Below are positions 1 through 64,000 of a stretch of DNA of 64,000 bases, piece by piece. Source of the stretch: Firmicutes bacterium M10-2. GTDB taxonomy: Bacteria > Bacillota_I > Bacilli_A > Erysipelotrichales > Erysipelotrichaceae. Location of the stretch: assembly GCA_000403415.2 (NCBI GenBank), contig KE159698.1:1-64000 (forward strand), given 5' to 3'. Within the stretch, counting starts at the first letter, position 1; each line of letters begins with the position of its first letter. The notes beneath the pieces were generated by a model. The model did not search any database. It was not told where the DNA came from and was given only the letters and a program-made list of their open reading frames with translations. The translations under genes and the position numbers were made by a program.

Positions 1-23
1 CGAAAAGGAAGGTTGCGCTGTTC

Positions 24-845
24 TCAACGCTCGTTTATATTACCTCTTTCTTCTTTGTCTGTCAACTGTTTTATGCGATATTTTTTATTTTTTTTAGAGG
101 ACAGATCAAATACACTTAATCCTTGCTCGTCATAGAGAATATTTGCCCCACTCGAAATCAAATAATTACATCCTACAAATTTCAATTCATTAAAAGGTTG
201 AGGTAAACAATACACCTCCCTCCCTAATGATAGACATTCATTTACAGTCAGCATCGTTCCGCTTTTCATTCCTGCTTCGACTACAATCACGCTTTCACAA
301 GCCGCAGCAATCAATCGATTGCGCCATGGAAAATTTCGAGCATAAGGAGGTACGCCGGGCGGATATTCCGAAATAACCAAATGCTTCCTTTTCATCCATT
401 CATACAAAGAGTGATTTTCTTTTGGATATATAATATCCAATCCACATCCGATAATTCCAATCGTTTTTTGATCTAAACTACTCCAATGAGCAGCTGCATC
501 AATCCCTTTTGCCAATCCGGAAACAATAACATAACGATTTTTCAATTTCTGGACGATCCGCTTCGTATTATTTATACCCGCCTGTGAACAGTTTCGCGCG
601 CCGATGATTGCTACTTTCGGTTCATTAAGCCGCTCTAATTTTCCTTCGAAAAACAAGATCCACGGAGGACACTCCAAATCCAAAAAGCATTTCGGATAAC
701 TTGGTTCTCCAATCGTTACAAACGAGTGATTTGTTTCTAAAATTTGGTATTCTTCTTTTCGATCTATAGCTTTGGCGATTTTCTCCCAATCCCCTTTATA
801 CAATACGGCATAGTATAAGATTGCCTGTCTAAAATTATATCTCAT
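24..845 (-). CDS. dprA: DNA processing protein DprA (Smf family)
   Basis: DprA binds incoming single-stranded DNA during natural transformation and loads RecA. The 273-residue protein has the Rossmann-like DprA fold: SGLAKGIDAAAH at 109-120, GCGLDIIYP around 133-141, NFPWRNRLIAA around 171-181 and SGTMLTV around 195-201. The chain ends soon after this fold with a basic tail, so the C-terminal winged-helix (DML1) domain of many DprA proteins is absent or reduced. It is the last gene of the ffh-to-rnhB run but has its own promoter-like sequence filling the 43-bp gap after rnhB. No Shine-Dalgarno precedes the ATG. The family assignment is firm; the leaderless start is inference. Confidence 0.95.
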   Translation of the reverse strand: MRYNFRQAILYYAVLYKGDWEKIAKAIDRKEEYQILETNHSFVTIGEPSYPKCFLDLECPPWILFFEGKLERLNEPKVAIIGARNCSQAGINNTKRIVQKLKNRYVIVSGLAKGIDAAAHWSSLDQKTIGIIGCGLDIIYPKENHSLYEWMKRKHLVISEYPPGVPPYARNFPWRNRLIAAACESVIVVEAGMKSGTMLTVNECLSLGREVYCLPQPFNELKFVGCNYLISSGANILYDEQGLSVFDLSSKKNKKYRIKQLTDKEERGNINER

Positions 846-861
846 ACTTTATATATACGAA
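843..861 (-). promoter_or_regulatory. competence-type promoter motif abutting dprA start
   Basis: The minus strand reads TTCGTATATATAAAGTATG, the last three bases being the dprA start codon. The same 19 bases end at the comFA start (38691-38709). TATATA lies at -12 to -7 relative to the A of ATG, the position of a -10 box if transcription starts at the start codon. A GG pair lies at -36/-35 at both genes. It resembles neither a ComK box nor a plain TTGACA/TATAAT promoter. Confidence 0.6.
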
Positions 862-888
862 TTCTTCGATTAAAAAGTGCCAAATTTC

Positions 889-1497
889 TTAAAATAATTT
901 AATTTTCAGTATTTTTTTGACGGGAGCATAGCTTTTTCTGTAGCAATCTACGATCCCCAACTCCTTGATCCGCTCTAAGTGTTTCTTTGTCGGATATCCT
1001 TTATGCTTCTTGAATTCATATTCAGGATACATTTCATCCAATTTCTTCATCCAGCGATCTCGACTCACTTTGGCAAGTATGCTTCCGGCAGCAATCGAAA
1101 TCGATTTTTGATCCCCTTTGATAACAGACTCAAATTTTCCTTTATAATTCGGCAGCGGCATTGCATCGGTCAGCACCATCTGCGCTTTGAGATCATTTGC
1201 GATCTGCTCCATTGCTTTCTGAGTTGCTCGATAAATATTTAATTCATCAATCGTCTGTTCCGAAATGACGAGAATCTCGTATGCCTTGGCATGTTTAATA
1301 ATTTCCGTAAACAACCGTTCCCTCTTTTTCTCGCTCAGCTTTTTCGAATCGTCGATTTCTTCATTTTCATATCCTTTTTCAAAAATCACACCTGCAACTA
1401 CCAATGGTCCGGCGATCGGGCCACGTCCTGCCTCGTCAATTCCAAGAATCGCATCGTAAACGTTCCACAATTCACTCTCCATTCGCTGTTTGCTCAT
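889..1497 (-). CDS. rnhB: Ribonuclease HII
   Basis: RNase HII cleaves the RNA strand of RNA-DNA hybrids and removes single ribonucleotides from DNA. The 202-residue protein has the diagnostic DEAGRG motif at 21-26 (catalytic Asp21 and Glu22), the third Asp at 111 (VLTDAMPLP) and the KGD/S/AAGSILAKVSRD block at 128-147. The ATG at 1497 has GGGAGAG five bases upstream and lies inside the last codons of rbgA (26-bp overlap), so the two are translationally coupled; an ATG five codons later is the alternative. The rbgA-rnhB order is as in Bacillus. Confidence 0.97.
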   Translation of the reverse strand: MSKQRMESELWNVYDAILGIDEAGRGPIAGPLVVAGVIFEKGYENEEIDDSKKLSEKKRERLFTEIIKHAKAYEILVISEQTIDELNIYRATQKAMEQIANDLKAQMVLTDAMPLPNYKGKFESVIKGDQKSISIAAGSILAKVSRDRWMKKLDEMYPEYEFKKHKGYPTKKHLERIKELGIVDCYRKSYAPVKKILKIKLF

Positions 1498-2386
1498 CTA
1501 CACTCTCCCATGTAATACGCCCTAATTTATTTTCTCGGATATCTTTCACAAATGATTTCATCAAACGATTTTCGTCTACTTCTCCCTTCAGCAAATACCC
1601 TCGTTTGCGTCCAATTTCCAATAACGTATCATACACATTATCTTGAAGTTTGATTCCGTAAGTCGTTTCAAGAGATTCAGGACTGTGTTCCGTCAACCAT
1701 TTGCAAGCATAAAATGCAAGATCGTCTTGTGTCACTACTTCATCACGTATCGATCCCAACAAAGCCAACTTTTCACCTACATATTCTCCTTCGAACTTAG
1801 GCCATAATACACCCGGCGTATCAAGCAATTCGATCGCTTTATCCAATTTGATCCACTGCAAAGATTTAGTAACTCCCGGTTTATCTCCGGTTTGAGCGGC
1901 TTTTCGTTTTGCTAAAGTATTGATAAACGTGCTTTTTCCAACGTTAGGAATTCCGCACACCATTGCCCTCAAAGCTCTGGGATTGATTCCGCGTCGTTTT
2001 TGTTTTTCGATCAATGGCGCACAAAGTTGCTGTGCACATTCAATAACTGTATTCTTATAAGAATCTTTGATCAAATCCAATGCGACCGCACGCTCGTGAT
2101 CGTTTTGAAAATAAGCAATCCACTCTTTCGTTTTCTTCGGGTCTGCTTTATCTTTTTTCGAAAGAACGATCAACCTTGGTTTATTCCCCAAAATTTCATC
2201 CAACATCGGATTTTTCGATGAAAAAGGAATTCGCGCATCTCGTATTTCGATAATAAAATCCACTTTTTTCAAGTTTTCTTCCATTTGTCGTTTGGCCTTG
2301 GTCATATGTCCCGGAAACCAGTTAATATTTGAACCGTTGCTTTTGTTGTTATCTTGCTGTATTTTCTTTTTTTTCTTTTGTGCCAT
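1472..2386 (-). CDS. rbgA: Ribosome biogenesis GTPase RbgA (YlqF)
   Basis: RbgA is a circularly permuted GTPase needed for late assembly of the 50S subunit. The motif order in the 304 residues shows the permutation: the G4-type LSKKDKAD at 75-82 precedes the P-loop GIPNVGKST at 145-153 and the G3 motif DTPG at 189-192. The family N-terminal NWFPGHMTKAKRQM (22-35) is present after a lysine-rich start. The C-terminal 100 residues form the usual helical domain. It lies between lepB and rnhB, with a terminator after lepB just upstream, so it may have its own promoter. Confidence 0.97.
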   Translation of the reverse strand: MAQKKKKKIQQDNNKSNGSNINWFPGHMTKAKRQMEENLKKVDFIIEIRDARIPFSSKNPMLDEILGNKPRLIVLSKKDKADPKKTKEWIAYFQNDHERAVALDLIKDSYKNTVIECAQQLCAPLIEKQKRRGINPRALRAMVCGIPNVGKSTFINTLAKRKAAQTGDKPGVTKSLQWIKLDKAIELLDTPGVLWPKFEGEYVGEKLALLGSIRDEVVTQDDLAFYACKWLTEHSPESLETTYGIKLQDNVYDTLLEIGRKRGYLLKGEVDENRLMKSFVKDIRENKLGRITWESVDEQTANGE

Positions 2387-2423
2387 GTTCTCACATCCTT
2401 TCTATCATCATAGCGAAAAATCG

Positions 2424-2451
2424 AAAAAAAAGGAAAGAGGATTCTCTTCCC
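2424..2451 (-). terminator. intrinsic terminator after lepB
   Basis: On the minus strand an 8-bp stem (GGGAAGAG with CTCTTTCC, one G-U pair, loop AATC) is followed by eight T residues. It starts 5 bases after the lepB stop codon. Confidence 0.75.
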
Positions 2452-2455
2452 GAAC

Positions 2456-3079
2456 TTATTTATTTCCGAATTTGGAAAACGGATATAAAACAAAGACACC
2501 CTTTCCGTAAATTTGATCTTTTGTGATTGGACCTACTGTCGGATCTCTGGAATCTTTGGAAACAACTCGATTATCTCCCATCACAAAATATTCATTATCT
2601 TTCAGTGTAATCGGGCCCCAATCGGCTATAACTTGCAATCCGTTGTTTTCTGAGCTCTTTTGAACCGTTTTATTGAAATAACCGTATTTTTGCAAGCATT
2701 CGTTTTTATGCTCCTGATCGATATATGCTGATTCATCAAGAAGCTCACCGTTCACATAGATTTCGTCATTGATGCATTCGATCGTATCGTTGGGCATCCC
2801 AATGATTCGTTTGACCCATTCGCTTTTTTCTCCGGTTTGCGGATCGACCATAGTAACAACAACAATATCGTTTCGCTGCGGATCCGAAAGTTTCGTTTGA
2901 ATGATATTTGTAAATCCATATTCGCCATCCGCTAATGTAGGATCCATGCTATGCCCTAAAACCGTTACAGGATGAGCAATAAAATTTGCAAAAAGCAAGA
3001 CGACAATTGCGCTGATCGCAAACACCTTCACAAAATCGATTATTTCGTGAATAAGGGCATTTTTATTGTTTTTTTTCAT
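2456..3079 (-). CDS. lepB: Signal peptidase I
   Basis: This membrane-bound serine protease removes signal peptides from Sec-exported proteins on the outer face of the membrane. The 207-residue protein has one N-terminal membrane segment (about 18-35), the nucleophile Ser44 in GHSMDPTL, the general base Lys90 in EWVKRIIGMPND, and the box MGDNR (167-171) followed by SKDSRD. This is the bacterial Ser/Lys type; a second, ER-type enzyme is encoded at 11389-11874. Terminators on both sides suggest separate transcription within the housekeeping cluster. Confidence 0.96.
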   Translation of the reverse strand: MKKNNKNALIHEIIDFVKVFAISAIVVLLFANFIAHPVTVLGHSMDPTLADGEYGFTNIIQTKLSDPQRNDIVVVTMVDPQTGEKSEWVKRIIGMPNDTIECINDEIYVNGELLDESAYIDQEHKNECLQKYGYFNKTVQKSSENNGLQVIADWGPITLKDNEYFVMGDNRVVSKDSRDPTVGPITKDQIYGKGVFVLYPFSKFGNK

Positions 3080-3109
3080 ATTTGCTCCTTTTCTTTGCTT
3101 CCATTTTAC

Positions 3110-3132
3110 AAAAAAAGTCGGAATATTCCGAC
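3110..3132 (-). terminator. intrinsic terminator after rplS
   Basis: The minus strand carries the perfect palindrome GTCGGAATATTCCGAC followed by seven T residues, directly after the rplS stop codon. Confidence 0.8.
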
Positions 3133-3139
3133 CTTTTTC

Positions 3140-3487
3140 TTATTTTTTCTCTTTGATACGAGCAGCTTTACCTGAACGGTTACGAAGATAACGTAATTTA
3201 TTACGACGTACCTTTCCTTGACGTACAACTTCAATGTGATCGACAATTGGAGAATGGATTGGGAACTTACGTTCTACACCAATACCGCTCGAAATTTTAC
3301 GAACAGTAATTGATTCGTTGATTCCACCGCCAACACGTTCGGTTACAACCCCTTCATAAACCTGGATACGGCTCTTGTCGCCTTCTTTGATCTTTACGTG
3401 TACACGTACAGTAGCACCAGTTTGGAATACAGGGATGTCTTTCTTTAATTGTGATTTTGTCAATTCATTCACTAAATTTAAATTCAT
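3140..3487 (-). CDS. rplS: 50S ribosomal protein L19
   Basis: L19 sits at the 30S-50S interface of the large subunit. The 115-residue protein has normal length and family motifs: the early [15 protein letters not shown] block, [21 protein letters not shown] and the C-terminal [18 protein letters not shown]. It follows trmD after a 90-base gap that holds a structured leader, and a strong terminator follows it. The trmD-rplS pairing is standard in Bacillota. Confidence 0.98.
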
Positions 3488-3577
3488 CGTTTTTCTCCTT
3501 TATCAAATTGTGCGCTTCTCAGATTCTTGATTCGCAATCAGCGGAACCGGCACATTCTTTTGAAGAATATCATAAAC
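3488..3577 (-). promoter_or_regulatory. putative L19 leader (autoregulatory 5' structure)
   Basis: The 90 bases between trmD and rplS contain a nested structure on the minus strand: an outer helix TGTGC/GCACA enclosing the hairpin TGATT-GCG-AATCA, just before the rplS Shine-Dalgarno. Several Bacillota have an L19 leader at this position that lets the protein repress its own mRNA. The assignment rests on position and hand-drawn pairing only. Confidence 0.45.
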
Positions 3578-4297
3578 TTATTTATTTTTCAAGACTTCTT
3601 CAACAAATTCAATTTCCTTTTCGGTCAATTCGACTTTCTCGAGTAAATCCGGACGGTACAATGCTGTCTTTTTCAAAGATTGCTCATGACGCCATTTTTC
3701 GATATTCGCATGATGCCCGCTCAACAAAACCTCCGGAACCTTTTTCCCGTCATAAACTGCCGGCTTTGTATATTGAGGATATTCCAAAAGTCCATTAGAA
3801 AACGAGTCGTCATCGCTGCTATTTTGTTTGATCGTGCCCGGAAGCAAGCGAATAATCGCATCACACATAATCGCACATGCCCCTTCTCCTCCGGTCAGGA
3901 CAAAATCGCCCAGTGAAATTTGCATATCCACATAATCGCGAATACGCTCATCAAACCCTTCATAATGTCCACACAAAAAGATCAAATGGTCCTTTTTCGA
4001 AAGATCGGCAGCCATTGGCTGATTGAAGGTTTTCCCTTGCGGTGTCAGCAAGATCACCGTACTGTTTTCGGTCCGGACCGCTTTCAAGGCATCAAGCAAT
4101 GGTTGGCACATCAACAACATACCTGCGCCTCCCCCGTATGGTGTATCATCCACATGACCGTGCTTTTCCATAGTATATTTTCTGAAATCAACGACTTCAA
4201 ATGAAAAGAGCTCTTTTTCATATGCCCTTTTGATGATGGATGTATTAAGCAATCCGTCAAAATATTCCGGAAACAAAGATAAGACTGTGATTTTCAT
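3578..4297 (-). CDS. trmD: tRNA (guanine-N1)-methyltransferase TrmD
   Basis: TrmD methylates G37 next to the anticodon of tRNAs with S-adenosylmethionine, preventing +1 frameshifting. The 239-residue protein shows the trefoil-knot SPOUT motifs: DDTPYGGGAGMLL, LLTPQGKTFNQ, LCGHYEGFDERI and ISLGDFVLTGGE. Its start overlaps the rimM stop by four bases (ATGA), so translation is coupled. Confidence 0.98.
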   Translation of the reverse strand: MKITVLSLFPEYFDGLLNTSIIKRAYEKELFSFEVVDFRKYTMEKHGHVDDTPYGGGAGMLLMCQPLLDALKAVRTENSTVILLTPQGKTFNQPMAADLSKKDHLIFLCGHYEGFDERIRDYVDMQISLGDFVLTGGEGACAIMCDAIIRLLPGTIKQNSSDDDSFSNGLLEYPQYTKPAVYDGKKVPEVLLSGHHANIEKWRHEQSLKKTALYRPDLLEKVELTEKEIEFVEEVLKNK

Positions 4298-4782
4298 CTC
4301 AATCCTTCCATTTCTTTAATGCAGATGGTTTTATCTTCCACATTTACATCCTCAACAAACGCATCGACAAACGGCACTAAAAAGCTTCCGTCATTTGTTT
4401 TTACGCGAAGCACTAAATTGGCACCGGTTTCCAGCAAATCGCTAACGATCCCAAGTGCTTCTTTCTTTTCATTGAACACCTTGCATCCGGCAAGCTCATG
4501 ATAATAATATTCATTTTCTCCTGTTTGAGGAAGATCTTCGATCGGAATATATAAGCTATCGCCTTTTAACTTTTCTGCCGCTTCGATCGAATCAATTCCC
4601 TCAAAAAACGCGTAGCCTAATCCCTTCTGCATCCGAAAGCGCATCACCTTGATTGGATCTTTTTCGTTCAAATAAAGAATACGCCCTTTCTCAAAACGAT
4701 GCTCGGGATCATCGGTGAACAAATATAATTTGCATTCTCCCTTTAATCCATGAGTGTTGATAATTTTTGCGACTTGGATCAT
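4294..4782 (-). CDS. rimM: 16S rRNA processing protein RimM
   Basis: RimM binds S19 and assists maturation of the 30S head. The 162-residue protein has the N-terminal RimM domain opening VAKIINTHGLKGECKLY and a C-terminal PRC-barrel from about residue 90 (YYYHELAGCKVF, GANLVLRV, LVPFVDAFV). It lies between khpA (after a terminator) and trmD (4-bp overlap). Confidence 0.96.
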   Translation of the reverse strand: MIQVAKIINTHGLKGECKLYLFTDDPEHRFEKGRILYLNEKDPIKVMRFRMQKGLGYAFFEGIDSIEAAEKLKGDSLYIPIEDLPQTGENEYYYHELAGCKVFNEKKEALGIVSDLLETGANLVLRVKTNDGSFLVPFVDAFVEDVNVEDKTICIKEMEGLR

Positions 4783-4801
4783 AAAATAATTCCTCCTTTA
4801 C

Positions 4802-4829
4802 AAAAAAAAGGATACGTAAACCGCATCCT
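4802..4829 (-). terminator. intrinsic terminator after khpA
   Basis: On the minus strand AGGATGCG pairs with CGTATCCT (8 bp, one G-U, 5-base loop) and is followed by eight T residues. The stem begins at the khpA stop codon. Confidence 0.75.
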
Positions 4830-5076
4830 AATAAGCTTCAAATTTGACCGCGATATGTTTGTCATTGTTGCGGGACGCAATCGACATCATTTGGCGCAAA
4901 GCACTTGCCATGACTCCTTTACGTCCGATTAATCGAGCGACATCCTCGCTATTTGCGTATACATATAACGAGATTTCATTTTCATTCAAACTCGACATCG
5001 TTTTCACAGACAGCGCTTTTTCGTCATCGACCAGCGGTGCACAAAGATCAAACAGCGTTTTTTCTAGATCGACCAT
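4828..5076 (-). CDS. khpA: KH-domain RNA-binding protein KhpA (YlqC)
   Basis: KhpA is a small single-KH-domain RNA-binding protein linked to cell elongation and division in Gram-positives, usually partnering with KhpB/Jag. The 82-residue protein has the type II KH signature VARLIGRKGVMASALR, with the GxxG loop GRKG. Its ATG abuts the rpsP stop codon with no spacing. The rpsP-khpA-rimM order is typical of Bacillota. Confidence 0.93.
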   Translation of the reverse strand: MVDLEKTLFDLCAPLVDDEKALSVKTMSSLNENEISLYVYANSEDVARLIGRKGVMASALRQMMSIASRNNDKHIAVKFEAY

Positions 5077-5346
5077 TTATTTTCCGATTTTTTCGTCATG
5101 AAGGGCTTTCAGAATTCCTTCTTTTGACAAGATTGAACGAACGGTATCTGTAGGTTGAGCACCGTTTTTGATCCAGCGAACAGCAGCATCTTTATCCAAT
5201 ACAACTTTATCTTCTGCTTTCATCGGATCATAAGTACCGATTTCTTCAATAAAACGACCATCACGAGGACTTCTAGAATCAGCAGCTACGATACGATAGA
5301 AAGGACGACCTTTCTTACCCATTCTTTTTAAACGTAATTTAACCAT
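5077..5346 (-). CDS. rpsP: 30S ribosomal protein S16
   Basis: S16 is an early-assembly protein of the small subunit body. The 89-residue protein opens with [20 protein letters not shown] and contains [14 protein letters not shown], both diagnostic. It is the first gene after a hairpin that ends the ffh transcript. A promoter-like TTGACA-17-TAGTAT overlaps that hairpin on the same strand. Confidence 0.98.
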
Positions 5347-5377
5347 GTTGTTTTCTTTCCTTTCGATAAATGCATTG

Positions 5378-5428
5378 TTATACTAACAAACAAGAAAGAA
5401 GGTGTCAAGCAAAATCACTTGACACCTT
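5378..5428 (-). terminator. ffh terminator hairpin overlapping a putative rpsP promoter
   Basis: On the minus strand AAGGTGTCAAG pairs perfectly with CTTGACACCTT (5399-5428, 11 bp, 8-base loop) just after the ffh stop. The T-run is imperfect (CTTTCTTG). The 3' arm contains TTGACA, and 17 bases on lies TAGTAT, giving a -35/-10 pair aimed at rpsP. Confidence 0.6.
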
Positions 5429-5435
5429 TAAAATC

Positions 5436-6854
5436 TTATTTTTTCTTTTTCTTCGCTTTGGATTTTTTCTTCTTTTTCGAACCGGCATGCTTACTTGCAC
5501 CATAAGCTCCTGCACCCTTCTGCATTCCTTGGAGCATATTCATATTCGGCATCGATCCGCCCTTCATCATTTTCGTCAAAGTCTGCATTTGCTCAACCTG
5601 CGTGATCAGACGATTGACATCCGCTACCTTCACGCCCGCTCCCTTGGCGATACGGGACTTTCTGCTAGCCTTTAGACACTTCGGATTTTCTCTTTCGTAA
5701 GGTGTCATAGACTGAATGATCGCTTCGCTCTTCTTGACGCTTCCTTGTACTTGTTCGTCATCGATTTGTCCGCTCAGCTTATTTAATCCGGGAATCATCC
5801 CGAGCATTTTCTGCATAGATCCCATTTTTTTAACTTGTTTGAATTGATCAAGAAGATCGTTGAATGTAAAGATCCCCTCATTCATTCGCTGAACCGTTCG
5901 CTTTTGGGTTTCCATATCGATTTTATCTTGAGCCTGTTCGACAAGCGTCATGATATCGCCCATTCCCAAAATACGGTCTGCCATACGGTCCGGATGGAAT
6001 TCTTCGAGATCGTCCACCTTTTCGCCGCTCGATACGAACATTACAGGAACATCGGTAATCGATCGTACCGACAGCAATCCACCACCACGGGCATCTCCGT
6101 CCATCTTGGTCACAACAAGTCCCGTAATGCTTAACTGATCATTAAATTCACGGGCAACCGTCACGATATCCTGACCGGTCATTGCATCGACCGTTAAGAG
6201 AATATCGTCTGGCTGAACAATTTCTTTCATTTGCTTGAGCTCGTCCATCAGCTCTTCATCCACGTGCAGACGACCTGCGGTATCGAAAATCACCAGATCT
6301 TTTTGATGTTCCTTCGCGTAAGCGAGTCCTTGCCGAGCTGTCGTGATCGCATCTACATCAGCACCAAGCGAAAATACATCCACATCAATGCTTTTTCCTA
6401 AAGTCTGCAACTGTTCGATGGCGGCTGGACGCACCACGTCACATGCAACGAGCAGGACACGCTTTTTCAGCTTTTCTTTTGCGAATTTCGCAATTTTTGC
6501 CGAAGCCGTCGTTTTTCCCGTTCCTTGCAGACCAACCATCATAATGTTGGTGATTCCTTGTTTTTTGAAATGAAGTTTTGCGTCACTTTCTCCTAATAAC
6601 GACTGCAATTCGTCATGGACGATCTTGACAACCATTTGTCCCGGATTCAGGGAATCGAGCACTTCCTGTCCGAGCGCTTTTTCCTTTACTTTTTCAACAA
6701 ATTCTTTGACAACAGTGTAGTTAACATCTGCTTCCAACAACGACATGCGCACTTCCTTGAGCATATCGTTCATATTTTTCTCAGTCAGTTTTCCCTGGCC
6801 TGATATATTTTTGATCGCCTTATTCAGACGTTCCGATAATGATTCAAAAGCCAT
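5436..6854 (-). CDS. ffh: Signal recognition particle protein Ffh
   Basis: Ffh (SRP54) binds 4.5S/scRNA and signal sequences and delivers nascent chains to FtsY at the membrane. The 472-residue protein has the N-terminal four-helix bundle, the GTPase P-loop GLQGTGKTT (108-116), DTAGRLHVDEEL, TKMDGDARGG, and a methionine-rich M domain from about 300. The normally conserved RNA-binding stretch of the M domain reads SRKSRIAKGAG. The C-terminus is a poly-lysine tail. The ylxM gene that often precedes ffh is not present. A Shine-Dalgarno (GGAA) precedes the start. Confidence 0.98.
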   Translation of the reverse strand: MAFESLSERLNKAIKNISGQGKLTEKNMNDMLKEVRMSLLEADVNYTVVKEFVEKVKEKALGQEVLDSLNPGQMVVKIVHDELQSLLGESDAKLHFKKQGITNIMMVGLQGTGKTTASAKIAKFAKEKLKKRVLLVACDVVRPAAIEQLQTLGKSIDVDVFSLGADVDAITTARQGLAYAKEHQKDLVIFDTAGRLHVDEELMDELKQMKEIVQPDDILLTVDAMTGQDIVTVAREFNDQLSITGLVVTKMDGDARGGGLLSVRSITDVPVMFVSSGEKVDDLEEFHPDRMADRILGMGDIMTLVEQAQDKIDMETQKRTVQRMNEGIFTFNDLLDQFKQVKKMGSMQKMLGMIPGLNKLSGQIDDEQVQGSVKKSEAIIQSMTPYERENPKCLKASRKSRIAKGAGVKVADVNRLITQVEQMQTLTKMMKGGSMPNMNMLQGMQKGAGAYGASKHAGSKKKKKSKAKKKKK

Positions 6855-6958
6855 AGTAAGTTCCTTTCTATTGATGCCTTGCTCTTTATTCTATCGTATT
6901 TTACTTTTTTGTGCTACAAAACAGGTCAATCTCTCTTTTTTGTTTTATAATGATTCAT

Positions 6959-7816
6959 ATGAAACAAAAAAGAAAGATCAATTATTTTCGACTTCTTTTG
7001 ATGGCCATAATCCCGCTACTTATTATAGGAGTACTTTTTTATGGAATCAAACAATTCGGAAATTCTTCAAAGGAAAGCGAAACATCTCAATCTATCGCTG
7101 CGCAATCCGATTTAACGACCTTACTGACAAAGTCTATGCAACCCATTGGCAAAGTCATGTACGTATGGGGAGGCGGATGGAACAAAGAAGATACAGGATC
7201 CGGTTCTGAAACAAGACAGTTAGGGCTTGCATCCACTTGGCAATCATTCGCGAATAGGCAGGATGCCTCTTATAATGTGGAAGATCACTTATATGAAATC
7301 CATAACGGATTGGATTGTTCGGGATACATCGGCTGGCTTCTTTACAATACTTTCGAAACCGAAAACGGAAAAACCGGCTATGTGCATTTATCAAACGAAA
7401 TCGGTCCATCTCTTGAACAAAAAGGATTCGGACACATGATTGCGGCAAATTCGATCGAAACGTATGAACCGGGAGATCTTCTCGCCAATAAAGATCACAT
7501 TTTCATGGTAATCGCGCAATGTGAAGATGGTAGTTTGCTTATTGCGCACTCCTCTCCTCCGGGTGTACGGATTTGCGGTACCCCAACTTTATCCGGTGAT
7601 CCTGATTCTCAAGCACTCGCTCTTGCTCAAAAAATCATGTCCACTCAATTTCCGGATTGGTATGCTAAATATCCGGATTGTTCTTGTGACTTTTCTTTTT
7701 TAAGCGATTACGATCAATTTCGCTGGAATTCAAACAAATTAAAAGATGAGAACAGCTTGCGAAACAAATCCGCTCAGGAAGTTGTTTCTGTACTTTTCCC
7801 ATCTCTTGTGTATTGA
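6959..7816 (+). CDS. NlpC/P60-like cell-wall cysteine hydrolase
   Basis: Membrane-anchored protein of 285 residues with an N-terminal signal anchor (about 9-30) and an NlpC/P60-type papain-like domain. The likely nucleophile is Cys120 in GLDCSGY and the likely His is His180 in NKDHIFMV. Such enzymes cut peptide bonds in peptidoglycan stems; the substrate here is inferred. A longer reading from 6911 is possible, but ATG 6959 starts exactly at a signal-anchor sequence. TATAAT at 6946-6951 lies only 7 bases before this ATG and there is no Shine-Dalgarno, suggesting a leaderless mRNA. The 3' end overlaps the convergent acetyltransferase gene by 43 bp. Confidence 0.82.
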   Translation: MKQKRKINYFRLLLMAIIPLLIIGVLFYGIKQFGNSSKESETSQSIAAQSDLTTLLTKSMQPIGKVMYVWGGGWNKEDTGSGSETRQLGLASTWQSFANRQDASYNVEDHLYEIHNGLDCSGYIGWLLYNTFETENGKTGYVHLSNEIGPSLEQKGFGHMIAANSIETYEPGDLLANKDHIFMVIAQCEDGSLLIAHSSPPGVRICGTPTLSGDPDSQALALAQKIMSTQFPDWYAKYPDCSCDFSFLSDYDQFRWNSNKLKDENSLRNKSAQEVVSVLFPSLVY

Positions 7817-8286
7817 TAAGCTATGCGCGGTTCTTTGTTTGCCAGATAAATAATGCCTGTACGAACAAAGCCATTGCGCTGTATGCAGCGTTGCATAAAG
7901 ACGTTATTTGCATGGGTATCGATTTTTAAGTTATCGAAAACCTGCTTGCAATAAGTCAGAATTTCGCTTCCGACACCTTTGGCACCAACTGCAGAGGCAA
8001 CTTTATGAATCGCTGCATAAGGCTTGCTGTTGAGCCACTCTCCATCAATATACGTATATGTCGGATCGATCCCTTCAATAAGCGCAAAGCACCCGATAAT
8101 TTGTTCTTTTTCAACAACGACATAAAGTTCGTCACGTATGATATTTTCAAAAAGATCGATATGATTCGGCTTTCCTTCGTTCCATTGATCAGGATTGCCA
8201 TGGGTATGCATAAAATGTCTAGCCTTTGCATAAAGACGATCCAAAACTTTCAGATCGTTCAAATTCGCCTTTCTTATTTTCCTCAT
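7774..8286 (-). CDS. GNAT family N-acetyltransferase
   Basis: A 170-residue protein with the GNAT layout: an N-terminal RKIRKANLNDLKVLDRLY segment, central strands (ELYVVVEKEQIIGCFALIEG), and a degenerate acetyl-CoA loop (AVGAKGVGSEILTYC) followed by the DTHANNVFMQRCIQRNGF motif common in this family. The acceptor is not predictable. The ATG at 8286 overlaps the upstream glycosyltransferase stop by four bases (ATGA); a TTG two codons earlier is an alternative. Its end overlaps the convergent NlpC gene by 43 bp. Confidence 0.85.
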   Translation of the reverse strand: MRKIRKANLNDLKVLDRLYAKARHFMHTHGNPDQWNEGKPNHIDLFENIIRDELYVVVEKEQIIGCFALIEGIDPTYTYIDGEWLNSKPYAAIHKVASAVGAKGVGSEILTYCKQVFDNLKIDTHANNVFMQRCIQRNGFVRTGIIYLANKEPRIAYQYTRDGKSTETTS

Positions 8287-9221
8287 TTCCAATCAAACTC
8301 CTTTTTTTTCCATCCATACTTCCAACAGGCAATTTGCAGCCATGCACCGTAGCCTGCTTTAAGCGGCCAAGATAATTTTTTCCAATCAATCTTATCCGGA
8401 ACAAAACGGACCGGATCTTTTTTCGAACAAATAAAGATTAATGTGTAAATAATGACCATATCCGTATTGTAGTAATTGATCGTAAAATCGAACGACTCAT
8501 CCGGTAACGCTTTTTTCAGATCCCTTTCCTGATCGTGATAAGCCTGGCGCATATTGTATACAGTCTGCAAACTCATATGATTCGTAAGAGAACCTCTTCT
8601 TTGTACATAATGATAATAACGGTTCGGTATAGCAGCAATTTTTTTAGCGTTTAAAAATGTTTTAAAGATTGTTCTTGTATCTTCAAATCCTTCCAAGTGA
8701 TTGGGAAAACGTATACCTTGAAACATTTCGATCTTAAAGAGTTTTGCCCAAGGATAATTGTTCACTCCCTGATTTGCGATCAATTTATGCAGCGCTTCAA
8801 TGTTTGTCATTGTCTGTCTGGAAGCAACTTTTCGCAAAAGCGGAATGATTTTAAAATAATCCATGCGATATCCGCACAACACGATATCACACGATTGCTC
8901 ATGCATGGTCGTGACCATCTGCTTGATCATGTTCGGATGAATATAATCATCGCTGTCAACAAACAGGACATAACGTCCATGTGCATGATCAAGGGCACGG
9001 TTTCTTGTCGTCGAAATGCCGGCATTCTTATAAGAATACACAAACACATTCGGATAATTTCGTGCATATTGCTCGCAAATCTGAAGTGAACGATCGCTTG
9101 ATCCATCATTGATCAATACAATCTCAATATTCGGGTATGTTTGATAAAGGACAGAATCAATGCAGTGACCTACATATTTTTCTACGTTATATACAGGGAT
9201 AAGAACACTAACCTTCTCCAT
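8283..9221 (-). CDS. Family 2 glycosyltransferase
   Basis: GT-A fold transferase of 312 residues using a nucleotide-sugar donor. The N-terminus SVLIPVYNVEKYVGHCIDS, NDGSSDRS (38-45) and the metal-binding FVDSDDY (87-93) are diagnostic for GT2. It has no transmembrane segment, so it probably acts at the cytoplasmic face on a lipid-linked or cell-surface glycan. ATG 9221 is chosen because AAGGAG lies just upstream; it overlaps the ABC permease end by 14 bp. The acceptor is unknown and no other glycan genes are adjacent. Confidence 0.88.
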   Translation of the reverse strand: MEKVSVLIPVYNVEKYVGHCIDSVLYQTYPNIEIVLINDGSSDRSLQICEQYARNYPNVFVYSYKNAGISTTRNRALDHAHGRYVLFVDSDDYIHPNMIKQMVTTMHEQSCDIVLCGYRMDYFKIIPLLRKVASRQTMTNIEALHKLIANQGVNNYPWAKLFKIEMFQGIRFPNHLEGFEDTRTIFKTFLNAKKIAAIPNRYYHYVQRRGSLTNHMSLQTVYNMRQAYHDQERDLKKALPDESFDFTINYYNTDMVIIYTLIFICSKKDPVRFVPDKIDWKKLSWPLKAGYGAWLQIACWKYGWKKKEFDWK

Positions 9222-9966
9222 ACTCTTTCTCCTTTTTCTTCTCAATCGTAACGATTCCTTTCTTGATCCCTTTCTCGATCAGAAAGATCAAGACCAGCAG
9301 CCATAAGGTCCATGCGGTCAACGAAGCGATATCGATATTCAATTTTGCAATTTGCATACTGTGGCCGATCCCAAGACGCACTTGTGACAAGATTTCCGCC
9401 ATGACCCCAACTTTGAAACCTAAAGAAGAAATGGATACAATAACCGATTGCAGCGTATCGGCAAGCATGGGGACATAAATTGCTTTGATCATATATGAGC
9501 GCGGCTGAGGATAAATTTCGAACACAGTGCTCCATTGTTTTTGAATTGTATACAATGCATCCACACAAGCTTGGTATACAATCGGAAACAAGACAAGGAA
9601 CATCACAAAAAAAATGCTTTTTTCCCCGTCTACCCAAAATAAGAACAAAATCACAAGGGTAACATTCGGAATACTTCGCAAAATCAGGATCAATCGATCG
9701 ATCCATGACATATTTTGATGAAAAAACCGCAGAAAGGCAATCAGAATGCCAAGCAGCAACGAAGCGAACACACCGAACAATACTCGTCCCAAACTCACAA
9801 GTGTTATTTGATAAAACTGTTTTTGTCCAAGATCGGCAATCATGATCCCAATCACGGAAAAAGGCGAGGGAAAGATGATCGGATTATCAATCAGAAGATA
9901 CAAGCCTTCGCAGATGAGTACGAAACAAATGGCCAAGGCCAATTTCTTAATCGTCTTCTTGATCAT
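9208..9966 (-). CDS. ABC transporter permease (SsuC/TauC-like family)
   Basis: Polytopic inner-membrane permease of 252 residues with about six hydrophobic segments. The EAA-type coupling loop reads GVMAEILSQVRLGIG, as in permeases for nitrate, sulfonate, taurine or pyrimidine precursors. No ATPase or substrate-binding protein is adjacent, so the partner genes must be elsewhere. The ATG at 9966 overlaps the TPR gene end by 20 bp and gives a normal N-terminal membrane segment. An ATG at 10014 would add 16 residues; neither has a clear Shine-Dalgarno. Confidence 0.82.
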   Translation of the reverse strand: MIKKTIKKLALAICFVLICEGLYLLIDNPIIFPSPFSVIGIMIADLGQKQFYQITLVSLGRVLFGVFASLLLGILIAFLRFFHQNMSWIDRLILILRSIPNVTLVILFLFWVDGEKSIFFVMFLVLFPIVYQACVDALYTIQKQWSTVFEIYPQPRSYMIKAIYVPMLADTLQSVIVSISSLGFKVGVMAEILSQVRLGIGHSMQIAKLNIDIASLTAWTLWLLVLIFLIEKGIKKGIVTIEKKKEKEYGEG

Positions 9967-11377
9967 CAACGTAAGGATCGATAAGGTCGACCGTTCGAAG
10001 GAAAGATTCTGCATTCAAATAACCATCGTTATCGATTTTGCGAAGGATTTCTTCAATGACTTCTCTTGTATCGGCAAATTGTTCTCCCTCCAGTTCTTCC
10101 AGCATATTGATACTCATCAAATAAAAAGAAGCAAATCTTCCGTCAATCAACGCTTTCGGCTTTGTAATATCGATGACTTCCCGGAAATGTCCGGCACCAA
10201 AACAGGCGGCCGCATATTGAAGCCAATACAAATCTTTTTCTTCTTCATCATCGTTTTCGTTAATAAACGGATTGTTTTTGAACACCTTGTAGGCCTGTTG
10301 ATAATCTTCCATCACCATATATGTAGTCGCTTGAAGATGAGCGACAAAGTCATTTGTTTCCTTATCTTCGGCATAAAAAGGAAAATTACGGAACAAATAG
10401 GCTGCCTCATTTGGACGATCCATGCGTACAAGTACACGGGCCATTGCTACATATACATCTTTATCGTTGTCGTTTTCCTGCATATATTGTTTGATATACT
10501 TTTTGATGGTGGCACTGGCGTATTGCCGCTTGACCATAATCAATAGGCGCAATTCGCAAAAATCAGCCGGATCCATCGATTCATCAGGATCAGCTTTCAA
10601 AAGAAGAGATTCGATTTTTTTCATTCGCTTCAGATCATTATCTTCTTCATAATATGACAACAACTGTGAATACAAAATATTCATCGGATGTGCATCAATA
10701 TTGGCTTCAATGTAGGCTTTTGCTTTTTGGTCTTGATCGGTCTGTACGTAAAATTGTACATACCGATATATTTTAAAGTCCGAATCCGGATCATCTATCT
10801 GCTGAAAATATCGTTTGAACATTTCTTCGTTTTTCTCGTTTTCAAAAAAATTGCATACTTCATAAGCCAAATTCGAATCAGCTTTACATGCCCTGTCGAA
10901 ATACTCGATTGCCCGTTTTTCATTTCCTATTTTCCAATATGCCTCAGCTGCTAAGTTATAAATAGTCGGCATATCCATTTCCAAGAGAATATCCTCGAAA
11001 GCTTGAATTGCCTCTTTGTATTTGCATTTTTTCAAGTAAATCTTCCCGTATAAATACAAAATATGAAGATCATCAAGCGCATCTTCTCCCAGATCGCATC
11101 GGTTCAAGTAATCGAGCGCTTCGTCATATCGCTCTAAAGCGTATAAAACATCTCCCATGCGTTCATAAAATAAAGGTCCGGTATATCCTTCACTTTCTGC
11201 TTCATTCATCAAGATCATGGCTTCTTCGGGCATTTCTTCATAAATCAAAAGGTCCGACATGGAAAGGTAATAAAACTCATCTCGGCCATAATGTTCTTCA
11301 TATTGTTTTATTTTTGAAAACGCATCCGAAACATTTAGGTCTTGGATGCATTGAATAATTTCTTCTTGTAAGGTCAT
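9947..11377 (-). CDS. TPR-repeat protein
   Basis: Acidic, soluble, all-helical protein of 476 residues built of tetratricopeptide-like repeats, for example EAMILMNEAESEGYTGPLFY, RYDEALDYLNRCDLGEDAL and YKEAIQAFEDILLEMDMPTI. These repeats usually mediate protein-protein contacts; the partner is unknown. It resembles the large TPR proteins found in many Bacillota near ribosome or cell-wall genes. ATG 11377 has AGAAGGAAG upstream and lies 12 bases after the sipW stop. Upstream codons could extend the frame into sipW but lack a ribosome site. Confidence 0.8.
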   Translation of the reverse strand: MTLQEEIIQCIQDLNVSDAFSKIKQYEEHYGRDEFYYLSMSDLLIYEEMPEEAMILMNEAESEGYTGPLFYERMGDVLYALERYDEALDYLNRCDLGEDALDDLHILYLYGKIYLKKCKYKEAIQAFEDILLEMDMPTIYNLAAEAYWKIGNEKRAIEYFDRACKADSNLAYEVCNFFENEKNEEMFKRYFQQIDDPDSDFKIYRYVQFYVQTDQDQKAKAYIEANIDAHPMNILYSQLLSYYEEDNDLKRMKKIESLLLKADPDESMDPADFCELRLLIMVKRQYASATIKKYIKQYMQENDNDKDVYVAMARVLVRMDRPNEAAYLFRNFPFYAEDKETNDFVAHLQATTYMVMEDYQQAYKVFKNNPFINENDDEEEKDLYWLQYAAACFGAGHFREVIDITKPKALIDGRFASFYLMSINMLEELEGEQFADTREVIEEILRKIDNDGYLNAESFLRTVDLIDPYVDDQEDD

Positions 11378-11388
11378 ATAACTTCCTT

Positions 11389-11874
11389 CTATCTTTCTTC
11401 TTGTTTTTTTGATCCAATCACATTCATAAGTGCTCCCAGTGCGGCAAACGAAAGCAAAAAGATCTTTCCGTTTAATGTACTCAACTGAGCAAAGATCGCT
11501 CCGAGAATCGGAACATGAAAACACACTTGCCCGATCACGTCATTATACAAAACTGGTTCCATATCTTCCTGAGCGTTGGCATCTCCTTTTGTGATCAATT
11601 CGCCATTCGACACATCATTCGAAACCACACGATGCGTAACAATCGAATCACGATGAATAAACGTGATCACTTGTCCCGATTCCAACATTGAAGGCTCTTC
11701 ATACCGTACGCCGATCAAAGATCCAACGGGAATTTGCGGCTCCATGCTTCCGGTCACAACATTATACATTTGAATACCAAACAAATTGGGGACAACCATC
11801 AACAGTCCGAGGACGATCACAAAAATCAGGAGAAATCTTCCGATATGTGCAATAATTTTCTTACTTTTCACCAT
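11389..11874 (-). CDS. sipW: SipW-type (ER-type) signal peptidase I
   Basis: Ser/His signal peptidase of 161 residues, with membrane segments near 12-30 and at the C-terminus. Ser43 in VTGSMEPQIPVGSL and His81 in SIVTHRVV replace the Ser/Lys pair of LepB; ITKGDAN (94-100) follows. Related enzymes process matrix protein TasA in Bacillus and pilins in other Gram-positives. The gene lies just downstream of the giant adhesin, suggesting that protein as a client (inference). The adhesin terminator separates the two. The start lacks a Shine-Dalgarno, and a GATACT box lies only 10 bases upstream. Confidence 0.88.
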   Translation of the reverse strand: MVKSKKIIAHIGRFLLIFVIVLGLLMVVPNLFGIQMYNVVTGSMEPQIPVGSLIGVRYEEPSMLESGQVITFIHRDSIVTHRVVSNDVSNGELITKGDANAQEDMEPVLYNDVIGQVCFHVPILGAIFAQLSTLNGKIFLLSFAALGALMNVIGSKKQEER

Positions 11875-11902
11875 ATAACTTTACAGTATCATCATTTAAA
11901 AG

Positions 11903-11938
11903 AAAAAGGAAGAGGCGTTTCCTCTTCCCTTTCTTAGT
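11903..11938 (-). terminator. intrinsic terminator after giant surface protein gene
   Basis: On the minus strand GGAAGAGG pairs with CCTCTTCC around a 5-base loop, followed by TTTTTC. It starts three bases after the stop codon. Confidence 0.75.
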
Positions 11939-11940
11939 TC

Positions 11941-14900
11941 CTATTTCTCAATTCCTTTTTTTCTCAGCAAGAACACAAGCACCAAGAAAGAAAGGATGCA
12001 AACCGGTAATATAAAACGTAAATTGGTATCGCCGGCCGTATTCGGAACGGTCGGTTTTCCGTTTTTCGAAGAAGTCGGAACATCCGGTTCCGCAGAAACC
12101 GTCACTTCATTCGAAGGGGTTTGTTTATTGTCTTGAATCAGTACTCCTGTATTAATCCATGCGCTATTGCGTGTCACAACAGGCACTGTGACTTTAAACT
12201 TAAGATCCACGGTTGCTCCCGGAGCCAGTTCTTCGAGCTTCCAGCTTACAACTCCGTTTTCAATTGTACCGTTTTCATTAATGCTTCCGGATACAAAACG
12301 TAATCCTTGCGGAATCGCATCTTTGACTTGTATATCGCGTACAGCTTCTTTGCCTCGGTTATGAACTCGAAGTACGTACGTAATTGTATCGCCGATATGT
12401 GCTTTGATGCGAGTCTTTGACGGTTTGTTGTCGTTTTGCGCTTGGAGTTTTTCAATCGTGATATTCGGTCCTTCTTTTGGTGTTTCGATTTCTACTTCGT
12501 TGGAAGGTGTCGGTTCTTCCGGTCGAGTCGATTCGACAACTTCCGCAATATTTTTCCATAAACCTTCTGTTTCCGGCACTTCAACCGCAAATGAAACCGT
12601 TCTCGAAGTACCTGTGGCAAGAGTTCCCAGATGCCATGAAATCGTTCCGTTTTCAACAACACCATCATCGGATACACTGCCTTCGATAAGAGTCAATCCT
12701 TGCGGAACCGTATCGCTTACGATCACATCTTTCGCGTCGACTTTTCCGTCACTTGTCACTTTGATAAAGTACGTAATTCGATCTTTACCGATTACGGAAA
12801 GTCGATCCGTCGTTCGATTGTCTTCATTGCGTTTTTGCGACTTTTCGATTGTTAAATGCGGTGCAAAAGTTTCCACTTCAACCGGTGGCGTATTTTTCGG
12901 TTCCGGATCATCTTGATCATAAACACTTGCAACATTGGTCCAGTAAGTATATTCCTTGACCGTTGGCACTTTCACTTGGAATGTTACGGTTTTTGACTTT
13001 CCGGCATCAAGTTTGGCGATTGTCCATGAAATCTTACCGTTTCTTTCTTGTCCTTGATCGCTAATCGAGCCGTTGATCAGCTCAAGACCTTCCGGAATAA
13101 TATCTTCAACCACAACTTGTTCGGCTGCTGTGCTGCCGGTGTTGGATACTTCAATCATGTACGTAATCGTATCGCCGGCATTCGCTTGAATTCGGTTTTG
13201 TGTCGGCGCACCATCATTTTTCGCTTGACGTTTTACAATTTCCAAATTCGGTACGTTCAATTCCACTTCAACCGGTGGTGTTTCGATTTCTTCGCGTGGA
13301 ATGTCCGGCGTTTCCTGATGACTTGCCGATGCAACATTGCGCCAGCGTGTTGCGGATTGAACATCCGGCACTTGGACGCTGAACCATGTTTCTTTTGATT
13401 CTTTCGGCCCCAGGTCACCGATTTCCCAACGGATCTTTCCGCTTTCTTCATCGAAAATATACGGATAGCTTTCATCGATTTTCTGAAGCACAAGAGATCC
13501 GTTTTCATGTGTCGGAATCACATCAGTAATCCAAACATCATGGATTGTCATCTCACTGTTGTTTGTTGCTTTCAAGTAATATGTGACAGTATCCTTCGCA
13601 TTGGCTTGAAGCAAAGTTGTTACACGATCACCATCGTTAAGACGGTGTTCTTTTTCGATCTGAAGATCAGGAACCATCGTATCCACTTTCACTTCATTGG
13701 AAGGTATTTCGACAGGTTCACCTTCTTCCGGATTATTCGGATTGTTTAAATAATGCGTTGAAGCCCCGTTAATCCAAAGCGTATTATTCGTGACGCTTGG
13801 AATCGTGACGGTAAAGGTCACCGATTTTTTCTGACCCGGTTCTAAATCACCAATTGACCATGTAATAGTTTGGGTATTGCGATCGTAATTTCCATTATCG
13901 CTTGCGCTGCCTTCTACATAGTTCAAGAATAACGGTGTTTCCATCAGTTCGGCAGTTGGAATGGTGTCTTGAATCACAACATCTTGTGCGGTTGCTGTTC
14001 CTGTATTCGTCACAGTCAGTCGATAGGTCAATTCATCACCTGTTTTTCCTGTACGCTTTTCAAATGTGTAATCCGGATCGGTTTCTAACTTTTGATCTTT
14101 GACAATCGTGACTTCCGGCAACTCCGTACCGACTTCGACTTCGTTGGAATCTTTCGGTTCTTCCTCGTCATAGACTACAGTCGCAATATTTTTCCAGCTT
14201 GTTTTTTGTTCGACTTTCGGTACCCGAACACTGAATGTTCTTTGTACACTTTCATTTGGCTGCAACGTACCTAAAGTCCACGTAATCTCTCTTGAACTTG
14301 GTGTGTATACACCTTCTTCTTTAATCGAAGAAAGGATCAGTTCCAGTCCTTCCGGCACGATATCGCTCAAAGACGCTTGTTCAATCACCTGAGAACTTGT
14401 GTTTGTCACAGTAATAGCGTAGGTTACGATATCATTTGCCTGTACAGCTTGCAGATCTTTTGTCAGCGGACCATGATTAACCGCTTGCGATTTTTCGATT
14501 TCCAAATTTTTGATGATAGTTTCGATCTTCACTTCATTGGAATCTTTCGGTTCTTCCTCGTCTGAGCGAACCTGAGCGATATTGGCCCATACTGTATCTT
14601 CGGCAACAACCGGTACTCGGACTTGGAACGACACGATGGCTGTTCCGCCACGGGCAGGAAGCGTTCCCACATTCCATGTGATTGTACGCGTATCGCTGTC
14701 ATATGTTCCGTTGTTGAATGCCTGCACAAATTCTAAGCCATCTTCAACTTTGTCGGTGACTGTCACGTTTGTCGCATCCGCATTTCCAGAATTCGTCACA
14801 ATCAAATCATACGTAACAAGTTCTCCGGCTTTGACAGCCAATGGGTCTTCTTGATCATATCGAATTGTTTGATCCACACTTTCGTATTTATGAATCGTGA

Positions 14901-17900
14901 CGTTCGGCAACGCCGGATCCGTTTCGATTGTCACTTCATTCGATGTATCCGGATCCGTGTTATCCGAATCTGTCGATGCAATGTTTGTCCATGAAGTGGA
15001 TTCGTTCACTTTCGGTACCCGAACTTGGAACGTAACAGAACGTGATGTTCCGGCCTCAAGATCTCCGATCGCCCATGTGATGGTGTTGTCTGCACCGATT
15101 TGGGCATTGCTCAACGATTGTTCAAGAAGAATCAATCCACTTGGTATCGTGTCTGTTATCACAACATTTTTTGCAAGTGCTGTTCCGTTATTTTGAACCG
15201 TAAGTTTATACGTTACAATGTCGCCCGCATTAACAGAAACCGGATTTTCATCATCAATGTATGGAGCAAAATTGATGGATTGCTCTTTATGAATCGACAA
15301 ATTTGGCTGATTGTCAATATTTTGATACGTATTGACAAAAACGATCGTGTCATTTGCGACTGGTTGATCATTCATATCCGTGTATTCAATCGATTCGACT
15401 CGGACCGTGCCACCGATCTGTATCACATTGACTATGACTTTGTATGCTTTTGTATCATATTCCATACCGGAAATTTGATTGTTGATTTCTTCGACTTTAT
15501 AGACATACCGTCCCGGTTTTTCATAAACAATTTCATCAAATTCGAATCGTCCAAACTCGTTATTTGTTACAGTTGTACGTTCAGGAAGCGGGATTTCCTG
15601 CGCAGAAATAATCTCGCTCTCTTTGGCAATTAGAGGAAGCTTCATTTTTTTCTGAGCATCAACCGGTGTTGTGGCTTCCGTATTCTTTTCAGTAGACAAT
15701 TCGTCTTCTTGCGGCTGTTCGTCTTCTGGGATCGAAAGCGAAGAACGATAGACCTCAAAATTTTCATCCAATGATTCTTGGTTCTCTTCGTTCCGGTTTT
15801 GTTCGTCCGGCTCGTTTTCTTCCTGAATTTCCGTATCGCTGCTAAAAGGAGAAATGCGGAATTCAAATTCTCCACCATTCATTTCGAATGGATCTCCGTT
15901 TGGATCAATTGTTTTAAAGCCGTGAATCTTTGCGTTATCCGTACTTGGCTTTAAATTTCTGAACGTTACTTCCGCATCGACTCCATCGGAAATTACACCG
16001 TTTGCTGTTCCGATCGTATCGATATGCAAATATCGACCAATCCAGCCATCGTTTGTGATTTCCTGCACCTTGTATGGTGTATTTTGACCAAGTCGTATAT
16101 GATAGGTTTCTTCGTTTTTCAGTGTAAATCGAGCTTTTCCGGATGAATCAAGAAGAATTTGTTCATCTTTGCCATTTTCCTTAATTCGCCGAACATTCAA
16201 TGTCTGATTCGCAAATGCACTTCCCAAATCAAGTTCAAACGGGAATTCATAGTTTAAATCCTCTTCATTCAAAGTTTGATTCGTTCCCGGAACCAGGTGT
16301 TTGGTGATCCGTAGACCGGCATCATTGATAAATACATGATCTTGTTCGCGATTTCGTTCCTCTATTTGCAGAATACCGTTCTCGTCTTTTACTTCCAATA
16401 CATATTCAATCGGATCTTGGGCATATTGAATGTTTTCGTCTTTTCCTCTCACTTCGGCAATAGTGACATTGTAAAGACCTGTTTTTTCAAATTCGACAAG
16501 TTCGAAATTAATTGTTCCGTCTGCGTTGTTTACCGCTTCCCGATCAAACTGAATCGTCGGATCTTCTTGATTTTCAATGTGCATCACGAAACTGTAAGCA
16601 CCTTCTTGCAATTGCTTGCCGAGCAGCTGCTTGGATACGGTCGGTCGCCATGTACCACTTGGCAGATAGGTGTTCGTAAATTGAATCGATCCGACATGAT
16701 TGCCTTCTTTTGTGATGGTCGGAGTGGCCGTGAGCACGCCTTTGTCATAGGTTACGCTTACAGAAACCAAATATTCTTCGGTCGAATATTTTATGTGGTC
16801 GATCGATCCTCGATGTTCTTTCACTTTATATTCAAACGTTTTGTTTGCATGAGTTTGATCATATACAATCGGATCAAATGTCGTATTTGCAGTCGATGTA
16901 CCGTTTCCGCGAAGCGTCACTTGATTGTGTTCCGGCATCGGGGCATCTTCTGTCACCGCTTCGAGTGTGAACACAAATTGATCTTCATTCGTCATTGTCC
17001 TGCCAATCATGTTTTTCGTAACCGGAATCGCATACATCGTTTCCGGTTCATAGACATTTGTAAATTGGATCGATTGAGTACCGGAAGAATATGTAGGTTC
17101 AGCTATAATTTTTCCGTTTTCTTTTTTCACAAACACATTTACTGTGTATTCTTTCGAATCATATTTCATTCCAGATAGCCCAGTCGCAATTTCCTTTACC
17201 GTATAACTGTATGTATGACCTACATCTTTATTTGTATAAGTAATTGGCGCAAATGCGGAGTTTACCTCATTTCCGTTTGTAGGAAGAATGGAAAGAATCG
17301 TGTTTGCCGGTAATGGCGCATCGTCTGTTCCGGTAATTTCAAACAAGAAACGATCCCCCGCTTTAAACTCGCGTCCTTCCAATGTTTTAGTTACCTGAAT
17401 TTCCAACGTTCCTGTCGGCTCATACGTATTGGTAAAGGTGATCGGATCCGCATCTGTAATCTCCGTTTCTGCTTGCATCATATCAAATACGATCTCATTT
17501 CCTTCCAACTTCGGAGTCACTGTCACAGTATATATGTTGGTATCGTAAATCATACCTTCTTCTTTTCCTTCGACTTCCGAAATTGTAAAGTTAAATTCCT
17601 TATCGACATCTGCTTTTGTAAAGTTGCCGATTTCGAACGATTGATCCGCAAATACCCATTTTCCATCCACTTCATTTGGCGTGATTTTGATCTCATCTTC
17701 TCCTTGAATGAAGCGTCGGGATTGCGCATCCCCTTGAATTCGGAATGTGAACGTATCCTTTTCTTGGACATCTCGTCCATTCAATACTTTGCGTACCGGA
17801 ATGGTCGTTTTGGCCGGTTGATAATAAACGTTTTCGAAATTCACATTCGACTCCGCATCTATAGTGCCGGTCACGATTTCTCCGTCAACATTTTCAGCTT

Positions 17901-20900
17901 GAACTTTTACAGTAAACGATCGATCATCGTATCGAATATTTTGATCCGTTCCTGCAATTTCATGAATCGTATATTCAAATTCTTGCGAGCTATCTATCGG
18001 AACTTGCTTATCTGTCAAAGGAATCACAAATTTATTTGAAGCTTTGTCTGATTCACCTTCCAAAAGGTTATCTTTTGAGATTGTCAAAATCGGATTTGCC
18101 GGTAATGGCGCATCGCCTGTTCCGGTAATCTCGAATCGATATTTTTCCTCTCCGAAATCTTTGTTGATCAATGTCTTCTGCACCGGAATTTCAATTTGTC
18201 CGATCGCATGATACGTATTGATAAAGACGATCGGATTTTCTACGGTTATTGTATTTTCTTCTTGAGTTATTGTCGGAACAATAACCTTCGTTCCATCTTC
18301 TAATTCCTGTAATTCAAACGCAATCTGTACTTTAATCTTTCTCGTATCGTAATCAAGTTGCTCTATGTCACCTTTTTGTTCTTCAAGGATAAAGTAGTAG
18401 GTTTGTCCCACATCTTCCAATGTGAATTCGGACAGATTAAAGGCACCTTTTTTCACTTTATCCTCCAGTGTTAATGTCAAAGATCGATTTTCGATCAAAT
18501 CATTGAGACGTTTCGGATTATCGTGATCCGGATCCTCCGAAATCGTAAATGTAAAGGAGTCTGTTGGCTGTGCTTCTCGTCCGACTAAATTCTTTTGGAT
18601 CGGAATCGAAACATCAATTGGATCAATTTTATCGTTAACGAATGTTAAATTCTCGTTTGTTGTAGCCGATTCTCCATCAATCGCGGTGATCGCTGCAGTA
18701 ATGTTTCCATCCTCGCCTTTTTGAGCCGTTATTGTGACCTGATATTCTTTTGAATCATATTGAATATTTTGATCGGTTCCTTTGATTTCACGAATTGTGT
18801 ATACGAAATTTTTCGGATTGTTCTCAAAGTCCATCGTATCATCGAAAACAATTGGTCCAAAGGTTCCTTCTGCCCTATTCACTTGGTCGACTGCCATTGT
18901 TGCCATATTATTTCCGGAAGGAGCAATCTGAATTTGTGTTTGTTTTGGCATCGGAGCAGTTTCATCATCAGAACTTATTTCAAAAGAATAGGATTCATTT
19001 GGTTCGAATTGCCCACCTGTGATTGTTTTACTTACCGGAATATTGACTTCCGCCATCTTATGATATTCATTCACAAACGTGACTTGAACGGATGGCTTTG
19101 TTCCGTTTGCTGCTTCCAATACACCTTTGATCAGATTCTCGCTTACTTCCGAATTCGAATGGGTATGATTTCCGATGATCTTAATCGAATTAATCTCATA
19201 TTTTCCCTTCCCATCCTTATCTTTCTGCTCAGCTTCGGAAATTTCATATTCTGTTCCAAGAGGAATGTTGTAAAGAATCAGTTCTTGATTCGGAGCGACT
19301 TTAACATCGTACTCTCCATTTTCACTCTCTATCTCGTCCAAAACTTGATCAACTTTTCCATCACTTGTCGTATTTAAAATAGTTGAAACTTTTGTGATTG
19401 GCGTCGTGTCGTTTTTCAAAACCACATGGAAAGTAAATGGTTGAGTCGCATCTCCGTTTGTATCCGTCAATTCTTTTTTCAGAGTGATCATTCCCGGATC
19501 TTCCGCATTAATGAACTGGACATAGTTGTCTTCTTTGATCAAGCTATCAAAAGATGTTCCTTCATGGAATATATCTGATTCCAATCCTTTTTCTACGGTT
19601 CCTTTTCTAAACGTTGTCGAAGTCGAAGAAGATAATTCCTTTAAATATTTTAAGTTCTCATCGTCTGAATTTGCATAATTCGGATTTCTATATGTTGCAT
19701 CATATTCACCAAGCTCTGTAACCTTGTAGTAATACCCTTCATGTTTTGATCCGGTCAGATCTTCTTCAGGGCCGGAACGAGGCAACCCTGTAATCAAAGC
19801 ACGCTGACCATCTTTTAATTTGAATGTATCGTTTGGTGCAATATACTTAGGCAAAGAAGGATCATCATCGATCAATACTTCTTCAACCGTTCCATCTTCA
19901 TTTTTAGTCAAGTTATAAAAATCGATCTTATACCTGTTATTTAATTCCGAACCATCCGGTGCTTCCAAGTTTAATTGATATACATATTCCTTATCTGACT
20001 TATCTTCATTCAAAATGGTATGCTTTACTTCTTTTTCTACTTGAATTTTCCCGTTCATGGCCACTTCAGCTATGGTCAATCCTTCAAACGGCACAGAGAA
20101 TCGCATATAGCATGTTGAACCGGACGCACCACGTTCTAAATAATAAATGGCTAATTCATAAGAATCTTTTCCGCTTTCTTGATCAGTTGGTACATACTTA
20201 TAAATGTCTTCTCCATTTGTCTCATCATCAATTTTCTTTTTATTATCTTCTTTAATAAAATCCCATAAATCGATATATGTTCCCATTGAAGAATGGACAC
20301 CGCCAAGATCGGCAATTTGTGTTGAAGATACGACTTCATCTCCATTCATTTTATTCAAGAAAACAAACATGTCATCATCTCCGTAAAAGAAATAACGAAG
20401 TGGTGCACAATAGTCTTCTTCCAACGTAAACGGAATTGTAGTCATCATTCCAAAATAGGCATTATGACGTTGGCCGTTATCACTTTGCGGAAGAGCATAA
20501 GATAAGGAAGTGTTTGGTTTCTCTGCAGCCATCCATAAGTTTTTATCATCAACACCACCAAATTTTAAATCATGACCATCCGTTCCATAAGAAGATGATT
20601 GGTCTAATGGCCAAAATTCATTCGTATGAATCGACTTGTTCGCTTCATATTTACATGGAGGCAGATATTCGAGATCATTGACAACTCGTACAGGATTTTC
20701 TCCATCTTTTGTAACACTACTCAACGTATATGTTCCACCTGTCCGATTAAATTGTAAACTGTAATTTTCCGGTATTTCTTTTCCTTCTTCTTTCAGCTTA
20801 TTTTCTTCCTCAGCCGTAAGACCTTTATAAATTGTTTTTCCGTGTTTTACAGCAGACGCATCTAACGAAAAGAGCGCCGGAACATTTAAACCGTCATTCC

Positions 20901-22221
20901 ATAGTAATGTATCATTATTTAGATTGATTCCGTTTGCAAGGCCAAAAGAAGCTCCTTGTAAATTGGCTCCAAAAAATTGTGTTTTATACTGTGAGATTCC
21001 AAATCGATTGTTCGGATTCACTTTATTGATATTTTGTCCTTCTAATTTCACTGCTCCTAAAGTTGTACCTGCATTATCATTTCCAAACGCAAATTTCGGG
21101 TTATCATTATCCGGTAAATAATTATCCGGATGATTGATTCCTTGTTCCCTAGAATTGACAAAAAGATGTGAATTAGGAGATAAATTTTCTTCAAGCTCAG
21201 ATTGTTGGCTAACAGCTTGACCATTTTTTTGGCCCAAAGCATCCTCATTAGAAGTATATATTTGCCCATCTGTAATATCATAATCGAAAAAGTTTACATT
21301 CTCATCTACGGTCGTTTCACCAGTTGTTGGTTCGAAAACAAGGCGAATTACAAGATTTTGTTCCACCAAAACAGTAATTCGATTTGGATCCTTCTCATCT
21401 CCGTCAATTCCATATGTTACACCTGTTTCCTCATCCTTTTCCGTTAGATTGGCATTTTTCGGATTATTCGTAAAAGTAAATTTCGAAGGATCATGTCGAG
21501 AAATTTCGTCTACGATCAATTGAGGTGTATTCAGTACAAGAAAATCCTTTTTATTTACGCTATTTATCTTCTCTGGATGCGTTGTGACCCAAACTTCCTG
21601 CAATGTATAATTAGCATTGTAGCTATTTTGAGAATTATTGTAGAGCTTATTCATATATCGCATTTGCGGTTTTAAAAAATAAGGAACGGTTTCATCCGCA
21701 AAAAGTCGATACAATTTCTTCTCAATTGCGATTTCACCAGTGGTAGAATCCGCCAATTTGATCATTGATTTTGGATCTTTTTCACGATTTGTTAAATATT
21801 CCCCATTGGTAGGATTCTTATATTCTTTACCATTTTCAGGCAATTCGCCATTACGTGCCTCTGTGTTCCATACAACAAGAGATTTTCCTTTGTCCGTATA
21901 ATCTCCTTGTCCGGATAAATAATTTTGGAGATCTAAACTATTAACAGAATTTCGATACGCATTATCGCCCTTTGCTGTATTATACTCCTCTTCTACATTC
22001 CCTAGCACCATCGCAGGGAAGTTATAATAGTGCTGAATAGTAATGTCCGGGTTGATGGTTTTATCGTCCGGCAAGTCATAAGTCGTATTCTCATTTGTTT
22101 CTTCCGCAGCTTGGATTGGAATACCTGACAGTAACTGACCACTTACCATTCCAATGCATAAACTCACACTAACTAATCTTTTAAGCAGTTTTCGGGTATG
22201 AAAAAACTCATTCCATTTCAT
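11941..22221 (-). CDS. Giant wall-anchored surface protein (fibro-slime, pilin-type and DUF11 repeats)
   Basis: A 3426-residue secreted adhesin or structural surface protein. Order: signal peptide ending near AAEE (about 1-42); unique N-region; fibro-slime/PA14-like domain about 520-712 (FFYGDDDMFVFL, IADLGGVHSS, YLERGASGSTC); two Cna-B/SpaA-like domains from about 725 and 914; seven FctA/Spy0128-like isopeptide domains at about 1055, 1200, 1340, 1469, 1607, 1729 and 1859 (each with an IPVxK-type strand and a YxIxEI-type strand); two further Cna-B-like domains about 1969 and 2099 with a Glu/Gln-rich insert; eight DUF11 repeats at about 2302, 2435, 2570, 2702, 2850, 2989, 3115 and 3252; then VPNTAGD, a hydrophobic stretch and RKKGIEK, a sortase signal. 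Lys and Glu at family positions imply self-formed isopeptide bonds. A strong AGGAGAGG site precedes the ATG. The ligand is unknown. Confidence 0.93.
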   Translation of the reverse strand: MKWNEFFHTRKLLKRLVSVSLCIGMVSGQLLSGIPIQAAEETNENTTYDLPDDKTINPDITIQHYYNFPAMVLGNVEEEYNTAKGDNAYRNSVNSLDLQNYLSGQGDYTDKGKSLVVWNTEARNGELPENGKEYKNPTNGEYLTNREKDPKSMIKLADSTTGEIAIEKKLYRLFADETVPYFLKPQMRYMNKLYNNSQNSYNANYTLQEVWVTTHPEKINSVNKKDFLVLNTPQLIVDEISRHDPSKFTFTNNPKNANLTEKDEETGVTYGIDGDEKDPNRITVLVEQNLVIRLVFEPTTGETTVDENVNFFDYDITDGQIYTSNEDALGQKNGQAVSQQSELEENLSPNSHLFVNSREQGINHPDNYLPDNDNPKFAFGNDNAGTTLGAVKLEGQNINKVNPNNRFGISQYKTQFFGANLQGASFGLANGINLNNDTLLWNDGLNVPALFSLDASAVKHGKTIYKGLTAEEENKLKEEGKEIPENYSLQFNRTGGTYTLSSVTKDGENPVRVVNDLEYLPPCKYEANKSIHTNEFWPLDQSSSYGTDGHDLKFGGVDDKNLWMAAEKPNTSLSYALPQSDNGQRHNAYFGMMTTIPFTLEEDYCAPLRYFFYGDDDMFVFLNKMNGDEVVSSTQIADLGGVHSSMGTYIDLWDFIKEDNKKKIDDETNGEDIYKYVPTDQESGKDSYELAIYYLERGASGSTCYMRFSVPFEGLTIAEVAMNGKIQVEKEVKHTILNEDKSDKEYVYQLNLEAPDGSELNNRYKIDFYNLTKNEDGTVEEVLIDDDPSLPKYIAPNDTFKLKDGQRALITGLPRSGPEEDLTGSKHEGYYYKVTELGEYDATYRNPNYANSDDENLKYLKELSSSTSTTFRKGTVEKGLESDIFHEGTSFDSLIKEDNYVQFINAEDPGMITLKKELTDTNGDATQPFTFHVVLKNDTTPITKVSTILNTTSDGKVDQVLDEIESENGEYDVKVAPNQELILYNIPLGTEYEISEAEQKDKDGKGKYEINSIKIIGNHTHSNSEVSENLIKGVLEAANGTKPSVQVTFVNEYHKMAEVNIPVSKTITGGQFEPNESYSFEISSDDETAPMPKQTQIQIAPSGNNMATMAVDQVNRAEGTFGPIVFDDTMDFENNPKNFVYTIREIKGTDQNIQYDSKEYQVTITAQKGEDGNITAAITAIDGESATTNENLTFVNDKIDPIDVSIPIQKNLVGREAQPTDSFTFTISEDPDHDNPKRLNDLIENRSLTLTLEDKVKKGAFNLSEFTLEDVGQTYYFILEEQKGDIEQLDYDTRKIKVQIAFELQELEDGTKVIVPTITQEENTITVENPIVFINTYHAIGQIEIPVQKTLINKDFGEEKYRFEITGTGDAPLPANPILTISKDNLLEGESDKASNKFVIPLTDKQVPIDSSQEFEYTIHEIAGTDQNIRYDDRSFTVKVQAENVDGEIVTGTIDAESNVNFENVYYQPAKTTIPVRKVLNGRDVQEKDTFTFRIQGDAQSRRFIQGEDEIKITPNEVDGKWVFADQSFEIGNFTKADVDKEFNFTISEVEGKEEGMIYDTNIYTVTVTPKLEGNEIVFDMMQAETEITDADPITFTNTYEPTGTLEIQVTKTLEGREFKAGDRFLFEITGTDDAPLPANTILSILPTNGNEVNSAFAPITYTNKDVGHTYSYTVKEIATGLSGMKYDSKEYTVNVFVKKENGKIIAEPTYSSGTQSIQFTNVYEPETMYAIPVTKNMIGRTMTNEDQFVFTLEAVTEDAPMPEHNQVTLRGNGTSTANTTFDPIVYDQTHANKTFEYKVKEHRGSIDHIKYSTEEYLVSVSVTYDKGVLTATPTITKEGNHVGSIQFTNTYLPSGTWRPTVSKQLLGKQLQEGAYSFVMHIENQEDPTIQFDREAVNNADGTINFELVEFEKTGLYNVTIAEVRGKDENIQYAQDPIEYVLEVKDENGILQIEERNREQDHVFINDAGLRITKHLVPGTNQTLNEEDLNYEFPFELDLGSAFANQTLNVRRIKENGKDEQILLDSSGKARFTLKNEETYHIRLGQNTPYKVQEITNDGWIGRYLHIDTIGTANGVISDGVDAEVTFRNLKPSTDNAKIHGFKTIDPNGDPFEMNGGEFEFRISPFSSDTEIQEENEPDEQNRNEENQESLDENFEVYRSSLSIPEDEQPQEDELSTEKNTEATTPVDAQKKMKLPLIAKESEIISAQEIPLPERTTVTNNEFGRFEFDEIVYEKPGRYVYKVEEINNQISGMEYDTKAYKVIVNVIQIGGTVRVESIEYTDMNDQPVANDTIVFVNTYQNIDNQPNLSIHKEQSINFAPYIDDENPVSVNAGDIVTYKLTVQNNGTALAKNVVITDTIPSGLILLEQSLSNAQIGADNTITWAIGDLEAGTSRSVTFQVRVPKVNESTSWTNIASTDSDNTDPDTSNEVTIETDPALPNVTIHKYESVDQTIRYDQEDPLAVKAGELVTYDLIVTNSGNADATNVTVTDKVEDGLEFVQAFNNGTYDSDTRTITWNVGTLPARGGTAIVSFQVRVPVVAEDTVWANIAQVRSDEEEPKDSNEVKIETIIKNLEIEKSQAVNHGPLTKDLQAVQANDIVTYAITVTNTSSQVIEQASLSDIVPEGLELILSSIKEEGVYTPSSREITWTLGTLQPNESVQRTFSVRVPKVEQKTSWKNIATVVYDEEEPKDSNEVEVGTELPEVTIVKDQKLETDPDYTFEKRTGKTGDELTYRLTVTNTGTATAQDVVIQDTIPTAELMETPLFLNYVEGSASDNGNYDRNTQTITWSIGDLEPGQKKSVTFTVTIPSVTNNTLWINGASTHYLNNPNNPEEGEPVEIPSNEVKVDTMVPDLQIEKEHRLNDGDRVTTLLQANAKDTVTYYLKATNNSEMTIHDVWITDVIPTHENGSLVLQKIDESYPYIFDEESGKIRWEIGDLGPKESKETWFSVQVPDVQSATRWRNVASASHQETPDIPREEIETPPVEVELNVPNLEIVKRQAKNDGAPTQNRIQANAGDTITYMIEVSNTGSTAAEQVVVEDIIPEGLELINGSISDQGQERNGKISWTIAKLDAGKSKTVTFQVKVPTVKEYTYWTNVASVYDQDDPEPKNTPPVEVETFAPHLTIEKSQKRNEDNRTTDRLSVIGKDRITYFIKVTSDGKVDAKDVIVSDTVPQGLTLIEGSVSDDGVVENGTISWHLGTLATGTSRTVSFAVEVPETEGLWKNIAEVVESTRPEEPTPSNEVEIETPKEGPNITIEKLQAQNDNKPSKTRIKAHIGDTITYVLRVHNRGKEAVRDIQVKDAIPQGLRFVSGSINENGTIENGVVSWKLEELAPGATVDLKFKVTVPVVTRNSAWINTGVLIQDNKQTPSNEVTVSAEPDVPTSSKNGKPTVPNTAGDTNLRFILPVCILSFLVLVFLLRKKGIEK

Positions 22222-22239
22222 AATCTTTTCCTCTCCTAT

Positions 22240-22314
22240 CTACACAAAAAAAACGTTCTTTCCATATGAAAAGAACGCAAAAGAACTCTCAACCACTTTT
22301 CCCTTTCTTCCCAT
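22240..22314 (-). CDS. 24-codon leader ORF upstream of the giant adhesin
   Basis: A short ORF begins ATG at 22314 with AAGAGAGG eight bases upstream and ends TAG at 22240, 19 bases before the adhesin ATG and immediately before its Shine-Dalgarno. The peptide begins MGRKGKVVESS and is then rich in Phe and Tyr. Its codons run through the whole hairpin and T8 tract of the terminator at 22246-22277, so a translating ribosome would prevent that hairpin from forming. It could be a regulatory leader peptide; it could also be chance. No homologue is claimed. Confidence 0.4.
   Translation of the reverse strand: MGRKGKVVESSFAFFSYGKNVFFV
22246..22277 (-). terminator. intrinsic terminator in the adhesin 5' leader (attenuator candidate)
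   Basis: The minus strand folds as CGTTCTTTTC-ATAT-GGAAAGAACG (10 bp, one G-U pair) followed by eight T residues. It lies between the putative promoter at 22406-22435 and the adhesin start codon, so it would stop transcription before the gene unless disrupted. A second GTTCTTTT copy sits 10 bases upstream and could compete for the 3' arm. Confidence 0.65.
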
Positions 22315-22405
22315 ACTTAAAACCTCTCTTATTAAACGTTTTATGCAATGCCAATAAAAACTTTTAATAAGATTTCTGTAATCAATCATTTAATTCCTTA
22401 AAGTT

Positions 22406-22435
22406 ATAATACTCCTTGTATAAGGTAAAAATCAA
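22406..22435 (-). promoter_or_regulatory. putative promoter of the giant surface protein gene
   Basis: TTGATT (22430-22435) and TATTAT (22406-22411) on the minus strand are 18 bases apart. They lie after the map terminator and would give a leader of about 175 bases. Confidence 0.5.
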
Positions 22436-22443
22436 GCTGTCAT

Positions 22444-22481
22444 AAAAAAAGATCCCGGATTATTTTCTTTCCGGAATCTTT
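22444..22481 (-). terminator. intrinsic terminator after map
   Basis: AAAGATTCCGGA pairs with TCCGGGATCTTT (12 bp, one T-G pair, 10-base loop) and is followed by a run of T on the minus strand, 12 bases after the map stop. Confidence 0.85.
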
Positions 22482-22492
22482 GATTTTCCTTT

Positions 22493-23362
22493 TTACCAAG
22501 CGAGAATTTCAACACCTTTATCGGTCACCAATATCGTGTTTTCCCATTGAGCTGAAAGTTTTCCATCTTCGGTATAAGATGTCCAGCCGTTATCGGCATC
22601 AATAAATAAACGATATTCTCCTTCATTGATCATCGGTTCGACCGTAAAGACCATTCCAGGCGCCAAGATCATCCCTTGACCTTTAATTCCGACATGATGG
22701 ACAAACGGTTCTTCATGGAAATCATTGCCCACACCATGTCCTCCGTAATCAATCACCACGCTGTATCCGTTTTTATGAGCCAGTTCTTGAATTGCTGCTC
22801 CGATATCTCCTAAATGTCCCCAAGGATGGATGGCCGCGATCCCGGCCTCCATACATTGTTTCGTCACTTCCACCAAACGCTTCGCTTCTTCGGATACGTT
22901 TCCGATACAAAACATTCGGCTTGCATCTGCGTAATGACCATGGAAAATAGTTGTACAATCCACATTGATAATATCTCCGTCGTGAAGGATGTAATCATCA
23001 TCCGGAATGCCATGGCATACTTCATCGTTTACACTTGTACAGCAGCTTTTCGGAAATCCTTCATATCCTAAAGGAGCGGGAATACCACCGTGCTGTACTG
23101 TATAATCATACACTAATCGATCGATATCTCCTGTGGACATTCCGGCACAAATCTTTTCCTGTACGAGGTCCAAAGCTCCGTTATTGATTTTTGCCGCCTT
23201 TTTGATCCATTTAATATCTTCCGGGCTTTTGATCATATCGTGACTGGGAACCGTCTTTCCTTGTAGTTTCAATACATTAATCGTATTGTCCCATTCTTCA
23301 TGACATTGTTTATATTTCTTTCCCGAACCGCACCAACATGGCGAATTTTTACTTAAAACCAT
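22493..23362 (-). CDS. map: Methionine aminopeptidase with N-terminal SEC-C zinc motif
   Basis: Removes the initiator Met from new proteins. The 289-residue protein starts with a SEC-C zinc knuckle (PCWCGSGKKYKQCH, CxCx8CH), followed by the class I MetAP domain. Metal ligands are in VDCTTIFHGHYADASR (two Asp), HGVGNDFHEEP (His), FTVEPMIN (Glu) and SAQWENTILV (Glu). The SEC-C extension is known in a subset of MetAPs and probably helps ribosome binding. ATG 23362 is preferred over an in-frame GTG two codons earlier because AAGGTG lies at a usable distance. It follows prmC by 15 bases. Confidence 0.95.
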   Translation of the reverse strand: MVLSKNSPCWCGSGKKYKQCHEEWDNTINVLKLQGKTVPSHDMIKSPEDIKWIKKAAKINNGALDLVQEKICAGMSTGDIDRLVYDYTVQHGGIPAPLGYEGFPKSCCTSVNDEVCHGIPDDDYILHDGDIINVDCTTIFHGHYADASRMFCIGNVSEEAKRLVEVTKQCMEAGIAAIHPWGHLGDIGAAIQELAHKNGYSVVIDYGGHGVGNDFHEEPFVHHVGIKGQGMILAPGMVFTVEPMINEGEYRLFIDADNGWTSYTEDGKLSAQWENTILVTDKGVEILAW

Positions 23363-23377
23363 ATTCACACCTTCATT

Positions 23378-24223
23378 CTAAAGCTCTACGCTCAACATTC
23401 GATCTTTTCCCGATAAATCTTTATGCACTTGCACTTTCGCATTCGGGAAATAAGAAAGGGCCAAGTTTTTTAATCGTTCTCCTTGATCGTATCCCATCTC
23501 AAAAGCCATGACCGCATGATCCACACACACAAGATGCGCCTTTTCAAATACCTGGCGATAAAATTTCAATCCATCTTCTCCGCCAAACAAAGCCACATTC
23601 GGCTCGAAATCCACTACACTATGCTCCATTTTTTCTTCGTTTGGAATATATGGCGGATTGCATACCAAAATCTGACATTTCAGATTCCGCTCAATAAAAG
23701 GATCAAGCATGTTTCCCTCAATAAATCGGACCCGGCCATTCAACAGTTTATTATTTTCATAAGCGACATTCAGCGCTTCACGGGAAATATCCGAAGCAAT
23801 CACATCCATTTTCGGTTCTTCTAAGGAAAGAGAGATTGCGATCGCACCCGATCCTGTTCCGACATCAAACACATTCACATGGTCCTCTTGCGAAAAATGT
23901 TCATCAAACAACCGCAAGACAAGGGCAACCAATTCTTCAGTTTCCGGACGCGGTATGAGCACATCCCCATTGACTTTGAAACGATAACCGTAAAACCATT
24001 CATATCCCAAAACATATCCTAGAGGGGATCCTTTCTCCATCTTATGGATTCCCTCTAAATAATCTGTCATGATCTGTTCATCGCATTCTTCATCCATGAC
24101 CATATACAAATTAATGTCTTTTACACTACAAAGTTCCACCATCAATAACTGCGCAGCCTGTTCTCCCTGACCAGCCTTTATCAATCTTTTCTTTCCTTCA
24201 CTCACCAGAGCATGATATGTCAT
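23378..24223 (-). CDS. prmC: Release factor glutamine methyltransferase PrmC
   Basis: PrmC methylates the Gln of the GGQ motif in RF1 and RF2 using S-adenosylmethionine. The 281-residue protein has an N-terminal helical domain, the SAM-binding FDVGTGSGAIAISL and the catalytic NPPYIP that contacts the target Gln. Its start overlaps the prfA stop by one base. Substrate (prfA) and modifying enzyme are thus co-transcribed, the usual arrangement. Confidence 0.96.
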   Translation of the reverse strand: MTYHALVSEGKKRLIKAGQGEQAAQLLMVELCSVKDINLYMVMDEECDEQIMTDYLEGIHKMEKGSPLGYVLGYEWFYGYRFKVNGDVLIPRPETEELVALVLRLFDEHFSQEDHVNVFDVGTGSGAIAISLSLEEPKMDVIASDISREALNVAYENNKLLNGRVRFIEGNMLDPFIERNLKCQILVCNPPYIPNEEKMEHSVVDFEPNVALFGGEDGLKFYRQVFEKAHLVCVDHAVMAFEMGYDQGERLKNLALSYFPNAKVQVHKDLSGKDRMLSVEL

Positions 24224-25299
24224 TATTGTTTTTCTCCTGCAAGTTTTGCCTGTTGATCAGCCAATTGAAGTGCCTGCATCAAATCTTCCAAACGTCCATC
24301 CATAATCCGATCCAATTGATTGACCGTATAGCCAATCCGATGATCTGTCACTCGGTTTTGAGGATAATTATATGTACGGATCTTTTCTGCCCGATCTCCC
24401 GAACCGATCTTTGTACGACGTTCTGCTTCATTTTCTTCGTCAATCTTGCGCTGATGTTCTTCGTATACCCGCGCACGGATCGTAGCCAGCGCTGTAGCTC
24501 GATTTTCATGCTGACTCCGTCCGTCTTGGCACTTGACAATAATTCCTGTCGGTTTGTGAATGATCCGCACTGCCGAATCTGTCTTGTTGACATGCTGACC
24601 ACCAGCCCCTGAAGCGCGCATCGTTTCGATTTCCAAATCGTTCATATCGATATCGAAATCTTCCGCATCGATTTCCGGCATGGATAATACAGTTGCCGTA
24701 GACGTGTGAATACGTCCCTGACTTTCCGTTTTCGGTACACGCTGCACACGATGCGATCCCGATTCAAACTTGAGCACACCATATGCTCCATCCCCGTTAA
24801 CCTTAAACGAAATCAGCGAATATCCGCCTGCTTCGCTTTCTTCTGTATCGATAATTTCCAGCTTCCATCCTTTTGCTTCTGCGTATTTTGCATACATTCT
24901 GAATAAATCGCCTGCGAAAATATTTCCTTCATCGCCGCCGGCAGCTCCGCGAATTTCCAAAATCGCATTGTGAGAATCATTCGGATCTTTCGGAACCAGC
25001 AAAAGCTCAAGCTTGTCCAGATATTCTTGGATCAGCGGTTCAAGACGCTCCACTTCCGCTTCTGCCATTTCACGCATCTCTTTATCGTCCTCGTGCAAAA
25101 GACTCTGTGCATCCTCAAGATCTGCTTTTGCGGTTTTATACTCACCATATGTTTCCACAATTGGTGTTAATTCATTTTGTTCTCGGCCAAGTTTAGCCAT
25201 TTCTTTTCGATTTGAAACAATATCGCTGCGCATCATCAAATCATTGATTTCGTGATATCGAGCAACCATTGATTCAAGTCTTTCATCCATTTTTGCCAT
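24223..25299 (-). CDS. prfA: Peptide chain release factor 1
   Basis: RF1 recognises UAG and UAA and triggers peptide release. The 358-residue protein contains the catalytic GAGGQHVNKTDSAVRI (GGQ) and family blocks such as RGAAGGDEGNIFAGDLFRMY. ATG 25299 is preferred: AAAGGA lies about 11 bases upstream, and TATAGT at 25326-25331 would give a leader of about 20 bases. ATGs at 25320 and 25290 are alternatives. It heads the prfA-prmC-map operon. Confidence 0.96.
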   Translation of the reverse strand: MAKMDERLESMVARYHEINDLMMRSDIVSNRKEMAKLGREQNELTPIVETYGEYKTAKADLEDAQSLLHEDDKEMREMAEAEVERLEPLIQEYLDKLELLLVPKDPNDSHNAILEIRGAAGGDEGNIFAGDLFRMYAKYAEAKGWKLEIIDTEESEAGGYSLISFKVNGDGAYGVLKFESGSHRVQRVPKTESQGRIHTSTATVLSMPEIDAEDFDIDMNDLEIETMRASGAGGQHVNKTDSAVRIIHKPTGIIVKCQDGRSQHENRATALATIRARVYEEHQRKIDEENEAERRTKIGSGDRAEKIRTYNYPQNRVTDHRIGYTVNQLDRIMDGRLEDLMQALQLADQQAKLAGEKQ

Positions 25300-25402
25300 T
25301 TGTCGCCCAGTCCTTTCCATATTTCACTATACCACAAACTGTCAAAAACTTGTTCTCCAATTCTTTGTATGTCAAAATGAATGAAAAAGGAAGGCCCTTA
25401 TC

Positions 25403-26839
25403 ATGAAGAAAAAACGACATTTTAATAAAAAGCTTCTCTTACCTTTAAGTGTATTTGCGATTGTTCTAGCCGCTCTAATCGCCATGAAAATCACCGAAAA
25501 CGGAACCTTTACTGTTTTGGATTATTCTCAATCCGAACCGGAAATCGCCACCTATAAGCACTTCTTTTTCGCGAAACGAAAACTGGACAGTCTGGATGAA
25601 AACGCCAAAGCCTGCATTCAAAACGAAAAGAAAAAAGTTGTTGCGATAAAAAGCGGAATCGTCAACTTTACAACCAAAGATGTTAGCGAGAACACGATTT
25701 ATACAACAACAAACAACGAAGAAGGCTATTTGAACGGGAATTACGGATCGGACGGCTTGTACATTACGACAAGCAGCGACGGAAAAAAAGTTCTGTTCAT
25801 GATGTCCGGTGTTCAAGGATGGGTCGATGTCGATGATATAAATCTTTTATTTTACGATCCCAGCTACAACTTGTCTTCATACTCCCGTGCAGACGATTCA
25901 TTGGTCCATCAAGTATGCTTGGATGTTCTGAACAATTCCACAATCTACTACAGCATCGGAAAAGCGCCTGATTTCTTAAAACAAGACAAAACCTACTATT
26001 CCTATGATGGGCATTATTTTTACGAAGATTTTCAAACAATGAGCGCAGATGTCAGAAACGAATCGACAGCGAATGCGGTAAACGAAGAACCCTACTATAA
26101 CTTTTATCAATATGTTCCTCATCGAACTTTAACAAGTCTTGATCAAGCAAGTTACGACGAGTATTTGTATCGTATTGCCGGCATCGATTCTACAGCTCAA
26201 ACCTATCCTTGTTCGGAGAATGAGTCGGTTTTATACGATAGTGCACCTCTGTTTTACGCTCAGCAAGACGAAGTGTATGTCAACGCATCCATGATGTTTT
26301 CATTAGGATGCAACGAAAGCGGCTACGGAAAAAGTCAATACGCCATTGAACAGCACAATATTTTCGGACATGCCGCCTATGACGAAAATCCCGATCAGGC
26401 AACTATGTATGCCGATCTTGCCGATTGTATTCATCAGCACGCCTACTATTTTATTCAGCAATCTTATGCCAATCCGACCGACTGGCGATACCATGGCTCA
26501 TGGTTTGGCGATAAAGAAAGCGGGATCAATGTCCAATATGCTTCCGACCCATATTGGGGAGAAAAAGCTGCTTCCATTTATTACTCTCTTGATCAAGGTC
26601 ATGACTTTCAAAATCTGCCAATCAAAACCTTGAAATGTACTGAAACTTTAGATGTCAAAAGCAAAGACGGAACCACACTCTACAGTTATGAAAAAGGCGA
26701 TATCGCAAGTTTTTCGATCATCAAAGAAACAAGCGACGGATACGAAGTCATGTTGGAAGCCCCAACAAAAAATAACACCATCGATACAACCACACCATAT
26801 AATAAAAACATGCGTGGAACGATTGTTCTTGAGCATTAA
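25403..26839 (+). CDS. Membrane-anchored N-acetylglucosaminidase (GH73-like autolysin)
   Basis: Cell-wall hydrolase of 478 residues that probably cleaves the glycan strand of peptidoglycan. It has an N-terminal signal anchor (about 9-28), an SH3-like region about 80-150 (EGYLNGNYGSDGLYITT, FMMSGVQGWVDVDDINLL) seen with this enzyme family, and a C-terminal glucosaminidase domain. The catalytic Glu is in MMFSLGCNESGYGKSQYAIE, followed by HNIFGHAAYDENP and YHGSWFG. The final 60 residues may be a wall-binding tail. A good ribosome site (GGAAGG) precedes ATG 25403. It is divergent from prfA. Confidence 0.9.
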   Translation: MKKKRHFNKKLLLPLSVFAIVLAALIAMKITENGTFTVLDYSQSEPEIATYKHFFFAKRKLDSLDENAKACIQNEKKKVVAIKSGIVNFTTKDVSENTIYTTTNNEEGYLNGNYGSDGLYITTSSDGKKVLFMMSGVQGWVDVDDINLLFYDPSYNLSSYSRADDSLVHQVCLDVLNNSTIYYSIGKAPDFLKQDKTYYSYDGHYFYEDFQTMSADVRNESTANAVNEEPYYNFYQYVPHRTLTSLDQASYDEYLYRIAGIDSTAQTYPCSENESVLYDSAPLFYAQQDEVYVNASMMFSLGCNESGYGKSQYAIEQHNIFGHAAYDENPDQATMYADLADCIHQHAYYFIQQSYANPTDWRYHGSWFGDKESGINVQYASDPYWGEKAASIYYSLDQGHDFQNLPIKTLKCTETLDVKSKDGTTLYSYEKGDIASFSIIKETSDGYEVMLEAPTKNNTIDTTTPYNKNMRGTIVLEH

Positions 26840-26876
26840 TTTCTCCTTTTGAAACGAGGTTTCTTATAATGAAATC

Positions 26877-27956
26877 ATGAAAAAACTCACGAAACTTTTT
26901 GCCTGGTATTGTGGTTTTTGTCTTGGAATATTTTTCTGTTCAAATCCAAGTTTCGCAATGGAAGTCCCCGCCTCGACTGGAACCAACGTCAACCCGGCTA
27001 TTTACAACTCGCTCAAAGGACAAAAAGTTGCCTTGACCCGCTATCCTATCCTTTATGAAGCTTGCTTTGATGCGTTCAGCGATGAAAAGGATGAAGGAAC
27101 TTATGTGATTCCTGGGCTGCTTCGAACCGAAACCATCAATGTGCACAAAAAAGTAGAAGAATGTACGGAAATGGTACCTCAAGGCATTACAATTGCCGAT
27201 GATTACATCATGATCAGTGCGTACTGCCACGAACATAAACACAACAGTGTAGTGTACATTTTGAATAAATACAGCCATTTATTTATTAAAACTGTAGTTC
27301 TGAATACAAGATCTCATGTCGGAGGACTGGCTTATGATCCCATTTGTCGAAATCTTTGGGTTGCAACCAAAAATTTCGAGAAAGATCATGGAAGCGTTTC
27401 TTCTTTGCGGCTTGCCGCAATCGATCAATACAATTTTTATAAAACAAAAAAACCGATCGCTTTCGATTATGTGCAAAACATACCCAAATTGAAGAATACG
27501 ACTTTTGCCACATATTATGGAGGAGAAATTTATTGCGGCACACTTGATCGGACAAAAAAAGAGCTACTCATTTATATTTATCGAATCGATCCTTGGAGCG
27601 GAAAGATCAATCCGCGTCTGACACATTCGATTCGTGTAGCCGGATCGGATTACATGGGAGATTATTGTCAAGGTATAGCAATCAACAACGATTATATTGT
27701 CCTATCTGCAAGCAACGGACCCAATCAACAATCTTCATTGGCTTTTTTTAAGAAAAACAAAAACTATTTCTTAAGCGGAAAACCAAACAAAATGGTCAAT
27801 CTTCCGCCACGTCTTGAGCAAGTCAGCTTTGACAGAAAAGGCAATCTTGTCCTCTTGTTTGAATCGGCTGCTGCCCCTTACAAGAAAAAAGAAACGTTAG
27901 ATATCGATCGCGTGCTTAAAGGAAATGTAGAAAAATTTTTATCTTATTCCTCGTAA
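26877..27956 (+). CDS. Secreted protein of unknown function, beta-propeller-like
   Basis: A 359-residue protein with a clear signal peptide (about 1-27, cut after SFA). The rest has repeated strand-turn-strand segments such as PQGITIADDYIMISAYC, HVGGLAYDPICRNLWVAT and CQGIAINNDYIVLSAS that resemble propeller blades; no catalytic motif is evident. Cysteines are frequent for a secreted protein of this phylum. TATAAT at 26865-26870 ends six bases before the ATG and there is no Shine-Dalgarno at usable distance, suggesting a leaderless transcript. It follows the glucosaminidase by 37 bp. I do not recognise a named family. Confidence 0.75.
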   Translation: MKKLTKLFAWYCGFCLGIFFCSNPSFAMEVPASTGTNVNPAIYNSLKGQKVALTRYPILYEACFDAFSDEKDEGTYVIPGLLRTETINVHKKVEECTEMVPQGITIADDYIMISAYCHEHKHNSVVYILNKYSHLFIKTVVLNTRSHVGGLAYDPICRNLWVATKNFEKDHGSVSSLRLAAIDQYNFYKTKKPIAFDYVQNIPKLKNTTFATYYGGEIYCGTLDRTKKELLIYIYRIDPWSGKINPRLTHSIRVAGSDYMGDYCQGIAINNDYIVLSASNGPNQQSSLAFFKKNKNYFLSGKPNKMVNLPPRLEQVSFDRKGNLVLLFESAAAPYKKKETLDIDRVLKGNVEKFLSYSS

Positions 27957-28010
27957 TTTTCAAATCTTCATAAAAAGTTTGAAAATATGTTTTCAATTAT
28001 TCGGCACCCC

Positions 28011-28038
28011 TTGGAAATATTCCCTCTTTCTTTATAAT
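28011..28038 (+). promoter_or_regulatory. promoter of the MATE transporter gene
   Basis: TTGGAA (28011-28016), 16 bases, then TATAAT (28033-28038). A short leader with AAGGAAGGGGG follows before ATG 28066. Confidence 0.6.
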
Positions 28039-28065
28039 ATTGAATGAAAGGAAGGGGGATTTTTT

Positions 28066-29430
28066 ATGAAATCTTATTCATTGCTGGAAGGAAACATTGT
28101 CAAAGGATTGCTATGGTTTGCGATCCCTCTGTTTTTTTCTCAATTGTTTCAAACTTTATACAATACTGTCGATACCGTTCTGGTCGGTCACTTTTTGGGT
28201 GACACTTCTCTGGCAGCTATGGGTGCAACTACAGCCATATTCGATCTGATTGTCGGCTTTGCGACCGGAGCCGGAGCCGGATTCGGAATCGTTGCCGGAC
28301 ACTACTTCGGAGCCAAAGACGAGTCCGGATTGAAAAAAAGCATCGCCTCTTCGATCATACTGAGCGCTTTGATCAGTTTCATACTCACCGTTACTGCTTA
28401 TCTTTTCATGCCTGATTTGCTCCATGTACTGAATACTCCCCAAGATATTTTCGCTGAAAGTTTGTCCTATATCCAAGTCATCGTTTTATTTATGACGATT
28501 ACGGTGTTTTACAATTTGATTGCCGGAATGCTTCGGGCCGTAGGCGACAGTCTTTCCCCGCTGATCTTTTTATTCATCTCATGCGTGATTAATGTGATTT
28601 TGGATGTCTTGTTCATCACACAGTTTCATTTTGGGGTTGCAGGCGCTGCGTACGCCACCATTATCGCTCAGTTCATCTCGACCTTGATTTCTTTAGGATA
28701 CATTTTAACGAAAAAACGCATCCTTGTTCCGAGCTTAGATTCTTTTGTGTACGACAAAGAACTCATCAAAGACCTTGGAGGTCAAGGCCTTTCCATGGGC
28801 TTCATGATGTCGATTGTATCTTTGGGAACCGTTATTTTGCAGGCTGCCATCAACAGCTTAGGAACAACGTTGATTGCCGCTCATACGGCTGCCAGAAAAT
28901 GTGCTTCGATCGTCATGATGCCAATTGCTTCTGTTTCGACCGCATCCAGCACATTTGTCGCTCAGAACAAAGGCGCAGGACAATATGAACGGATTGTTGC
29001 GGGGGTACGTTCTTCTTGCAAGATCGGTCTTGTGATTGCATTGATTTGCAGCGTGGTTGTCGTTCCCTTCAACCAGAATATCATTCATTGGATGAGCGGA
29101 TCGACGGATCCGGTCGTTTTGCAGAACGGAGGAAAATATTTGATGATCAACACACCGTTTTGTACTGTGCTTGCGTTGCTTTTGATTTTGCGAAATGCCC
29201 TGCAAGGCCTTGGAAAAAAGGTCGTTCCTCTTATTTCAAGTGTGATCGAACTTGTCGGAAAGTTTTTGTTTTCTTTCCTGCTCATTCCTTTGCTCGGATA
29301 CGATGCGGTTATTTGGAGCGAACCGCTGATCTGGGTTGCCATGACTTTGCAGCTCATCTGGGCGTATATTCACGTTCCGGAAATTGTTCAAACAAAAAAA
29401 GAAGATCAGTTTCTCGCTTACGATGAGTGA
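28066..29430 (+). CDS. MATE family multidrug/cation efflux transporter
   Basis: A 454-residue integral membrane protein with about 12 hydrophobic segments in two repeats, matching the MATE family (Na+ or H+ coupled drug export). Family signatures: SQLFQTLYNTVDTVLVGHFLG near the N-terminus, GATTAIFDLIVGFATGAGAGFGI, and the second-half counterpart IASVSTASSTFVAQNKGAG. Substrates cannot be read from sequence. It overlaps the convergent DUF3284 gene by 13 bp. Confidence 0.95.
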   Translation: MKSYSLLEGNIVKGLLWFAIPLFFSQLFQTLYNTVDTVLVGHFLGDTSLAAMGATTAIFDLIVGFATGAGAGFGIVAGHYFGAKDESGLKKSIASSIILSALISFILTVTAYLFMPDLLHVLNTPQDIFAESLSYIQVIVLFMTITVFYNLIAGMLRAVGDSLSPLIFLFISCVINVILDVLFITQFHFGVAGAAYATIIAQFISTLISLGYILTKKRILVPSLDSFVYDKELIKDLGGQGLSMGFMMSIVSLGTVILQAAINSLGTTLIAAHTAARKCASIVMMPIASVSTASSTFVAQNKGAGQYERIVAGVRSSCKIGLVIALICSVVVVPFNQNIIHWMSGSTDPVVLQNGGKYLMINTPFCTVLALLLILRNALQGLGKKVVPLISSVIELVGKFLFSFLLIPLLGYDAVIWSEPLIWVAMTLQLIWAYIHVPEIVQTKKEDQFLAYDE

Positions 29431-29840
29431 TCTTCCTGTATTGCTTTTTCGACAGCCTTCAACATGCGGACTGCTTGCTTGACGGCTTTTTTTTCGACAA
29501 GCCTAGTTGTGAATGTGGATTTGTCTTTACCGTTTTTTCGATAAACTTCTTTATAGGTCACATCAACTTGTCGATCGCTAATCGGATCAAGTTGATAAGC
29601 AACCTCAATCATATCTTGATCTGATGTGAATCTTGCTTCGTATAAGTGTGGTTTTTTCCAATTAAGTATGTGTACCTTGACTTGGCGTTTTCCGGATCGC
29701 TTTGTATAGGAAAACCCTTTCCCTATATCGGATGGCTTATATTGTTTTTTTCCTTGTGCATTCACTTCCTGAAGCAAAGAACGTTCCATGATCTCAAAAA
29801 GATCTTTATCATTTACGTTTAATCGTATAGTTGTCTGCAT
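29418..29840 (-). CDS. DUF3284-like protein
   Basis: A 140-residue protein resembling DUF3284, a SRPBCC-like fold of unknown function seen in Bacillota. It starts TTIRLNVNDKDLFEIMERSL, has a basic central region (SYTKRSGKRQVKVHILNW) and a helical C-terminus (EKKAVKQAVRMLKAVEKAIQ), consistent with a helix-grip fold with a closing helix. No signal peptide or membrane segment. A clear AAGGAAG ribosome site precedes it. It is divergent from tatD. Confidence 0.65.
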   Translation of the reverse strand: MQTTIRLNVNDKDLFEIMERSLLQEVNAQGKKQYKPSDIGKGFSYTKRSGKRQVKVHILNWKKPHLYEARFTSDQDMIEVAYQLDPISDRQVDVTYKEVYRKNGKDKSTFTTRLVEKKAVKQAVRMLKAVEKAIQEDHSS

Positions 29841-29898
29841 TGTTTCTTCCTTTCTTTCATGATTATACTATACTAAAGCTATTCATAAGGAGGATTTT

Positions 29899-30648
29899 AT
29901 GTATACAGATAGTCATTGTCATATCACATGCGATCAATTGTATTCGCATATCGACGAGGTTCTCGAAAATATGGATGCCATTTCGTCTTGTTTGATCATG
30001 TGCACCAACGAAGAAGAATTTTTACGGGCCGAAAAACTGAAAGAAAAAGATTCTCGTTTCAAGATTGCATTTGGGTGGTTTCCGGGAGATGCGAAAGAAA
30101 TTGACGAAAAAAAGCTTATGTTATTGGAATCGTATCTTCAACAGCAACGCGTTGATGTTCTTGGCGAGATTGGTTTGGATTACTATTGGGATACATCTTT
30201 TAACGACCTTCAAAAAGAATTGTTCGTCAAACAGATCGAATTGGCGAATCAATACAACGTCCCTATTTCGATTCATATGCGTGAAGCCACAAAAGACTGT
30301 CTGGACATTTTGACAAAATATGCCAAGACGAAGATTATCTTTCACTGTTTTTCAGGAAGCACGGAAACAATGAAAGAATGCCTACGACTTGATTCATTGA
30401 TTTCATTTGCCGGACCAATCACCTTCAAAAATGCCAAACACGGGCCTGATTGTGTAAAAGAATGTCCTTTGGAACGTATGTTGACCGAAACCGATTCACC
30501 TTATTTGACACCGGTTCCTTATCGGGGAAAAGAAAATCAGCCTAAATACGTTGAATTTGTCACAAAAAAAATCAGCGAGCTCAAGGAAATCGAACTTGAA
30601 ACCCTTTGTGAACAAATCGAAACCAATTTTCTATCCCTTTTTAATTAA
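29899..30648 (+). CDS. tatD: TatD family metal-dependent DNase/hydrolase
   Basis: TIM-barrel metal hydrolase of 249 residues. Metal ligands fit the family: TDSHCHI (HxH), GEIGLDYYWD (Glu), IHMREA (His), HCFSGS (His) and TETDSPYLTP (Asp). TatD enzymes act as 3'-5' exonucleases in DNA repair or apoptosis-like DNA decay. AAGGAGG lies just upstream of the ATG. The 3' end overlaps the convergent unknown gene by 18 bp. Confidence 0.92.
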   Translation: MYTDSHCHITCDQLYSHIDEVLENMDAISSCLIMCTNEEEFLRAEKLKEKDSRFKIAFGWFPGDAKEIDEKKLMLLESYLQQQRVDVLGEIGLDYYWDTSFNDLQKELFVKQIELANQYNVPISIHMREATKDCLDILTKYAKTKIIFHCFSGSTETMKECLRLDSLISFAGPITFKNAKHGPDCVKECPLERMLTETDSPYLTPVPYRGKENQPKYVEFVTKKISELKEIELETLCEQIETNFLSLFN

Positions 30649-30990
30649 GTTTTTTAAATCTTTTAAATCCATTTCAAAAAGATCCTGCTGATTCCATTGT
30701 CTGTTTTCAATCTGTAATATCGCAACAGTCGGATCGTATTGAATGGGAAAATTCATCCTGTTTTCCGGAGGCAGCGTTTCAATGCAAGAAACAGTCGGAT
30801 CGATCGATAACGTCAGGGATAGTGCGCTGGCCGCCAACACGTAAGCAAGAGCAATTTTTTCATCGTTAAAAGAGGCTTTTACGAGATCGCCTCTTTTTTT
30901 TCCTTCCAACAGCCAATTGTTTCGAATCGTAGTCGCTTTTTCGTATAAATCAAATTCTTCAACCTTTGTTTTTTCATAAATCGTTTTCAT
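30631..30990 (-). CDS. Hypothetical protein, 119 residues
   Basis: A soluble protein beginning MKTIYEKTKVEEFDLYEKA, with an Ala/Leu-rich central helix (LAYVLAASALSLTLSI) and an acidic end. I recognise no family. ATG 30990 is chosen because an upstream in-frame start would add 14 residues with no ribosome site. TACAAT lies seven bases before this ATG, again resembling a leaderless start. It is divergent from the XRE regulator across 109 bp and overlaps tatD tail-to-tail. Confidence 0.6.
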   Translation of the reverse strand: MKTIYEKTKVEEFDLYEKATTIRNNWLLEGKKRGDLVKASFNDEKIALAYVLAASALSLTLSIDPTVSCIETLPPENRMNFPIQYDPTVAILQIENRQWNQQDLFEMDLKDLKNLIKKG

Positions 30991-31047
30991 ATCTTTTATT
31001 GTATTACATAACCTATTAGTTGGGTATATCAAACGCTTTACATGGTT

Positions 31048-31074
31048 ATATTACATTTTAATTGGATGTAATAT
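31048..31074. promoter_or_regulatory. inverted repeat between hypothetical gene and XRE regulator (operator candidate)
   Basis: ATATTACAT (31048-31056) and ATGTAATAT (31066-31074) are perfect inverted copies around nine bases. The right arm overlaps a TAATAT that could be the -10 box for the regulator, whose Shine-Dalgarno follows at about 31087. The position suits autorepression. Confidence 0.45.
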
Positions 31075-31099
31075 TACTTATAAGTTGAGGAGGTGCCCC

Positions 31100-31438
31100 A
31101 TGAAGAACAATGAATTGAATATCGAGATTGGCCAACGATTACGCAATATTCGCATCAAAAAAAATCTGACTCAAGAAGAAATGGCAGATCGAATTTGTGT
31201 TTCATGCAAACATTATGGTGAAGTTGAACGTGGAAAATCTGGATTCTCCTTAGAAAACTGGATTCGTTTATCGACCGCATTTCACATTGACCTCAATTAC
31301 TTGTTCGCGGGTCAAAACACCGATAAAATCGAGGAAGATACAAATTTTTATCTTATTCCTCAACAAACCGAAGATCAAAAAATGCTTTTACAAAACATCT
31401 TCGAATTAATCGAAGAATATGCTGAATTAAAAAAATAA
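31100..31438 (+). CDS. XRE-family helix-turn-helix regulator
   Basis: A 112-residue DNA-binding protein with an N-terminal HTH_3 domain (about 8-62): IGQRLRNIRIKKNLTQEEMAD, then CKHYGEVERGKSGFSLENWI as the recognition helix region. The C-terminus is a short acidic helix, probably for dimerisation. ATG 31100 is preceded by GAGGAGG; earlier in-frame codons are untranslated. It probably binds the inverted repeat upstream and may control the divergent unknown gene (inference). Its stop codon lies inside the terminator that element A has duplicated. Confidence 0.88.
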   Translation: MKNNELNIEIGQRLRNIRIKKNLTQEEMADRICVSCKHYGEVERGKSGFSLENWIRLSTAFHIDLNYLFAGQNTDKIEEDTNFYLIPQQTEDQKMLLQNIFELIEEYAELKK

Positions 31439-31457
31439 AGACCCTCTCGGGTCTTTT
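31436..31457. terminator. terminator copy, left target duplication of element A
   Basis: An 8-bp stem AAAGACCC/GGGTCTTT with loop TCTC and flanking T bases, functional on both strands. The same 22 bases recur at 31649-31670 on the other side of the 191-bp element. Confidence 0.85.
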
Positions 31458-31648
31458 CAGAGTGTTGACAAACTACCTATTTTGAAAAAATTAAATTTCA
31501 ATAAAATAAAAGTGGGTAAAAAGGTCTAAAAAAAGAGTAATATTAGGTACTTAAATACCTCAAATTGCTCTTTTTTTATTCATTTGTGGGAGAAAAATAA
31601 AAAGCTGTGACAAAGCCGATTTGAAAAATCGACTTTGTCAACAGCCTG
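31458..31648 (+). mobile_element. 191-bp MITE-like element, copy A
   Basis: Ends are CAGAGTGTTGACAAA and, inverted, CAGGCTGTTGACAAA (13 of 15 match). It has no ORF. Inside are a bidirectional terminator-like hairpin at 31528-31577 (A7GAG paired with CTCT7) and a 14-bp hairpin at 31608-31640 (TGACAAAG..CTTTGTCA). It is identical over all 191 bases to 43006-43196 in reverse orientation. It is flanked by perfect 22-bp direct repeats that are whole terminators. The structure fits a non-autonomous transposon moved by a transposase encoded elsewhere. Confidence 0.85.
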
Positions 31649-31670
31649 TAAAGACCCTCTCGGGTCTTTT
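31649..31670. terminator. terminator copy, right target duplication of element A (prs terminator)
   Basis: Identical to 31436-31457. It lies eight bases after the prs stop on the minus strand and works as its terminator. Confidence 0.85.
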
Positions 31671-31678
31671 CTTTTCAT

Positions 31679-32641
31679 TTAATCTTCTTCGTGAATCGCA
31701 GACTGTAAAGCATTGGAAAGCGATTTGTTGTGTTCGATCGCATCGATCGTTGCAGCCAAAAGCGGGGCTACAGAGATTACTTTCATTTGAGGATAATCTT
31801 CATGATTCTTTGTTTGATCAATCGTATTCGTACAAATAAATTCTTCGAGATTAGCTCCTTTTAATCGTTCAACAGCCGGCCCGGAAAGAATAGCATGAGA
31901 ACATGCGGCATATACCTTTTTCGCTCCCTTGTTTTTTAACATATTGATTCCGGAAGTCAATGTTCCTGCCGTATCGACCATATCATCAATAATAATGGCT
32001 GTCTTTCCATTGACATCACCAATCAAGTTCATGGCTTCAGCAACATTTGGTTTCGGACGACGCTTATCGATAATCGCAAGAGGGGCATTGAGCATTTCCG
32101 CAAGACGGCGTGCACGCACAGTTCCTCCATGATCCGGGGATACGACCACAACATCATTTCCTGTTTCCACAGTTTTGATATATTCTCCAATTAAAGGCAA
32201 AGTCGTGATGTCATCCGCCGGAATATCGAAATAACCTTGGATTTGTGTTGCATGAAGATCCATGGTAATCACGCGATCAGCTCCGGCACGTTCTAATAAA
32301 GAAGCGACCAGCTTTGAAGAAATCGGTTGACGAGGTTTCGCTTTACGATCTTGGCGGGCATATCCGAAATAAGGAATGATGGCATTGATCGTTGCTGCGC
32401 TGGCACGTTTGCATGCATCGATACCAATAAGCAATTCCATCAAGTTATCATTGACCGGTTTGTTCGTGCTTTGGATGAAATATACATCTTTTCCGCGTAC
32501 AGATTCTCCAAGTTCGACAAGAATTTCTCCGTCGGCAAAATGTTTGACTTCACATTTTCCAAGTTCAATCTTGAGGATGTCGCAAATTTGCTGCGCGAGT
32601 TCTTTGCTAGAATTCAAAGCGAATACAATAGTTTTTTCCAT
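31679..32641 (-). CDS. prs: Ribose-phosphate pyrophosphokinase
   Basis: Makes PRPP from ribose 5-phosphate and ATP for nucleotide, His and Trp synthesis. The 320-residue protein has normal length with all family blocks: FADGEILVELGESVRGKDVY, YARQDRKAKPRQPISSKLVA, VVSPDHGGTVRARRLA, and the PRPP loop IIIDDMVDTAGTLTSG. It follows glmU by 55 bp, as in Bacillus (gcaD-prs). A terminator duplicated by element A lies just after it. Confidence 0.98.
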   Translation of the reverse strand: MEKTIVFALNSSKELAQQICDILKIELGKCEVKHFADGEILVELGESVRGKDVYFIQSTNKPVNDNLMELLIGIDACKRASAATINAIIPYFGYARQDRKAKPRQPISSKLVASLLERAGADRVITMDLHATQIQGYFDIPADDITTLPLIGEYIKTVETGNDVVVVSPDHGGTVRARRLAEMLNAPLAIIDKRRPKPNVAEAMNLIGDVNGKTAIIIDDMVDTAGTLTSGINMLKNKGAKKVYAACSHAILSGPAVERLKGANLEEFICTNTIDQTKNHEDYPQMKVISVAPLLAATIDAIEHNKSLSNALQSAIHEED

Positions 32642-32696
32642 ATGAATTTGTTTGTCCCTTCCAGTAAATAATGATTTACTTATCCTGTTACAATCT

Positions 32697-33650
32697 CTAT
32701 TTTACGATAATATTTTGATTTATGTACAAATTTGGATTGATTTTTTTATTTTTTTCGATTTTCGAGTTCTCAATTACGGTATTTGGCATAATTTCGACAT
32801 AATCGCCGATTTCGGAACTTCCCAGGATCGACACGCCCGGATGAATGATTACGTCATGTCCGATGACTACATCTTTTCCGATGACTGTCCGACTTGGATC
32901 AACGATCTGTACTCCCTCTTTCATCCATTTTGTATTAATATGGTCTTTCATCCATGCATACGCCTGACTGAGTTCCACACAATCATTGATACCCATCACT
33001 TCGTCACGATCTTCAATCACCATAGCGTTAACCTTTTTTCCTTCTTCAGACAAGATTTTCGCTAGATCCGTTAAGTAATACTCCTTTTGAGCATTGTCAT
33101 TGGTTAATTTTTTCAGACCTTCGAAAAGATCCTTATTTTTAAAACAGTACATGCCGGCATTGATTTCTTTGATCTCTTTTTGTGCCGGAGTCGCGTCTTT
33201 CGCTTCGACGATTCCAACCACATTTTCATCTTGATCGCGAACGATCCGTCCGTAATGAGCCCCATCTTCAAGCACAGCACTCAACAACGTCAAGGATGCA
33301 TCTTTATTTGCTTGAAAGAGCTTTTCGAGCGTTTCCGGCTGGATACAAGGTCCGTCGCCGTTGATAATGAGCGTTTCGCCATCTTCTCCTTCAAGTTGTT
33401 TGGCTTGCATGACCGCATGACCACTTCCTAACTGAGGAGATTGGATCGCAAATTCAAGATCCAGAAATGCTTCCTGAATGCTTTGTGCCTGGTATCCCAC
33501 CACAACCACAATACGCTCAGTCCCGATCGTTTTCAGTGCTTCCACAATATAAGCAAGCATTGGACGATCGATGATCGGATGCATAACTTTGTTCATGTCC
33601 GATTTCATGCGCGTTCCTTTGCCTGCAGCTAAGATGATCGCATTTCGCAT
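32697..33650 (-). CDS. glmU: UDP-N-acetylglucosamine pyrophosphorylase, C-terminally truncated GlmU
   Basis: The uridylyltransferase domain (about 1-228) is intact: LAAGKGTRMKSDMNKVMHPI, QLGSGHAVMQAKQLEG, INGDGPCI, NAGMYCF and KEYYLTDL. It should convert GlcNAc-1-P and UTP to UDP-GlcNAc. Bifunctional GlmU is about 450 residues; this protein has 317 and stops after about three left-handed beta-helix coils (VIGKDVVIGHDVIIHPG, SEIGDYVEIMPNTVIE). The acetyltransferase active site is therefore missing. Only 55 bases separate it from prs, so the rest is not in another frame. Synteny shows it is the orthologous locus. The acetylation step must be supplied elsewhere. Confidence 0.92.
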   Translation of the reverse strand: MRNAIILAAGKGTRMKSDMNKVMHPIIDRPMLAYIVEALKTIGTERIVVVVGYQAQSIQEAFLDLEFAIQSPQLGSGHAVMQAKQLEGEDGETLIINGDGPCIQPETLEKLFQANKDASLTLLSAVLEDGAHYGRIVRDQDENVVGIVEAKDATPAQKEIKEINAGMYCFKNKDLFEGLKKLTNDNAQKEYYLTDLAKILSEEGKKVNAMVIEDRDEVMGINDCVELSQAYAWMKDHINTKWMKEGVQIVDPSRTVIGKDVVIGHDVIIHPGVSILGSSEIGDYVEIMPNTVIENSKIEKNKKINPNLYINQNIIVK

Positions 33651-33677
33651 AATTTCACCTGACTTTCCTTTCCCATT

Positions 33678-34169
33678 CTAGCAAAAATCATCCCGTAAAC
33701 AAGTATAATCTTGTTTTAATTGTTCAAAAGAAACTGCGCGATTGGCCGGAGAGGGCGAAGGTAAATAAATACACGGCAGAGGCGCATGACAACATTCTTT
33801 GTAAAACTGTTCGGCTTTTCGTCCGGTCACATAGACACGTTTAATCTGCGTTTTTTCCAAAAGCGAGCGAATATCGTTTCCAACCGGTTCTTTAATGGTG
33901 GCATCACTAGCCCCGAGGATCCTGCACGATTTCAACGTATCCCATAATGCGATGTGATGATACAGACAAAACGCTTTTTTTTGCTCGATAGTTTGCGGAC
34001 ACGGCTCGTCAAAAACGGCCGCAAGAACTTTCCAGAAGCGATTTTGCGGATGTCCATAGTAAAAACCGGTTTCTCTTGATTTAGGGGAAGGCATTGTTCC
34101 GAGAATCAAGATCTTTGAATGTGCATCATAAACAGGTGGTAATGTGTGTTCAATAAATTGTTCTTCCAT
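33678..34169 (-). CDS. DNA-deoxyinosine (hypoxanthine) glycosylase, UDG superfamily
   Basis: A 163-residue member of the uracil-DNA glycosylase superfamily most like family 6 hypoxanthine-DNA glycosylases, which remove deaminated adenine. Motifs: LILGTMPSPKSRETGFYYGH with PQNRFW, the helix GNDIRSLLEKTQIKRVYVTG, and the C-terminal LPSPSPANRAVSFEQL. Substrate specificity is inferred from these motifs. GGAG precedes the ATG. It is a lone gene between the coiled-coil protein terminator and glmU. Confidence 0.85.
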   Translation of the reverse strand: MEEQFIEHTLPPVYDAHSKILILGTMPSPKSRETGFYYGHPQNRFWKVLAAVFDEPCPQTIEQKKAFCLYHHIALWDTLKSCRILGASDATIKEPVGNDIRSLLEKTQIKRVYVTGRKAEQFYKECCHAPLPCIYLPSPSPANRAVSFEQLKQDYTCLRDDFC

Positions 34170-34181
34170 TTCCGTATCTCC

Positions 34182-34212
34182 AAAAAAACAGAGATCTCTT
34201 TATGATCCCTGT
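34182..34212 (-). terminator. intrinsic terminator after coiled-coil membrane protein gene
   Basis: AACAGGGATC pairs with GATCTCTGTT (10 bp, one G-U) followed by seven T residues on the minus strand. Confidence 0.8.
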
Positions 34213-34219
34213 TCTTTCT

Positions 34220-35482
34220 TTATTGTAGCGCATTAAGCTGCTGCTGCAAGTTTGCGATATTCGAATTGATCGAATCTACACGAGATTGCGCATTTGTCAC
34301 CGCATTGCTTGCCTGCGAATATGTATTATAAGCGTTGTTGTAGGCATTATCGGCGTTTGTATACGCGTTTTGTGCGTTCGTCACCGCAGAATAGTCAATA
34401 GAGTTCAGCTTGTTCTGAGCTGTTGTCAATTGCTGATGCAGATCCGACAATTCCGCATTGGCTTCATCGCTGTAATCGGGATTCGCCTCTTCGACTTCGG
34501 CAATCTTCGCTTGTAAATTCTCGATCTGCGCATTTAATGTGCTCGTTTGCGAATCGTAGTTTTGCTGGGCTGTCTGCAGAGCGGCTGCCGCATCGTTGCG
34601 TGCTTGATCCGCTGAATTCATACTTGCTTCCGCTTGACTTAATTGAGTATTGGCCGCATTCAATTCGTTTTTTGCCTGAGCAAGATCGTTTTGCAGTGAA
34701 GCAATCTGATCTTTTAAATTTGCCTTTTGTTCGGCAACTTCCGTATTGTTGTTTTTGGAATCCTCAATCTTTTGCGATTTCAGATCGCTGATCAATTGTT
34801 CAAAAGTTTTTCCGGTCTTACTTTTAAGCAATTTATTAATTTGAGATTTTTGCTCATCGGAAAGCTTGGAATAAGTCGATTCATACCCTGTCAGTCCTTG
34901 AGTATCATCCCCTAAGTTTTCAATGTATTTTTTCAAATCATTAAATGCGTTATCATGTGTGGCTACTTCCGTATCTTGCGGCTTTAAAGAAGAGCTGATG
35001 AAGTGTACAGTTCCGAATACGGTTGCTCCGATCAAGACAACGCCTAAGACACTGCCTGCAATGATCGCGATTTTTTTCTTATCCGGCTTCTTTTGATCAG
35101 AAACAACTTTTTTTGTCTTGACGGAAGATTCACGGTGAAGCGATGGCCCCTTATTTTCATCGATCAACGTCTGAATCTCCTGATTATCCATGACTACGGT
35201 ATGAGATGGCTGAGAAATGTCCTCTTCGATCTTATTCTTACTAAAAACCATCGTTCCTCCATGGTCATTGGATTCTTCTTCTAATTCAGATTCATGAATC
35301 AGGACCGGCCCTTTTTCTGCCTGCGGACGTACGGACTTGATCAAAATTTCTTCTGTATTTCGTTCTGTACGTGTTTTTCTCTCTTTTTTTCGTGCAAAAT
35401 CCTCGATCTTCTTTTCCATGGTATCGTCGTTTTGGAACGAGTCGAGCAAATCGGATAATTCGTCATGCGTATCTTTTGACAT
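34220..35482 (-). CDS. Single-pass membrane protein with extracellular coiled coil
   Basis: A 420-residue protein with a charged cytoplasmic N-terminus (1-135), one membrane segment (about 137-160, IAIIAGSVLGVVLIGATVFG), an extracellular globular stretch (about 165-240), and a long coiled coil rich in Ala, Asn and Gln from about 245 to the end (heptads such as LKDQIASLQNDLAQAKNELN). Topology resembles Bacillota cell-division or wall-stress membrane proteins, but no family is recognised. GGGGG precedes the ATG and a strong terminator follows, so it is monocistronic. Confidence 0.7.
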   Translation of the reverse strand: MSKDTHDELSDLLDSFQNDDTMEKKIEDFARKKERKTRTERNTEEILIKSVRPQAEKGPVLIHESELEEESNDHGGTMVFSKNKIEEDISQPSHTVVMDNQEIQTLIDENKGPSLHRESSVKTKKVVSDQKKPDKKKIAIIAGSVLGVVLIGATVFGTVHFISSSLKPQDTEVATHDNAFNDLKKYIENLGDDTQGLTGYESTYSKLSDEQKSQINKLLKSKTGKTFEQLISDLKSQKIEDSKNNNTEVAEQKANLKDQIASLQNDLAQAKNELNAANTQLSQAEASMNSADQARNDAAAALQTAQQNYDSQTSTLNAQIENLQAKIAEVEEANPDYSDEANAELSDLHQQLTTAQNKLNSIDYSAVTNAQNAYTNADNAYNNAYNTYSQASNAVTNAQSRVDSINSNIANLQQQLNALQ

Positions 35483-35602
35483 AGTCTATCCCCCTTTATT
35501 ATTCTTTATTCTATCAAAACGACATATTAAATACAAAATTTATCAGTTTTCCACATAATTTGCGTTAGTATTTGTTCTTTTTGTGAATTTTTTTAAAAAT
35601 TT

Positions 35603-35641
35603 AATGTACTTTAGTTCATTTATGGCTTTTTATGCTATAAT
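35603..35641 (+). promoter_or_regulatory. promoter and operator candidate of the TetR pair
   Basis: TATAAT at 35636-35641 has the extended -10 TG one base upstream. Over the -35 region lies the inverted repeat AATGTACT TT AGTTCATT (35603-35620; 7 of 8 positions symmetric). This is the size and position of a TetR operator for autorepression. Confidence 0.5.
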
Positions 35642-35675
35642 CTTTGTATAAGAAATATTTACCGGAGTAAAGTTT

Positions 35676-36290
35676 ATGAGAAAAAAGAATTTAGAGCAGT
35701 TAATTGTCAACTGCGCCTATCATCTTTTTGATGAAAAGGGATTTGATAATGTATCCGTTATGGATATATGTGTTGCATGCGATATTACGAAACCGACGTT
35801 TTACAAACATGTAAATTCAAAAGAAGATTTATTGAGTTATTTTTTTCAGTCGTTGACAGCCAAAATTCCCGATGATTGGTATAAATATTCAGATGAAACA
35901 AACTTTTGGGAAAAAATACGGACCGGGTTCTGCTTTTTTATGGACTACGTCCAGTCCATCGGGATTGATCTTTTTACTGCTGCGTTTATTTCAAACCTTC
36001 ATTTGTATAAAGGAACCTTTGAAGATATTCCTTCATTTAAAAGCGAAATGATCGACTTGATCCGTATGGGCCAGCAAACGAAACAGATCAAAAACAATTC
36101 TGATCCCGAACAATTATACGAATGTGGTGTCGCCCTCGCTACCGGTTACGGAGCTTATTGGTGCTTTTTAAACGACAAAGACCATGATCTTACCATGGAT
36201 TTTGTAGCCGCACTTCGAAATACTTTTCAGGTTGATCAATCTTACATTGATCAAAAATATTATCGCGAAGGAGCAGAGAATCGGTTATGA
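35676..36290 (+). CDS. TetR/AcrR family regulator (first of pair)
   Basis: A 204-residue repressor-type protein. The N-terminal TetR HTH (about 8-55) reads FDNVSVMDICVACDITKPTF then YKHVNSKEDLLSYFF. The C-terminal helical ligand/dimer domain has no recognised ligand. Its stop overlaps the start of a second TetR gene by four bases (ATGA). No transporter or enzyme gene follows on the same strand, so the regulon is not local, except perhaps itself. Confidence 0.88.
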   Translation: MRKKNLEQLIVNCAYHLFDEKGFDNVSVMDICVACDITKPTFYKHVNSKEDLLSYFFQSLTAKIPDDWYKYSDETNFWEKIRTGFCFFMDYVQSIGIDLFTAAFISNLHLYKGTFEDIPSFKSEMIDLIRMGQQTKQIKNNSDPEQLYECGVALATGYGAYWCFLNDKDHDLTMDFVAALRNTFQVDQSYIDQKYYREGAENRL

Positions 36291-36895
36291 AAAACGAAAA
36301 ACGAAAAAAAGAGATCCTGGATACCGGTTTACGTTTGTTCTTTGAACGCGGCTTCAACAATGTGTCTGTGATGGATATTTGCAAAGAATGTCATATTACA
36401 AAACCGACGTTTTACAAATACGTTCCTTCAAAAGAGGAAATTTTGCTCCATCATTACAGCGGAACGTTGGAAGACTTGTTAAGAATCCTGCGCAATATGG
36501 ATCCGGAGCCGAATTACTGGCGCTTGATCATCTTAGGACTTACATTCACTTTGCGAAAATCAGCTGAACTCGGTCCTGAATTGTATAGTCAATATATGTC
36601 CTTGAATTTTCGAGCACACCGTTTATCTGCGCGTTATAATTCTCCGGCACGTGATGCAACTATTCAATCGATCAAAAAGGCGCAAGAACTCGGACAAATC
36701 AAAAACCAATCTGATGCGATCGAATTGTATCTCGCTGCTCGAAATTTAGGTCTTGGTTTAGCGCTAAAATGGTGCATGGTGCGCGGCGGTTACGATATCG
36801 TAGCTCAAACGGAAGAAAAACTGACTGTGATATTTGAACCGGATTTTGAAGTCATTGAGCGCGACGTTGCAGCATATCGTGAAAAAAACAAATAA
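36287..36895 (+). CDS. TetR/AcrR family regulator (second of pair)
   Basis: A 202-residue paralogue of the preceding protein: its HTH FNNVSVMDICKECHITKPTF then YKYVPSKEEILLHH differs at few positions, mostly outside the recognition helix, while the C-terminal ligand domains differ widely. The two are translationally coupled and may form a heterodimer or bind the same operator in response to different ligands (inference). A UUCG-type terminator follows. Confidence 0.88.
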   Translation: MKNEKRKKEILDTGLRLFFERGFNNVSVMDICKECHITKPTFYKYVPSKEEILLHHYSGTLEDLLRILRNMDPEPNYWRLIILGLTFTLRKSAELGPELYSQYMSLNFRAHRLSARYNSPARDATIQSIKKAQELGQIKNQSDAIELYLAARNLGLGLALKWCMVRGGYDIVAQTEEKLTVIFEPDFEVIERDVAAYREKNK

Positions 36896-36898
36896 TTC

Positions 36899-36923
36899 AG
36901 AAGAACCTTCGGGTTCTTTTTTT
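36899..36923. terminator. bidirectional UUCG terminator between TetR pair and comFC
   Basis: AAGAACC-TTCG-GGTTCTT then TTTTT on the plus strand; on the minus strand the same stem lies just after the comFC stop. Confidence 0.85.
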
Positions 36924-37617
36924 ATTTCCAGAAGGAGTGTTTTATTTGATCATCGGCATGCTCTTCAATCCACAAAGGATGAGCTGCCAATACAAGCACA
37001 TCCCGACAAGAAATAAGCAAAAGAGCTGCTTTGATTGTCTGTCCGGTCGTGATCACATCGTCAAGCAGCAGCTGTCGAGAACGATTTCGAATCGGATAGC
37101 ATATTTTTTTCTTCAAAGAACAATGAATTTGTTTTCGTTGCTCTTTAGAGAGTGAAGATTGCTTAATAGAATCTGTTCGATAAAACGGCGAAGCAATCGG
37201 TTCCTTGACTTCCTTAAATATTTCAAGAACCGGTTCAAATCCTCGCAAAGCTCTTTTTTCTTCTCCGGAACAAAGTGCTATGCAATCAAAGGATTTCAAC
37301 TTCTTTTTTAAAAAATCTTTTTCTGCGTATAAGAATATATCTTTGAGCACAATATCTCTTTGTTCTTTAAATTGAAAAAACAAACCTTCAATCCAAGTAT
37401 CGTATTCATAAAGAATATGATAATTGACATTATGGATACGATACGTTTTTTTGTGAACACGAAACCGCTCCAAACACTTCTTGCAGACAATCACTTCATC
37501 ATCGAGAAAAAATGAAATCGGAATATCTTGTTCTTTTTCTAAACATATTTTGCATGTTGATTCATCCATTCGATTGTCGATACGCACGTTTGAATTTCTT
37601 TTGTTTTTCTTTGGCAT
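36922..37617 (-). CDS. comFC: ComF phosphoribosyltransferase-like protein ComFC
   Basis: A 231-residue competence-associated protein of the ComF/GntX family. The N-terminal zinc knuckle (CKICLEKEQD..VCKKCLERF) is followed by a PRTase-like domain whose PRPP loop is LLLDDVITTGQTIKAALLL. It takes part in DNA uptake with ComFA; its exact role is unsettled. ATG 37617 is preceded by GGAGAGGGGG, eight bases away. That places the first 79 bases inside comFA in another frame. A start at 37569 would shorten the overlap but has no ribosome site. Confidence 0.9.
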   Translation of the reverse strand: MPKKNKRNSNVRIDNRMDESTCKICLEKEQDIPISFFLDDEVIVCKKCLERFRVHKKTYRIHNVNYHILYEYDTWIEGLFFQFKEQRDIVLKDIFLYAEKDFLKKKLKSFDCIALCSGEEKRALRGFEPVLEIFKEVKEPIASPFYRTDSIKQSSLSKEQRKQIHCSLKKKICYPIRNRSRQLLLDDVITTGQTIKAALLLISCRDVLVLAAHPLWIEEHADDQIKHSFWK

Positions 37618-38693
37618 AAACACACCCCCTCTCCATATGGTTCGGTAAATTTTCTTCCGACTCGACCAAATATCTGGATGAGCGATGCATTGGAAAAAAC
37701 GGGATGATCAGCGCGAAAAACAATCACCTGCACTCCGGGTATTGTAATTCCTCGTTCCAATAAAGTGGTGGAAATGAGAACGGAGTATCGTTTTTTACGA
37801 AATTGTTCCATAATTTCATCTTTATTTTCGATCATTGAATGAATGGGGTGCGCTCCGAAACGGCGTAAAAGGAAGCAAAAAAGAGAAGTATCTTTTTTTC
37901 TGGGAACGAATACGATAGTTTGTTTATCTTGAACATGAAATTTTTTACACAATCGATAAATCGCAAAATATTGGAACATGATCGGCAACGTATATACTTT
38001 CGGAACAATTAACGGTTTTTTATGCGGTCTTTGAAACAGCGAAACAACTTCATACTTATGTTCATCGATTTCTTTTTTAAGTGCTGGGTCGATCGTTGCC
38101 GATAAACAAAGCTGCTGTCCGCAGCATGCTTGTTCGACAAATTGTTTCAGGATATGATTGCCGGCATAAGGAAACGCATCCACTTCATCAAGGATGAGAA
38201 GGTCGAATGCTTTCGGGTACCGATAAAGCTGATGAATCGTGCATACAATAATATCTCCATCCAAATCACTTGTATATCCTTGACATACTTCAACGATTTT
38301 CAAACTTGGAAATACTTCCCGCAGACGTTGCGTGATTTCCAAAACAACTTGGCGTCGTGAAATTGCAAATCCTATTTTCTTTCCTTGTCGCAAATAATCG
38401 CAAATGCTCGCATAGCATATTTCCGTCTTTCCCGCGCCTGTAGCAGCATATACAAATACATTTTTTCCCTTCTTTAAATGACTGAGCGCTTTTTGCGATG
38501 CTTCTTCTTGAAGAGGTGTCAATGCGAATTTCAAATCTGGCCGGACCTTTTTCGGTTTATTTTTACAGATCGTACTTTTTGCTTCTTGGCCGAGATCCAT
38601 ACGGCCAAAACGTACGCATTGCCGACAGTACCAAACCCCTTGGTCATAGGCAAATAATTTCGGATCTGTATTGTTGCATCGAATACATTTCAT
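37539..38693 (-). CDS. comFA: DNA uptake ATPase/helicase ComFA
   Basis: ComFA is the superfamily 2 DNA translocase that drives transforming DNA across the membrane. The 384-residue protein has a four-Cys zinc region at the N-terminus (CIRCNN, CRQCVRFG), Walker A VYAATGAGKTEICYASI, the DEAD-box variant LILDEVDAFPY, and the helicase C-terminal motifs (FVPRKKDTS, LLERGITIPGVQVIVF, QIFGRVGR). The start codon directly abuts the motif also found at dprA, with no Shine-Dalgarno. It forms an operon with comFC. Confidence 0.94.
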   Translation of the reverse strand: MKCIRCNNTDPKLFAYDQGVWYCRQCVRFGRMDLGQEAKSTICKNKPKKVRPDLKFALTPLQEEASQKALSHLKKGKNVFVYAATGAGKTEICYASICDYLRQGKKIGFAISRRQVVLEITQRLREVFPSLKIVEVCQGYTSDLDGDIIVCTIHQLYRYPKAFDLLILDEVDAFPYAGNHILKQFVEQACCGQQLCLSATIDPALKKEIDEHKYEVVSLFQRPHKKPLIVPKVYTLPIMFQYFAIYRLCKKFHVQDKQTIVFVPRKKDTSLFCFLLRRFGAHPIHSMIENKDEIMEQFRKKRYSVLISTTLLERGITIPGVQVIVFRADHPVFSNASLIQIFGRVGRKFTEPYGEGVCLCQRKTKEIQTCVSTIEWMNQHAKYV

Positions 38694-38709
38694 ACTTTAT
38701 ATATACGAA
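38691..38709 (-). promoter_or_regulatory. competence-type promoter motif abutting comFA start
   Basis: The minus strand TTCGTATATATAAAGTATG is identical to the dprA copy at 843-861. TATATA again occupies -12 to -7, and GG again lies at -36/-35 (38728-38729). Confidence 0.6.
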
Positions 38710-38770
38710 AAAAATTAAAATAAATGACCTTTTTCATAAAAATTTAAGAAATTTATGCAAAAATAGATGT

Positions 38771-39463
38771 ATGAAGATTAAAAAAACACCTTTTATTCCA
38801 ATTTTAATTGTTTGGATCATCCTTGCGATCATTGCGGGAATTTTCTTTCTCCAAAAACAAATCGAACCGAAAACGATTGTGATGATTGATCCGGGACATG
38901 GAGGATACGACAGCGGAGCAACCGGCGCAGACGGAACAACATACGAAAAAGATCTTACAATGGAGATTTCCTATAAAATCGGGCAGCAGATCCAGCATCT
39001 TGATCCAAGCATCAAGGTCGGCTTTACCCGTCTGAACGATCAAGTTTCGTGGCCTAGCGAAGTCGTATCCGATTTGCAGACACGTATTGATCTGGCCAAC
39101 AAAAACAATGCCGACTTTTTTCTTTCGATCCACTTGAATTCAGGAATGAATCCGAACGCTTACGGATACAATTCGTTTGTTCGGGAAAACGACCCGTTTT
39201 CTCAAGAGGTCGCCCTCCATATTAGCGAACAGCTGGACTCGATTGGGTATTCTCAAGATCGAGGTACACAAACAACAAGTAACGCACCTTTGATGGTTGT
39301 AGACCAACAAACGATTCCTGCCATGTTGTTTGAAGTCGGCTTTATTTCCAATATGAATGAAATGGAACAATTAAAAAGCCCGATTTATCAAAATAAGATC
39401 GCACATGCGATTGCTCAAGCAGTTGTCGATACAGTTCACGCTCAAATTTCTAAACAGCCCTAG
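38771..39463 (+). CDS. N-acetylmuramoyl-L-alanine amidase (Amidase_3)
   Basis: Zinc amidase of 230 residues that separates stem peptides from peptidoglycan strands. It has a signal anchor (about 8-27). Zinc ligands fit IDPGHGGYDSGA (His) and SIHLNSG (His), with the Glu in between, and the catalytic Glu in LFEVGFISNMNEME. There are no wall-binding repeats. ATG 38771 starts exactly at the membrane anchor; an in-frame reading from 38498 would run through comFA. No Shine-Dalgarno is seen. It is divergent from comFA. The 199 bases after it hold nothing I can assign. Confidence 0.92.
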   Translation: MKIKKTPFIPILIVWIILAIIAGIFFLQKQIEPKTIVMIDPGHGGYDSGATGADGTTYEKDLTMEISYKIGQQIQHLDPSIKVGFTRLNDQVSWPSEVVSDLQTRIDLANKNNADFFLSIHLNSGMNPNAYGYNSFVRENDPFSQEVALHISEQLDSIGYSQDRGTQTTSNAPLMVVDQQTIPAMLFEVGFISNMNEMEQLKSPIYQNKIAHAIAQAVVDTVHAQISKQP

Positions 39464-39662
39464 AAATGGTATGAAGCAAAAAATTTCAGTGAAATATGCG
39501 TTTTGAGAAAATTTCATGTTTGAAAAGAAATACGAATACGCTTTTATTCACAACATAGATTTTTGAATGTTTGATTGAAACCATCTGATTGCGTTGAAAA
39601 CTCATATTCGATCTCACAAAAAGCGATTTCTGAGCAATCATATGAATACTTGCGGGCTTTTC

Positions 39663-40832
39663 CTATTTAAAAAATCTGCTTTGTTTTATTCGATCCGCTG
39701 CTTCGCAAATGATTTTTTGATCCTGCACAAGTGCAAGACGAACAAAACGTTTTCCTTCTTCGCCAAAGGAGAGTCCGGGTGTAACGATAATTCCTGTCTT
39801 GTTCAACAACTCTTTTGCGAACTGCACACAATCTTCGTATTGATCGGGAATCTGAGCCCAAATAAACATGGTTGCGCAAGAAGGCTGAATTGGCCAACCC
39901 GCTTTTGTGAACTCTTTTACCATTATATTGCGCCGCTCTTGGTATTCCTGTCTTGTTGTTTCAATAGAACTTCCGCCTTCGTTTAGAGCTGCGATTCCTG
40001 CATATTGGATCGGTAAGAATATTCCATAATCCATATTTGATTTGAGAATCTTATAGTGTTTGATTACCTCTTTATTGCCTACAAGGACACCAAGACGCGC
40101 TCCGGCCATACCGTACGTTTTGGAAAACGAATTGATTTCTACTCCCACTTCTTTGGCCCCTTCAAACGAAAGAAAGCTTTTGCCTTTTTTTCCGTCAAAG
40201 AGCAATTCGCTGTATGCGTTGTCATGAACGATCAAAATGTCGTTTTCTTTCGCAAATTGAATCAGCTGTTCATAAAACCAGTCGGGAGCAATTGCTCCTG
40301 TCGGATTATTGGGATAACAGACAATCATCATTTTCGCCTTTTGTCTTTCTTCTTTGGTAATCTTTGTAAAGTCTACGAGGTAATTATTTTCTTTTTTCAA
40401 AGGAGTATAAAGAATCTTCGCACCGGCCATTTTGGGTGCATCCACATAAACCGGATAGTAAGGATCCGGAACAAGGATTCCATCTCCCTCGTCGCAATAA
40501 ATGAGAGGAAGATTTACCAATGCTTCCTGAGATCCTTGAAGAAGGGCGATCTCATCTTTTTTAAGATCGATTTCATACCGATCATGATACCAATTCTGGA
40601 TGCTTTCGATCATTTTCGGGAGAGGCTTGATTGCGTACTTATAATTTTCCGGTTTATGTATCGCTTTTGCCAATGCTTCAATGATCTTCGGATCCGGACT
40701 GATATTCGGAGATCCTAAAGAAAGGTCTATTGTTTTTTTACCTGTTCTTTTCTCGTATTTTTCTTTTTGCTCGTTTAGATTAGTAAAGACTGATTGGTGA
40801 AACTGTTTCATTCTTTTTGCTGGATTAAACAT
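39663..40832 (-). CDS. Class I/II pyridoxal-phosphate aminotransferase
   Basis: A 389-residue fold-type I aminotransferase. The PLP lysine is in NSFSKTYGMAGARLGVLVG; other family residues are in YPNNPTGAIAP and HDNAYSELLFDG. It resembles the LL-diaminopimelate/alanine aminotransferase branch; the substrate is not certain. A good ribosome site precedes it, and it lies alone between the rpmE terminator and the amidase. Confidence 0.88.
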   Translation of the reverse strand: MFNPAKRMKQFHQSVFTNLNEQKEKYEKRTGKKTIDLSLGSPNISPDPKIIEALAKAIHKPENYKYAIKPLPKMIESIQNWYHDRYEIDLKKDEIALLQGSQEALVNLPLIYCDEGDGILVPDPYYPVYVDAPKMAGAKILYTPLKKENNYLVDFTKITKEERQKAKMMIVCYPNNPTGAIAPDWFYEQLIQFAKENDILIVHDNAYSELLFDGKKGKSFLSFEGAKEVGVEINSFSKTYGMAGARLGVLVGNKEVIKHYKILKSNMDYGIFLPIQYAGIAALNEGGSSIETTRQEYQERRNIMVKEFTKAGWPIQPSCATMFIWAQIPDQYEDCVQFAKELLNKTGIIVTPGLSFGEEGKRFVRLALVQDQKIICEAADRIKQSRFFK

Positions 40833-40857
40833 AGGTTTCTCTCCCTTCTTTTATATG

Positions 40858-40883
40858 AAAAAACAGCGCATCAAAGCGCTGTT
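40858..40883 (-). terminator. intrinsic terminator after rpmE
   Basis: AACAGCGC pairs with GCGCTGTT (8 bp, 6-base loop) followed by TTTT on the minus strand. Confidence 0.8.
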
Positions 40884-40893
40884 CATTTATATT

Positions 40894-41112
40894 TTACTTT
40901 CCGTCTTTCAAGCCATACTTCTTGTTAAATTTTTCAATACGTCCTTGAGCGGCAGCGAAACGTTGACGACCTGTGAAGAATGGGTGGCAATTGCTGCAAG
41001 TATCTACACGCAATTCATCACCTTTGATCGTGCTTCCTGTTTCGAATTCATTACCGCAAGAAGAACAGATAACTTTAACAGTATGGTAATTTGGATGAAT
41101 TCCTTTTTTCAT
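40894..41112 (-). CDS. rpmE: 50S ribosomal protein L31
   Basis: The 72-residue protein is the zinc-binding (C+) form: two Cys pairs in CSSCGNEF and [15 protein letters not shown]31 bridges the ribosomal subunits near the central protuberance. It is monocistronic with its own promoter, structured leader and terminator. Confidence 0.95.
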
Positions 41113-41132
41113 ACTTTTATCCTCCTTCCGCC

Positions 41133-41197
41133 TTGAACCTCATTGTGTGTTCAAAGTAAGTGCTAGGCTATTATAACACTTTCTTCTATAAAATCAA
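41133..41197 (-). promoter_or_regulatory. rpmE promoter and leader hairpin
   Basis: On the minus strand, TTGATT (41192-41197), 16 bases, TATAAT (41170-41175) with a TG one base upstream. The leader then contains TTGAAC/GTTCAA (41133-41154) directly before the ribosome site GGAGG. L31 leaders that bind the protein are known in Bacillota; this match is by position only. Confidence 0.5.
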
Positions 41198-41212
41198 GTC
41201 TAATTCTTTCTC

Positions 41213-42907
41213 TTACAATTTTGAATCATCTGCGTGATCAAACCACGTCCGGACTTCTTCCATCACACCTTCCAGGCTTCCGTCGTCAAACGGAACTTTC
41301 AATCCTGCTTCTTTTACAATGGATTTGAAAGGAAGACTTCCGCCGATCGTACAGATCTTTTTATAGTCTTCAAATGCTTCGGGATCTTTTGCTTGAAGTC
41401 GTGCCCAAAACTGCATTGCACAAACTTGCGCAAGCGTGTAATCGATATAATAGAAAGGATTCATAAAAATATGAAGCTGACGGAACCACCATCCGCCTTT
41501 CTCGAGAATCGGAACCCCTTCGTAATTTTTATGTGGTAAATATTGTTTTTCCAAACGGCGCCATGTTGCCATTCTTTCTTCCGGACTCATTTCCGGATGT
41601 GCATACACCTCATGCTGGAAATGATCGACCAGAACGCCGTAAGGCAGGAATTTTACAGCCCCTCCAAGATGATTATAGTAATATTTGTCCGTATCTTCTT
41701 CGAAAAATAACGGCATCCACGGATACGTGAAAAATTCCATTGACATCGAATGAATCTCGCACGATTCCAATGTCGGCCACGCACAATCATAAGGCATGAT
41801 ATGTTTTGAGCTATATGCTTGGAACGCATGGCCTGCTTCATGAGTCAGCACTTCCGCATCGTGGCTTGTCTGATTAAAATTCGCGAAAATAAACGGAGAA
41901 TCATAATCCGGAAAATATGTACAGTATCCACCAGCTGCTTTTCCCGGATAAGAATCCAGATCCAGCAATTCATGATCCACCATAAACTGGAAAAACTCTC
42001 CCGTTTTCGGGTCCAGTTCTTTATACATATTCAATGCACGCTCGACCATTTCTTTTCGATTATATTTCGGTTTTGGATTTCCGGTTAAAAATTCGATCTT
42101 TTCATCCCATACGTGCAATGTATCATAACCTAAACGTTTTTGTTGTCGGGCATAAAGTTCATTGGCAAACGGAACAACATATTTTAAGACTTGTTTGCGG
42201 TAATTTGCCACATCGTCCTGATCGTAATCTAAACGTGTCATTCGCAAATATCCTAAAGGAATATAGTTTTCAAATCCTAATTTTTTCGCCATACGTGTAC
42301 GAACCTTCACCATTTGGTCGTAAAGGTCGCCTAATTCTTTTTCGTGATCCTCAAACCATCCCCAGTAAGCTTTCGTCGCTTCTTCACGAATCTTACGGTT
42401 GGAATCGTTCATCTTTACTTCTAATCCCGCCAAAGAATAATGTTCCCCGTCAAATTCGACATCCGCACTTGCAACCAACGCCTGATAAGCGGAAGCCAGT
42501 TTATTTTCTTCCTGCATATCTTCAATAATGCTTTCATCAAACGCCTTCATTTCCATTTCTTTTAATAAGAAATATGTTTCAGGTACATCTTTTTTCAATT
42601 GTTCAAAATACGGACTGTTCCAAATTGTTTTTGTGGTCTTGACCATATCGTTTTGGATCAACGGCAAGATATGATCATAATGATCATTTTCTTTCGTGTA
42701 AAATTCATCTTTCGTGTCAATTGTATGACGGGTATTGCACAATCCGCTCATCGTCTGAATATGACGATTGAGCTGATCAAGCTCTTTAAATGCATCGTAA
42801 AACTGCTCATAGTTTTGCGATGTTTTGAGTGCGTTGTCAATTTGTTCGAATTGCTCATGAAGCACTTTTTCATCTAAATGTTCATAGGGATAGTCTTTAA
42901 ACTTCAT
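41213..42907 (-). CDS. M3 family oligoendopeptidase (PepF-like)
   Basis: Cytosolic zinc metallopeptidase of 564 residues that degrades oligopeptides. The zinc motif is VLTHEAGHAFQAYSS (HExxH), and the third ligand Glu lies downstream in LESCEIHSMSMEF. The N-terminal half is the usual helical lid. It is near the oligopeptide importer, a sensible functional pairing: imported peptides would be substrates (inference). Confidence 0.93.
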   Translation of the reverse strand: MKFKDYPYEHLDEKVLHEQFEQIDNALKTSQNYEQFYDAFKELDQLNRHIQTMSGLCNTRHTIDTKDEFYTKENDHYDHILPLIQNDMVKTTKTIWNSPYFEQLKKDVPETYFLLKEMEMKAFDESIIEDMQEENKLASAYQALVASADVEFDGEHYSLAGLEVKMNDSNRKIREEATKAYWGWFEDHEKELGDLYDQMVKVRTRMAKKLGFENYIPLGYLRMTRLDYDQDDVANYRKQVLKYVVPFANELYARQQKRLGYDTLHVWDEKIEFLTGNPKPKYNRKEMVERALNMYKELDPKTGEFFQFMVDHELLDLDSYPGKAAGGYCTYFPDYDSPFIFANFNQTSHDAEVLTHEAGHAFQAYSSKHIMPYDCAWPTLESCEIHSMSMEFFTYPWMPLFFEEDTDKYYYNHLGGAVKFLPYGVLVDHFQHEVYAHPEMSPEERMATWRRLEKQYLPHKNYEGVPILEKGGWWFRQLHIFMNPFYYIDYTLAQVCAMQFWARLQAKDPEAFEDYKKICTIGGSLPFKSIVKEAGLKVPFDDGSLEGVMEEVRTWFDHADDSKL

Positions 42908-42979
42908 CCTCGATTTCCTCCTTTATTCAATCTCTTTAATATGTTTATTATACGCCTGTTTTTCTGTATCGACACACAA

Positions 42980-43005
42980 AAAAACAGAAGAAATCTTCTG
43001 TTTTT
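42980..43005. terminator. terminator copy, left target duplication of element B
   Basis: A 26-base palindrome: five A, CAGAAGA, AA, TCTTCTG, five T (12-bp stem, 2-base loop). The same 26 bases recur at 43197-43222. Confidence 0.85.
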
Positions 43006-43196
43006 CAGGCTGTTGACAAAGTCGATTTTTCAAATCGGCTTTGTCACAGCTTTTTATTTTTCTCCCACAAATGAATAAAAAAAGAGCAATTTGAGGTATT
43101 TAAGTACCTAATATTACTCTTTTTTTAGACCTTTTTACCCACTTTTATTTTATTGAAATTTAATTTTTTCAAAATAGGTAGTTTGTCAACACTCTG
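43006..43196 (-). mobile_element. 191-bp MITE-like element, copy B
   Basis: The exact reverse complement of 31458-31648 over all 191 bases, so the two copies are inverted relative to each other and about 11.4 kb apart. It has the same terminal repeats and internal hairpins (bidirectional terminator at 43077-43126). It is flanked by 26-bp perfect direct repeats, each a full terminator, of unrelated sequence to those around copy A. It lies downstream of the oligopeptide transport operon. The 42908-43224 gap holds only this element and the two terminator copies. Confidence 0.85.
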
Positions 43197-43222
43197 AAAA
43201 ACAGAAGAAATCTTCTGTTTTT
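43197..43222. terminator. terminator copy, right target duplication of element B (opp operon terminator)
   Basis: Identical to 42980-43005. It lies two bases after the last gene of the opp operon, so it is the original or regenerated operon terminator. Confidence 0.85.
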
Positions 43223-43224
43223 GA

Positions 43225-43419
43225 TTATGAATATATCCATGTAAAAATCGCAATGATCACGCCGAGAATGATCACAGCGCCGAGAATGACTGGAGCAAAT
43301 ACTTGAAAAGCCGCTTTGTTTAATGCTCGGAAATCATCTTTTTCAAGCTCATCCACCTTACCGGGCTTTTTTTGTTTTTTCTCGAGCATTTCATGTATGG
43401 TTGGCTTATGCCGCGACAT
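43225..43419 (-). CDS. Small membrane protein at the end of the opp operon
   Basis: A 64-residue protein with a basic N-terminal half (SRHKPTIHEMLEKKQKKPGK) and one C-terminal membrane segment (about 38-62). Its ATG overlaps the oppF stop by one base (TAATG), so it is translationally coupled. No family recognised. It could be a small accessory subunit of the importer (inference). Confidence 0.65.
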   Translation of the reverse strand: MSRHKPTIHEMLEKKQKKPGKVDELEKDDFRALNKAAFQVFAPVILGAVIILGVIIAIFTWIYS

Positions 43420-44405
43420 TAAAATTCACCAGCAAACCAGCATTTCACATAGTGACCAGGTTCAATTTCTTTGACCGGCGGCTCTTTTTCTTTGCAGATG
43501 TCTTTTGCATACGGACACCGAGGATGGAACTTACATCCTGTCGGCGTATTGACATTGCTTGGAATTTCTCCCTCGATCAGTTTCATCTCATTTCGTTTTT
43601 CCGGATCCGGGATCGGAATTGCCGCAATTAAAGCTTTAGTATACGGATGCTGAGGATTATCATAAATATTTTCTTTCGAAGCCAATTCCACCATAGATCC
43701 TAAATACATTACACCTACTCGATCGGAAATATGTTTTACAACAGAAAGGTCATGAGAAATAAAAATATAGGAAATATTTTTTTCTTCTTGCATATCCTTC
43801 ATCAAGTTAATGATCTGCGACTGAATCGAAACGTCCAATGCGCTGACCGGCTCATCGCAAATGATAAAGCTAGGATTGAGTGCCAAAGACCGAGCAATAC
43901 CGATACGCTGTCTTTGTCCACCTGAAAACTGGTGTGGATATCGATAGCAATAATAACTTGGCAATCCGCATTTATCCATCAGATCTTTTACATAAGCTTC
44001 CAATTCCGGACCACGTTTAAAAATTCCATGTGCGAGTAGTGGTTCAGCCAAAATATTAAACACATTCATTCGCGGATTAAGAGAGGAATACGGATCCTGG
44101 AAAATGAACTGCATCTTTTCGCGAAGTTTACGCATTTCTTTCCGAGATTTCTTTCCGATATCTTCTCCTTCAAAAAGGATTGTTCCGGATGTCGGCTCAT
44201 ATAAACGAATAATCGTACGTCCAAGCGTAGACTTTCCACATCCCGATTCGCCGACAAGACCTAAAGTTTCCCCTTCGTAAAGATCAAATGTGATCCCATC
44301 CACTGCCTTGACACAAGGGGCACCTTCTTTTAAACGACCTTTTCCAAGCGGAAAGTATTTTTTGACATCACGGACTTCCAGTATTTTTTTACGTTCTTGT
44401 GCCAT
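43419..44405 (-). CDS. oppF: Oligopeptide ABC transporter ATP-binding protein OppF
   Basis: A 328-residue ABC ATPase of the oligopeptide importer. Walker A LVGESGCGKSTLGRTI, signature FSGGQRQRIGIARSL, Walker B SFIICDEPVSALDVS. The C-terminal oligo_HPY region has the Cys cluster CKFHPRCPYAKDIC. It follows oppD by two bases. Confidence 0.95.
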   Translation of the reverse strand: MAQERKKILEVRDVKKYFPLGKGRLKEGAPCVKAVDGITFDLYEGETLGLVGESGCGKSTLGRTIIRLYEPTSGTILFEGEDIGKKSRKEMRKLREKMQFIFQDPYSSLNPRMNVFNILAEPLLAHGIFKRGPELEAYVKDLMDKCGLPSYYCYRYPHQFSGGQRQRIGIARSLALNPSFIICDEPVSALDVSIQSQIINLMKDMQEEKNISYIFISHDLSVVKHISDRVGVMYLGSMVELASKENIYDNPQHPYTKALIAAIPIPDPEKRNEMKLIEGEIPSNVNTPTGCKFHPRCPYAKDICKEKEPPVKEIEPGHYVKCWFAGEF

Positions 44406-44407
44406 CT

Positions 44408-45454
44408 CTATGCCTCCACTTCTTCTACTACTTCTTCAACAACAGTTTCTTCTGTATTTTCATACAAGAAACACCAAACACGATGACGTGAAGCAATCTT
44501 GGTCGCAGTTGGCTGTTTTTCACGACAAATCGGCATCGCATTCGGACAGCGATCCGCAAAATAACAGCCTTTTGGCAAATACAAAGGATTCGGTACAGTC
44601 CCTTCGATTGTCGCAAGCCGTTTTCCTTCTGTTGCCAGGGAAGGCATAGAATGCATCAAACCGATTGTATACGGATGTTTCGGATTTTTAAACAACTCCA
44701 CAACAGGAGCTGTTTCCACGACTTTTCCTGCATACATAACATTTACGTTGTCGGCAACTTGCGCAACGACCCCAAGGTCATGTGTGATCAACATGATACT
44801 TGTACCTGTCTTTTCTTTTAACTGATTCATCAAAGTCAGGATCTGTGCTTGAATGGTTACGTCTAATGCGGTAGTCGGTTCATCCGCAATCAGCAGCTTC
44901 GGATTGCAGGAAAGAGCCATCGCGATCATAACACGTTGACACATACCTCCCGATAATTGGAACGGATAATTATCAATCACGCTTTCAGGACGTGAAATTC
45001 CGACTTGTCCAAGCAAATCAATCGCTCTTTGCCGAGCTTCTTCTTTTGAAACAGTTTCATGGATCGTGATGTTTTCGATAATTTGATCCCCGACCGTAAA
45101 GACCGGATTGAGCGAAGTCATCGGTTCCTGAAAAATCATGGAGATTTCATTTCCGCGAATATGACGAATCTGCTCGTCGGTAGCTGTCGCAAGATTCAAT
45201 CCGTCTTCATCCTTCTCAACTTCTCCCATATAAATAATCTTCGATCCGGGCATGATTTCACCTGGTTCGGAAACCAATCCGAGAATAGACATTGCTGTTA
45301 CGGATTTCCCGCATCCGGACTCACCCACAATCGCCAAAGTTTCATTTTCATACATTGTAAAATGATTTCCGTCTACAGCTTTGGAATCTCCTTTTTTTGT
45401 ATGGAAATACACACGTAAATCTTCTACGCGTAAAATTTTCTTATTTACTGACAT
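44408..45454 (-). CDS. oppD: Oligopeptide ABC transporter ATP-binding protein OppD
   Basis: A 348-residue ABC ATPase partner of OppF. Walker A IVGESGCGKSVTAMSI, signature LSGGMCQRVMIAMAL, Walker B LLIADEPTTALDVT. The Cys cluster CYFADRCPNAMPIC is present, and the protein ends in a Glu/Val-rich tail. Sixteen bases separate it from oppC. Confidence 0.95.
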   Translation of the reverse strand: MSVNKKILRVEDLRVYFHTKKGDSKAVDGNHFTMYENETLAIVGESGCGKSVTAMSILGLVSEPGEIMPGSKIIYMGEVEKDEDGLNLATATDEQIRHIRGNEISMIFQEPMTSLNPVFTVGDQIIENITIHETVSKEEARQRAIDLLGQVGISRPESVIDNYPFQLSGGMCQRVMIAMALSCNPKLLIADEPTTALDVTIQAQILTLMNQLKEKTGTSIMLITHDLGVVAQVADNVNVMYAGKVVETAPVVELFKNPKHPYTIGLMHSMPSLATEGKRLATIEGTVPNPLYLPKGCYFADRCPNAMPICREKQPTATKIASRHRVWCFLYENTEETVVEEVVEEVEA

Positions 45455-45469
45455 ATTCGCACCCGCTTC

Positions 45470-46381
45470 CTATTGAAGTTCTTTCGGGTCAAACGCATCA
45501 CGCAGACCTTCACCGATCAAGTTGATCGAAACAACTGTTAACAAACACATGATCCCTGCCGGCATCCATTGCCAAGGATAATACTGAAAAATACGTTGAT
45601 CGCGAGCCAAGTTCATCAAGTTACCCCAAGATGGCGTCGGCGGCATGACACCCATACCAAGAAACGAAAGTCCGGCTTCAGTCAAGATTGCGCTTGCCAT
45701 CTGCAAAGTTGCGTTGACAATGACCAAAGAAATGACGTTTGGCAATAAGTGTTTGAAAATCTTCGAGAAATCCGAAAAACCTAAAGCTGTACAAGCCTGC
45801 ATAAATTCCTGTTCGCGCAATGTCAGGATCTGTCCACGTACAAGTCGGGCAAGACCCGGCCATGATAAGATACCGATCAGCAGCGCCACAGTATACATTT
45901 TCTGATTTTGAGGAACCCAAACCATCGTTGCCGCAACCGCAATAATCATTGGTGTAAATGGCAAAGCGTATACGATTTCCGAAAAACGCATTAAAATGTT
46001 GTCGGCAAATCCACCGTAATAACCGGAAATACCGCCGATGATACATCCTAAGATCACGGTAAGCAATGCCGCAAGCAAACCTACCATAATAGAAATTCGT
46101 CCACCTAAAAACAAACGATACATACAATCACGGCCCTGATTATCGGTTCCGAGCCAGTGAGCGGCACTAGGCGCTTGGTTTGCGATCGAAACATCGTAGT
46201 CATGCACATCGATTCCCATAAATATCGGTACAAAAATCACACTTAAAACGATCAATACAAAGATGATCAATCCGGCCATTGCGACCTTGTTGGCTCGAAA
46301 TTTTCGCCACGCGATCATCCAAGGGCCGACGGATTCGATCTTCTCGCCTGTATTTAATACAACTGCATCTTTTTTAGCCAT
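45470..46381 (-). CDS. oppC: Oligopeptide ABC transporter permease OppC
   Basis: A 303-residue inner-membrane permease with an N-terminal cytoplasmic segment, about six membrane helices, and the coupling loop EFMQACTALGFSDFSKIFKH. The early periplasmic motif HWLGTDNQGRDCMYRLFLGG is diagnostic for OppC/DppC. Confidence 0.95.
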   Translation of the reverse strand: MAKKDAVVLNTGEKIESVGPWMIAWRKFRANKVAMAGLIIFVLIVLSVIFVPIFMGIDVHDYDVSIANQAPSAAHWLGTDNQGRDCMYRLFLGGRISIMVGLLAALLTVILGCIIGGISGYYGGFADNILMRFSEIVYALPFTPMIIAVAATMVWVPQNQKMYTVALLIGILSWPGLARLVRGQILTLREQEFMQACTALGFSDFSKIFKHLLPNVISLVIVNATLQMASAILTEAGLSFLGMGVMPPTPSWGNLMNLARDQRIFQYYPWQWMPAGIMCLLTVVSINLIGEGLRDAFDPKELQ

Positions 46382-46393
46382 AAATTTTCCCCC

Positions 46394-47374
46394 TTAACTA
46401 TCAACCTTAACTCGCGGATCGACAAGAGAATAGCACAGGTCACTCAGTAAGTTACCTAAGATCATTAAGATTGCCGAGAAAACAAGACAGGCCATGATCA
46501 ACGAAGTATCTCGCTGATTGACCGCATCAATCAATACTTTACCGATACCCGGCCAGACAAAAACAGTTTCCAAAATGACTGCTCCGCTGAACAAAGAAGG
46601 AATATACAAACCTAATAAAGTAACTAAAGGAATTTGAGCATTTCTGAACGCATGTTTATAAATAACGGTTTTTTCTTTCAAACCTTTTGCACGTGCTGTA
46701 CGCACATAATCCATATTGATGACTTCGACCATTGAGTTACGCACATAACGTGAAAATGTCGCAAAAGATCCGAATGCCAATACAGTAACCGGAAGGATAG
46801 AGTGAATAGCAACATCCCCGAATTCCTGCCAAACGTTATCGTATCCGAAACTCGAAAGCAATGTATCCCTCATTCCCGAGATTGGCAATCCGAGATTCAA
46901 GGCTACATAGAAAATGAGCACTAACGCAAAGAAGAAGGTCGGAACACTGATTCCCAGCAGCGAGAATACAGTCCAAAAATTATCGAAAGTCGACCCTTTC
47001 TTTACTGCTTGTTTGATACCGATCGGTATTGCGAAAATCAAAGCCACGATCAAAGCAAGCGCATTCAAATAAAATGTATTCCAAACGTAAGAACCGATAA
47101 TTTCTCCAACCGGTTTTCTCAAAGCAATGGATGTTCCCAAATCCCCTGTTGCGACACGCTGGAGCCACAAAAGATATTGTTCCGGCAAGCTTTTATCCAA
47201 TCCTAGCTTTGCGCGAACTTCCTGACGCGTTTCCTCTGAAGCACGTGAACCGGGACCAAGGTATGTAGTAACCTCATCCCCGGGCATTGCTTTTACAACG
47301 GAAAAGATCAGGATAGAAATAATCAAAACGACCGGGATCATCGTGATTAGACGTTTAATCGTATACTTAAACAT
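46394..47374 (-). CDS. oppB: Oligopeptide ABC transporter permease OppB
   Basis: A 326-residue permease with the N-terminal helix KRLITMIPVVLIISILIF, the coupling loop DYVRTARAKGLKEKTVIYKH, and FVWPGIGKVLIDAVNQRD near the end, all typical of OppB/DppB. It follows a 165-bp gap after oppA that holds two hairpins. Confidence 0.95.
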   Translation of the reverse strand: MFKYTIKRLITMIPVVLIISILIFSVVKAMPGDEVTTYLGPGSRASEETRQEVRAKLGLDKSLPEQYLLWLQRVATGDLGTSIALRKPVGEIIGSYVWNTFYLNALALIVALIFAIPIGIKQAVKKGSTFDNFWTVFSLLGISVPTFFFALVLIFYVALNLGLPISGMRDTLLSSFGYDNVWQEFGDVAIHSILPVTVLAFGSFATFSRYVRNSMVEVINMDYVRTARAKGLKEKTVIYKHAFRNAQIPLVTLLGLYIPSLFSGAVILETVFVWPGIGKVLIDAVNQRDTSLIMACLVFSAILMILGNLLSDLCYSLVDPRVKVDS

Positions 47375-47463
47375 AAATATTTCCTCCTTTTCGAAATTAT
47401 CATAATCAAATTCATTCAGATATACGCTCTGAAATCAAAGAATAAAAGAAAATCTTTTTGTTT

Positions 47464-47527
47464 ATTCTAATTTCCAAAAGATCTCTTTTGAAAATTAGAA
47501 TAAGAGCAAGTCTTGCGGCTTGCTCTT
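47464..47527 (-). other. two mRNA hairpins in the oppA-oppB gap
   Basis: After oppA the minus strand folds first as AAGAGCAAG/CTTGCTCTT (47502-47527) and then as a 38-base, 18-bp hairpin with a 2-base loop (47464-47501; one G-U). Neither is followed by a clear T-run, so RNA stabilisation or processing to favour oppA mRNA is more likely than full termination. Confidence 0.6.
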
Positions 47528-47539
47528 TGTAACATCGTT

Positions 47540-49237
47540 TTATTCGATTTCAGCAGAATCCAGAGCTTGGGCCCAAGAGCGAACTGGTCCGGTCTCGGTA
47601 AGTTTTACATTCTTTGCGTAAATGTTGAACAGTTCATTTCCGTAAATTGGCAAATATGGAATCAGTTCGTTTTCTGTGATCATCGCTTCTTTGTAAGCTT
47701 TAACAGATGCTTCTTCATCCATTGTGCCACGACCTGCGGCCAACTCTTCATCCAATTTCGGATCTTTCAATCTTGAATAGTTGTTCGGATCGTTGCTTCT
47801 TAAGTTATAGTTCGAATCCGCATTTTCGACACCAGTATAAGAAGTAGCCATGAAGAATACGTTCCAGTCTTCATCACCGCTGCCAGGAGTTACTGTATCA
47901 AGCAATGTATTGAAATCTACTGTATTTTGTTTTAAGTCAACACCAATTTCTTTCCATGATTTCTGAATGATCGGAATCAACATTTCAAGAACGGAGTTTC
48001 CTTCGCTCAACAGGAATTTAACCGTTAATTTTTCTCCGTCTTTTTCACGAATACCGTCAGATCCGACTTTCCATCCGGCATCTTCGAGTGTCTGTTTTGC
48101 TTTTTCGATATCGTAATCGTAAATTGTCAATCCATCCAGACGTTCTTCACCAGTTACGACTTTTCCAAGGTTTGCAGAAACCGGGTTCCAGTAAACATCC
48201 GGCGCATAACCAAGAGGTACTTCTTTCAATTCATCAGACGCTTCCGGATATTTTAAGTACGCGTCAATGAATTCCTGACGATTTGTCGCATAAGACAATG
48301 CCTGGCGAACTGCAGGGTCTTTCGTTACTCCGGACTCGCAGTTGTATCCGAAGAAACCTTCAGCTGCCCGGAAATAGTGATCGAATGTTAAATTTTCGTT
48401 CAATGAAGCAGGTCCGATGATATCTGCTTCGATCGATTCAGGGAAATAGTTGATATCGCCGTTTTCCAATGAAGTCAATTCGGTCGCTTCGGCAATTGTT
48501 TTGATTACGACTTGTTCAATCTTATAATCGCCGTCCCCTGTATAATTTTCGTTTTTCTTCAATGAAGCCCCGGACGCTTTATCATAGCTGTTCAAAACAT
48601 ATGGTCCCGAACCCATTGGCTGATCGTTTTTGGATTTGTAATCTCCCAGATCGCCTTTTTTGTATTCGTATTGTTCATCTGAAATGATGCCCATAGTACC
48701 GAGCGTACTGACAGAATCATATTGTGTATCCGTCAAGTGGAACGTTACCGTATGTTCGTCCACAACTTCAACACCAGTCAATTCAGTCGCATCGCCATCA
48801 TGGTATTCTTTATATCCTTCAATGAAATCAACGTTTCCCGTGAAACGTCCATCGTATGAAGGATCGGCCATCAATGTGTATGTAAATTTTACATCGTTTG
48901 CATCAAGATCGGTTCCGTCCGAGAATTTGATTCCGTCTTTGATCTTGAATGTAATTGTCTTTCCGTCTTCACTGATTTCTGGCATTTCTTCTGCTAAATA
49001 AGGCTTCAGCTCTGAATCCTTCGTATAACGAAGAAGCGGCTCATAAATCATATCCACTACCCAGCCATCATAAGCTGATTGATAGAAAATCGGTGAAAAG
49101 ACACCGGCAAGTTCCTGGGTCGCTCCTACGATCAACGGTTTGCTCGAAGATGAGCCTGAACCGGAACTTCCGCAGCCCACAAGTCCGAGCAGCATTGAAG
49201 CCGATGCAAGACCCGCAAATAATTTTTGTGAGTTCAT
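47540..49237 (-). CDS. oppA: Oligopeptide-binding lipoprotein OppA
   Basis: Extracytoplasmic solute-binding lipoprotein of 565 residues for peptides. The lipobox LVGC (about 19-22) is followed by a Gly/Ser linker and an SBP_bac_5 domain with TITFKIKDGIKFSDGTDLDA, DVKFTYTLMAD and the C-terminal YLPIYGNELFNIY. First gene of oppA-oppB-oppC-oppD-oppF; the binding protein is separated from the membrane genes by two hairpins. A parS-like sequence lies within the gene at 48833-48846. A strong AGGAGG ribosome site precedes it. Confidence 0.95.
   Translation of the reverse strand: MNSQKLFAGLASASMLLGLVGCGSSGSGSSSSKPLIVGATQELAGVFSPIFYQSAYDGWVVDMIYEPLLRYTKDSELKPYLAEEMPEISEDGKTITFKIKDGIKFSDGTDLDANDVKFTYTLMADPSYDGRFTGNVDFIEGYKEYHDGDATELTGVEVVDEHTVTFHLTDTQYDSVSTLGTMGIISDEQYEYKKGDLGDYKSKNDQPMGSGPYVLNSYDKASGASLKKNENYTGDGDYKIEQVVIKTIAEATELTSLENGDINYFPESIEADIIGPASLNENLTFDHYFRAAEGFFGYNCESGVTKDPAVRQALSYATNRQEFIDAYLKYPEASDELKEVPLGYAPDVYWNPVSANLGKVVTGEERLDGLTIYDYDIEKAKQTLEDAGWKVGSDGIREKDGEKLTVKFLLSEGNSVLEMLIPIIQKSWKEIGVDLKQNTVDFNTLLDTVTPGSGDEDWNVFFMATSYTGVENADSNYNLRSNDPNNYSRLKDPKLDEELAAGRGTMDEEASVKAYKEAMITENELIPYLPIYGNELFNIYAKNVKLTETGPVRSWAQALDSAEIE
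48833..48846. other. parS-like site inside oppA
   Basis: GTTTCCCGTGAAAC differs from the ParB-binding core GTTTCACGTGAAAC at one base. It lies 4 kb from parAB, in coding sequence, as many Bacillota parS sites do. Confidence 0.4.
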
Positions 49238-49276
49238 TTTAATCTCCTCCTAAATAAACTTCTTATTGATGTTTCA

Positions 49277-49305
49277 ATTTTAGCAATATGAAATATTGTT
49301 TTCAA
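49277..49305 (-). promoter_or_regulatory. oppA promoter with spacer palindrome
   Basis: On the minus strand TTGAAA (49300-49305), 17 bases, TAAAAT (49277-49282) with a TG one base before. The spacer contains the perfect inverted repeat CAATAT TTC ATATTG (49284-49298), placed to block polymerase if a repressor binds. Confidence 0.6.
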
Positions 49306-49401
49306 GAAATTTTTAGTTTTTTCACCAACAATGAAAGGCTTTTCTGGCTTTTTGAAAGCATTTTCTTCATTTTCATTCCTTTGGCGTGATAAAATAGGAA
49401 T

Positions 49402-49935
49402 ATGATTGACACTTCAAAAATGAAAGGGCATTTGTCTACGATAAACAAACACAAGTTCAAAGTCATGGAACTTTGCTTTCGCTGCGGGCTATATAAACAA
49501 GGTCTGCTTCATGATCTGAGTAAATATTCATGGATCGAACTGAAAACAGGTTTTCGGTATTATCAAGGATTTCGTTCCCCGATCGATGCCCAAAAGGAAG
49601 CGGAAGGCTATTCAATGTCTTGGCTGCACCATAAAGGAAGAAATCCCCATCATTGGGAGTATTGGCTCGATAATTCGAAGAATGGCGTGCGCCCTATCCG
49701 GATGCCCGAACAATACGTCTATGAAATGTTTTGCGATCGTGTGGCGGCAAGCATGATTTACCAAAAAGAAAAGTACACTGATCACAGTGCACTTGACTAC
49801 TATATGCAAGGAAGAAACCGTATCCTCATTCATCCCGAAACGGATCGGCTCATTCTTTATTTATTGTGTTATTTATCTGAATACGGACTCGAAAAAACAT
49901 GCGCATATATCAAGAATCAGGTTACTCGACTGTAA
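49402..49935 (+). CDS. DUF5662-like protein
   Basis: A 177-residue soluble protein with His-rich motifs GLLHDLSKYSWIEL and SWLHHKGRNPHHWEYW followed by FCDRVAASMIYQKEKY. The pattern matches DUF5662, which looks like a metal-dependent HD-type domain; the substrate is unknown. TAAAAT at 49390-49395 ends six bases before the ATG; AGGA is present but only two bases from the ATG, so a leaderless start is likely. It overlaps glmS tail-to-tail by 14 bp. Confidence 0.75.
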   Translation: MIDTSKMKGHLSTINKHKFKVMELCFRCGLYKQGLLHDLSKYSWIELKTGFRYYQGFRSPIDAQKEAEGYSMSWLHHKGRNPHHWEYWLDNSKNGVRPIRMPEQYVYEMFCDRVAASMIYQKEKYTDHSALDYYMQGRNRILIHPETDRLILYLLCYLSEYGLEKTCAYIKNQVTRL

Positions 49936-51727
49936 CACTTTTAGCAAGATTTCTCGGCTGATCGACGTTGCAGTCTTTTTCTTTTGCGGTATAAAAAGCA
50001 AACAGCTGCAAAAGGACCGTTACCAAGATTCCCGACAAGTAAGGATGAACCGCTTCGATCTTGATTTGCCGTTCGATCTTTTCGGAATGAATGCCCGGTG
50101 CTGTAATCAAAATAACGTTCGCGCCGCGGGCAATCGTTTCTTCGATATTCGAAATCGTCTTGGCTGCCACTTCCTTCTGGGTTGCCAGCGCAATCACGAC
50201 CGTTCCCTGATCAATGAGTGCGATTGGTCCGTGTTTTAATTCTCCGGCATAATATGCGTCTGCATGGACATAGGAAATTTCCTTTAATTTCAAAGCCCCT
50301 TCGAGGACATTGACATAATCGAGCTGACGACCAATAAAATATGCATCTCTTTGATCTTTCAGCAGTTTCGCATATTGCTCGATGATTTCTTTTTTTTCGA
50401 GCGTTTTTTTGACAAGGTTCGGAATTTGTTTCAAATCATAAATGAATTGATCGATATCCTTGACTTCATATCCAGAATTTTGGGCTAACTTCACCATCAT
50501 GGCTGCCAATAAAACCAATTGGGTCGTATACGCTTTTGTACTTGCGACCGCGATTTCCGGACCTGCGCACGTATACATCGGAATGTGAGCCAGACGAGCC
50601 AACGAAGAATCCAAAACATTGCTGACAGCAATCGTCATAGCGTTTTTTTCCAGACACATTTTCAATGCTGCAAGCGTATCCGCGGTTTCTCCGGACTGCG
50701 ATACAAAGATACAAAGTGATCGATCGTTGACAATATAGTTTCCGTAGCGGAACTCACTCGCAGGAACACACGTAATCGGAATATCCATCCATTCCCGTCC
50801 AAGATATTGCGCATAAAGAGAAGCATGATAAGCAGTTCCGCAGGCAATCAAGTACACATGATCATACTCATGCAGGTCAATCGAATCAAGTTCAGGCATG
50901 ACAATCGAATTTTCAATCCGGCCTCTTAAAGTTTCTTTAATCACGTACGGCTGTTCATGCATTTCTTTTTCCATAAACGTGTCGTAACCGTTTTTTTGTG
51001 CAGCTTCCAGATCATAAGGTATGTGAATGATCTTCGGCTCGACTTTCTGTCCTTGCTGATCGAAAATTTCAATCGTTCCGGGACGTAAGACGGCCATTTG
51101 ATGATCTTCCAAGGAAATCATATCTTTTGTATAAGAAATAAGGGCCGGAATATCACTGGCGCAAAAAGCGGAACTTTCATCCATTCCTAATACCATCGGG
51201 CTTTCTTTTTTTGCAACATAAATTGTTTCTGGTTCATCGACATTCAACACACATAGCGCATAACTACCTTCCAGATAGCTCATCACTTTTTGCAATGTGG
51301 CTTTCATATCTCCTTGATAATAATAGTCCAGCAAATGAACGATGACTTCGCTATCCGTTTGCGAAACGAAGGTATATCCTTGCATAGCCAATCCTTCTTT
51401 GATGGATTGATAGTTTTCGATGATTCCGTTATGAACGATCGAAAGCGTATTGGATGCATTCGTATGAGGGTGAGAGTTCAAATTCGAAGGGATCCCGTGA
51501 GTAGCCCAGCGCGTATGTCCGATCCCCGCTTTTTGATCAAGGCGAAGTGTGCTCAACTGCTCTTTCAAAGCGTTAAGCGCTCCTTTGGTCTTAATCGTCA
51601 CAAGTTCTTTGTTGTCTACTAATGTGATTCCGGCCGAATCATATCCTCTGTACTCTAGTTTTTCCAATCCTTGGATCAAAAAGGGCAGAGCTCTCCCTTT
51701 CCCGGTGTAGGCTGTAATTCCACACAT
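49922..51727 (-). CDS. glmS: Glutamine--fructose-6-phosphate aminotransferase GlmS
   Basis: Makes glucosamine-6-phosphate, the first step to UDP-GlcNAc. The 601-residue protein starts MCGITAYTGKGRALP; Cys2 is the glutaminase nucleophile, so ATG 51727 is the start (a longer in-frame reading has no function). The glutaminase domain includes YRGYDSAG and GHTRWATHG. Two SIS domains follow (SQSGETADTLAA), and the C-terminus ends NLAKSVTVE as in the family. Controlled by the ribozyme just upstream. Confidence 0.98.
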   Translation of the reverse strand: MCGITAYTGKGRALPFLIQGLEKLEYRGYDSAGITLVDNKELVTIKTKGALNALKEQLSTLRLDQKAGIGHTRWATHGIPSNLNSHPHTNASNTLSIVHNGIIENYQSIKEGLAMQGYTFVSQTDSEVIVHLLDYYYQGDMKATLQKVMSYLEGSYALCVLNVDEPETIYVAKKESPMVLGMDESSAFCASDIPALISYTKDMISLEDHQMAVLRPGTIEIFDQQGQKVEPKIIHIPYDLEAAQKNGYDTFMEKEMHEQPYVIKETLRGRIENSIVMPELDSIDLHEYDHVYLIACGTAYHASLYAQYLGREWMDIPITCVPASEFRYGNYIVNDRSLCIFVSQSGETADTLAALKMCLEKNAMTIAVSNVLDSSLARLAHIPMYTCAGPEIAVASTKAYTTQLVLLAAMMVKLAQNSGYEVKDIDQFIYDLKQIPNLVKKTLEKKEIIEQYAKLLKDQRDAYFIGRQLDYVNVLEGALKLKEISYVHADAYYAGELKHGPIALIDQGTVVIALATQKEVAAKTISNIEETIARGANVILITAPGIHSEKIERQIKIEAVHPYLSGILVTVLLQLFAFYTAKEKDCNVDQPRNLAKSVTVE

Positions 51728-51732
51728 AAAAA

Positions 51733-51769
51733 ATCCTCCATTTTTCTTATTATTTCTTTCATGGAGGAT
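51733..51769 (-). promoter_or_regulatory. hairpin covering the glmS Shine-Dalgarno
   Basis: ATCCTCCAT (51761-51769) pairs perfectly with ATGGAGGAT (51733-51741) around 19 bases on the minus strand. The 3' arm holds the ribosome site GGAGG, and T residues lead into ATG 51727. It could hide the ribosome site or act as a terminator. Confidence 0.55.
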
Positions 51770-51794
51770 ACTTCTTTGGATTTGTTCATATTTC

Positions 51795-51905
51795 ACAATA
51801 TGGTTTTGTCCATCGTTCAGACTGTATCAAGCCTCCAGATCACCCGCCGAATCTTTCGAAAAATCTGGTCCTCGTCAACTGCTTTCGCAGTCCTGGCGCT
51901 TTTTC
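51795..51905 (-). ncRNA. glmS ribozyme
   Basis: The minus strand has the conserved blocks of the GlcN6P-activated self-cleaving ribozyme in order: AGCGCCAGGACTG at the cleavage site (between 51900 and 51899), CAGTTGACGAGGA, TTCGGCGGGTGATCTGG and a 3' pseudoknot segment near GGACAAAACC. It is in the usual place upstream of glmS. When glucosamine-6-phosphate is abundant it cleaves the mRNA, which is then degraded. 3' boundary approximate. Confidence 0.93.
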
Positions 51906-51927
51906 ATTTGTTCTCCATGATTTTCTA

Positions 51928-51956
51928 ATCATACATGATAGTAAAAAAAAACACAA
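51928..51956 (-). promoter_or_regulatory. putative glmS promoter
   Basis: TTGTGT (51951-51956), 17 bases, TATGAT (51928-51933) on the minus strand. The -35 box is inside the parB terminator stem. Confidence 0.45.
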
Positions 51957-51970
51957 GAAACTTCTTGTGT
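51943..51970 (-). terminator. intrinsic terminator after parB
   Basis: ACACAAGAA and TTCTTGTGT form a 9-bp stem with a 2-base loop, followed by nine T residues. Confidence 0.85.
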
Positions 51971-52842
51971 TAATCTTTTTCGGTCAACCCCAGCAATTCC
52001 ATGACCCGTGTAAGATCGGAATCGTTTTCAAAGTGAATCATGATGTTATGATTTGCGATTTTTACCGATGTTTGAAAGTATTCTTCCATTTGCTTTTCGG
52101 CTTCCTTTACAAATATGTTCTTTTCAAGAGGTACACTTTTTCCTTTTTTTTGTGTACTTTCTTTGACGAGCTGTTCTACTTTCCGGACAGACAATCCTTG
52201 ATGAATGGCAAGTTTTGCAATCCGTCGCATTTCTTCTTCGTTTTTCAAAGATAAAAGCGCACGAATATGCCCCATAGACAACTGCTTATCGATCGCAAAT
52301 TGCTGGACATCTTCCGGCAACTTCAAAAGACGGAGAAGATTCGTGATATGCTCACGGCTTTTTCCGACACGTTTAGCAAGCTGCTCCTGGGTGTATCCCA
52401 ATTTTTGGATAAGCTGCTCGTAAGCTCTTGCCTCTTCTATTACGTTAAGATCTTCCCGCTGTATGTTTTCAAGCAAAGCGATCTCCATCATTTCCTGATC
52501 ATCAAATTGCACGATAATGGCCGGAATCGTTGCCAGTCCCGCTAATTTGCTTGCTCTTAATCGGCGCTCTCCGGTAATCAGATCGTATCCCGAAATACTT
52601 TTTTTCACAAGTATCGGGGTAAACACGCCGTGCTGTTCGATCGAAGATCTCAATTCCTGAAGTGCTTCATCATCAAATACTTTTCTTGGCTGATACGGAT
52701 TCGGCCGAATCTCGTTAACGGGAATTTGCGTTTGTTCCTGTACAACCGTATCGATTTCCCCATTTTGAATATCATCGAGCACCTTGGAAACATCTTGTCC
52801 GAAAATCGTTGTTAATCCTTTTCCTAAACGCGATGTGCTCAT
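51970..52842 (-). CDS. parB: Chromosome partitioning protein ParB (Spo0J)
   Basis: CTP-dependent DNA clamp that loads at parS and organises the origin. The 290-residue protein has the N-terminal nuclease-like fold with GERRLRASKLAGLATIPA (CTP-binding box), the HTH YTQEQLAKRVGKSREHITNL, and a C-terminal dimer helix. ATG 52842 lies one base after the parA stop, with GGGGAT as ribosome site. Confidence 0.96.
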   Translation of the reverse strand: MSTSRLGKGLTTIFGQDVSKVLDDIQNGEIDTVVQEQTQIPVNEIRPNPYQPRKVFDDEALQELRSSIEQHGVFTPILVKKSISGYDLITGERRLRASKLAGLATIPAIIVQFDDQEMMEIALLENIQREDLNVIEEARAYEQLIQKLGYTQEQLAKRVGKSREHITNLLRLLKLPEDVQQFAIDKQLSMGHIRALLSLKNEEEMRRIAKLAIHQGLSVRKVEQLVKESTQKKGKSVPLEKNIFVKEAEKQMEEYFQTSVKIANHNIMIHFENDSDLTRVMELLGLTEKD

Positions 52843-52843
52843 T

Positions 52844-53617
52844 TTATTTATCCCCATTTCTATTTAATAGTTCTTCACATAAAGCCATATAGGCAACCGC
52901 TCCTTTCGATCGCGGATCGTATTCGAAAATAGAAAGTCCCCGGCTTGGCGCTTCGGATAAGCGCACATTGCGCGGGATCGAATTTTGATATACAAGTTTT
53001 CCGAACGACTGACGGACGTCTTGAGAAACTTCTGCACTTAAATTCGTACTACTATTGTACATGGTCATTAAAATGCCTTCGATCTTCAATCCGGAATTCG
53101 AAGTTTGCTGCACGATCCGGATCGTAATCAACAATTGCGTGACTCCTTCAAGGGCGTAATATTCACATTGTACCGGGATCAGCACGCTGTTTGCAGCTGT
53201 TAATGCGTTGGTCGTCAGCAAGCCTAAAGAAGGCGGACAATCAATCAAAATATAATCATAATTGTCTTTGATCGGCTGCAGGACACGTTTGAGAAGCGTT
53301 TCTTTTCCGGCACCGATTTTATCCATCATCAGATCGGCCCCTGCCAAAGACATATTCGCCGGTAAAATATCAACACCGCTTTTCTGATCATGGACAATTG
53401 CTTTTTCGATTGGATAATCGTCCATCAATACAGCATATACTGTCGGCTGCCCTACGCTCGTAATCGCTCCCAGCCCTTGGGAAGCGTTGCCTTGAGCATC
53501 AAAGTCAATGAGCAAAACTTTTTTATCGAGCTTTGCCAAACCACTGGAAACGTTGATGGCGGTGGTTGTCTTTCCAACCCCTCCTTTTTGATTTGAAATC
53601 GCAATAATTTTTCCCAT
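52844..53617 (-). CDS. parA: Chromosome partitioning ATPase ParA (Soj)
   Basis: Deviant-Walker ATPase that works with ParB in origin segregation and replication control. The 257-residue protein has QKGGVGKTTTAINVSSGLA at the N-terminus, IDFDAQGNASQGLG (switch I) and LIDCPPSLGLLTTNAL (switch II). The rsmG-parA-parB order is the usual origin-proximal block. Confidence 0.97.
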   Translation of the reverse strand: MGKIIAISNQKGGVGKTTTAINVSSGLAKLDKKVLLIDFDAQGNASQGLGAITSVGQPTVYAVLMDDYPIEKAIVHDQKSGVDILPANMSLAGADLMMDKIGAGKETLLKRVLQPIKDNYDYILIDCPPSLGLLTTNALTAANSVLIPVQCEYYALEGVTQLLITIRIVQQTSNSGLKIEGILMTMYNSSTNLSAEVSQDVRQSFGKLVYQNSIPRNVRLSEAPSRGLSIFEYDPRSKGAVAYMALCEELLNRNGDK

Positions 53618-53623
53618 GTTTAT

Positions 53624-54325
53624 TTATTCCTCCAATGGTTTTTTCTTGATTTGTGCGTATGCCCGCGGATATTTTTTTGGTGTCGGACGCATTTTCTCAA
53701 AATACAAATTAATTCTTGTGCTTCCGTCTTCAATTGTAGTTTTTTCTTCTTTAATCAGTTGGATCCCCAGTTCCGAAATGGCTCTTTTCGCTTGCTGAAG
53801 CTCTTCGTTTCCGTTTTTTCCTTTTAAGGCAACCATAATTCCATTCACTTTAAGCAAAGGTATGCAAAGTTCCAGCAAAATAGAAAGTTTTGCGACTGCA
53901 CGAGCACTGACGATTTGAAAATTTTCCCGATGATCTTTCGCATAATCTTCAGCACGCTCATTAATGATCTTGACATTATCCAATCCAAGTTCTTCCACTA
54001 CCGCCTCAAGGAATCGGCAACGTTTCTGTAATGGCTCGATCAAGGTCATCTTGCATTTCGGAAAAGCAATTTTGACCGGAATTCCTGGAAATCCCGCACC
54101 ACTTCCCACATCACACATAGATGCAGGATCAAGCGAAGCAAAAGGAAGAATCGAATCATAGAAATGTTTTTCCCAAACTTCTTCTTCTTCCGTGATTGCG
54201 GTCAAATTCATTTTTTCATTCCATTCCTGAAGCATATGCATATACTGTTCGAATTGCTCCAATTGCTGCTGGGTCAATTGGATGCCTAATTCGTGGATAG
54301 CTTGTATAAACTGTAATTTTGTCAT
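53624..54325 (-). CDS. rsmG: 16S rRNA (guanine527-N7)-methyltransferase RsmG
   Basis: RsmG adds m7G to 16S rRNA using S-adenosylmethionine; its loss gives low-level streptomycin resistance. The 233-residue protein has CDVGSGAGFPGIPVKIAFP as SAM motif and VSARAVAKLSILLELCIP downstream. The mnmE/mnmG genes often upstream are not present; instead a divergent DUF4230 gene lies there. Confidence 0.95.
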   Translation of the reverse strand: MTKLQFIQAIHELGIQLTQQQLEQFEQYMHMLQEWNEKMNLTAITEEEEVWEKHFYDSILPFASLDPASMCDVGSGAGFPGIPVKIAFPKCKMTLIEPLQKRCRFLEAVVEELGLDNVKIINERAEDYAKDHRENFQIVSARAVAKLSILLELCIPLLKVNGIMVALKGKNGNEELQQAKRAISELGIQLIKEEKTTIEDGSTRINLYFEKMRPTPKKYPRAYAQIKKKPLEE

Positions 54326-54409
54326 AGGGAATCCTCCGTTGAATTATTATAGCACATATTATGTATTCATATGGTATTCACATCTGAAAAGATATGTTAT
54401 GATAAGATC

Positions 54410-55027
54410 ATGAAAAAATTAAAAAATTGGAAATCTTATTTGATCATGCTCGTGATTGGAATATTGATCGGTGCGTTCTTGTTCTTTGGAATGGTCAACT
54501 TAAATATTGGGCAGGGAGAAGCCAAGGTGACGAATACAACCGTTCTTGAACAGCTTCAAAGTGCCTTGGAACTTATTACCACCAAATACAATTATTCCAA
54601 GGTCGGACGTTATGAAAATTCTCTTGAAATCAATGGATGGTCGATCCCTTTGACCAATAAGTATTTTATCTTAACGTATGAGGGTGAAGCACAGCTTGGT
54701 GTCGATCTTGACCAGGCAGACATTACGGTAACGAATAATAAAATTTCGATTCAGCTTCCGGATGTCGAAGTATTATCGAATACAATCGATGAAAAAAGTA
54801 TCGAAGTATACAATGAATCGAAAAACGTATTCAATCCGATCAGTGTCAATGACTACAAAGAATTTGCGATCCAGCAAAAAGAAGCAGTCGATGAAGAACT
54901 TAAACAAAAAAACATTTACGAAACAGCTCGTCAAAATACGATGGATGCGATTACGAAATTGCTGAATATGTCGGAAACGATCCATGATCAATATAAGATA
55001 GAAGTAAAATTTAAAGACGCAAACTAG
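54410..55027 (+). CDS. DUF4230-like membrane-anchored protein
   Basis: A 205-residue protein with an N-terminal membrane anchor (about 8-28, SYLIMLVIGILIGAFLFFGM) and an extracytoplasmic domain matching DUF4230 (LEQLQSALELITTKYNYSKV, VGRYENSLE, LGVDLDQADITV). Function unknown. TATGAT at 54398-54403 ends six bases before ATG 54410 with no Shine-Dalgarno, so a leaderless start is likely. An upstream in-frame start at 54371 would add residues before the anchor. Confidence 0.75.
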   Translation: MKKLKNWKSYLIMLVIGILIGAFLFFGMVNLNIGQGEAKVTNTTVLEQLQSALELITTKYNYSKVGRYENSLEINGWSIPLTNKYFILTYEGEAQLGVDLDQADITVTNNKISIQLPDVEVLSNTIDEKSIEVYNESKNVFNPISVNDYKEFAIQQKEAVDEELKQKNIYETARQNTMDAITKLLNMSETIHDQYKIEVKFKDAN

Positions 55028-55037
55028 CGTCTTTTTT
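55012..55037. terminator. bidirectional terminator between DUF4230 gene and teichoic acid operon
   Basis: AAAGACGC-AAACTA-GCGTCTTT then TTTT on the plus strand; A-rich on the other side, so it also serves the convergent teichoic operon. Confidence 0.8.
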
Positions 55038-56134
55038 TATTTCATCAGCTCATGGATCAGATGCACGATGCGTTTCGTGTCTTTTCCATCTGTATGAACT
55101 ATATATTTTTTCTGAAAATCAGATAATTTTTCATAATTATAAGAATCAAGCCGGGTGATTGCACTTAACACTTCGTTTTCTTTAAAACAAATCGCTCCCG
55201 GAAATTCTCTTTCATAATCTATATTCAATCCAATCGTTTCTCGATAATGGTCCAAATCGGGAACATAAGCGATCATCGGTTTGTTCAAAAGAGAATAATC
55301 GAAAATCACGCTTGAATAGTCGGAAATCAAACAAAAGCTGATATGCATTAAAGTATAAAGGTCTTCGTTATTGACGGCCAGAGCTTTGTCCGTCTTGAAT
55401 CGAACTTCTCCAAGAAGCGGATGAAATTTATATAAAATCATCATATGTTCCGGAAGATTTTGAGAAATCTTGTCAAGATCGAGTGATTCGATTTGAAAAC
55501 CATCAATGATATTTCCTCGAAATGTCGGTGCATACAATATGCATTGCTTTTCTTTCGTTTGAGGATAGCGAGCATAAAATTCGCTGACTTTTTTTTTCAT
55601 TTTATCTTCATTGAGCAAACGATCGATTCTAGCCATTCCGCAATCATAAATTTGATTTTCGCTTACACCGAAAGCTTGAGCATAGCTTTCTTTCCAATAT
55701 GAAGAGCTCGAGATCACAGCATCATAGTTTTTTATTTCGTACTGTCGTTTAATCTGATTGCCGAATTTTTTCACAGCTCCTGCTGCATGCCACACTTGCA
55801 GTACTTTGGTATGTTTTGGCTTCATGCGGGAAATGACATAGTTGTTGTCGTTAATAATGACAAGCCGTGCTCTTTTGATTTCCACAACTTGTTTTAAACA
55901 ATTAAGAAAATAAAGAAAATCTCCGACCAAATTTTTCTTGAATTTTACTAAATTATATTTGATTTCGTACTTGTTTTCTTTTTCAAGCGCATGATTGATT
56001 TGTTTGAAATCGGAGCTTAAATGATCCGCTGTCAAAGAAATAAATAAGATCCGATTGAAATGGGGACGGATAAAAAAGGTCAGAATATTGACAATACTTA
56101 ATGAAATATTCAAGATAATCTTATTCAGTCCCAT
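55037..56134 (-). CDS. CDP-glycerol glycerophosphotransferase family protein (TagB-like)
   Basis: Peripheral membrane transferase of 365 residues for glycerol-phosphate addition to a teichoic acid acceptor. Glyphos_transf motifs: VLQVWHAAGAVKKFG (catalytic His), YAPTFRGN, and LISDYSSVIFDYSLLNKPMI. The length suggests a primase or single-domain type. Last gene of the operon. Confidence 0.88.
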   Translation of the reverse strand: MGLNKIILNISLSIVNILTFFIRPHFNRILFISLTADHLSSDFKQINHALEKENKYEIKYNLVKFKKNLVGDFLYFLNCLKQVVEIKRARLVIINDNNYVISRMKPKHTKVLQVWHAAGAVKKFGNQIKRQYEIKNYDAVISSSSYWKESYAQAFGVSENQIYDCGMARIDRLLNEDKMKKKVSEFYARYPQTKEKQCILYAPTFRGNIIDGFQIESLDLDKISQNLPEHMMILYKFHPLLGEVRFKTDKALAVNNEDLYTLMHISFCLISDYSSVIFDYSLLNKPMIAYVPDLDHYRETIGLNIDYEREFPGAICFKENEVLSAITRLDSYNYEKLSDFQKKYIVHTDGKDTKRIVHLIHELMK

Positions 56135-56144
56135 TTTTATTTAC

Positions 56145-57341
56145 CTACCGATCTTTTTTTAAAGTATCCAATACCCTTTGGGCTGCATGCCCATCTTCCT
56201 TATTGTTATAGTATGCGTTAAAAGTTTCCAATTTAGAATAATCATAATTTTTTTGTGCAATATCTTCAAGCATTTTTGCTTCATCACGATAAATCTTTCC
56301 CGGAAGATCATTATGGATATCCAAATAAAATCCTCTCAAATCTGCGGCGTACTGCTCCAGATCATACATGTAAAAATAAATCGGACGTTTTAAAATCGCA
56401 TAATCAAAAAAGACACTTGAGTAATCAGTAACCATTTGATCGGCAATGATATACAATTCACTAATTTCCGCACTGGCAGGAATCGAATATAGAAATCCTT
56501 CCAGCTCTTTATCGTTTTCAAAATGATTGATAATCAAATAATGAGGTTTAAACACAACAACCGTATCTTCGGGAAGCATCTTTTTCCATTGATGGAAATC
56601 CACTTGCAGCTCGAAAGTATATCCTGCCGCGACATATGAATTATCTCGCCATGTCGGAGCATACAAAACTACTTTTTTATCCAGAGGGATCGCGTATTGT
56701 TTTTTGATCCTAATCACATCTTCATTCGTATGATTGGTCAGAAAATCGTTTCTCGGATAGCCGGTTTCAATCAATCGAGCACGATCAATCCCGAAAGAAG
56801 TCTGAAATACTTTTGTGCAAAACTTATTTGGAGAAATCATATAATTATAGCGCTGCACATCAATGTCATAACTACTTACCATTTGATCATAAGAAGCTCC
56901 TGAACGATAGAAAGTCGTATCTTCGGCAACATTGATGTCATGAGCCAATCGTTTCAATGGTGTCCCATGCCATGTCTGCAAATAGACTTGTTCGGACTTT
57001 TTCCAAATATACGTTGGCATCTTGCAGTTAATGATCCAAAATTTGGCGCGAGACATGTAAAAAAAGTACGGAATACTGAAATATTCTACGACTTTTGCTC
57101 CGGGAATATCCAAATTTTTCTTTTTGTGATTTTTGATGAACCAAATAAAACGATACCCTTCAAAAGCCGGGTCTTTTTTCATTTGCTCAAAAATCGCTTT
57201 GGGATTGTCTGAATATCCGCGCCCGTGAAAAGAGATAAAGATTACGAGCTTTGGATCTACGGGAATTAGCTTGTAAGTGAGCTTGTATCCTGTTTTTATT
57301 ATTTTCCCTGCTATTTTTTTCACTATTCGTAGGATTTTCAT
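56145..57341 (-). CDS. CDP-glycerol glycerophosphotransferase family protein
   Basis: A second transferase of the family, 398 residues. Catalytic His in LQTWHGTPLKRLAHDI, then VLYAPTWRDNSY, HYLI and MVTDYSSVFFDYAILKRPIY. Similar in length to single-domain polymerase or primase members. It is four bases from the acyltransferase gene. Confidence 0.9.
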   Translation of the reverse strand: MKILRIVKKIAGKIIKTGYKLTYKLIPVDPKLVIFISFHGRGYSDNPKAIFEQMKKDPAFEGYRFIWFIKNHKKKNLDIPGAKVVEYFSIPYFFYMSRAKFWIINCKMPTYIWKKSEQVYLQTWHGTPLKRLAHDINVAEDTTFYRSGASYDQMVSSYDIDVQRYNYMISPNKFCTKVFQTSFGIDRARLIETGYPRNDFLTNHTNEDVIRIKKQYAIPLDKKVVLYAPTWRDNSYVAAGYTFELQVDFHQWKKMLPEDTVVVFKPHYLIINHFENDKELEGFLYSIPASAEISELYIIADQMVTDYSSVFFDYAILKRPIYFYMYDLEQYAADLRGFYLDIHNDLPGKIYRDEAKMLEDIAQKNYDYSKLETFNAYYNNKEDGHAAQRVLDTLKKDR

Positions 57342-57345
57342 ATAT

Positions 57346-58416
57346 TTACCTCATTATTAACTTTGCGACTTTATTGATAAACCGATCATATCCGATTTGT
57401 TTTCGGAATAAATCAATTCCTAATGCGATCATATAGGTTACAATCGTAAATACGATCAAGTTAATTCCCGCATAATAAAATCCGTAACTAAAATCTTGAA
57501 AATATGTTGTTCGTATAAATGTATGAGTCAAGAACATAGTCATCGAATGGATTCCGAGAGCTTCCATGATCTTGTTAAGTCCTCTGATTTTCACAAAAAA
57601 TATCGCGATAAAGCTGATCCAAATGGTAGTTGCTATTAAATCTTTTATTCCTACCGGAATCTTAGGAATCATACGAAAATAAATTGCTCCAATCAACAAT
57701 AAAACTCCAATAATAAATATAATAAACTGAATGCTTTTCTTTTGATTGCCGATCCAAAAAGCAATTTTTTCGAATACCTTATATCGGGCGAAAATCATCC
57801 CCATCACAAAAACAGGAAGCCAGCGAATATAGTTTATTTCTTTTATAGAAGGTATACAACAAGCCATCAATACACCAATTGAAAAAATTCGCGGATATTT
57901 ATAAAACGCTTTAAATAAGATTGGAAAAGACCAAATGACCAAAGAAATCAGACCGATATACCACCATGTTCCCAAAAAGGTAGGTGTATGTAATAAATCG
58001 GCAAATCCAAACATATCAATCAATACATATAATAAAGATCGTGTCCCTGTTCCGTAAATAGTTAAATAACGTCCTGTCGGATAAAAAATAAGTTGTGATA
58101 ACCAAAAAATAAAGAAAAAGGGAAATATAAGTTTTACATAGCGTACTACACTGTAATTGATCATCGCCTTCCATAAAGTGCTTTTTTCTTTTCGAATCGC
58201 ACTTACATACATTCCGTAACCAGAAAGAAACATAAAAATTGCTACACAAATCTTAAAAAATACCGCTAATTTCGTCACTCGCTCTTGTCCAAGAAGAAAG
58301 AGGATATCGTATTCTTTATAGCGACTTGGATCAAGATAAAAGTGATGAACATACATAAATAAAATCGCAAAACCCTTTACAATATTCGTTTCACGATTCG
58401 TAAAACGATAACTCAT
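57346..58416 (-). CDS. Acyltransferase family 3 membrane protein
   Basis: A 356-residue integral membrane protein with about ten hydrophobic segments of the AcylT-3 (OafA-like) family: N-terminal GFAILFMYVHHFYLD (conserved His), the later TMFLTHTFIRTTYF. These add acetyl or other acyl groups to exported glycans; here the teichoic acid is the likely acceptor (inference). Its start overlaps the preceding transferase gene by four bases. Confidence 0.8.
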   Translation of the reverse strand: MSYRFTNRETNIVKGFAILFMYVHHFYLDPSRYKEYDILFLLGQERVTKLAVFFKICVAIFMFLSGYGMYVSAIRKEKSTLWKAMINYSVVRYVKLIFPFFFIFWLSQLIFYPTGRYLTIYGTGTRSLLYVLIDMFGFADLLHTPTFLGTWWYIGLISLVIWSFPILFKAFYKYPRIFSIGVLMACCIPSIKEINYIRWLPVFVMGMIFARYKVFEKIAFWIGNQKKSIQFIIFIIGVLLLIGAIYFRMIPKIPVGIKDLIATTIWISFIAIFFVKIRGLNKIMEALGIHSMTMFLTHTFIRTTYFQDFSYGFYYAGINLIVFTIVTYMIALGIDLFRKQIGYDRFINKVAKLIMR

Positions 58417-60299
58417 ATAATGTTCAATTCCTTTAAACGTTCATCAATTCGATCAAGATTTCTTCCATCCGTGAATGAATTAATTGTTAAATACCGATCA
58501 ACGAATTCCTTTGTCCTGAAATAAGAAAGATCGATTTTTTGATCTTTTAATCCTTGATCAATCACATCTTTTAATTCTTCGTAATTAAACGTACGATATC
58601 CGATATATTCATCATCTTCAGGAATAAGCTTACCGTTTTCTTCTTCGTACAATTGAAGATCCGGCTGATAAAAGACAACTCCGCCTCCCTGATAAAAGCT
58701 GTTGTAACATACTGAAGAATAATCTGTAATTAATAATTTAGATTGAGAAAGTGCAGTGGAAATCTCTCCTTGCCAAATGTTTTCTGAAAAATCAGTATTT
58801 TCCATTAAATGAGCGATTTTCGGATGCGGAATAATCATAATTTTATCTTTTGGTAAATATTGCTTTAAGAGTTCATAAATTTCTTTTGTATATTGGTAAT
58901 ATGTTGTCATTTCAAAATCAGTAATAAACTCTTCATACGGTTTCCATGTCAACATCACCGTGACTTTATCCGGTGAATCTTGATTCATATTTTCCCATTT
59001 TAAATTTGAAAATACCGGAAGTCCCGTTACAAGAATTTGTTCTTCTTTAAGTCCTAACATATCTGAAACAATATCTTGTTCTTTTTCACTTCCTACCACA
59101 ATATAATTCGGAGTCGCTTCTTTTCCGTTAACAAATGGCGAGTTAACTCCATGGCGTTTTAAATAGGTTACTCCATGTTGTAGAAAAATAAATTTTTTTT
59201 CAAATGTGCTTCTACGGAAATATTTATTATTTGACCGCACAATATTAATATGGATCGGAGCTTCTGTCGCAATAAAATTATCCGAACAGAAAAGCAGCCA
59301 ATAATATTTCCAGCTCCATTTTCTTACTACATTTTTTTCATCTTTGATTTTTTGATAATCTTCTGAATTCGGATCAATAATAAAGTAATTCTTAGATGTA
59401 GTACTGTTTCTTGCTTTTTTGAATAAATCAAAAGCTCCTTCTTCTGATTTAGAAGCAAATTTTTCATAAAAAAGATTTACCTTCTTTTTTGTGTATTTAC
59501 GTTTTAAATTTCCTATGTGATATAAGAAAAAATCAATCAAGCCGCTCTCTTTGATTCTAAATCCGAATTCTTTCTCTTTTTCTTCCATCAAGCGTCTGAC
59601 AAAAGCTAAATTTCCGGCTCTCGTTTTTCTTAAATGCAATGCCCAACCTTGATAATACATGGCTTGGTATGGGATATAATTTTGACGTCTGTTTCCTTTT
59701 TTTAAATATCCGCTTGCTATAGGATATTCAAACTCATAACCATCAATTGTCATACTGACCATAATATTGCAGTTGATCGAAGCATTGCTATACAATAAAT
59801 CTTTCATTGGATAAAAAACAGATTCATTTCTCTTTCCAAGAAACTTATATTTACGAATTTTAGTTAATGAATTTTTCAGATTAATTTCTTTCTTATTTTC
59901 ATCATCTACTTTTATCGCCAAATGAGAATATTCGATTTGAAATGGATTATATACATAGCCTTTGTACCAAATTTTTAAACCTTTTCTATTCAATCTTTGA
60001 TGCGTTGAAAAAACAAAAGGTTTCAGTAATTTCCCATATACTAATTCTGGTACTCCATATGCAATATGAAGGTTTAATTGCCCGCAAAACACCAGAAGAA
60101 TCTTATTTCCTATGATTTTCTGATATAAAACACGATGGGTATCTACACTTTTGTTTACTGTAATATTTGTACGCATTCGAAAATTTTCATCTGTAAATGT
60201 ATCAAGATCAATTTCAAATAAATCTTCTTCTGACTTTCGAGCTCGTTTTTTTTCAATCACAAGGATATGATCTTTTACTTGAATATCAATTGTACTCAT
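58413..60299 (-). CDS. CDP-glycerol glycerophosphotransferase, large two-part form (TagF-like)
   Basis: A 628-residue protein with an N-terminal region of about 230 residues without recognised motifs and a C-terminal Glyphos_transf domain: IFLQHGVTYLKRHGV (catalytic His), IIPHPKIAHL and LLITDYSSVCYNSFYQGGGV. The size fits a poly(glycerol-phosphate) polymerase. It overlaps tagD by four bases (ATGA). Confidence 0.9.
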   Translation of the reverse strand: MSTIDIQVKDHILVIEKKRARKSEEDLFEIDLDTFTDENFRMRTNITVNKSVDTHRVLYQKIIGNKILLVFCGQLNLHIAYGVPELVYGKLLKPFVFSTHQRLNRKGLKIWYKGYVYNPFQIEYSHLAIKVDDENKKEINLKNSLTKIRKYKFLGKRNESVFYPMKDLLYSNASINCNIMVSMTIDGYEFEYPIASGYLKKGNRRQNYIPYQAMYYQGWALHLRKTRAGNLAFVRRLMEEKEKEFGFRIKESGLIDFFLYHIGNLKRKYTKKKVNLFYEKFASKSEEGAFDLFKKARNSTTSKNYFIIDPNSEDYQKIKDEKNVVRKWSWKYYWLLFCSDNFIATEAPIHINIVRSNNKYFRRSTFEKKFIFLQHGVTYLKRHGVNSPFVNGKEATPNYIVVGSEKEQDIVSDMLGLKEEQILVTGLPVFSNLKWENMNQDSPDKVTVMLTWKPYEEFITDFEMTTYYQYTKEIYELLKQYLPKDKIMIIPHPKIAHLMENTDFSENIWQGEISTALSQSKLLITDYSSVCYNSFYQGGGVVFYQPDLQLYEEENGKLIPEDDEYIGYRTFNYEELKDVIDQGLKDQKIDLSYFRTKEFVDRYLTINSFTDGRNLDRIDERLKELNII

Positions 60300-60691
60300 T
60301 CTGTTCCTTCTTTCAATTCGTCCTTAATTTGCGTTGTTGATATCCCTTCGGTCCGTGGCAAGTACACAACTTCGCAATACTTCTTCAAATCATCGAATTT
60401 ACCTTTCCAGTCATCTCCCATCACAAAGACATCTACGTCATGTTCTTTAATATCTTTTACTTTCTGATCCCAAGATGTTTCCGGAATCACTTCATCCACA
60501 TATCGAATCGCTTTGACGATTTCCATGCGATCTTTATCACTGATCTGACATTTTTTCCCTTTAATTGCATTGAACTCATCACTGCTGACCGCAACAATCA
60601 AATAATCTCCGAGTTCTTTCGCCCGTTTTAATATATTCAAATGTCCGATATGAAACAAATCAAACGTTCCGTAAGTAATTACTTTCTTCAT
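60296..60691 (-). CDS. tagD: Glycerol-3-phosphate cytidylyltransferase TagD
   Basis: Makes CDP-glycerol from CTP and glycerol-3-phosphate, the donor for wall teichoic acid. The 131-residue protein has YGTFDLFHIGHLNILKRA (HxGH motif), the RYVDEVIPETSWDQK block and TEGISTTQIKDEL at the end, all typical. It supplies the three transferases encoded next to it. Confidence 0.97.
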   Translation of the reverse strand: MKKVITYGTFDLFHIGHLNILKRAKELGDYLIVAVSSDEFNAIKGKKCQISDKDRMEIVKAIRYVDEVIPETSWDQKVKDIKEHDVDVFVMGDDWKGKFDDLKKYCEVVYLPRTEGISTTQIKDELKEGTE

Positions 60692-60702
60692 TCACTACCT
60701 CC

Positions 60703-61464
60703 CTAGTCTTTTAGCTTATCAATTGTTTGGATTCCCATCCCGGTATCATCCGTAAATATATAATCACAATTTGACTTCATCGCTTTTTCTATTTCTTTTG
60801 GAGAATCCAAGGTCCAATACGCAACTTTCTTATTTTTCTTATGAATTTCAGAAATCAAATGACAAGACATACACTGTTTATTCAAACAAATAATGTTTAT
60901 AAACGGACTTCTTAATGCTTCTTGATATTCATGCGAATCGAAAGCCAAGTAAAGAACCTGCATCCTTGAAAAAACCTTTTTTATTTCTTCAGCCTGTTCA
61001 AGATTGCGAACTTGAACGATTATATGATCTTCCAGACCGAATTCCTTGACCAGTTTGATAAAAGCATCTACTTGTCCTTTTTCCGGACGAATTTCCGGCA
61101 CATAATTCACCGTATTTTTATATCGCTCAAAAACAGAAGCAAGAGTATGTATTGGCTCATGATTTTTTGTACGAAGCCGATTAATCTGTTTATCGCTCAT
61201 TTGCGCATAGTCCTGATCGACTCCCGTGATTCTTTTCGCATCCATATCATGACTGATATACAATGTTCCGTCTTTGGAAAGAACGAGATCTTGCTCAATA
61301 TATTTTGATCCTTTTTTTATTGCTGAATCATAAGAAGCAAACGTATGCTCAATAAAATACTTGGAATCTCCACGATGAGAAAAAAGGATCGGACAACTTT
61401 CGCTTTTCTGAGTACACCCTAAAAGAGTGATAACGAGCATTGTACCAAAGAGAAGTTTTTTCAT
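60703..61464 (-). CDS. Glycerophosphodiester phosphodiesterase, lipoprotein form
   Basis: Membrane-anchored GDPD of 253 residues with a lipobox (TLLGC, Cys17). Metal and catalytic residues match the family: FSHRGDSKYFIEHTFASY (His, Glu), YIEQDLVLSKDGTLYISHD (Glu, Asp, His). Such enzymes hydrolyse glycerophosphodiesters; in a teichoic acid operon it could trim or recycle polyglycerolphosphate (inference). Confidence 0.88.
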   Translation of the reverse strand: MKKLLFGTMLVITLLGCTQKSESCPILFSHRGDSKYFIEHTFASYDSAIKKGSKYIEQDLVLSKDGTLYISHDMDAKRITGVDQDYAQMSDKQINRLRTKNHEPIHTLASVFERYKNTVNYVPEIRPEKGQVDAFIKLVKEFGLEDHIIVQVRNLEQAEEIKKVFSRMQVLYLAFDSHEYQEALRSPFINIICLNKQCMSCHLISEIHKKNKKVAYWTLDSPKEIEKAMKSNCDYIFTDDTGMGIQTIDKLKD

Positions 61465-61467
61465 TTT

Positions 61468-62292
61468 TTAAAAAGAAAGGAATCCTTTCTTCTCTTCCTT
61501 AGGAATCAAACGTTTCTCGAATTTTTTATCCAGAAAGTTTTGTTTTTCTTTGCCCTTTAAAGCATTGAGCATATCGACATACTCCGAATAATGATCTGCT
61601 ACCTGATCGACAGGCCCCATTTCCCGCAGTTCTCCGCCTTCAATCCACATGCCTGTCTTACAAAAGTTTTTCACTTGTTCCAAAGAATGCGAAATAAAGA
61701 AGATCGTCTTTCCCCGATCATCTCTAAGCTGCATCATTCGGTCCAGACATTTCTTTGCGAAACCTTTATCTCCTACCGATAATGCTTCATCTACGATAAA
61801 AATATCCGGATCCAAAGCAAGGGAAATAGAAAATCCGAGCCTTGACTTCATTCCGCTGGAATACTTTTTGACCGGCTGATAAAGAAAATCTCCTAATTCC
61901 GAAAAATTTATCACATCTTGCGTAATCGCGTCGATTTCCTTTTTTTTCAATCCCATCAAGGCACCTTTTACTTTGATATTTTCAAGTCCGGTCAACTGCA
62001 TATTCAATCCCGTATTGATTGCAATAAGCGCCTGTTCTCCATTGACTACGATTTCTCCGGAATCAATGTCCGAAATTCCCGAAAGCAGAAGCGAAAGAGT
62101 CGATTTTCCCGAACCGTTTGTTCCTAAAATTCCTACGACATCTCCTTTTTTGATCTTAAATGAAACATCTTTCAATGCATAAAAACGCTTATTCGCATTT
62201 TTATGTTGGTTGTTCTTATTGCGCAATTCATAGATCTTGGAAATATGATCGGCAATAACAGCATATTGTTCATTTTCTTTTTTATTTGTCAT
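61468..62292 (-). CDS. tagH: Teichoic acid export ATP-binding protein TagH
   Basis: ATPase of the teichoic acid exporter, 274 residues. Walker A GILGTNGSGKSTLSLLLSG, signature YSSGMKSRLGFSISL, Walker B DIFIVDEALSVGD. It matches the TagH/polysaccharide export branch; the long C-terminal extension of some TagH is absent. Confidence 0.93.
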   Translation of the reverse strand: MTNKKENEQYAVIADHISKIYELRNKNNQHKNANKRFYALKDVSFKIKKGDVVGILGTNGSGKSTLSLLLSGISDIDSGEIVVNGEQALIAINTGLNMQLTGLENIKVKGALMGLKKKEIDAITQDVINFSELGDFLYQPVKKYSSGMKSRLGFSISLALDPDIFIVDEALSVGDKGFAKKCLDRMMQLRDDRGKTIFFISHSLEQVKNFCKTGMWIEGGELREMGPVDQVADHYSEYVDMLNALKGKEKQNFLDKKFEKRLIPKEEKKGFLSF

Positions 62293-62300
62293 ATTTCCTC

Positions 62301-63131
62301 CTAGAATAAATCAATAAATTTTTTCTTGAATTTATACATCAGCATACATCCTAAGACAAATGCGATAATTGTAAAAATCCAAAAATAAACAGTCAAAGCC
62401 GGATGATCCCAAAAATTTTTTTGATAGAAAACCGAATCCCTATATCCGTTAACAATATAGTAGAATGGATTCAGTTTCATGATTTTATTCAAAATCGAAT
62501 GAAACGGCACATTGCTGTCAAAATGGCAATTCCATATCAATGGCGTAAAATAGAAAAGCATCCTTGTCAATGAGGTAACAAGCTTTTTAACGTCCCGCCA
62601 CAACATAGTCAAAACCGAAAGGATCAAACCGATCGCTTCAACAATCACAAACGCGCAAAATGCGTAATAAACAAGATTCAGCCAATACCAGTTTGGACGA
62701 AACCCGAAAAGAAGCAGTGCTACGAACGCAATAATCAGCATACAAAGATGATTGAAAAATTCTTTGCATACAACCGTAGCCGGAAGAACCGAAACCGGAA
62801 ATTTCATTTTCGTAATGACATTGATCTTCGAATGAATCGCCGAACAGCCTTGAGTGATGCATGGCTGGATAAACCACCATGCTGCATACCCGACAATGAG
62901 CCACAGCAAGTAAGGCACTTCGACTCCATTGACTTCAACCGGTTTTCGGTTCCAAGCCACACCGAAAATCAGCCAATAAGTGAAAACCTGAATCGTCGGC
63001 GATAAAAAGTTCCATACGATTCCGAATTTTGAATCTCGCATATCTGCCAACAGCTCGTATTTTGCGATGCTGTAAATTCGAAATAAATTAGAAAAATTTT
63101 CTTTTAAAACATATTGTACACTTTTAAACAT
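62301..63131 (-). CDS. tagG: Teichoic acid export permease TagG
   Basis: ABC-2 type permease of 276 residues with six membrane helices; family residues in YELLADMRDSKFGIVWNFLS and LNPFYYIVNGYRDSV. It partners TagH to flip undecaprenol-linked teichoic acid. ATG 63131 is preferred because AAGGAG lies upstream; six further codons are possible. First gene of the operon, with TATAAT at 63152-63157. Confidence 0.93.
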   Translation of the reverse strand: MFKSVQYVLKENFSNLFRIYSIAKYELLADMRDSKFGIVWNFLSPTIQVFTYWLIFGVAWNRKPVEVNGVEVPYLLWLIVGYAAWWFIQPCITQGCSAIHSKINVITKMKFPVSVLPATVVCKEFFNHLCMLIIAFVALLLFGFRPNWYWLNLVYYAFCAFVIVEAIGLILSVLTMLWRDVKKLVTSLTRMLFYFTPLIWNCHFDSNVPFHSILNKIMKLNPFYYIVNGYRDSVFYQKNFWDHPALTVYFWIFTIIAFVLGCMLMYKFKKKFIDLF

Positions 63132-63161
63132 GGACAACTCCTTTTTCATCTATTATAAGCA

Positions 63162-63187
63162 AAAAATCTGCATAATGCAGATTTTTA
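63162..63187 (-). terminator. intrinsic terminator after rpoE
   Basis: AAAATCTGCA pairs with TGCAGATTTT around TTA, then TT on the minus strand. It lies at the rpoE stop, just before the tagG promoter. Confidence 0.75.
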
Positions 63188-63520
63188 CTCATCATTCTCT
63201 TTTTTTTCGTCATCCTGATCTAAATCCATTTCGTCAAGATCTTCTTCTTCCTCGCTATCGTCATCCAATGCGATCGTCGAAGTATCCGTCACACTTTCCG
63301 AATATGTATGTCTTGAACGAAGATCCCAAGTATTTCCAGACATATTCAGAAATCGTCCATCCATGGAAAGATCGGTATATAATTGCGCAATATTGTCTTC
63401 CGCTTGTGTTGGGGTAAATCCCATTTCCTTACTTACTTCTGTCCAAAGCTGAACAAAAGGCACAGGATCTTGATGTGTTTGCAGCACTTGATAAGCTGTC
63501 TCAACCATAGATTTACTCAT
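63185..63520 (-). CDS. rpoE: DNA-directed RNA polymerase subunit delta
   Basis: Delta raises RNA polymerase recycling and specificity in Bacillota. The 111-residue protein has the N-terminal HARE-HTH domain (VETAYQVLQTHQDPVPFVQL, then QLYTDLSMDGRFLNM and WDLRSR) and the hallmark acidic tail of Asp/Glu from about 88. It follows argS. Confidence 0.93.
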   Translation of the reverse strand: MSKSMVETAYQVLQTHQDPVPFVQLWTEVSKEMGFTPTQAEDNIAQLYTDLSMDGRFLNMSGNTWDLRSRHTYSESVTDTSTIALDDDSEEEEDLDEMDLDQDDEKKENDE

Positions 63521-63542
63521 TTTGCATTATCTCCTTTTTTCT

Positions 63543-64000
63543 TTACATTGATTCAACCGCATCTACGCCAATCAAATTCAATGCATCCGCCAAAACGATT
63601 TGGGTCGCTTTTACAAGCGCTAAACGTTGAGTTGAAAGTTCCTGATCTTGCTGATCGATCACCTTGCATGCGTTATAAAAGCTATGAAATTTCGAAGCCA
63701 AATTTTGAATATAATGACACATCTTGTGCACTTGACGCGTTTTTGCGCTTTCACGTACAACCTTCGGATACTCCTGCAAGGTTTTCATCAAATCGATTTC
63801 TTTTTCATGCACAAGACGATCAAATGAATTCGGAACTTTCCATTCCGGAACTTGTTTCAAAATCGAACACATACGAGCATGTGCATATTGCGCATAGTAT
63901 ACGGGATTTTCATTTGACTTCTTTTTCGCCAGCTCTACATCGAAATCCAGATGCGAATCAAGAGCGCGCTGTACAAAGAAATATCGAGCCGCATCTACCC
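63543..64000 (-). CDS. argS: Arginyl-tRNA synthetase, 3' part only
   Basis: The C-terminal approximately 152 residues of ArgS; the gene continues past the right edge. The DALR anticodon-binding domain is visible: VYYAQYAHARMCSIL, IQNLASKFHSFYNACKVI, RLALVKATQIVLADALNLIG, and the terminal GVDAVESM. An internal ATG at 63872 is not the start because the frame is open to the edge. The argS-rpoE order is common. Confidence 0.93.
   Translation of the reverse strand, partial: VDAARYFFVQRALDSHLDFDVELAKKKSNENPVYYAQYAHARMCSILKQVPEWKVPNSFDRLVHEKEIDLMKTLQEYPKVVRESAKTRQVHKMCHYIQNLASKFHSFYNACKVIDQQDQELSTQRLALVKATQIVLADALNLIGVDAVESM

Follow-up and report, generated by a model that had tools for sequence, protein, structure and literature searches.

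Two promoter classes probably place transcription initiation directly on the start codon, as judged from promoter geometry, a statistical excess and conservation: a sigma-A class and a competence class. The first would be read by the housekeeping sigma-A, with a -10 hexamer ending 6 nt (sometimes 7 nt) before ATG and often extended by TGn, and would serve a few percent of the genes in this genus. The second would consist of AAGGTCAC, approximately 16-17 nt and then TNCGTATA, would probably be read by a SigH/ComX-like factor encoded near nusG, and would set +1 on the first base of ATG, or no more than 1-2 nt from it, for comEA(-comEC), comFA(-comFC), dprA, a comC-like peptidase gene and radC. 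The resulting mRNAs would start with 5'-AUG and would be translated without a Shine-Dalgarno (SD) sequence, through direct recognition of the 5'-terminal AUG by the ribosome and initiator tRNA.

The window was the whole analysed stretch of 64,000 nt (C18:1-64000), with a GC content of 39%, and the source genome (G000) was 2.41 Mb in 22 contigs. The nearest relative compared (G001) belongs to the same genus, G008 to another genus of the same family and G047 to another family of the same order. The initial annotation had proposed seven leaderless starts as one class. All seven were located in the window sequence with the claimed -10, gap and ATG geometry, and all seven started with ATG, in keeping with the AUG start of TA-led leaderless genes. 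The single class broke down: five of the seven are ordinary sigma-A promoters, and dprA and comFA form a separate class which carries a competence (ComX/SigH-type) box with the core TNCGTATA.

The competence box and its spacing to the start codon

The 19-mer TTCGTATATATAAAGTATG was identical in dprA and comFA and had exactly four exact copies genome-wide. All four were at ATGs, namely those of dprA, comFA, comEA (followed by comEC) and a gene for a comC-like prepilin peptidase (127 aa, A24-like, Pfam E 0.002, below cut-off). In the window, the features of this class were:

24-845, minus strand: dprA, predicted leaderless start at 845 (TIGR00732, E 3e-59)
843-861, minus strand: TTCGTATATATAAAGTATG, competence -10 box running into the dprA ATG (exact 19-mer)
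877-881, minus strand: GGCAC, -35-like element of dprA, 22 nt upstream of CG
36922-37623, minus strand: comFC-like gene (ComF family TIGR00201, E 2.8e-8, below cut-off)
37539-38693, minus strand: comFA, predicted leaderless start at 38693 (helicase families, ComFA-like helicase)
38691-38709, minus strand: TTCGTATATATAAAGTATG, competence -10 box running into the comFA ATG (exact 19-mer)
38725-38731, minus strand: AAGGTCA, -35-like element of comFA (pattern AAGGTN19-20CGTATA)

The DprA N-terminus aligned with the dprA starts of relatives, and the comFA start was fixed by a CxxC zinc finger at residues 3-6, with M1-K2-C3 invariant in six aligned proteins. The comFC-like gene overlaps the 3' end of comFA in part, and the two form a probable comFA-comFC operon. 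A co-directional gene ends 43 nt upstream of dprA, so that read-through could also yield a leadered transcript.

A search of the own genome with a shorter motif showed a near-copy at radC, AAGGTCAC-N16-TTCGTATATATAAGT-ATG, and the 15-bp core TTCGTATATATAAAG was identical in five places. The ATG followed directly after the box in radC and in the four 19-mer genes, and the other two boxes, before rodZ-pgsA-cinA-recA and before an FHA-kinase-FtsK/EssC-WXG100-like operon, were leadered. Matches with two mismatches elsewhere in the genome were mostly intragenic and all matches together were less than 3x the reversed-pattern control; those retained either combined the upstream element with a fitting gene context or had a core that was exact or had one mismatch. 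All nine com sites of the own genome and G001 had an AAGGT(C/A)-like element 22-23 nt before CG and a distance of 13 or 14 nt from the C of CG to ATG, and in orthologues of the two genomes the offset could be 13 in one and 14 in the other, either way round. There was no other -10 between the com box and ATG. TATATA, which had been taken as the -10 of dprA and comFA, was rejected, since the cross-genus conservation lies elsewhere and the conserved element is TNCGTATA instead.

The box before rodZ-pgsA-cinA-recA (L055 463, minus strand, G000:C1:200463; L201 17127-20000) was accompanied by a separate TGCTATAAT promoter closer to rodZ, so that recA appears to be under both competence and housekeeping promoters. 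The second leadered box, in full AAAAAGGTCAC...TTCGTATATATAAAG, preceded a type VII secretion-like operon (L063 7066-14820, G000:C12:67066-74820) that encodes an FHA protein, a kinase-fold protein, an FHA+FtsK/EssC ATPase and two WXG100-like proteins. The leader of the operon contains an SD as well as a small GAGGG/CCCTC hairpin. The box before this operon suggests that type VII secretion may be under competence control. No com box was found before comGA in the own genome or G001. The gene has a TATAAT promoter and an SD, and thus the pilus operon stands outside the set and seems to have a regulation of its own. The comGA leader of this genus, GGGAATCATTAGAAAGGGGG, was conserved (L071 approximately 5482-6550, minus strand; L216 approximately 8411-9240, minus strand).

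Among relatives, dprA, comFA, comEA and radC of G001 all showed the box-to-ATG layout of the own genome. For dprA, five further genera (G003, G013, G023, G024 and G031) had TNCG(T/A)AT(A/T) and a distance of 13-14 nt from its C to ATG. In G008, G016 and G029 an SD came after the box and the ATG stood further downstream. The 13-14 nt layout of comFA was present in 19 of the 68 tree loci, including those of Holdemanella, Faecalicoccus, Floccifex, Catenisphaera and Absicoccus, and clustered mainly in the clade of the own genome (7 label changes vs 16.7 when shuffled). For comEA the leaderless layout was confined to G000 and G001, and in other genera a leader, GAAGGGTGAT-like or with AGGAGG, came after this box. 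Relatives without the 13-14 nt spacing commonly had the same box, AGGAGG and an ATG 24-30 nt after the C. G002 and G018 gave zero first-look candidates in every protein or family search and were not counted as gene losses. In a second family of the order, the box followed by TAGGAGG stood before comGA, dprA and other genes, and a box variant with AG for CG followed by TAGGAGG stood before recA, both far above the reversed-pattern control. The occurrence of the box in both families, leadered or leaderless, indicates one promoter family common to the order. On this comparison, the start codon has moved onto the predicted transcription start in some lineages and genes. The box with TAGGAGG was also seen in the second family before genes for an Rpn-type nuclease, a DUF1016-like protein and other defence- or mobile-element-like proteins (L008, L027, L032, L047-L049; names from sequence reading).

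The pneumococcal ComX motif obtained from RNA-seq, TTTTTNHNNNYTHTTMCGAATADWNWRRD / TTMCGAATADWNWRRD-TSS, places the transcription start site (TSS) 13 nt downstream of the C in CG (PMC6560143). The own com sites matched the last 16 positions of this motif at 13-14 of 16. The match predicts that +1 falls on the first base of ATG in the own radC and in most relatives, and one base upstream of ATG in the other own com genes, a shift that falls within the one-base TSS tolerance used in PMC6560143. Where a TACGAATA-type box has A as the fifth base of the 8-mer, the own sites had T, and the G003 dprA site was exactly TACGAATA. The box preceded comEA, comFA, dprA, the comC-like gene, radC and rodZ-pgsA-cinA-recA; comGA of this genus was without it, whereas the late competence regulon of the cin-box includes comG. 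By its sequence, AAGGTCAC together with the box makes up a putative competence promoter that is very similar to the ComX/SigX cin-box of streptococci.

A classical activator or repressor site overlapping the start codon, in place of a sigma factor promoter, is an unlikely reading of the com element. The identity of the 15-bp core in five places would also fit a DNA-binding regulator, but the element has two conserved parts at a fixed spacing of 22-23 nt, resembles the mapped ComX promoter including its T-rich upstream and A-rich downstream stretches, and leaves no second -10 between box and ATG.

The sigma-A class and the 6-nt peak

The five starts of the sigma-A class in the window were:

6946-6951, plus strand: TATAAT, sigma-A-type -10, 7 nt before ATG 6959
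6959-7816, plus strand: protein labelled NlpC, N-terminal membrane anchor, predicted leaderless
26865-26870, plus strand: TATAAT, 6 nt before ATG 26877
26877-27956, plus strand: secreted protein, signal peptide MKKLTKLFAWYCGFCLGIFFCS, predicted leaderless
30998-31003, minus strand: TACAAT, 7 nt before the ATG at 30990
30631-30990, minus strand: unknown 119-aa protein, predicted leaderless
49390-49395, plus strand: TAAAAT after TGA (extended -10), 6 nt before ATG 49402
49402-49935, plus strand: DUF5662 protein, predicted leaderless (PF18907, E 2e-39)
54398-54403, plus strand: TATGAT after TGT (extended -10), 6 nt before ATG 54410
54410-55027, plus strand: DUF4230 protein, predicted leaderless (PF14014, E 6e-29; longer reading from 54371)

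The NlpC label of the 6959 protein was not confirmed, as the protein had no match in Pfam or NCBIfam. Its gene has a second in-frame ATG at 6950, inside the -10 region, and no orthologue was found near ffh in G001, G013 or G023. The secreted protein at 26877 likewise had no match in Pfam or NCBIfam. The claimed lack of a usable SD is arguable at the DUF5662 gene, where AGGA stands 2 nt before the ATG.

The distance from the -10 to ATG was plotted for 684 kb of the own genome, 460 kb of G001 and 400 kb each of G008 and G047. In the own-genome sample, 548 genes were called with a home-made coding-score caller and 747 candidate ATGs were used. A near-consensus -10 hexamer was TA...T that agreed with TATAAT at five or more of the six positions, the gap was measured to the in-frame ATG, and the background for the gap test was the mean at gaps 3-5 and 8-14. 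The second peak at 6-7 bases that had been predicted was found in this sample, with 15 hexamers at gap 6 and 6 at gap 7 compared to a mean of 3.1 elsewhere (Poisson P approximately 1e-6 for gap 6). With the window left out, 12 were found at gap 6 vs 2.6 expected (P approximately 2e-5). A gap of 6 puts the first T of TANNNT at -12, as in the TA-led leaderless genes of PMC3160421. Among the called starts of the own genome, the gap-6 hexamer occurred in 8/161 that were SD-poor vs 1/172 that were SD-rich (Fisher P 0.017), and the ordinary promoter hump at 17-40 nt was formed mainly by SD-rich genes whereas the 6-nt peak was formed by SD-poor genes. G001 repeated the peak with 12/105 SD-poor vs 0/112 SD-rich called starts, 3 of the 12 being copies of one repeated gene. 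The peak was absent in the 400 kb sampled from each of G008 and G047. A rough excess of approximately 15 in 548 suggests a leaderless share of about 3% of the own-genome genes.

Orthologues also kept the spacing. The DUF5662 gene had TACAAT-6-ATG in G001, TATAAT-7-ATG in G003 and a leader with a 21-nt gap in G023. For the DUF4230 gene, whose start at 54410 agreed with the start of the G001 orthologue, the own genome had TGTTATGAT-6-ATG, G001 had TGCTATGAT-6-ATG and G023 had an AAGGAGG leader. The spacing of 6-7 nt was thus kept in both genes while the bases of hexamer and spacer changed, as expected of a transcription start fixed on AUG. Together, the peak, its recurrence in the congeneric genome and the orthologue spacing support the proposal that transcription starts at the first base of ATG or immediately beside it, and leaderless transcription at these starts is a well-supported prediction.

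It is very unlikely that the -10-like hexamers arose by chance in AT-rich DNA, with the true promoters upstream and the leaders translated without SD (e.g., AT-rich and unstructured). In the own-genome sample, AT-rich intergenic background did supply approximately 3 hexamers at each distance, and SD-poor genes without a near -10 also occurred; the excess, however, was sharp at exactly 6 nt in two genomes and almost missing from SD-rich genes, and the spacing was kept in orthologues whose flanking sequence had changed. That dprA and comFA have ordinary sigma-A promoters is more improbable still, for their TATATA does stand 6 nt from ATG much as in the other five but was not kept, leaderless relatives showing CGTATTAGTAAAT, CGTATAAGAGTAT, CGTATATCGGAAT and CGAATATATATAAT, while CG was kept across genera, the -35-like AAGGT element was kept in G001 and the 19-mer was confined to com genes.

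The candidate sigma factor and known systems

For the competence promoter, a search for sigma region 2 in the own genome showed three sigma-70 family proteins: RpoD, one ECF and one SigH-like protein. The SigH-like protein has 203 aa, is encoded between rlmB and nusG, and gave hits to the sigma70-ECF superfamily (1.8e-10) and SigH (8e-8) in NCBIfam, both below cut-off and SigH far below. By analogy with Lactobacillus sakei and Staphylococcus aureus (PMC3364868, PMC3486894), it is the likely competence factor. The same analogy, the resemblance and the gene neighbourhood suggest that it probably reads the com box. The locus of the ECF sigma factor (L020, G000:C19:54049) contains a long masked stretch.

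The streptococcal ComX/SigX regulon is alike in its gene set (comEA, comFA, dprA, prepilin peptidase, radC and a cinA-recA operon), and the cin-box shares the TNCG(T/A)ATA core, the T-rich stretch upstream and the A-rich stretch downstream. The layout found here is also seen in Streptococcus mitis cilC (prepilin peptidase) and SK321 comFA, which have TACGAATA-7-ATG (Table 4, PMC6001120), cases that are given there without the word leaderless. The sites described here differ from those of streptococci in the T, not A, at the fifth position of most sites, in the conserved AAGGTCAC-like upstream element and in the lack of a box before comG of this genus. In addition, most com genes here are predicted to be leaderless, whereas ATG lies 19-22 nt past the box in S. 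mitis comEA, dprA, radC and coiA. In L. sakei and S. aureus, a SigH-family factor of non-sporulating Bacillota activates late com genes, and the gene neighbourhood is conserved (PMC3364868, PMC3486894). A leaderless layout is not mentioned in the parts considered, and here we infer the sigma role. The sigma-A leaderless genes of Streptococcus and Lactococcus resemble the five starts described above in having the first T of TATAAT approximately 12 nt upstream of the start codon, frequent TGn and AUG starts (PMC3160421, PMC4448216, PMC6212727).

Published leaderless genes and repeats in the window

Leaderless genes had been regarded as uncommon in Bacillota, a view contradicted by PMC3160421, PMC4448216, PMC6431027 and PMC6212727. 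A survey of 209 Firmicutes genomes reported them in 56, at a mean of 4.2%, the clades named being Lactobacillales and Mycoplasma and not Erysipelotrichia (PMC3160421). In Streptococcus agalactiae and S. pyogenes, 8-9% of mRNAs are leaderless (PMC4448216, PMC6431027), and in S. pneumoniae 9% of operons, with one leaderless gene shown to be efficiently translated (PMC6212727). The share estimated here, roughly 3% of genes, is lower than the 8-9% of mRNAs or operons in streptococci. No description of leaderless genes in Erysipelotrichaceae or of competence regulation in this group was found in the open-licence literature, which is weak evidence; a mostly leaderless competence regulon in this family looks new. 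It provides a concrete competence promoter that is inexpensive to test, and with it a candidate regulon, for Holdemanella, Faecalicoccus, Floccifex and their relatives, a major lineage of the gut. The orthologues behind one box, which differ between genera in whether they have a leader, also form a natural series that can probe when and why bacteria lose the SD leader. A bolder scenario, to which we give little credence, is that the competence regulon of the clade shifted to leaderless mRNAs one gene at a time and that this shift is a functional device, with the SigH/ComX-like factor also activating type VII secretion. The messages of the competent state would then bypass SD initiation, and DNA uptake would be coupled to attack on neighbours.

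Two repeats were seen in the window. The segment TTGAAAAAATTAAATTTCAATAAAATAAAAGTGGGTAAAAAGGTCTAAAA was identical at 31502 on the plus strand and 43152 on the minus strand, and the pair is probably two copies of a repeat. At the 3' end of dprA (24-110), the last 25-30 residues of DprA had short matches at eight further sites of the genome, and a repeat element seems to supply this end of the gene.

What the first reader, a model, noticed from the sequence alone, without database searches (positions are those of the whole stretch)
31436..31670. 191-bp element inserted in a terminator, with the whole terminator duplicated (copy A)
The element at 31458-31648 has terminal inverted repeats (CAGAGTGTTGACAAA / CAGGCTGTTGACAAA) and no ORF. 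The 22 bases on its left (31436-31457) and right (31649-31670) are identical and form a complete bidirectional terminator for the XRE gene and prs. That is a target-site duplication containing an entire hairpin. A mobile element that lands in terminators and regenerates one on each side would leave its neighbours working. Perfect flanks and a second identical copy suggest recent movement. From memory, some IS families (for example IS1182) favour terminator-like palindromes and leave long duplications of variable length; I cannot confirm a relation.
Basis: partly seen in the sequence, partly recalled or inferred. Interest (0 to 1): 0.87.

Follow-up and report, generated by a model that had tools for sequence, protein, structure and literature searches.

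The report
Miniature transposon that copies terminator hairpins
A 191-base passenger transposon, present in about 60 nearly identical copies in this bacterium, inserts at the foot of DNA hairpins (mostly gene-end terminators) and duplicates the whole hairpin, so the genes on both sides keep their terminator; this points to a transposase that chooses and measures its target by shape.

Summary
The 191-bp element is a non-autonomous, MITE-like transposon. The genome has 62 left ends and 59 paired copies. Of 58 gap-free copies, 56 are identical over 191 bp. In 53 of 59 copies the flanks are an exact duplication of an entire hairpin (18-32 bp, different sequence at each site).

The likely driver is in the same genome: an IS1182-family insertion sequence (475-aa transposase) with matching ends that duplicates hairpins the same way. 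Relatives in other genera do so too. Over 81 insertions, 72 duplications are centred exactly on the hairpin axis. Base pairing stops one nucleotide inside the duplication border, so the rule is hairpin plus one base each side. Exact empty sites for the related ISEfa7-like element on enterococcal plasmids hold one hairpin where the occupied site holds two.

The target is a hairpin rather than a terminator as such: at least one copy lies in a palindrome inside a gene. IS1182 relatives were known to target palindromes, and whole-hairpin duplication had been drawn as a hypothetical route (PMC5678879). New here, as far as I could search, are the large dataset, the foot-plus-one rule, the exact empty sites and the MITE family.

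The parts
31458..31648 (+). Copy A of the 191-bp MITE-like element
   Evidence: 56 identical full-length copies in the genome; TIR-bounded
31458..31472 (+). Left terminal inverted repeat CAGAGTGTTGACAAA
   Evidence: Shared motif CAGNNTGTTGACAAA with the IS1182-family IS of the same genome
31634..31648 (-). Right terminal inverted repeat CAGGCTGTTGACAAA
31436..31457 (.). Left copy of the 22-bp target-site duplication: hairpin plus 1 nt each side; holds the stop codon of the XRE-like gene
31649..31670 (.). Right copy of the 22-bp target-site duplication: hairpin plus 1 nt each side
31527..31578 (.). Central near-perfect inverted repeat with A/T tails, terminator-like in both directions; a hairpin at this place is also seen in relatives of other genera whose sequence differs
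   Evidence: Self-alignment, RNA fold z -6.6, alignment
31603..31647 (-). Right-end hairpin that includes the TIR and is followed by a T-tract on the minus strand (terminator-like)
43006..43196 (-). Copy B of the same element
   Evidence: 100% identical to copy A
42980..43005 (.). 26-bp target-site duplication of copy B, one copy
43197..43222 (.). 26-bp target-site duplication of copy B, other copy
31100..31438 (+). HTH_3 (XRE-like) gene ending in the left duplication
   Evidence: Pfam HTH_3, 44 bits
31679..32641 (-). prs, ribose-phosphate pyrophosphokinase, ending 8 bp from the right duplication
   Evidence: Pfam Pribosyltran_N, 177 bits

Best explanation
The element is a MITE mobilised in trans by an IS1182-family transposase of the ISEfa7-like branch, most likely the 475-aa enzyme encoded in the same genome. 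The transposase picks its target by shape: it recognises a DNA hairpin, probably an extruded cruciform, and joins the two transposon 3' ends to the two strands one nucleotide outside the 5' foot of each hairpin. Repair of the gap copies the whole stem-loop, so the duplication length is set by the target (18-35 bp) and not by the enzyme. Strong hairpins are mostly intrinsic terminators, so insertions gather just after genes and leave a complete terminator on each side. Shown: the element, the duplications, their centring and borders, the related IS with identical behaviour, and empty sites with a single hairpin for a related IS. Inferred: which transposase moves the MITE, that the target is a cruciform and not a single-stranded hairpin, and that neighbouring genes are unaffected.
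For: 53 of 59 copies have an exact hairpin duplication. Across 81 insertions in four genomes, 72 duplications are centred exactly on the dyad. Pairing across the border is at background outside and at the outermost base, and far above it from the second base inward (z 8.7-13). IS copies in G000, G054 and G125 have the same type of ends and the same duplications. The transposase scores 400 bits against NF033551, IS1182 family, cut-off 270. Relatives found by transposase sequence alone show flush hairpin duplications at 14 loci. Exact empty site: pELF_AA94 has two copies of AAACGATGCCTATTTAGCATCGTTT around an ISEfa7-like IS, and pELF_AA55 has one, with 300 bp identical on both sides; a second pair is in E. 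raffinosus. Single terminators stand at both orthologous window sites in G002.
Against: Four MITE copies have short duplications of 9-15 bp: three cover part of a hairpin and one has no hairpin. Two copies have none, both in rearranged surroundings. The MITE and the IS share little beyond the ends, and their TIR positions 4-5 differ, so trans-mobilisation is not proved. No exact empty allele from the host species was available; the G002 sites are diverged. Some IS relatives (for example L147, L174, L175) showed no direct repeat of 15 bp or more. The assembly is a draft with gaps inside some copies.
Confidence: 0.88

Rival explanations
1. The transposase recognises transcription termination (terminator RNA, paused polymerase or T-tract context) rather than the DNA hairpin.
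For: Most insertions lie directly after genes: 25 convergent, 26 tandem, 3 divergent, 5 inside ORFs. A- and T-tracts flank many sites.
Against: L052 sits in a palindrome inside an open reading frame that continues on both sides. There is no fixed orientation to the T-tract: 28 sites with T on the right, 30 with A on the left. Strong hairpins (stem of 9 or more) are themselves 6/7 intergenic in the window.
Confidence: 0.12
2. The target is a single-stranded hairpin exposed on the lagging-strand template during replication, not a double-stranded cruciform.
For: Known for other structure-seeking elements such as IS200/IS605 and group IIC introns (own knowledge). The present data fix only the positions of joining.
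Against: The duplication is symmetric about the dyad on both strands, which a cruciform explains most simply. Orientation is balanced, 28 forward and 34 reverse, though replication direction was not resolved on the draft contigs.
Confidence: 0.3
3. The two hairpins were there before the element: it inserts between, or recombines with, pre-existing tandem terminators.
For: None found.
Against: Exact empty sites of a related IS carry one hairpin. 53 different hairpins are all exactly duplicated. G002 has single terminators at both sites.
Confidence: 0.01
4. The repeat is a domesticated regulatory or terminator cassette kept by selection, with mobility only in the past.
For: Length, hairpins and GTGG motifs are retained in relatives of other genera at 70-81% identity.
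Against: 56 identical copies at unrelated sites point to a recent burst. The element is absent from both congeners held.
Confidence: 0.05

Closest known systems
ISEfa7-like IS1182-family insertion sequences (Enterococcus)
   Same: Transposase 45% identical to that of the IS of this genome; ends CAGACTGTAGACAAA against CAGACTGTTGACAAA; duplicates a whole hairpin, with exact empty sites
   Different: Autonomous, 1.54 kb, encodes its transposase. The four papers held that mention ISEfa7 were listed but not read; none has a title about its target.
IS1272 / TnSha1 (IS1182 family, Staphylococcus)
   Same: Inserts into hairpins, often terminators, with no primary sequence preference (PMC4923244, PMC5678879)
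   Different: Removes or replaces the hairpin and leaves no duplication. A more distant IS of this genome (527 aa, L097-L099; 27-30% identity to the ISEfa7-like group over about 125-140 aa) shows no evident duplication and may work that way.
Pneumococcal RUP/SPRITE and other bacterial MITEs
   Same: Short, non-coding, mostly intergenic, presumed mobilised by an IS in trans; terminator-like hairpins in SPRITE
   Different: Different ends and target rules: RUP relates to IS630-Spn1 (own knowledge). Term searches of the review PMC10969869 found no whole-hairpin duplication.
Group IIC introns
   Same: Also favour intrinsic terminators (own knowledge)
   Different: Retroelements with an RNA mechanism and no hairpin duplication (own knowledge).

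Membership tests
MITE (non-autonomous IS derivative) | Short, non-coding, terminal inverted repeats | tested here: met
   191 bp; no ORF of 80 aa or more starts and ends within it; TIRs of 15 bp with 13 shared positions
MITE (non-autonomous IS derivative) | Multiple copies with target-site duplications | tested here: met
   59 paired copies, 57 with an exact duplication of 9-32 bp
MITE (non-autonomous IS derivative) | An autonomous partner with matching ends | tested here: met
   IS copies with CAGACTGTTGACAAA ends in the same genome
MITE (non-autonomous IS derivative) | Mobilisation by that partner | not testable with these tools
   Needs a transposition assay
IS1182 family (for the partner IS) | Transposase matches the family model above its cut-off | tested here: met
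   NF033551 at 400 bits, cut-off 270; Pfam DDE_Tnp_1_6, DDE_Tnp_1 and DUF772
IS1182 family (for the partner IS) | Palindromic or hairpin target (some members, as cited in PMC5678879) | tested here: met
   All five duplications of 17 bp or more at IS copies in this genome are hairpins
IS1272-type hairpin replacement | Target hairpin lost, no duplication | tested here: not met
   Hairpin duplicated in 53 of 59 copies; the two copies without duplication lie in rearranged surroundings

The most novel reading that the evidence does not exclude
A branch of IS1182 DDE transposases reads DNA secondary structure: it joins at the four-way junction, one nucleotide outside the hairpin foot on each strand, so that the size of its target duplication is dictated by the target. 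Its MITEs thereby copy terminators and spread in a way that leaves a terminator on each side and spares the host genes.
Probability: 0.7. Interest if true: 0.75.

Novelty: new variant of a known kind. Interest (0 to 1): 0.66.

Why it matters
Most DDE transposases make duplications of nearly fixed length, set by the spacing of their two active sites (own knowledge). Here the length varies from 18 to 35 bp and follows the hairpin, which implies that the enzyme acts on the folded target. That gives a large natural dataset for structure-guided integration, and a direct test of the whole-stem-loop duplication route that was only drawn as a possibility for IS1272. It also suggests how a genome can take up some 60 copies of an element with little damage, and fits the reported excess of IS1182 copies between convergent genes. 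The rule helps annotation: element borders and expected empty sites can be read from the hairpins.

Tried and rejected
The MITE was not found in phage or plasmid records or in viral contigs, nor in the two congeners. RNAalifold on the cross-genus alignment gave no structure, probably because of gaps and truncated rows, so no covariation is claimed. The other IS1182-like IS (527 aa, L097-L099) was considered as the driver and rejected: its ends are AGGGGCTGTAACG and it leaves no evident duplication. A 2.2-kb unit with two left ends (L034/L035) could be a larger element, but its inside is an assembly gap. Literature searches found hairpin targeting by IS1272, but no description of whole-hairpin duplication as an observed rule. 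The Siguier FEMS review was not held and ISfinder is not searchable here, so prior notice there cannot be excluded; from memory they list variable, sometimes long repeats for IS1182.

Full report
Observation. The two 22-base flanks are identical and enclose exactly 191 bp with inverted ends CAGAGTGTTGACAAA / CAGGCTGTTGACAAA. A terminator scan finds the flank hairpin on both strands. The left duplication begins with the stop codon of an HTH_3 gene, and the right one ends 8 bp before the stop of prs.

Copies. The genome holding the window (G000, 2.41 Mb in 22 contigs) contains 62 exact matches to the 26-base left end, 28 forward and 34 reverse, and none to the reversed control. In 59 cases a right end follows within 400 bp. 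Of the 58 gap-free copies, 56 are identical over 191 bp and two form a 189-bp subtype. Of the 59, 53 have an exact direct repeat of 18-32 bp that folds as a hairpin filling the repeat. Four have 9-15 bp: L032, L033 and L060 cover part of a hairpin, and L063 has none. L067 and L068 have none. L067 lies in a 2.1-kb composite with L066 whose outer ends share a duplicated hairpin, and the right hairpin of L068 is missing where another IS abuts. L034 and L035 are two left ends facing each other across an assembly gap, again with a shared hairpin outside.

Driver. The same genome carries an IS with ends CAGACTGTTGACAAA and a 475-aa transposase that scores far above the NCBIfam cut-off for IS1182. 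Its copies are flanked by duplicated hairpins too. The end motif CAGNNTGTTGACAAA is present in 60 of 146 genomes sampled in the family. In G054 (another genus, closed genome) both a 190-bp MITE, about 70% identical to ours, and its IS duplicate hairpins; G125 and G016 behave the same way.

Geometry. 81 insertions with repeats of at least 17 bp were pooled: 53 MITEs here, 13 MITEs in G054 and G016, and 15 IS copies in G000, G054 and G125. Of these, 72 repeats are centred exactly on the best palindrome axis and six more lie within one base. The three far-off values come from mismatched, bulged or weak stems that an ungapped axis search misreads; folding places those hairpins across the whole repeat as well. 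Repeat length is 18-35 bp. Complementarity of symmetric positions was compared with shuffling right-hand bases among sites. It is at background outside the repeat and also at its outermost base. From the second base inward it is 0.89-0.94 against 0.26-0.53 expected. The repeat is therefore the stem-loop plus one base on each side. Mean folding energy is -10.6 kcal/mol against -1.4 for random stretches of the window of the same lengths.

Unbiased relatives. Loci found by transposase sequence alone show flush hairpin repeats of 19-31 bp in 14 of 24 loci examined. L152 and L153 are probably one insertion seen twice, and the hairpins of L155 and L160 are weak. Three of the 24 had little upstream sequence (L146, L151, L156), and L165 is complex. 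L147, L148, L161, L172, L174 and L175 showed none.

Empty sites. The closest named relative is ISEfa7 (45% aa). On linear plasmid pELF_AA94 a 1,536-bp ISEfa7-like IS lies between two copies of AAACGATGCCTATTTAGCATCGTTT. pELF_AA55 has one copy, and 300 bp on each side are identical. An E. raffinosus pair shows the same: two copies when occupied, one when empty. In the congener G002, which aligns over most of this region at 66-81% identity, each of the two window sites has one terminator and no element. Those hairpins are diverged, so they are supporting and not exact evidence.

Why terminators. Insertions lie after genes: 25 convergent, 26 tandem, 3 divergent, 5 within ORFs by a rough ORF call. 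L052 interrupts an open frame at GATTCCTTTAAAAAAAGGAATT, which is not a terminator. In the window, hairpins with stems of at least 9 are 6/7 intergenic (the duplicated hairpin of copy B counts twice in that census). The preference for terminators can thus follow from hairpin supply plus selection against gene damage. A large survey also reports IS1182 over-represented between convergent genes (PMC9208149).

Comparison. IS1272, another IS1182 member, inserts in hairpins but deletes or replaces them without duplication (PMC4923244; PMC5678879). [quoted passage not shown] The present data match that route closely. The same paper says that a review by Siguier et al. noted palindromic targets for some IS1182 members without detailed data. 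ISfinder and that review could not be read here, so priority is uncertain.

Limits. No transposition was observed. Which transposase moves the MITE is inferred from ends and co-occurrence. Cruciform against single-stranded hairpin is undecided. The assembly has gaps inside some copies.

Noticed in passing
L096:1200-1800 and L098 (G000:C16 about 249.9-252.1 kb): A second, more distant IS1182-family IS (527 aa, ends AGGGGCTGTAACG, no evident duplication) abuts the right end of MITE copy L068 where the right-hand hairpin copy should be, as if it had replaced that hairpin in the IS1272 manner. Both hairpin modes may thus meet at one site.
   Followed up: partly
L094:3585-5802 (G000:C1:356.1-358.3 kb): Two left ends of the MITE face each other across a 2-kb assembly gap and share a duplicated hairpin outside: a possible larger unit with two identical ends.
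   Followed up: partly
L093:2260-4450 (G000:C16:231.8-233.9 kb): A 2.1-kb composite bounded by MITE ends with a shared 32-bp hairpin holds what looks like a TnpB remnant and a piece of the other IS.
   Followed up: partly
L198 (G125) and L103 (G000): IS copies whose two flanking sequences differ (two different hairpins in L198), as expected after recombination between two copies.
   Followed up: no
window 31527-31578 and 31603-31647: The MITE carries its own terminator-like hairpins. The layout, with GTGG motifs on both sides of the central hairpin, is kept in relatives of other genera at 70-81% identity, which suggests constraint on the passenger sequence.
   Followed up: partly
   Followed up: no
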